A DNA stretch of 23,942 nt from a virus. The stretch lies in the IMG/VR virus record IMGVR_UViG_3300043395_002573, positions 1 to 23,942 of that record; one strand, 5' to 3'. Positions 1 to 23,942 of this stretch are shown here, piece by piece (within the stretch, counting starts at the first letter, position 1; every line of letters begins with the position of its first letter). A program made the position numbers and the translations under genes. The notes beneath the pieces are model-generated. The model saw only the letters and a program-made list of their open reading frames with translations, was not told the origin of the DNA and ran no database searches.

Positions 1-86
1 TTCCGGTAGAGGTCCGGCCCCAGCTTGCGCCGGAGCGCGGCTAGTTGGCGCGGGTCAATCTCGACGCTGTAGGCGGTAGCGGCCAC
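1..86 (-). CDS. Partial neck/tail-completion protein (5' end only)
   Basis: Reading starts at a GTG that overlaps the TAG stop of the preceding connector gene (TAGTG), and the frame stays open to the window edge, giving 28 residues beginning MAATAYSVEIDPRQLAALRR. This position, directly after the head-tail connector, is where HK97-gp10-like or other neck/tail-completion proteins normally sit, and the short 'position plus Leu-rich helix' opening is compatible with that. The family assignment is inference from gene order; the fragment itself carries no diagnostic motif. Confidence 0.55.
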   Translation of the reverse strand, partial: MAATAYSVEIDPRQLAALRRKLGPDLYR

Positions 87-697
87 TAGGCGATCCAAGC
101 CCTCTTTAGGCGCCCGCCGTCGCGAAGGATCGCGTACACGTCCGGGTCCATCGTCCCCATCTTTAGGAACCCGCCCTCCGCACTGCCGGCGATGCCCTCC
201 GGCGTCTTCCGGCGGTTGAAAAGGCGGTTGACAAGTAGGATCGTCGCCTCGATGATGTCGTCAGGAGCCGTTGCCCCGGCCTCGCCCCAATTGCCGATGA
301 TCTGTAGCGTCGCCTGGCCGATGGGGAACACGTAATCCCCCATCTGCGCGTTCACGCGAATCTCGTTGTAGGGAGGCCCGTCGAGAGGGTAGAGACGATA
401 ATCTGTCGTCGCCCATGTAATCTCGTACGTGCCGTCGCCGTCCTCGTCGGTCTTGACCGATGTCACGGACTGCAACCGTTCGGGCAGAAACACCCGCCCC
501 CGCTCCAGCACGTCCATCGTGCGCGTCTGCGCCTGTTGCACGAACGCGCCGGGCTGGACGCCACAGTATCGATCGACCATCCGCGACGCGCGGGCGATTA
601 GGCGATCGATGATGTCATCCCACGACGTGTCGTCGTCGAGGTCCGTCAGAATCTCGGCCTTGACAACGGCCTTCGTCGTGTAGCTCGCCGCAGTCAC
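86..697 (-). CDS. Head-tail connector protein (gp6-like)
   Basis: A 203-residue protein of the phage gp6-like head-tail connector (adaptor) type, which forms a ring under the portal once DNA is packaged. The N-terminal helices carry the typical pattern 'DIIDRLIARASRMVDRYCG', followed by a beta-rich middle (residues ~60-130, with a conserved-looking 'LPLDGPP...I' turn) and a C-terminal helical part starting 'IIEATILLVNRLFNRRK'. The gene follows the capsid and fibre genes and precedes a neck gene, exactly the expected place. The start is GTG, 4 bases after the upstream stop, with only a weak ribosome-binding site, so coupling to upstream translation is likely. Family call rests on sequence style plus position. 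Confidence 0.8.
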   Translation of the reverse strand: MTAASYTTKAVVKAEILTDLDDDTSWDDIIDRLIARASRMVDRYCGVQPGAFVQQAQTRTMDVLERGRVFLPERLQSVTSVKTDEDGDGTYEITWATTDYRLYPLDGPPYNEIRVNAQMGDYVFPIGQATLQIIGNWGEAGATAPDDIIEATILLVNRLFNRRKTPEGIAGSAEGGFLKMGTMDPDVYAILRDGGRLKRAWIA

Positions 698-700
698 GAC

Positions 701-976
701 CTACGCCCCGAACGCGCCATTGAAACGGGACAGTGGCACCGTCCCGACGACGCCCTTACACGCCTCACACACGCGCTCCACGATCGCGCCGTGGATGCGC
801 CCGTACGTGACCCCGTGCGCGCACGGGGGCGGGGAGGTCGGTTCCAATTCGCCGCCCCCCGCCACCGCGTCTGTAAGTTCGGACGTCGTGTCCGCCCCGT
901 CCACGTCCTGTACGCTTTCCACAACGCGGGCCTTCGGAGGGCGTCCGCGCCGGGCCGTAGCAGCCGGGTTGTTCAC
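701..976 (-). CDS. Small protein with AT-hook-like N-terminus and two CxxC/CxH-type clusters
   Basis: A 91-residue hypothetical. The start is GTG with a clear GAGGGG ribosome-binding site 7-8 bases upstream. The N-terminus contains 'RRGRPPKAR', which resembles an AT-hook (GRP core), and the C-terminal half has 'CAHG' and 'CEACKG', compatible with a small zinc-binding knuckle. The middle is low-complexity, Gly/Glu/Pro rich. It lies in the head operon between a beta-rich structural gene and the connector. It may be a minor virion or DNA-associated protein; I do not recognise a named family. Confidence 0.7.
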   Translation of the reverse strand: MNNPAATARRGRPPKARVVESVQDVDGADTTSELTDAVAGGGELEPTSPPPCAHGVTYGRIHGAIVERVCEACKGVVGTVPLSRFNGAFGA

Positions 977-991
977 AATTGATCCCCTCGC

Positions 992-1354
992 CTATCCCTT
1001 GGCGACGCCCCGGATAGTGATTGATCCGTGGACGCCGCCGCTGTCGTCCTGCCCCTTCACGCGGTAATAGCGGAACGGAGCCTGGGCTACAGAGTAAGAA
1101 CTACTCGCGCCGGCCGATACCGTCGCGGCCGAAAGAACGGCAACCTCATCGGAATAGTCCGAAGCATTCGCCCCGTACACCGCCCATTTGATCGCGTTCG
1201 TCGCGCACACGACGGTGTAGGAGACAGAGCGCCAGGATGACGCGTCTATCTCCGTCCCCGAAATGGCGGCGAGCGATGCGGTCGACGTGTACGCGCCCGG
1301 CGCGACATACTCGATGGAAACTTGCCGGCCCGCGCCGACGGTTACAACGGACAC
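992..1354 (-). CDS. Predicted beta-rich virion protein, unknown function
   Basis: A 120-residue protein starting with GTG six bases after the head-fibre stop. It is dominated by alternating short hydrophobic strands (for example 'SYTVVCATNAIKWAVYGAN' and 'YRVKGQDDSGGVHGSITIRG') with many Ser/Thr/Ala/Gly turns and no charged helices, which suggests a beta-sandwich of the decoration or spike kind. There is no signal peptide or membrane segment. Its location between head fibre and connector genes supports a structural role. No recognised family, so function is inference only. Confidence 0.75.
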   Translation of the reverse strand: MSVVTVGAGRQVSIEYVAPGAYTSTASLAAISGTEIDASSWRSVSYTVVCATNAIKWAVYGANASDYSDEVAVLSAATVSAGASSSYSVAQAPFRYYRVKGQDDSGGVHGSITIRGVAKG

Positions 1355-1359
1355 GCGCG

Positions 1360-1908
1360 CTACCCGACTAGGCCGAGTGCCTGGAGGTCGTCGATGATCG
1401 CGTTCACGAGCTGCTTAAGGTCCGTGACGTCATCGCCGAGCGTATTCACCTTCGTGGCAATCGCGTCCGCCTGTGCCTGCGTGGCAAATCCCCACGGCGA
1501 AGACTGCGTCGCAGCCGTCGTCGCCAGCGCAACAAACGTGCTGTTCGCGTGCGTCTTGTCGGCCGTCGAGTAGGTCTGCGTGTACGCCGTCGCCGGCTTC
1601 ACAATCGGGGTCGCGCCGTAGAAGCCCAGCTTGTCCCCCGTAGCCCCGATCTTCGTCCCCGTGGTGGCGTTGAAGATGAGATTCTTGCCGTCCGCCCACG
1701 TCGTATCGCCAAGCCCGCTGACCGCGCCGGCCGTGCCCGCAACAACGGCCTTGTCGGCCGTCACAGTGCCAGGGGTAACCCCGTCCAGAACGCCAAGTTC
1801 GGCAGCCGAGAGGCCGCCCCCGGCAATCGCATTAATCTCCGCGGCAGTCGCGGTGACGGCGGTCCCGTCGATGTACCAAGCGGACGCGGTCCGCTTTAGA
1901 TATCCCAC
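1360..1908 (-). CDS. Head fibre / capsid decoration fibre-like protein
   Basis: A 182-residue protein whose opening 'YLKRTASAWYIDGTAVTATAAEINAI' and the following 'LGVLDGVTPGTVTADKAVV' are hallmarks of phage head-fibre-like proteins found just after capsid genes. The middle 'GTKIGATGDKLGFYGATPIVKP' is the repeated beta motif common in these fibres, and the C-terminus (residues ~150-180) is a heptad-like helix 'TKVNTLGDDVTDLKQLVNAIIDDLQAL', suited to trimerisation. The start is GTG with AAAGGGA six bases upstream. It follows the decoration gene across a 108-base gap with a stable hairpin. The call rests on recalled family motifs and position. Confidence 0.8.
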   Translation of the reverse strand: MGYLKRTASAWYIDGTAVTATAAEINAIAGGGLSAAELGVLDGVTPGTVTADKAVVAGTAGAVSGLGDTTWADGKNLIFNATTGTKIGATGDKLGFYGATPIVKPATAYTQTYSTADKTHANSTFVALATTAATQSSPWGFATQAQADAIATKVNTLGDDVTDLKQLVNAIIDDLQALGLVG

Positions 1909-1935
1909 AGTGATTCCCTTTCACGCCGATCCGAC

Positions 1936-1949
1936 ACACGGCGCCGTGT
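1936..1949. other. 14-bp perfect palindrome upstream of the head-fibre gene
   Basis: The sequence ACACGGCGCCGTGT reads identically on both strands and lies about 28 bases upstream of the fibre GTG start, just outside its ribosome-binding site. It could be a protein-binding site or, in RNA, a small hairpin that tunes fibre translation. No partner protein is evident. Confidence 0.4.
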
Positions 1950-1968
1950 TCGACAAATGAACCGAAGC

Positions 1969-2007
1969 GGCGCGGAGGGGGCGACGAACGCCACCGCCCT
2001 CCGCGCC
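1969..2007 (-). terminator. Stable GC-rich hairpin between decoration and fibre genes
   Basis: In the transcript sense, GGCGCGGAGG pairs perfectly with CCTCCGCGCC, with three more possible pairs inside and an ~11-base loop. It starts about 10 bases after the stop of the decoration-like gene. The downstream tract is only mildly U-rich (GGTTCATTTG), so it is a weak intrinsic terminator or an attenuator/mRNA-stabilising hairpin. Such an element would keep capsid and decoration mRNA levels above those of fibre and connector. Confidence 0.5.
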
Positions 2008-2016
2008 TCACAATGC

Positions 2017-2451
2017 CTAGGCGGTACCCTCGGCCGGCTCGGCGTGGAACTCGCCCACGATCGTGCCGGACGTGGTGTTGTCAACCGGAGCGCTCCGCGG
2101 CCCGTACTGAATCGCCCAAATGGACTCCAGCGTGGACGACGTCCCGCGGGCAGCCTCTAGGCGGACGTACCGCTTCTGTGGCCGGTAGATGTCCAGGTAG
2201 ACGTCCTCATCGGACGAGCCCGAAGTAACGGACGTGCCCGTGAGGTCGGTGAAATCGTCGGAGCTACCGTTGTCGTCGGACTGCGCCAGATTGCACGTAT
2301 TGTCCGACGCGGCCGTCCCGAACGACGTAAGGAACAGGACACCCTCGTATCCGGCCATGTCGACACCGTCAGAGTTGACGGCGGACGTGGCGGCCGTGGA
2401 GTGATCCTTGACCTTGGTGATCTTGACGAGAGTCGAAAGATTGACAGACAT
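2017..2451 (-). CDS. Probable capsid decoration/stabilisation protein
   Basis: A 144-residue acidic protein encoded immediately downstream of the major capsid gene (12-base gap, with an AGGGA-type ribosome-binding site before its ATG). It is Ser/Asp/Thr rich, with strands such as 'GYEGVLFLTSFG' and 'DEDVYLDIYRPQKRYVRLEA' followed by 'STLESIWAIQYGPRSAPVDN'. That layout is seen in small single-domain virion proteins that sit on capsid surfaces. No membrane or signal segment. The decoration role follows mainly from adjacency to the capsid gene and size; alternative is another minor head protein. Confidence 0.75.
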   Translation of the reverse strand: MSVNLSTLVKITKVKDHSTAATSAVNSDGVDMAGYEGVLFLTSFGTAASDNTCNLAQSDDNGSSDDFTDLTGTSVTSGSSDEDVYLDIYRPQKRYVRLEAARGTSSTLESIWAIQYGPRSAPVDNTTSGTIVGEFHAEPAEGTA

Positions 2452-2463
2452 TGTTCCCTATCC

Positions 2464-3828
2464 CTACGCCATCTTCAACCGGACGACGCCCGAACCGTCC
2501 ACCAACATTCCGTCGGTTTCCTTGCGGGCGAAGAAGCCGGTCTGATTCGTCGCGGCGTAAAGCTCGTTCACGCGCTGAATACCGAAGTTGAGCGAATCGA
2601 CGATCCAGTACGCGCGCTTCCAGTTACCAAGCGCCGCCACGTACAGGCCCGTGGCGGAACTGGACGGCGCATACTCCGTCATGTTCACCGGGAACCCAAG
2701 CAGATCGTTCGGGCGGCCAGCCGGAGCGATGAGGCCGAAGATCGGGAGGTCGTTGCCATCCTTGATCTGCGACATTTCCTTGACGATCGTGCGATGGATG
2801 ATCCACGACGCGCCCGGCCCGTACTGCGGCTTTAGGCCGTAGACGGTGCTGGAAACATCGTCGTAGGCGAGGTCCGTGGCCGACGCAGCAGTGACATCCG
2901 TCGGAAGACCGGAGACGAAGACGCCCTCGGGCCGGTTGAAGCCAGTGCCCGTCATAAAGGCGCTTTCCTCCGCCTCGGCGAACCGGTTGGCAATCTCGCC
3001 GCGCAGCCACGCCTCGACGTCGACCGCCGACATGCGCAGGAGCGTGTTGGAGACCTTGACCGCCTTCGCCAGCGGATGCGGGCGAAGCTGGCGCTGGCCG
3101 AACGGCTCGGCCGTGTCCTGCGTCCCGGTACCAATCTCCGTCGTCCACTCGGCGTCCGTCAGGTCGCTCGCCGTCGGAACGGTGAGGGCCGCGCCCGCCG
3201 TCAGCGGGGGCAGCACGTTCGCCAGGCGCCGCATGACGACCGCGTCCTCTAGTGCCTCGATGATCTGCGACAGCATGACCTCGGAGAGCACGAGGAAACC
3301 GCCGGCCACGTCGGACCCGACAGACAGCGCCTTGCGCCGGATGAGCGCGCGATCGTCGCTCGAAAAGTCAGCCCCGCCCTCGGCGATGTAGCGCCGCTGT
3401 AGGGCCGTGTACGTCGCCTCGTCGCGGCCGGTCCAGTCAGCGAAGACCGCGGCGCCGCCCGCGGGCGTGTGGACCTTGTACGCGCCGTCGTTGGCCTTGT
3501 ACCGGATCGACGGCCCGTCGTTGTCATTGTCGTCCGTGGCCTTGGAGCCGACAGTGCCACCCGACGCCATGCCGGGCAGCTTGCCCGCGCTCGTGCCAAG
3601 CCAGTCCTCTAGCTCCTGCGCCTTGGACTGGCGCTTGGCGTCCGTCACCGCCTCGTCCGCAACGGCCTTCTTAGACAGAGCGTCCTCGATCGCCGCGTCG
3701 TACGAAGCCGCGGACTCGGCGCTATCCCAAGCGCCATCCTTCTTGTGCGCGTCGAGAATGTCCTGAGCCGCCTTTTGGGCGACGCGGGCGTCCTCGATCT
3801 TCGCCTTTGCGAAATCCGTAATCATCAT
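2464..3828 (-). CDS. Major capsid protein, HK97 fold
   Basis: A 454-residue HK97-family capsid protein. Residues ~1-100 form a charged, Ala-rich helical delta/scaffold region that the prohead protease would be expected to remove. The mature shell domain begins around 'AVFADWTGRDEATYTALQRR' and contains family landmarks: 'SVGSDVAGGFLVLSEV' (N-arm), 'DAVVMRRLANVLP', 'AEPFGQRQLRPHPLAKAVKVSNTLL' (spine and P-domain), 'FMTGTGFNRPEGV' and the C-terminal 'FFARKETDGMLVDGSGVVRL'. Two adjacent ATGs are possible starts; the second has AGGA four bases upstream and is slightly better placed. The gene starts two bases after the protease stop, so the two are coupled. Confidence 0.97.
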   Translation of the reverse strand: MMITDFAKAKIEDARVAQKAAQDILDAHKKDGAWDSAESAASYDAAIEDALSKKAVADEAVTDAKRQSKAQELEDWLGTSAGKLPGMASGGTVGSKATDDNDNDGPSIRYKANDGAYKVHTPAGGAAVFADWTGRDEATYTALQRRYIAEGGADFSSDDRALIRRKALSVGSDVAGGFLVLSEVMLSQIIEALEDAVVMRRLANVLPPLTAGAALTVPTASDLTDAEWTTEIGTGTQDTAEPFGQRQLRPHPLAKAVKVSNTLLRMSAVDVEAWLRGEIANRFAEAEESAFMTGTGFNRPEGVFVSGLPTDVTAASATDLAYDDVSSTVYGLKPQYGPGASWIIHRTIVKEMSQIKDGNDLPIFGLIAPAGRPNDLLGFPVNMTEYAPSSSATGLYVAALGNWKRAYWIVDSLNFGIQRVNELYAATNQTGFFARKETDGMLVDGSGVVRLKMA

Positions 3829-3830
3829 TC

Positions 3831-5045
3831 CTAGCCGTGAGTGGTGAGGGGGAGTAGGTTCACATCCGCCTCTAGCAAGCCGAGTTCAACCGAAAGCACG
3901 CGTAGGACGTCGTCGTCATAGCGCGCGTCGGCGGCCGAAACGTCGGTGCTATCCACGGCCTTCATGGACGACTTGTCGTCGCCCGCGTCGGTGTTCTTAG
4001 CGGCCTCATCTTCGGTGCCCTTGGCGGCGTCGCGAATGCGCGTAAGGAGCGCAAGCGCATCATCCAGCGCGGATAGGAGGTTCCCCCTAATCACGCGCCC
4101 CGCCTTCATATCAATGCTCGCAGCGTGGACGATTGCCAGCGCGTCTATCTCAGACATCGCCAGCGGATCGTCCGCCTTCGCAACAACCGTGACCGTTTCG
4201 ACTAGGTCCACCTCAACGGGTTCGCCTAGCTTCACGTCACCTTGTTCGTAGCTATATGGAATCTTGTAGTGCTTGTTGCCCTCGCGGGCGTACACCTGGA
4301 AAATGACGTAGTCGTTGAACGTCGAGCGAATCCACCCGTCCGTCGTGCCGTTCCCCACGCCAAGCAACTGCGCCGCCCGGACGGCCGCGTGAACGTCGTC
4401 GCGGATGGACTCATACGAGCCCTCCAGCTTGGCCTTGGCCTCGATATCCCCCGCGTCGTCGTCTTCGGCCTTGACCTTGGTCACGCGCGCGGCGCCGTTG
4501 ACGGCTTTCTTCCGCAGGGCCGGCCCCCACTCGATAAGCTTTAGCTCGACGAGTTCGGTGACATCCTTGCCGAAACGGGTGCGCGACTTGCGCTTTTGAA
4601 TCTCTTCGTAGGTGACGGACATCCGGGGCGGCTTGCCCTCGTCCGTCATGCGTTGCATAGTCTCCAGGTAGGCGATGTTCTCGGGGGTCAGCATGACCTG
4701 ACCCTTGCAGTACAGCCCGCCCGTTGCGTCCGGCGCGGCGGCCAGGATGTCGGCCGGAAGATCGTTTCGCCCGACCTCCGCCACCTCTAGCGTTGTTCCG
4801 ATCCCGCGCTCGTGGTCAATCCCGAGAATCGCCTTAGTCCCGCGCTCGCGCACGCTCTTGGCGAACGCGCCATTGACGATAACCTCGGACACACTGTCAA
4901 CGTTCCCGAAGACTGCCGCGAACCCCTCCAGAATCCCGTCACCATTGAAGTCGACGACGCCGAACGGGAGCGCCTTTGTCTGAACCGGCCTACTGCCCAA
5001 CACGTACCCCCAAATGCAAATCGCCCGCCGTACGGGCGAGCGCAT
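3831..5045 (-). CDS. HK97-type prohead protease with C-terminal extension
   Basis: A 404-residue protein whose first ~200 residues are a U35/HK97 prohead protease, a serine protease that matures the capsid shell. 'ILEGFAAVFGNVDS' opens the domain, His78 lies in 'GIDHERGIG' and the nucleophile Ser143 in 'RMSVTYE'. The remaining ~200 residues carry a separate domain, 'WIRSTFNDYVIFQVY...YKIPYSYEQGDV', that accompanies proteases in several high-GC siphophages, followed by an acidic tail that may act in scaffolding. The annotated ATG (5045) lacks a good ribosome-binding site; a TTG at about 5000 follows GGGGG by six bases, so the true start may be 15 codons downstream. Confidence 0.93.
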   Translation of the reverse strand: MRSPVRRAICIWGYVLGSRPVQTKALPFGVVDFNGDGILEGFAAVFGNVDSVSEVIVNGAFAKSVRERGTKAILGIDHERGIGTTLEVAEVGRNDLPADILAAAPDATGGLYCKGQVMLTPENIAYLETMQRMTDEGKPPRMSVTYEEIQKRKSRTRFGKDVTELVELKLIEWGPALRKKAVNGAARVTKVKAEDDDAGDIEAKAKLEGSYESIRDDVHAAVRAAQLLGVGNGTTDGWIRSTFNDYVIFQVYAREGNKHYKIPYSYEQGDVKLGEPVEVDLVETVTVVAKADDPLAMSEIDALAIVHAASIDMKAGRVIRGNLLSALDDALALLTRIRDAAKGTEDEAAKNTDAGDDKSSMKAVDSTDVSAADARYDDDVLRVLSVELGLLEADVNLLPLTTHG

Positions 5046-5195
5046 TGCGCGGGCCGCGTAGGCGGGCGAGCGGGAAATAGACTCCCGCGGGCCAGTATTC
5101 AGTCCGTCCGGGCGGACGGTGGACGATCAATCAGCGGGGCGTCAGTCCAACAAATCTTGGGAGAATGGCCAAATGACGTTCGCCCCGCGACGCGC
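5023..5195 (-). other. Structured 5' leader of the capsid operon
   Basis: Between the promoter at 5196-5204 and the protease start, the transcript can form several perfect stems: GCGGGGCG with CGCCCCGC (5181-5188 with 5134-5141), a CCGTCCG/CGGACGG hairpin near 5103-5119, GCGGGA/TCCCGC (5083-5088 with 5070-5075), and CGCCCG/CGGGCG just inside the first codons near 5024-5040. This is dense for a 150-base leader. It could protect the very abundant capsid mRNA, control protease translation, or stop transcripts arriving from the methylase gene. No T-run follows any of them. Confidence 0.5.
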
Positions 5196-5204
5196 ATTAT
5201 AGCA
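5196..5204 (-). promoter_or_regulatory. Extended -10 promoter upstream of protease/capsid genes
   Basis: On the minus strand this reads TGCTATAAT, a perfect -10 hexamer with the TG extension one base before it, preceded by GTG. There is no recognisable -35 at 16-18 bases, as expected for an extended -10 class. It lies after the inserted restriction-modification gene and would restore strong transcription of the capsid genes. The same core occurs at 7927, 18773, 21665 and 22509. Confidence 0.75.
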
Positions 5205-5223
5205 CACGGGCGTATGCGCTCCG

Positions 5224-5253
5224 CTAATAACGCCTCTTATGTACCAACGTCAA
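5224..5253 (-). promoter_or_regulatory. Possible second capsid-operon promoter
   Basis: TTGACG (5248-5253) lies 18 bases upstream of TATTAG (5224-5229) on the minus strand, a good -35 with a mediocre -10. It starts only 15 bases after the stop of the restriction-modification gene and is in tandem with the stronger extended -10 site at 5196. Confidence 0.35.
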
Positions 5254-5267
5254 TTGATAGTGATTCG

Positions 5268-7775
5268 TTAGAATGTCGGGCTGTGCGTGACCGGGCTGGC
5301 GTCAGAGTGACCACCTAAGGGCCGGGTGACCTTTTCGAGCGCGGCGAAAAACTCTTCGCGAGTAATCCCCGCACCTTCATCGCCTTCCCCGTAGGGCGCT
5401 TCGCGCTCGGCAACCATTGAAACCTCCTGTGGACCATAGTCCCCTATCGCCGTATCGATGATTCGTTGGATTTCGCCCAATCGTCGCGCAACCCACTGAC
5501 GAGCAAACGGCGTAATTGGAACGGGCAACTCACCAATTCGCGGGGGCGTTAGCTTGCGACCATAGTTGAATCTCCAGCGTTCCAAATGAAGGCACGCGGC
5601 GGCGATGACAAGATCAGCGGGCGTCAAGTCTAAAGACTCTTTGGGTAGGAGAACGAGACAATCGTCATTGACCGCGCACGGTTCAAATTGCACGAATGCC
5701 TCGCCGATGCTGCCCGTCTGCGCCACGGTTACAAACGGCGCTTCTATGACCGGCGCGAAGTCCAACCAGCCATAGCATCCGTTGTATGCCTCTGTGGGGG
5801 AAATAACAAGAGTCTTGCCAGGGGGGATACCTTCCCGGCTGTGAAGCTCTTTCATTCCGTAGAAGATATCGAATAGTCCGCCAATCGTCCCCGGCGTCGC
5901 CGTCAGACTTGCGGCATTCCTAAGCCTTGTAGCACCAACTCTCTCCCGATATGGCACCACTTCCAGTTCGCCCGCATCTATGGCCGCGCGTTGTTCGGCA
6001 ATCTCACGAGCATATCGAACGTAGAACGATCCCAGCCTGCGAAGCAGCACGTCTACAGCCCGAAGCAGCTCTGCTTCCGTCGGCACGGGAGAGGGAATGT
6101 AGGCACCGACCGCCCATTCGTCCGCACCGCTTACCGATCCAAGCCCCGAGAATCCCGGACGGACAGTCCGATTCAGCACGGCATCTATCGCCGCCGGAAT
6201 GTCATTCTCCGCAACCGGCACCCTCACACCCTTCCTCAGGGCCAGTCCGTCATGCTGCAATCGTACAAATACCGTCTTTCGCTTTGGATCGTGCGCCACT
6301 CCGCGTTCGATCATCACGACCGACGTTGTCGACGACGCGAACGGGGCGAACAACTCGTCCGGCATCTGCAAGATCGCCAGGAGAGTATTGTCCTTTAGAA
6401 TGCGTTCGCGCCATGCGCCCTTGTCGCCCTTAACCAATAGACTTGTTGGCAGGATAACGGCAAGTCGCCCGCGCAGGGCCAGCCCCTCAAGCGCACGGTC
6501 CACAAACCGTTCCGGCGGCACGTCGGTCTTCTTGTGGGGGAACGGTGGATTCATTAGGGCTACGGTTGCCCTGCCAACCGGAAAGTCGCTTGCCGTAAAG
6601 CAGTCGCCGCGCCGAACGCCTGTCGATCCGTCGCCTCTAAGGATCATGTTGGCGACACACAGGGCCGCCGTGATCGGCTCTTTCTCGTAACCTACTAGAC
6701 GATTCCTGACAAACTCAACTACCTGTTCGCGAGATAGGCCACCCTTCATCATTACTCGCAGCATGACGGCTATCAGGAATCCGCCCGTTCCACAAGCAAT
6801 GTCTAGTGCAATGTCATCCGGTGTAACCTCGCACAGCTCCACCATCATCCCGGTTGCATGACGGGGTGTGAAGTATTGACCAATCGTATTGCCGCCAGTG
6901 TATCGAAAGAATGTCTCATATAGCTGGCCGAGATAGTCATGCTCGGCCGTTAGGACGGTGACGTTCAGTCTTTCAAGGATCGCGACAATCCGGCGGGCGT
7001 GAATTGCAAGCCCTTGGTTGGCCTCGTCAACTCGCAGGCTGTCGGCTAGATCGGGCTTACCAGCGCGCCAAAACGCCGCCTTGCACGCCTCATTGATATC
7101 TGAAAGGATGTGGGCCTTATCCTGCCGGATATTGCCCTTGGTACTCCACAGGGCAAGCATAATCGCCCCAAGCACCCCCGGTCGAAACTCATCCTTGATC
7201 CCCGATTCTCGCAGCAATCTGTTAATTTCGTCCGCCCGCTCCGCCAACACTTCCGGCGGGGGGATCGTTGGTCGCAACTCCGCCGGGGCATCGGGCGGCA
7301 CAACGCGTTCAAGGTCTGCACGACTGGGAAGCCAGCCGATAGGCTCGCCCTCGTATGTGACAGGCACCCACTCCCGCCCGGTCCACTTTAGAACCCGAAG
7401 GGAGTATTGATCCTCGGTCGTGCCCGCAAGGCCAACGGCCAACGTCTGGTATCCTGCGGCAACGCACGCGGCACCATAGACCTCGGTCGCTTCCCGAACC
7501 GCCTGTCCTAGCTCGGCCGATCGTGCCTTGGCTTCTATCACCATTAGGGGGACGAGGGATTCGCGGTCCACCACGACCGCCTCCGGCAGGCCAGAGCCAG
7601 GCCCGCGCTTGCTTGCCCGAAGGAAAACCTCTATTAGGGCCGGATAGCTTCGGTACTCCTGTTGCAGGAGCACATCACCCCTCGGGGGGCGTCGCGTATC
7701 CCACCCTTGGGCCGCGAGCAACTCCGTCAATAGTTGTTCGGCGCGGCGCTCGGACACGCGAAGGGCTTGGCCCAT
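5268..7775 (-). CDS. Single-chain type IIG-like restriction-modification protein (nuclease + N6-adenine methylase + specificity domain)
   Basis: An 835-residue multidomain protein. Residues ~1-150 resemble the HsdR N-terminal PD-(D/E)xK nuclease: Glu65/Asp70 in 'PEAVVVD', then 'MVIEAKA' with Glu81 and Lys83. Residues ~180-620 are an HsdM-like gamma-class N6-adenine methyltransferase: 'GQYFTPRHA', SAM motif I 'DIACGTGGF' (323-331) and catalytic 'NPPF' (409-412). The C-terminus (~620-790) looks like one target-recognition domain, with 'GGLFDIFYGMKEL' and 'LTPPRIGELPVP'. No helicase motor is seen, so cutting would not need ATP translocation. The ATG at 7775 (TGGAG ten bases upstream) is preferred over the GTG at 7811, which lies inside the operator-like dyad. 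Base composition is visibly less GC-rich than its neighbours, consistent with acquisition as a moron within the head operon. Confidence 0.9.
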   Translation of the reverse strand: MGQALRVSERRAEQLLTELLAAQGWDTRRPPRGDVLLQQEYRSYPALIEVFLRASKRGPGSGLPEAVVVDRESLVPLMVIEAKARSAELGQAVREATEVYGAACVAAGYQTLAVGLAGTTEDQYSLRVLKWTGREWVPVTYEGEPIGWLPSRADLERVVPPDAPAELRPTIPPPEVLAERADEINRLLRESGIKDEFRPGVLGAIMLALWSTKGNIRQDKAHILSDINEACKAAFWRAGKPDLADSLRVDEANQGLAIHARRIVAILERLNVTVLTAEHDYLGQLYETFFRYTGGNTIGQYFTPRHATGMMVELCEVTPDDIALDIACGTGGFLIAVMLRVMMKGGLSREQVVEFVRNRLVGYEKEPITAALCVANMILRGDGSTGVRRGDCFTASDFPVGRATVALMNPPFPHKKTDVPPERFVDRALEGLALRGRLAVILPTSLLVKGDKGAWRERILKDNTLLAILQMPDELFAPFASSTTSVVMIERGVAHDPKRKTVFVRLQHDGLALRKGVRVPVAENDIPAAIDAVLNRTVRPGFSGLGSVSGADEWAVGAYIPSPVPTEAELLRAVDVLLRRLGSFYVRYAREIAEQRAAIDAGELEVVPYRERVGATRLRNAASLTATPGTIGGLFDIFYGMKELHSREGIPPGKTLVISPTEAYNGCYGWLDFAPVIEAPFVTVAQTGSIGEAFVQFEPCAVNDDCLVLLPKESLDLTPADLVIAAACLHLERWRFNYGRKLTPPRIGELPVPITPFARQWVARRLGEIQRIIDTAIGDYGPQEVSMVAEREAPYGEGDEGAGITREEFFAALEKVTRPLGGHSDASPVTHSPTF

Positions 7776-7800
7776 GATGGTAGACTCCAGGGCGTGCGGG

Positions 7801-7823
7801 CTGGTTACCACAGGGTTAACCAG
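7801..7823. promoter_or_regulatory. Operator-like inverted repeat between promoter and start of the R-M gene
   Basis: CTGGTTA (7801-7807) and TAACCAG (7817-7823) form a perfect 7-bp inverted repeat with a 9-base spacer. It covers the expected transcription start of the promoter at 7827-7855. A protein bound there would block initiation, which is how many restriction-modification genes limit their own expression. The bound factor is unknown; no C-protein gene is visible beside it. Confidence 0.55.
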
Positions 7824-7826
7824 GAG

Positions 7827-7855
7827 AGCATACCCGATTTCTTACCTACTGTCAA
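7827..7855 (-). promoter_or_regulatory. Consensus sigma70-type promoter of the R-M gene
   Basis: On the minus strand TTGACA (7850-7855) is followed after exactly 17 bases by TATGCT (7827-7832). This is the only full -35/-10 pair of this quality seen in the window. It would give a leader of about 45 bases before the ATG at 7775. A strong housekeeping-type promoter suggests expression independent of the late phage programme, for example in a lysogen or early in infection. Confidence 0.8.
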
Positions 7856-7926
7856 GGGATAAGTCCCTCCACAATCCCCCTCCACTCGCGCCACAAACGA
7901 CCAAGGCCCAATGAAGCGTACGCCCA

Positions 7927-7935
7927 ACTATAGCA
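7927..7935 (-). promoter_or_regulatory. Extended -10 promoter upstream of R-M gene
   Basis: TGCTATAGT on the minus strand, directly after the stop of the small gene at 7942. It is one of five copies of the TGnTATAnT motif and shares the downstream bases TGGG with the copy at 22509. It stands 75 bases upstream of the consensus promoter, so the R-M gene appears to have tandem promoters. Confidence 0.6.
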
Positions 7936-7941
7936 CTCGCC

Positions 7942-8130
7942 CTATTCCGTCTCCCCGCCCTCGTCACCGCTACGCACGCGCCGTTCCATCGCGTCGATTC
8001 GCCGTTCGATCATCGCGAGATGATCGGCCAGCGCGCGGACGAGCGTGGTCATCGCCCGCGACAATTCGCGCGACGTGGCGTCGTGTTGCGGGGCGGACCA
8101 TGCGGGGGGCGGGGGGTTACGACTTGGCAT
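7942..8130 (-). CDS. Small charged helical protein, unknown
   Basis: A 62-residue frame whose ATG lies inside the end of the preceding gene (14-base overlap). After a Pro-rich opening, residues ~22-55 form an amphipathic helix 'RAMTTLVRALADHLAMIERRIDAMERR' with coiled-coil-like spacing. No ribosome-binding site of note, so expression would depend on coupling. It closes the portal/minor-head cluster before the R-M insertion. No family recognised; the regular heptads and tight packing argue that it is real. Confidence 0.55.
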   Translation of the reverse strand: MPSRNPPPPAWSAPQHDATSRELSRAMTTLVRALADHLAMIERRIDAMERRVRSGDEGGETE

Positions 8131-8284
8131 CGGATGAGTCGCCCCGCGCCTGCGACCCGCGAAGCACCCGCAGGCGCGGCTTGGGCCTCTTAGTCGGCAA
8201 GTCGACGATCTTCACAAACACCGCCTCGTTCGCCCCGTCTACGAACCGCTTGTCGTCCGGCCGTCGCTTTTTCGTCGTGGACAC
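8117..8284 (-). CDS. Small basic protein, unknown
   Basis: A 55-residue, strongly basic frame starting with GTG at a TAGTG overlap with the stop of the minor head gene. It begins MSTTKKRRPDDKRF and contains 'VFVKIVDLPTKRPKPRLRVLRG'. The stop/start overlap is the same arrangement used by most genes here, which supports it. A basic peptide in a head cluster might contact DNA or RNA inside the virion, but this is speculation. Confidence 0.6.
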   Translation of the reverse strand: MSTTKKRRPDDKRFVDGANEAVFVKIVDLPTKRPKPRLRVLRGSQARGDSSDAKS

Positions 8285-9558
8285 TATTCGACCTCCGTCA
8301 GCACGAACCGATGGATGCCATCCCGTTCGCCGGAGTACGCGATTGCGTAGCGGGATGGTCCCCAAAGCAAGATTTCGCGCTCGTCCTTTAGGGATGCAAG
8401 CGGAGTAATGTTCGTCGCGCTCCGTGTATGAATCTCCCAAACGGCGCGCTGTAACGTTCCCGTCTCGTCCTCGTGATATGCGTTCGCGAACTTCGCTGCC
8501 ACCTTCCCGTCGGCAGACGCCGACGCGTACACGTCGAACACCGTCCCCCGCCCGGCCTTGGCCGCCGCGATCCAATCGTCAATTGTGGAGGCGGGCAAGT
8601 CGTGGAACCCCCGGTAGACGGTCCCATTGAATCGCGGTGACGTCGCAAGCGCTTGTTCCATATGAGCCAGTGCGGTCTTCGCCCGCTCTGGCCCAATAAA
8701 CTCCCGCTCCTCGTCGATCGGCACGCCGGACTGCAATGCCCGGATGTCACGATATCCCCCGATCGACCAATCGCTGAACGCCCGGATGACGTCCGGGACC
8801 GGCCCGTCCTCATACTCGCCGGTTGGATCATAGCCCATCGAATCCAACCACTCCGCTTCGCTTTCGTCGCTCAGTTCGGGACGCGCCTCGGCCCCCGCAT
8901 CATCCGCCACGAAGCCCGTACCGTCGCCCGCATCGGCATCGCCCCCGTCGTCCGCTCCGTCCTCATCGGCTCGCGGCGGGCGGGACGGGATGCCAAGTTC
9001 TTCGACGAACGGGAATGCACTGCGGACGCAGTTGGGGTGACTGATAGGCTGCGCCTCGAATTCCTCTAGCGTACGGATGGTCCCGTCGGCCTCGTCTGGA
9101 TCGTCGTGTGACTCCCATCCGCAGCCTAGGCCGTCCACGATGACGACCTTTTCCACGAGCCCGCTATCCCGCCATCCCGCGGCGCTCGCCTGGTTGTACG
9201 TGACCGCGCTCTCCGTCCGGGCGATAGTCCGCGCGCGCCGCTTGTCGAACGCGCCGGAGATGTCCTCACGGATCGCCTTGGCGAGTTGGTCGATGCCCCA
9301 GCCCTCGTTGTTGGCCCGTTCCACGTAGCCGCGGACCCGCTCGCGCGTCGTGTCCTCGATGTTCACGATGCGGGCCGCCACGCCGCGGAGGATGCGGCGC
9401 GTCGCGGCCGCGTCGATCGGCTGGCCAGGGTTCATCCCTAGCTCGTCGCGGACGGTGTCTTGCGCGTCTTTGATCGCCCGCGCGCCGAGCCGCACCAACA
9501 CCCCGCGCATTCCGGCGGACTTGGCCGCGCCGGCTACCTTGTTCGCGTCGAACGGCAC
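8284..9558 (-). CDS. Minor head protein (Mu F / SPP1 gp7 type) fused to an ADP-ribosyltransferase-like domain
   Basis: A 424-residue fusion. Residues ~80-205 are a Mu-F/SPP1-gp7 head morphogenesis domain: 'RARTIARTESAVTYNQASAAGW', then 'IVDGLGCGWESHDD' and the closing 'PISHPNCVR'. An acidic linker (~210-265) leads to a C-terminal domain with the R-S-E layout of ADP-ribosyltransferases: Arg316 in 'TVYRGF', Ser346/Ser348 in 'YASASA' before 'KVAAKF', and an ExE pair at Glu393/Glu395 in 'KDEREILLWGPSRY'. The ExE pair suggests arginine as possible acceptor. As a portal-associated virion protein the domain could be injected with the DNA to modify a host target. The fusion is seen in the sequence; injection and activity are inference. 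Confidence 0.88.
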   Translation of the reverse strand: MPFDANKVAGAAKSAGMRGVLVRLGARAIKDAQDTVRDELGMNPGQPIDAAATRRILRGVAARIVNIEDTTRERVRGYVERANNEGWGIDQLAKAIREDISGAFDKRRARTIARTESAVTYNQASAAGWRDSGLVEKVVIVDGLGCGWESHDDPDEADGTIRTLEEFEAQPISHPNCVRSAFPFVEELGIPSRPPRADEDGADDGGDADAGDGTGFVADDAGAEARPELSDESEAEWLDSMGYDPTGEYEDGPVPDVIRAFSDWSIGGYRDIRALQSGVPIDEEREFIGPERAKTALAHMEQALATSPRFNGTVYRGFHDLPASTIDDWIAAAKAGRGTVFDVYASASADGKVAAKFANAYHEDETGTLQRAVWEIHTRSATNITPLASLKDEREILLWGPSRYAIAYSGERDGIHRFVLTEVE

Positions 9559-9824
9559 TAGTTCCCCCGGATCGCCTGCCAGATCGTCCCGGCGGCCTGG
9601 AGATAGCGGACCAACCGCTCGGCCTCGGCCTTGTCCCGTAGCGGGTAATAGGCCGTCTGGCCGGGCGTGTTGTAGGTGACGTGTAGGTAGGGCGCGTCGT
9701 CCTCGTCGTCGTCCATCTCGGGGACGTTCACGGCGAGGTCGCGCCAGTGGTCAGGGTGTAGGCCATGCATCTGCCCGTCCGCGTCCGTGAACATGATTAG
9801 GCCGACGCCGAACTCCGATCCCAT
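9558..9824 (-). CDS. Small acidic protein between portal and minor head genes
   Basis: An 88-residue protein starting at a TAATG overlap with the portal stop. The sequence 'GVGLIMFTDADGQMHGLHPDHWRDLAVNV' followed by an acidic run 'MDDDEDDAP' and 'YLHVTYNTPGQTAYYPLRDKAEAERLVRYLQ' suggests a small alpha/beta fold. The stop overlaps the start of the minor head gene. No named family recognised; it is presumably a virion or assembly component because it is locked between two head genes. Confidence 0.75.
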   Translation of the reverse strand: MGSEFGVGLIMFTDADGQMHGLHPDHWRDLAVNVPEMDDDEDDAPYLHVTYNTPGQTAYYPLRDKAEAERLVRYLQAAGTIWQAIRGN

Positions 9825-11434
9825 TACGAACCTCCGTCAGCTTCGTACGATGCCTCGATCGCCGCGATGGCCGCCTCTTGCGCGGCGACGAGCTCGCGAT
9901 ACACGTCACCAAAGAACTCGCCCTCGATCGCCTCCCGCTCGCGCACGCGCCGCGCAAGCGCCTCGTCTGGCGTGATCCGCGGCTTCCCGAACCGGGGGGC
10001 GGCCTTTGCGCCCGCCTTCGCCCCGGACCCCTCCAACGCGGCGCCAAGGGCGTCCTCTACGTCGGAGACGTCCTCGGGATCGGGTTCGGGCGTTGGGGGC
10101 GCCAGGAGCGCGCTTGCGGGCGTCACCGTGTAGCCGGCGGGGATGTAGTAGACGTCGCCGGCTCCGGCGGGGAGCCCGTCGCGCCCAATCTCGTTTAGCG
10201 CCTCGTCCAGTGTGAGGATGCCCGCCAGAAAGTCAGCGCGCGTCATCGCCCGTTGCTCGGCCTCGTTGGCTTTCAGCGCCTCCACTGTACCAAGGTCGAA
10301 CGCGATGACGAGCGCCCCGCCCTCGTCGTCATACTCCTGCCGGAACAACCGCCCGACGAGCGCGCCTGCCTTGCGCCAGCGCGGGACGAGCCGGGCCGTG
10401 GTGAACTCGCGTGTGTGTTGGTCGTCCACGCTGCCCAGCCCTTGCGGGCGCTGTAGGGCGACGTTCAGCCCGGCCATGCCGGGGGGAACCTCGAATGCGG
10501 CCGCGATCCGACTCTCGGGGATGTTGTGGAGGACTTCGGCGGCCATCTCCTGTAGGTTGGAGCCGAGCCGGCTAATCGTCACGCCCTCACCGCCCTGGAC
10601 GATCGCCACGCTCCCGCGATTGTCGCGCCCGTACTGGCGTTCGAATCGCGTCTTCAACGCTTCCATTTCCTCATCGGCGATCGGCGCATTGATCGCCACG
10701 ACACTGCGAGGCATGGCGTCGTTGCGGAGCAAGCTGTAGACGTAGGACTGAATCTCCGCGTCGGTATCGACGGCGCGCGCCGCGACCTCTAGCGGGGACA
10801 GCCCCTCTAGCGGGTTGCGAGGGTCTACGGCCCACTTGTACTGGAGCACGTCGAGCGGGGGGACCATGACTGCCGACGCATCGTCGCCCTCGTTGAACGT
10901 GTACAGGTAGCCCGCCAGGTACCCGTTCGGGTCTGGCACGGGGGCCATCTGCCCGCGGTGGAGTGGCCAGAGGGCAATAGGATGACCGGCCCGGTCGCGC
11001 TCGACCCAGATGAAGGCCGAGCCGCCGATAGCGGCGTACGTCCAGAACGCTTCCCAAAACTCCGGCTCCGTCATCGCCTCGTTTGGCTCGGCCAGGAGGG
11101 CGCGGAACTCGTGGGCCGGTTCCCGGACCCTGTCCCCCGTCTCTTGGTCGATTCGCCAGACGTGCGCCTCCGGCTCGGGCAGTCGGTTCGCGTACACGCG
11201 CACGCACGCGTACACAGCCGAGTTGGCGGCGTACCCTTCGTCAATCAGCCGGCCGAAGCGGTACTTCCGCCACTCGTGCCGTTTCCACGACGGCCACCAC
11301 GGCAGGCTGCCCGCGTAGTCGGACGCCTTGGACACCACCGTCCCCACGACGGCGGCCGCGGCTCCCGTTGCGCGGCCCAGGACAGTGCGGATGCGATCGA
11401 TGATGCCCGGTTCCCGGCGGGCGAGTGCGCTCAC
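9824..11434 (-). CDS. Portal protein (HK97 family)
   Basis: A 536-residue phage portal protein, the dodecameric ring through which DNA enters and leaves the head. Family landmarks are 'EGYAANSAVYACVRVYANRLPE' near residue 70, 'HEFRALLAEPNEAMTEPEFWEAFWTYAAIGGSAFIWVERD' (~125-165), 'VDPRNPLEGLSPLEVAARAVDTD' and the 'EVPPGMAGL' region before the tunnel helix. The C-terminal ~90 residues are charged and helical, consistent with the barrel. Start is GTG at a TAGTG overlap with the terminase stop, so it is translationally coupled. Length matches the family (about 400-550). Confidence 0.96.
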   Translation of the reverse strand: MSALARREPGIIDRIRTVLGRATGAAAAVVGTVVSKASDYAGSLPWWPSWKRHEWRKYRFGRLIDEGYAANSAVYACVRVYANRLPEPEAHVWRIDQETGDRVREPAHEFRALLAEPNEAMTEPEFWEAFWTYAAIGGSAFIWVERDRAGHPIALWPLHRGQMAPVPDPNGYLAGYLYTFNEGDDASAVMVPPLDVLQYKWAVDPRNPLEGLSPLEVAARAVDTDAEIQSYVYSLLRNDAMPRSVVAINAPIADEEMEALKTRFERQYGRDNRGSVAIVQGGEGVTISRLGSNLQEMAAEVLHNIPESRIAAAFEVPPGMAGLNVALQRPQGLGSVDDQHTREFTTARLVPRWRKAGALVGRLFRQEYDDEGGALVIAFDLGTVEALKANEAEQRAMTRADFLAGILTLDEALNEIGRDGLPAGAGDVYYIPAGYTVTPASALLAPPTPEPDPEDVSDVEDALGAALEGSGAKAGAKAAPRFGKPRITPDEALARRVREREAIEGEFFGDVYRELVAAQEAAIAAIEASYEADGGS

Positions 11435-12993
11435 TAGTCGTCTCCCGATTTCGTTTCGGGTGTTACGCCAGTAATGCGCACGGCCCTGGTAAGTGCGTAG
11501 ATTGCGATCCCCGCGGCGTCGACTTGGTCATCGTGCTCCCCCGTCGGGAACGCCACGAATTCCTCGACGAAGTCGTGGAGCCATGGGGCGGTCGTTGGAA
11601 TCCTCACCCGCCCCGTGCCGAAGTAGGGCGTCACGTCCTGAGCGCGCGCCTCCTTTGCCACCGCGCCCGGCTTGTACGGGTAGATCGGTAGCGACGACTC
11701 GCGCCGGAGCGTCTGAATGGCGCTGTGGCCCGACGCCTTGTCTTCGATGTACACGGCCGGCGAGCGGGATAGCTTGTCGCGCCAGAGCGCGAACATATCC
11801 CGGATCGCCGTGAGTAGGTCCGGGTATTCGACCCGGTCCCGCCACACATCCAGAACGTACAGCGCCTCTTTTGTCGCGCCCCATACCTGGATGACGCTGT
11901 AATCGGCGGACACGTTCGTTGAAAAGGCGCTATCGACCGACACGACGACAAGCTGGAAATGGGGCAGGACCGCGGGGTCGTACCTGTTCTCATCGTCGAA
12001 CCATGCGCGCTTGAACATCGATCCAGTGACGGCGCCGGGACGCTGCTGAAACAGGCTCTCCCAAACCGCCGGCTGTGTCGTGCGGATGACGTCCGTCGCC
12101 TCCGGCGGCCAGCGCGACGGCCATAGGTACTGGCCCGGCTCGCGGCCGAGCGGGTCATCGTCGCCCGCCTCCGCCACCTCCCGCATACACAGGACATCCC
12201 AACGCTCGCCGCCAAGAGACATCGATTTCAGGATGCGTCCGGCCGGATCGTCCGCGTGCCAGCGCGTCATCGTGAGGATGATCGCCCCGCCCGGCGCAAG
12301 GCGCGTGTACGCGTCGGAGATGTACCAATCCCATGCGCGGTCCCGGTACACCGCGCTCATCGCCTGTTCGCGACCCTTAATGGGGTCATCGATGTTTAGG
12401 GCCGACGCGCCGCGTCCGGTCAGAGACCCGCCCACACCCGCGGCGATGTACCCGCCCTGCCGGCCGGCGATGCCCCACTGCCCGACGGCCGCCTCGTCGC
12501 GGCGCAGCTTCACCCCCTCGAACGGCCACAGCGGGTCCGTAAGCTGGCGCCGAACCTTCCGGCTAAAGTCGTGGGCGAGCTCGGCCGTGTGCGAACATGA
12601 CATGAACCAACAATCGGGATTGCGCCCGAGATACCAGGCCGGGAAGTGGACGGACGCGATGAGCGACTTCCCGCGTCGCGGCCCCACGAAGATGGCAAGG
12701 CGCTTTATCTCCCCGCGCTCCACCGCCTCCATATGCTCGATGATGATTTCGTGGTGGCGAGCCATCTCGTACTCGCCGGGGAACATGCGCAGGATGTATT
12801 CCCCAAGGCTCGCCCGTGCCGCGATCGGGCCGGCCAGCGGTAGCAGCGCGGCCAGCGCCGCGTCGACACGCCCGCCGTCGGTGGACGAGGGGCGGGATGG
12901 GGGCGAGGCCGGGTCCGCTTCCGGGGGCGAGAGAAGAGGCCACGCCACCCGGTCCGCGCGCCCCCCTACCACGGCCGAGCCCGCGCCGGTCAA
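11434..12993 (-). CDS. terL: Terminase large subunit
   Basis: A 519-residue packaging motor. The N-terminal ATPase has Walker A 'VGPRRGKS' (103-110), a Walker B-like acidic cluster 'LNIDDP' (199-204) and the coupling motif 'LTMTRWHADDPAGRI'. The C-terminal RNase H-like nuclease shows its acidic residues in 'VVVSVDSAFS', 'VYIEDKASG' and 'HDDQVDAAGIAIYAL'. I chose the TTG at 12993 because it overlaps the TGA of the small subunit gene (TTGA) and has GGGAG just upstream; the frame remains open to 13194 but that part overlaps the small subunit gene. The first ~45 residues are Pro/Ser-rich and may be a flexible tether, or the real start may be slightly further in. Confidence 0.96.
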   Translation of the reverse strand: MTGAGSAVVGGRADRVAWPLLSPPEADPASPPSRPSSTDGGRVDAALAALLPLAGPIAARASLGEYILRMFPGEYEMARHHEIIIEHMEAVERGEIKRLAIFVGPRRGKSLIASVHFPAWYLGRNPDCWFMSCSHTAELAHDFSRKVRRQLTDPLWPFEGVKLRRDEAAVGQWGIAGRQGGYIAAGVGGSLTGRGASALNIDDPIKGREQAMSAVYRDRAWDWYISDAYTRLAPGGAIILTMTRWHADDPAGRILKSMSLGGERWDVLCMREVAEAGDDDPLGREPGQYLWPSRWPPEATDVIRTTQPAVWESLFQQRPGAVTGSMFKRAWFDDENRYDPAVLPHFQLVVVSVDSAFSTNVSADYSVIQVWGATKEALYVLDVWRDRVEYPDLLTAIRDMFALWRDKLSRSPAVYIEDKASGHSAIQTLRRESSLPIYPYKPGAVAKEARAQDVTPYFGTGRVRIPTTAPWLHDFVEEFVAFPTGEHDDQVDAAGIAIYALTRAVRITGVTPETKSGDD

Positions 12994-13445
12994 CCGCTCC
13001 CCCCAAGTCCCGCCACGCGGGCCGCACGGAGGATCGCCAGCGCCTCGTCGGCCGACATCTCTTCGCCAGGCCGGACGGACGCCGCCACGTCGACGCGCTC
13101 CGGCGCGTCCAGGCCAAGCAGCTTGGCGCGCTGCGCTTCGATCCGCAGGACGCGGTCGATCGCCCCAAGATCGCCGCGACGGCACGCGGGCCAAATGGCG
13201 AGGATCATCGCGTCGAGTCGTTCCAACGTCATCGCGCGCAGTTCACCCGCCGACTCGTTGGCCTCGGCCACGATGCGGGCCAGGACGGTTGCGACGGCCT
13301 TCCGCGCTCCCGATTCTGACGCGTAGCCAACGCGCTCGGCAATCGCGCTGTAGGACGCTCCGGCCTTCCGAAGCTCCATCGCCTGTTTCTGTCGCTCGGC
13401 TGCCGTTACCTTGTCGGCCGTTGCCTTACGTGTCGCTCGTGCCAT
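12990..13445 (-). CDS. terS: Terminase small subunit
   Basis: A 151-residue protein directly upstream of the large subunit. Residues ~15-55 form a helix-turn-helix DNA-recognition unit, 'AERQKQAMELRKAGASYSAIAERVGY' followed by 'SESGARKAVATVLARI', and the central part is helical (oligomerisation), ending with 'LGLDAPERVDVA', a sequence style common to small terminases. The family binds the packaging-initiation site. ATG start with AAGGG eight bases upstream. A perfect 7-bp dyad sits between this start and the preceding gene. Confidence 0.9.
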   Translation of the reverse strand: MARATRKATADKVTAAERQKQAMELRKAGASYSAIAERVGYASESGARKAVATVLARIVAEANESAGELRAMTLERLDAMILAIWPACRRGDLGAIDRVLRIEAQRAKLLGLDAPERVDVAASVRPGEEMSADEALAILRAARVAGLGGSG

Positions 13446-13460
13446 CTTCGCACCCTTAAC

Positions 13461-13475
13461 GGCGCACTGTGCGCC
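13461..13475. promoter_or_regulatory. 15-bp dyad just upstream of terS
   Basis: GGCGCAC and GTGCGCC flank one central base, a perfect dyad 16 bases before the small terminase start codon. Small terminases often bind recognition sites in or next to their own gene, so this is a candidate pac/cos-associated or autoregulatory site. It could also be only an RNA hairpin near the ribosome-binding site. Confidence 0.4.
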
Positions 13476-13495
13476 CGTCCATCCTCGCGTCCCGG

Positions 13496-13765
13496 TTACT
13501 TCCCGCCACTCAGGTCTAGTCGCGCGCCGACGGGGAGTTGGAATAGTCGCTCCACGACCTTGCGAATGTCCCGGTCCTGCTTCGCGGTCGTTCCGCGCGG
13601 TGTATTCAGATCGCTGTTGTACTTTTGCAAGGCGGCGAAGTCGGCTCGCGCTTGCGCCCTAGCGGTAGGCGTCAAGCTGGATAGGCCCGGGCCTCGTGCC
13701 CCTCCGCCATCCCCCCCGCCTCGGCCTCCACCGCCCCGGCCGCCGCCGCCACTATTCCGCCCCAC
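13496..13765 (-). CDS. Small protein with Gly/Arg-rich N-terminus, before the terminase genes
   Basis: An 89-residue protein starting with GTG at a TAGTG overlap. Residues 5-25 are almost only Gly with spaced Arg (repeats of GGGGR/GGGD), like RGG-type low-complexity RNA/DNA-binding tails. The rest is a helical domain 'TARAQARADFAALQKYNSDLN' and 'AKQDRDIRKVVERLFQLPVG'. Position before terS hints at a role in DNA packaging or gene regulation. No family recognised. Confidence 0.65.
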   Translation of the reverse strand: MGRNSGGGGRGGGGRGGGDGGGARGPGLSSLTPTARAQARADFAALQKYNSDLNTPRGTTAKQDRDIRKVVERLFQLPVGARLDLSGGK

Positions 13766-14133
13766 TATCTCCCCCGCAGTGCCGTAAAGAGTTCACGCCC
13801 TAGTGGCGTCAACGAGTATCGAAGTTGCCCGCGGTTCCCCCCGCCCGGCCAATGCTCTCTCGACGTCGCGAGGCCAAGTCTCTCTCCCCGCTGGAGCGCC
13901 CTTGTCGTTGCCGGGACGGCGCGCCCAGCCTCGGGCATCGGGACGGACACCACCGCGTCCGCCCTCCCGAACCTCTCGATGCCTGTGTTGCGAACGGCCC
14001 GGAATGCGCGGTCTACCGCACGCGTCGAGCCCTCGATATCTCCCCGCCGCCTACGCCCTAACGTCCGCGGCTCGCGCGCTTCGCACCGATGCAAGCATCC
14101 GCCCCGCCGTCGTCGATCCTCCCCCTCTTCCAC
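13765..14133 (-). CDS. Putative winged-helix DNA-binding protein
   Basis: A 122-residue frame. After a very basic first third (many RRR/RRRG), residues ~45-120 read as a winged helix: 'AVDRAFRAVRNTG', 'GRAVPATTRALQRGERLGLATS' as recognition region, then wing and final strand 'GQLRYSLTPLGRELFTAL', which is the typical MarR/PadR-like C-terminal ending. I chose the GTG at 14133, 15 bases after the DUF4417 gene stop, with a G-rich ribosome-binding region. The N-terminal stretch is odd in composition and the start could be later. A regulator just before terminase genes might control late expression. Confidence 0.6.
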   Translation of the reverse strand: MEEGEDRRRRGGCLHRCEAREPRTLGRRRRGDIEGSTRAVDRAFRAVRNTGIERFGRADAVVSVPMPEAGRAVPATTRALQRGERLGLATSREHWPGGGNRGQLRYSLTPLGRELFTALRGR

Positions 14134-14147
14134 CCCCACCCGCCCCT

Positions 14148-15203
14148 CTACCCATCCCGGTCCAATCTCCCGTCCCGCTGGTGCATAAGTTCGGGGACGA
14201 AGTGCCATCCCCTTGTTGCGCACAGTTCCTTCGTCACCCTCGACCCGCCCACAACGAGGAACAGCGGGTCCGCGCCCGCATGTTCGCGCGCGAGTTCGTA
14301 GTCCCGTTCCACCGCGTGGAGCGATCCGTCCAGGCCGCGCGTCGCGTACGCCGTCCATCCCTTCGGAACGCCGAGCATGTTGTGAGCGCGGAACTTGTCT
14401 GACACGTTTAGGTCAACGAAGACACGAATCCCGAACGACTGAACGTACCGGGCGATCCAGCGCTTTTGGTAGATGCGGAACAGACCAACCGCCGTGGGCA
14501 TTTGATCGTTGGTCGAACAGTTCGGTTCCACGATCGCCCCGACACCACTACTCACGATCTTGTTAGGGTCTGCCCAAATGGCGTTGAACTTGTAATCGTC
14601 AGTGTAGAAGTGATACGTTCCCGTCAGCCTGGCCGTACGGGCGGTATCCCCCCACTTGTGCAAGGGGAGCTCCACATGGCGCGCCTGCAACTTGACGTCG
14701 AGTGACGGGACTTCGAACTCATTGTCAGAGGGGAAGATCGCGTCGGGGACGTAGTCGGGCGTATCGGGCTCGTCGCCCCCGCCCGTTGGCGCCCCACCCG
14801 GCTCGTCCGCGACGTCGAATATCCCGGCCAATAGGTCCGCGTTCTCGCCGGCCAGTTGTGACAGGAGCTCGTCAAGGATCGCGTCGTCCGCCCCGGCCAG
14901 GGCCGAGATGGGATCGAACGTCGCCAAGATCGCCAGTTCTTCGGCTGGCTCCAGTTCGACATACACCACGGGGACCGACGGGACTCCGTGCCGCAGGGCA
15001 AGCGCCACGCGCAAGTGCCCGTCCACGACGTGCCCCGTCGTCTTGTTCACGATGACGTTCTGAACCCAACCGACCCGTTCCAGAACGGCCGACAGCGCGT
15101 CCCCCTGCATCGCGGGGTGGACGCGCCAGTTCAGCGGATGTGCAAGTAGTTGGTCGGGTGGCACGTCGCCAGTGCCTACGATCCGGTTCCGAAAATCCGT
15201 CAC
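14148..15203 (-). CDS. ParB-like N-terminal domain fused to DUF4417 domain
   Basis: A 351-residue two-domain protein. Residues ~10-115 are a ParB/Srx-like nucleotide-binding domain: 'LLAHPLNWRVHPAMQGDALSAVLERVGWVQNVIVN' then 'GHVVDGHLRVALALRHG', as in ParB proteins and phage ParB-methylase fusions. A Pro/Gly/Asp linker follows. Residues ~185-350 match DUF4417: 'TYHFYTDDYKFNAIWADPNKI', 'VEPNCSTNDQMPTAVGLFRIYQKRWIARY' and 'FVDLNVSDKFRAHNMLGVPKGW'. DUF4417 has no established reaction. Start is GTG with AGAGG nearby. Usual ParB-methylase fusions lie next to terminase genes, so this may be a DNA-directed enzyme in which DUF4417 replaces the methylase. Domain calls are from recognised motifs; function is unknown. 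Confidence 0.82.
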   Translation of the reverse strand: MTDFRNRIVGTGDVPPDQLLAHPLNWRVHPAMQGDALSAVLERVGWVQNVIVNKTTGHVVDGHLRVALALRHGVPSVPVVYVELEPAEELAILATFDPISALAGADDAILDELLSQLAGENADLLAGIFDVADEPGGAPTGGGDEPDTPDYVPDAIFPSDNEFEVPSLDVKLQARHVELPLHKWGDTARTARLTGTYHFYTDDYKFNAIWADPNKIVSSGVGAIVEPNCSTNDQMPTAVGLFRIYQKRWIARYVQSFGIRVFVDLNVSDKFRAHNMLGVPKGWTAYATRGLDGSLHAVERDYELAREHAGADPLFLVVGGSRVTKELCATRGWHFVPELMHQRDGRLDRDG

Positions 15204-15238
15204 GAACCTCTATCCGTACGGGAACAAATCCTTACGCC

Positions 15239-15499
15239 CTACGTCACCATTGTGGCCGATCCTCCGACGGGCCACACCCTATCCCATGGCGCACGGACGG
15301 GAGCGTCCACGGCCAACCTATTTCGCACGAACATCTCGACGGCCCGCCGCGCCAACTCCGCCACGGCCTCACTTGTCAGCGCGCGGTGTCCGTACAGGCG
15401 GTCCACGAACTCGCGCCGATGCTTCGGTGACACGCGGACGGGCGGATCGTGATCGGCCAGGGCCGCGTCGAGCGCGGCGTACAGGGGGGCGCGCGTCAC
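15239..15499 (-). CDS. Small helical hypothetical protein
   Basis: An 86-residue protein starting at GTG in a GTGA overlap with the previous stop. The core 'PKHRREFVDRLYGHRALTSEAVAELARRAVEMFV' looks like two or three helices. No membrane segment and no recognised family. It is the last of the chain of small coupled genes downstream of Ro. Confidence 0.65.
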   Translation of the reverse strand: MTRAPLYAALDAALADHDPPVRVSPKHRREFVDRLYGHRALTSEAVAELARRAVEMFVRNRLAVDAPVRAPWDRVWPVGGSATMVT

Positions 15500-21367: not shown

Positions 21368-21595
21368 CTATCGGGCAGGACTCGGCGTAGCGGTGACGAT
21401 CACACCGCCCGCAGCGCGCCGGATGTACGCCCCGGCCTCGTCGCACGCCACGATGTCTCCCGATACAACTATGACGCCACACCGGTCGACCGTTCGGCCG
21501 GACGAATCCCCGAAAAGGAACCCAAACCAAAACACGACACAGCCCAGGGCGAGGCGCACAAACACGGCGAAAACACCATCCGAAAACGTATCCAT
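21368..21595 (-). CDS. Small membrane protein
   Basis: A 75-residue protein with one strong membrane helix, 'VFAVFVRLALGCVVFWFGFLFG' (residues ~8-30), followed by a small soluble domain with strands 'GVIVVSGDIVACDEAGAYIRRAAGGVIVTA'. The ATG has GGAGGACGGGGG just upstream, an excellent ribosome-binding site. First gene after the promoter at 21665. A holin-like or superinfection-exclusion role is possible but unproven. Confidence 0.7.
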   Translation of the reverse strand: MDTFSDGVFAVFVRLALGCVVFWFGFLFGDSSGRTVDRCGVIVVSGDIVACDEAGAYIRRAAGGVIVTATPSPAR

Positions 21596-21664
21596 TGCCC
21601 CCGTCCTCCGATCCCGCCATCGGGATTCGTCGTCCCGACACGACTACCGGCCGTCACCGTCGCC

Positions 21665-21673
21665 AGTATAGCA
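21665..21673 (-). promoter_or_regulatory. Extended -10 promoter of the membrane-protein operon
   Basis: TGCTATACT on the minus strand, preceded by GTG, 70 bases upstream of the 75-residue membrane gene. No convincing -35. It would drive the chain of genes from 21595 down to the HD hydrolase and beyond. Confidence 0.65.
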
Positions 21674-21738
21674 CATAGTGTAGGCTAAGAGAACGCGCGC
21701 CCACGACGCACGGACACGCCGGCAGAGTGACCACGCGT

Positions 21739-22134
21739 CTAGCGGGTAACCGTGGGGAGGTACGCGCCGGGAGCGCCAGACGCGTCCGGCGGATTCGTCC
21801 CGGCCGCGGGCGCGGTAGACGTCGGCTCGGGGGCGAGTGCCGTGAATGCGGCGCTGACGGCCGTCGCCGCGTCTGCCAGGGCCGTCCCGGCAACAAGCCG
21901 GCGCGCCTCGGCTGTCCAGGCCGCGTTGTACGACGCCTCACCGTGGCGACGGCACGCCTCCAGTCGCGCCTCGGCCGTGGCCAGCCGGGCAGCCAAGACA
22001 GCGTCCGTGGCGCAGGGAGCGGGAGTGGGGGACTGTGCGCCTGCCGGGCGGGGAGACGCGGACGAGAGCGCAAGGTACAGGACGTACATGGCAACCGTCA
22101 GGGCAACCGTACCAATCGTCAAACTGCGATCCAC
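21739..22134 (-). CDS. Membrane-anchored protein with periplasmic-type helix and Pro/Ala-rich tail (spanin-like)
   Basis: A 131-residue protein with an N-terminal membrane anchor 'IGTVALTVAMYVLYLALSSA', a helical middle 'AVLAARLATAEARLEACRRHGEASYNAAWTAEARRL' and a Pro/Thr/Ala-rich C-terminus. That layout fits an inner-membrane spanin (Rz-like) if the host has an outer membrane, or simply an exported envelope protein. GTG start with AGGAGG eight bases upstream. It follows the transglycosylase, as lysis partners do. No sequence-level family match is claimed. Confidence 0.7.
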   Translation of the reverse strand: MDRSLTIGTVALTVAMYVLYLALSSASPRPAGAQSPTPAPCATDAVLAARLATAEARLEACRRHGEASYNAAWTAEARRLVAGTALADAATAVSAAFTALAPEPTSTAPAAGTNPPDASGAPGAYLPTVTR

Positions 22135-22186
22135 GGTGTAGTCCTCCTACAAAATCGGCGCAACTGCCGCGCCAGCGTCGGGCGCG

Positions 22187-22442
22187 TTAGGTGCGCCTAA
22201 CATGGTCTACGTGGATCAAAGCGGGGGGTTGCGAAAGGTGTATCGCCAACCGCAAGGGTGTACGCGACTCGATGCGAACGGGCGTCCTTTCCGCAGAACC
22301 AGACCCGCCCGTACCCTGACGTATACCGAGAATTGCCCACCCACGGCCAACAAGCGTCCGGGCCGCCGCTTCGGTCAACCCTACTCCAGAACCGTTCGAC
22401 TGTCTCGGCAGAGATGGTAGAATCGGTGACGTCCACGGGCAT
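22187..22442 (-). pseudogene. Frameshifted and shortened HNH endonuclease remnant
   Basis: The reading frame from 22442 (or from a GTG at 22436, which has GGGAGG six bases upstream) gives 'ETVERFWSRVDRSGGPDACWPWVG', then 'SGYGRVWFCGKDARSHRVAYTLAVG'. This is the standard N-terminal half of phage HNH endonucleases. It then runs out of family and stops at 22197. In the neighbouring frame the sequence continues as 'IHLSQPPALIHVDHVRRT', matching the expected end '(L)HxCDNPPCxxxDHLRxGT', but with the zinc-binding cysteines changed and about ten residues missing. So one small deletion/frameshift plus decay has inactivated it. Stop of the second frame is at 22187. Confidence 0.75.
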
Positions 22443-22450
22443 CCTCCCTG

Positions 22451-22508
22451 TGGGCCACGGACGGGGAGCGTTGCCACGCTTGCCCGTCCAACGTATTTGA
22501 GTGGCCCA
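22451..22508 (-). other. Strong stem-loop in leader of the HNH remnant
   Basis: Outer arms TGGGCCAC (22508-22501) and GTGGCCCA (22458-22451) are perfectly complementary. Directly inside lie GGACGGG/CCCGTCC (22489-22483 with 22465-22459) and AGCGT/ACGCT around GGCA (22480-22467). Together about 20 base pairs form within 58 bases, with an 11-base bulge on one side. The outer arm begins at the end of the -10 box, so it may act as a DNA site as well as RNA structure. Confidence 0.65.
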
Positions 22509-22517
22509 ATTATACCA
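22509..22517 (-). promoter_or_regulatory. Extended -10 promoter before the HNH remnant
   Basis: TGGTATAAT on the minus strand, a perfect -10 with TG extension, 27 bases after the transglycosylase stop. Downstream bases TGGGC match those of the copy at 7927. It would transcribe the stem-loop, the HNH remnant and the spanin-like gene. Confidence 0.7.
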
Positions 22518-22543
22518 CGCTTGCAGAGGTACGGGGGCGCCAT

Positions 22544-23443
22544 TCATCGCGCCATCGCCTCCTGACCAACGGCGATGTCCAGCGCGACCCGGCCGCCGGC
22601 CACGATCCACGACTCGAACGTCGGCGACGTCGCGTCGTCCCGCTCGCGCCACATGCCGCCGACCCAACGGACGTAGTGGCGCGTCTCGGCGACGGGGTTG
22701 GTCACCCCGCCAGGGCCACCGTTGAACGCCGCCGCGGCCCGCTCTACCGTCGCCTGCCAGCCGTTCGCCTCGTCGCCGGGGACCGCGTACTGGCGAAGTA
22801 GGTCGGCGAGGAACGCGGTCCCGACGTCAAGGTTGTGGTCAGGGTCGAACGGCCCGGCGCCCTCTAGGATACGCGGGTGCCAGCGGGCAACGACCTGCAT
22901 AAGCCCCTGCGCACCGGCATGGCTCCCGGCATTCGGGTTGCCCGCGCTCTCCACCGTGACGATGATCGCCACGAGCGCCGGGTCGACGCCGTAGCGGGAC
23001 GTCGCCGCGCGGATGTTCGGTTCCCATCTGGCGACCGTCGGCGGGATCCACGCCGGCAGCGGCGCTCCCGCGGGGGCAGCCTCAAGCTCGGCGGCCGGCG
23101 CGACCGCCCCCGGCTCCGTCGCGTATCCGTCCTGCAACGCCATACGCGCCTCGGCCGTCGCCGCCGCGTGCGCGTCCCGCCCTGGCAACTGTCCGGCCGC
23201 GCCGGATAGTTCGCTCGCCGCGCTGACCACGCCCTCGCCAAGCGGCAGGCGCAGCGCCCGCCCGCCCGAGGCCGTGGCAATGAGGACGGAGGCGATGCCC
23301 GTGACGACCGCGGCGGCGAATCCGACCGCTAACCCCTGCCACCGCGGGACGGGTTCGACGAGCCATCGCCCGGTGGCGGGGAACGCACGCGCGACGTGCC
23401 GGGCGAGGACTAGGGGGATCGCGGGGGCGCGGTGGTTACTCAT
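22544..23443 (-). CDS. Membrane-anchored lytic transglycosylase (SLT domain)
   Basis: A 299-residue protein. Residues 38-59 'LAVGFAAAVVTGIASVLIAT' form a weakly hydrophobic Ala/Gly/Thr-rich anchor of the kind found in signal-anchor-release enzymes. After a ~70-residue Ala-rich linker comes a goose-type lytic transglycosylase domain (~135-285): 'YGVDPALVAIIVTVESAGNPNAGSHAGAQGLMQVV' with catalytic Glu165, then 'LDVGTAFLADLLRQY' and 'RAAAAFNGGPGGV'. It cleaves the peptidoglycan glycan strand, for host lysis or, less likely so far from tail genes, for DNA entry. The ATG at 23443 (AGGAG eight bases upstream) overlaps the end of the Lar-like gene; an ATG five codons earlier is possible. Confidence 0.92.
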   Translation of the reverse strand: MSNHRAPAIPLVLARHVARAFPATGRWLVEPVPRWQGLAVGFAAAVVTGIASVLIATASGGRALRLPLGEGVVSAASELSGAAGQLPGRDAHAAATAEARMALQDGYATEPGAVAPAAELEAAPAGAPLPAWIPPTVARWEPNIRAATSRYGVDPALVAIIVTVESAGNPNAGSHAGAQGLMQVVARWHPRILEGAGPFDPDHNLDVGTAFLADLLRQYAVPGDEANGWQATVERAAAAFNGGPGGVTNPVAETRHYVRWVGGMWRERDDATSPTFESWIVAGGRVALDIAVGQEAMAR

Positions 23444-23912
23444 ACCCCCACTCCTCATTGCTCAGCGGGCGGATGCTCTTTATGCCTCTTAGTCGCGCGA
23501 AAAACGGTGAGCCACGCCACTCTGTGCCGTCAGGCGCAATAAGACCATGCAGCGTAACCAGCTCCCTGCCCGCGTGGCGCAGGTCGAACCAGTGCCAATC
23601 CGACCCGTCGCGCCATTCGATGTAAACGTGTTGCCCGACGAGACCGCTCACAATCTCCGCAATGTCCGCCTCCCGTTCGCGCTTGGCCCCGCGCTTGGCG
23701 AGCCGCGCGACGGCGTTCCACTCGGCGATGGCGTCGGCGGGGGTACCAGTCGGCCCCGTCGCGTGGCACCCTTGCGGCATGTCGCACTGCACGAACGTCT
23801 CGTCGGACGTATCCCACAACATCCCCCGCCGCGCCCTCCGCCCCGCCGCGCGGCAGTAGGGGCAGCGGGCGATACGGGGGAGCGGGGTAGACACGGCGTC
23901 GTAATCGCTCAT
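23436..23912 (-). CDS. Lar-like zinc-ribbon protein (restriction-alleviation family)
   Basis: A 158-residue protein whose first 70 residues show the Lar-type zinc ribbon: 'IARCPYC' (Cys17, Cys20), then 'FVQCDMPQGCHATGP' (Cys43, Cys49) and the closing 'DAIAEWNAVARL'. Rac-prophage Lar modulates host type I restriction, though most phage members are uncharacterised. The C-terminal 90 residues form an extra domain with 'GLVGQHVYIEWRDGSDWHWFDLRHAGRELVTLHGLIAPDG'. ATG start overlaps the upstream stop (ATGA) with GGGGGGAAGG upstream. Anti-restriction function is by family only. Confidence 0.8.
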   Translation of the reverse strand: MSDYDAVSTPLPRIARCPYCRAAGRRARRGMLWDTSDETFVQCDMPQGCHATGPTGTPADAIAEWNAVARLAKRGAKREREADIAEIVSGLVGQHVYIEWRDGSDWHWFDLRHAGRELVTLHGLIAPDGTEWRGSPFFARLRGIKSIRPLSNEEWGYE

Positions 23913-23942
23913 TCGCCTTCCCCCCTGGCGTCCGCCATCATG
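23909..23942 (-). CDS. Partial CDS, C-terminal end of upstream gene
   Basis: The last codons before the window edge read MMADARGEGE then TGA, with that stop overlapping the ATG of the Lar-like gene (ATGA). The overlap follows the local pattern of coupled genes, so this is probably the end of another gene in the same operon. Nothing can be said of its function. Confidence 0.4.
   Translation of the reverse strand, partial: MMADARGEGE

Follow-up and report, generated by a model that had tools for sequence, protein, structure and literature searches.

A predicted single-chain restriction-modification enzyme between two head genes of a virus, and its transposon-borne relatives

How a restriction-modification (R-M) gene comes to lie among the head genes of a virus, and what it may do there, is the question raised by this locus. 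The sequence studied is an IMG/VR virus record of the metagenome type; "the window" denotes the whole stretch of DNA analysed (23,942 bases).

The interrupted head operon

The head genes are encoded on the minus strand. The terminase gene (11434-13194), assigned by Pfam/PHROG-type family matches, is followed by the portal gene (9824-11434) and the MuF-like minor head gene (8284-9558; PF04233, E 1.1e-05; phrog_2468, E 5.5e-16), with an 88-aa ORF listed between these two. Further downstream, the prohead protease (3831..5045; phrog_3244, E 2.4e-08; phrog_80, E 1.9e-07) and the major capsid protein (2464-3828) are encoded. The junction between the MuF and protease genes is 3.2 kb long and contains the enzyme gene, a 62-aa ORF (7942..8130, minus strand) and a second short frame which, as read by eye, overlaps the end of the MuF gene. 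An R-M fusion gene splitting the minor head gene from the protease gene had been proposed from the sequence; the corresponding ORF was found at 5268-7811 (minus strand, 847 aa counted from GTG 7811), with the MuF-like and protease genes as its flanks. Within this frame, which is open to GTG 7811, ATG 7775 is the likelier start, since the relatives align from this codon and a Shine-Dalgarno-like box (GGAG) is located upstream of it. The enzyme accordingly most likely counts 835 aa (5268..7775).

The insert is absent from a related contig, L009, which has the same PHROG families. Here the MuF and protease genes are contiguous, with a junction of 20 bp (MuF stop at 3939, protease ATG at 3960, capsid gene at 4627). 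Single-protein scans of the viral contigs with the R-M protein or the capsid protein found no relative; scanning with MuF recovered two distant loci. The base composition is in line with the prediction of an insert less GC-rich than its surroundings: its GC content is 0.591 compared to 0.664 for the rest, the GC3 of the enzyme gene is 0.631 (0.690-0.868 in the 14 other window genes), and its codon distance of 0.190 is the largest among the 15 genes. Judged by these values, the enzyme gene is foreign to the phage and was acquired horizontally.

Tandem promoters had been ascribed to the insert. The first, a near-consensus sigma-70-like promoter TTGACA-N17-TATGCT, is present at 7827..7855 (minus strand, 10 of 12 consensus matches), in a region (4900-8400) where the count of promoter-like sites alone is within chance (3 compared to 1.2, sd 1.0, in shuffles). 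The second site, the extended -10-like GTGCTATAGTTG (7936-7925), is probably not the insert's own. It is part of the extended -10-like motif GGGCGAGTGCTATAGTTG at the upstream border of the insert (7925..7942, minus strand), and the window contains two copies of the 18-bp form GGGCGWGTGCTATAGTTG, at 7942-7925 and at 18788-18771, upstream of the Ro60 gene (0.01 expected, 100 shuffles). Because of this second copy, the 18-bp motif is probably one of the phage itself. A related motif GTGCTATAATGC, with one mismatch to GTGCTATARTNG, is found before the protease gene at the downstream border (5194..5205, minus strand); the 12-base form alone is within chance (6 matches, 3.7 expected, two mismatches allowed). 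We take GGGCGWGTGCTATAGTTG and the weaker GTGCTATAATGC for putative promoters of the phage on either side of the insert. A dyad CTGGTTA-N9-TAACCAG (7801..7823, no strand assigned), read by eye, lies immediately downstream of the -10 element of the sigma-70-like promoter and is a possible operator. No stem terminator with a T-run was found from 5268 to 5045, the nearest candidates being located at 5042-5021 and, inside the enzyme gene, at 5373-5357. Transcription from the inserted promoter may therefore extend to the capsid genes.

The gene has the traits of a moron: an own promoter, foreign composition and absence from a relative (a single, distant one). Of the "recent moron" in the original prediction, the insertion stands, given the unoccupied junction in L009. 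The recency is unsupported: no close relative of this phage was found, and L009, at 43% terminase identity the best terminase relative of the window phage, is distant, so the insertion is seen but undated.

Elsewhere in the window, the gene next to the second copy of the 18-bp motif encodes a Ro60/Rsr-like protein (16742-18430, minus strand; NF041674, E 3.4e-174, below the cut-off). Upstream of it lies an RNA (18520-18660, minus strand; z -2.24) that has no match in Rfam or ARAGORN. It folds into parts resembling an anticodon arm, a T-arm, an acceptor and a D-arm, whose order is permuted as in the Y-RNA-like YrlA. A DUF4417 protein whose N-terminal part is ParB-like (14148-15203, minus strand) and a lytic transglycosylase-like protein (22544-23458, minus strand) are encoded as well.

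Domains of the fusion protein

The N-terminal nuclease domain (aa 1-165; 7281..7775, minus strand) was delimited by alignment, HSDR_N and fold, and carries the pattern P64-[E/D]65 ... E81-x-K83. P64, E81 and K83 are invariant in all 15 aligned proteins, at identities down to 22%; the residue after P64 is E in the window copy, compared to the canonical D. For the HSDR_N search and for modelling, the N-terminal 169 aa of the window copy were used. Ten of the 14 family members matched HSDR_N (best E 7.1e-05), while the window copy stayed below the cut-off (E 0.0031). The AlphaFold2 model of the domain has a pLDDT of 89.6. Plain Foldseek of this model against the PDB gave no match with E <= 0.001; VIA-align on the Foldseek candidates placed HsdR (3h1t) first (Z 11.7, rmsd 3.7, 127 aligned), followed by BpuSI (3s1s, type IIG, Z 8.6) and BsaXI (8w2p, type IIB, Z 8.4). 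The original prediction depended on a PD-(D/E)xK fold in this part of the protein. By the model and the invariant residues such a fold is present, and an HsdR-like nuclease domain is predicted to sit in the methylase chain.

The methyltransferase domain (aa ~276-552; 6120..6950, minus strand) contains motif I (IACGTGGF) and motif IV (NPPF) and was assigned by PF02384 and the fold of HsdM (2okc). In Pfam, N6_Mtase (PF02384) matches aa 290-555 of 847 with an E value of 5.4e-28 (98.6 bits, cut-off 20.4). GTGGF and NPP are conserved in 14 of 14 proteins of alignment A4. With SAM and NPPF/Y motifs both in place, the domain is predicted to be an adenine-N6 methylase. It is followed by a putative single type-I-S-like target-recognition domain (aa ~631-750; 5526..5885, minus strand), delimited by Methylase_S (aa 643-768 of 847; E 0.0022, 18.7 bits, below the cut-off of 22) and by the fold range; the 7eew and CamA fold matches of the full model extend to aa 780. 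The C-terminal tail (aa 751-835; 5268..5525, minus strand) is unlike the one common to the ParE-linked relatives described below.

The full-length model has a pLDDT of 78.1, with values under 50 around the NPPF loop (aa 413-419). It matches HsdM 2okc with Z 21.9, BsaXI with Z 19.3 across aa 3-538, and the M-S fusion 7eew with Z 21.5, the latter at an rmsd of 24 and therefore counting for single domains only. Taken together, the Pfam domains, fold matches and conserved residues show a predicted single polypeptide in which a helical linker joins an HsdR_N-like PD-(D/E)xK nuclease to an HsdM-like N6-adenine methylase, followed by a putative S-like recognition domain. This agrees with the type IIG-like nuclease-methylase-specificity architecture initially proposed.

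Pairwise comparison within group A (window, L004, L005 and L039) gives a higher similarity for the recognition domain than for the methylase in all six pairs (74.7% compared to 65.3%). The same applies to 30 of 36 pairs in group B, and to 10 of 36 pairs between groups A and B. Such a pattern points to a single conserved target in each group, at odds with the rapid change usual for specificity; the comparison covers this R-M family alone.

Relatives and their transposons

A scan of genome contigs gave two loci with 61% identity, in a Myxococcota MAG (L004) and in Luteibacter (L005); the copy in L005 is located near tRNA-Gln and rplM. At E <= 1e-150 and with the query genomes included, the enzyme was found in 1 of 369 genomes of the class of L005, in 1 of 195 of the phylum of L004, and in 4 of 233 of the family of Luteibacter (L005, L055-L057). 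Among the viral contigs (IMG/VR), 12 loci with 35-63% identity were found; the alignment A1 was required as query to recover them. The frames are intact in 13 of these 14 relatives (L004, L005, L039-L050), L046 having an in-frame stop. Of the viral loci, L039 (61-63%) comes closest to the window; its enzyme gene is preceded by a transposase and followed by a repeat-like end. In the tree, the window copy forms a clade with this transposase-bearing copy and those of Luteibacter (99/99 support). In the flanks of 11 of the 12 viral loci, no head genes in common with the window were found by tblastn; L050 has a terminase with 33% identity, and ORF comparison links the terminase of L044 to the window, too. 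Since the flanks are mostly unrelated, the movement of the enzyme gene is not tied to that of the phage. In an unrelated phage (L040, 8913-14278), the enzyme and a ParE-like gene, with one repeat end, are located between head-assembly and major head genes.

In seven of the 12 viral loci (L039, L041, L042, L043, L044, L048 and L049), an IS1595/ISXO2-type transposase gene, a remnant in L044, ends directly upstream of the enzyme gene. The transposase families of the relatives are PF12762/PF12760, and PF12762 was present in both transposases scanned (L039 and L048). A ParE-toxin-like gene is located downstream of the enzyme in nine of the 12. The transposon elements are 3.2-4.3 kb in size and end in GGCGATTATGCACTTGAC-type inverted repeats. 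Seven elements, L041 being left out, have both flanks readable; perfect 8-bp target duplications (8/8) were found in three of them (L043, L048 and L095) and are absent in four (L042, L049, L058 and L073). By transposase, repeats and 8-bp duplication, the relatives qualify, on sequence grounds, as cargo of IS1595-type transposons. The family is thus phage-borne and apparently transposon-borne elsewhere, which was not part of the original prediction.

The slot between transposase and ParE-like gene is occupied by several different R-M enzymes. The IS1595-type element in L058 (7372-11653) carries another R-M enzyme (888 aa, HSDR_N, N6_Mtase) followed by a ParE-like gene, and that in L095 (6919-11204) a further one (933 aa), again followed by a ParE-like gene. 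In L087 (11417-14335), separate M and S genes precede the ParE-like gene, with one repeat end only. A scan for the repeat pattern gave 40 stretches, with transposase matches in 11, R-M matches in nine and ParE matches in eight; six of the 40 lie on the contigs L040, L041, L042, L043, L048 and L049, and many others may be due to chance.

None of these mobile parts was detected in the window. Five transposases used in tblastn gave no match at E <= 1, the best match to the terminal-repeat consensus in 4900-8400 was 14/24 (shuffle mean 14.5), no repeat pair above 75% with a near-perfect duplication was found at the insert borders, and no ParE remnant was found. A homing endonuclease or a transposase, searched for by Pfam and tblastn, was likewise rejected for the window. 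The copy is therefore tied to the transposons by enzyme kinship only. It appears to be an immobile, perhaps domesticated relative; either its mobile parts may have been lost or it may have been acquired by another kind of recombination.

The otherwise different R-M enzymes have a tail of ~38 aa in common (D...A..RL....G..L...L). It is present in 12 of 12 proteins with ParE and in 2 of 10 without (Fisher p 0.00014, treating as independent proteins that are not, with a regular expression written post hoc). The window protein has neither the tail nor a ParE-like gene. We suspect a putative antitoxin in this tail. Pfam searches with five ParE-linked tails gave PF09720 as sole match (one tail, E 0.11), tail searches against PDB and plasmids returned nothing useful, and the ParE-like protein had no match in plasmids; with no confirmation from these searches, the antitoxin stays a hypothesis. 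Speculatively, a lineage of IS1595-type transposons could use phages to carry a guarded cassette, arranged as transposase, interchangeable R-M enzyme and ParE-like toxin, with the ~38-aa R-M tail as antitoxin in place of a separate antitoxin gene. The window gene would then be a domesticated escapee in the service of the phage, having dropped the toxin, the tail and the transposase all at once. If the tail is an antitoxin, restriction enzyme and toxin would be coupled as one addiction unit, and this would explain the persistence of such enzymes on phages. The accessible text of open PMC papers, PMC11092175 included, gave no description of such a cassette, which may still be described.

Possible roles and known systems

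The explanation we consider fairly probable is that of a single-chain type IIG-like R-M enzyme, acquired horizontally and placed, under its own promoter, between two head genes. Its recognition domain would guide methylase and nuclease to a common site. The former would mark the copies of the phage (and the host), and the latter would cut DNA without the mark, be it from competitors or from the host. The family would spread as IS1595-type transposon cargo, and the window copy would be a descendant whose mobile parts were either lost or never present. Exclusion of competing phages by the enzyme is plausible.

A selfish hitchhiker, i.e. an R-M cassette spreading by post-segregational killing and transposition without gain for the phage and tolerated where it inserts, is possible at a clearly lower probability. 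It would account for the transposon structure of the relatives with 8-bp duplications, for the ParE-like gene in nine of 12 loci, for the exchange of R-M enzymes in the same slot and for the second insertion into an unrelated head operon in L040. The window copy, however, lacks transposase, repeats, ParE and tail, yet its frame and catalytic residues are intact, which suggests use of the enzyme itself.

Somewhat less likely still is that the phage uses the methylation only, as protection against host restriction, with a weak or silent nuclease. Phage methylases commonly serve escape from host restriction, and in group A, among the domains measured, conservation is lowest in the nuclease (48% compared to 65% for the methylase). 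This is opposed by the invariance of P64, E81 and K83 across the 15 proteins.

Early degradation of the unmethylated host chromosome to feed replication, a role with precedent in chlorella-virus enzymes, which cut host DNA in this way, is improbable: the gene is located in a structural operon with no sign of early control, and an R-M enzyme would presumably modify the host DNA, too. An assembly chimera, in which a bacterial R-M gene was wrongly joined to the phage contig, is very improbable, since the metagenome-type record and the differing composition of the gene are outweighed by matching head-gene families on both sides, in one orientation and in the order of L009, and by the like insertion in L040.

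On the preferred reading of a type IIG-like enzyme, a complete, predicted cut-and-mark enzyme is carried as an extra gene in a phage capsid operon. It is tied to a mobile family that was inserted at least once more in a head operon (L040), and the transposon-borne relatives with their toxin-like gene suggest a route of spread between viruses and bacteria.

Among known systems, IS1595-family insertion sequences, which reportedly carry passenger genes, resemble the elements of the relatives (PF12762/PF12760 transposase, terminal repeats, 8-bp duplications), but share none of these features with the window. All three domains of the window enzyme resemble parts of type I R-M systems (HsdR, HsdM, HsdS). 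It differs from these in being one chain without helicase motor; no helicase was detected by Pfam across the 847 aa, and a type I system was rejected. BsaXI and BcgI (type IIB) similarly fuse an HsdR-like nuclease to an HsdM-like methylase. The S subunit of BsaXI is separate, whereas the putative S-like domain of the window enzyme is single and fused, with no S gene adjoining; type IIB identity was rejected for lack of a separate two-domain S subunit. An R-M protein of Acinetobacter phages (OQ101248 and others) is likewise phage-borne and has the same domain order at 22-23% identity, but its gene lies close to those of a repressor and an integrase, and the protein sequence, compared by eye, is closer to the transposon cargo of L058. 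In type IIG enzymes (BpuSI 3s1s; PADLOC REase_MTase_IIG), a single chain unites a nuclease, an N6-adenine methylase and a recognition domain, and the window enzyme is predicted to do the same. The PADLOC IIG matches cover its methylase part only, and its nuclease is nearer to HsdR than to BpuSI (Z 11.7 compared to 8.6).
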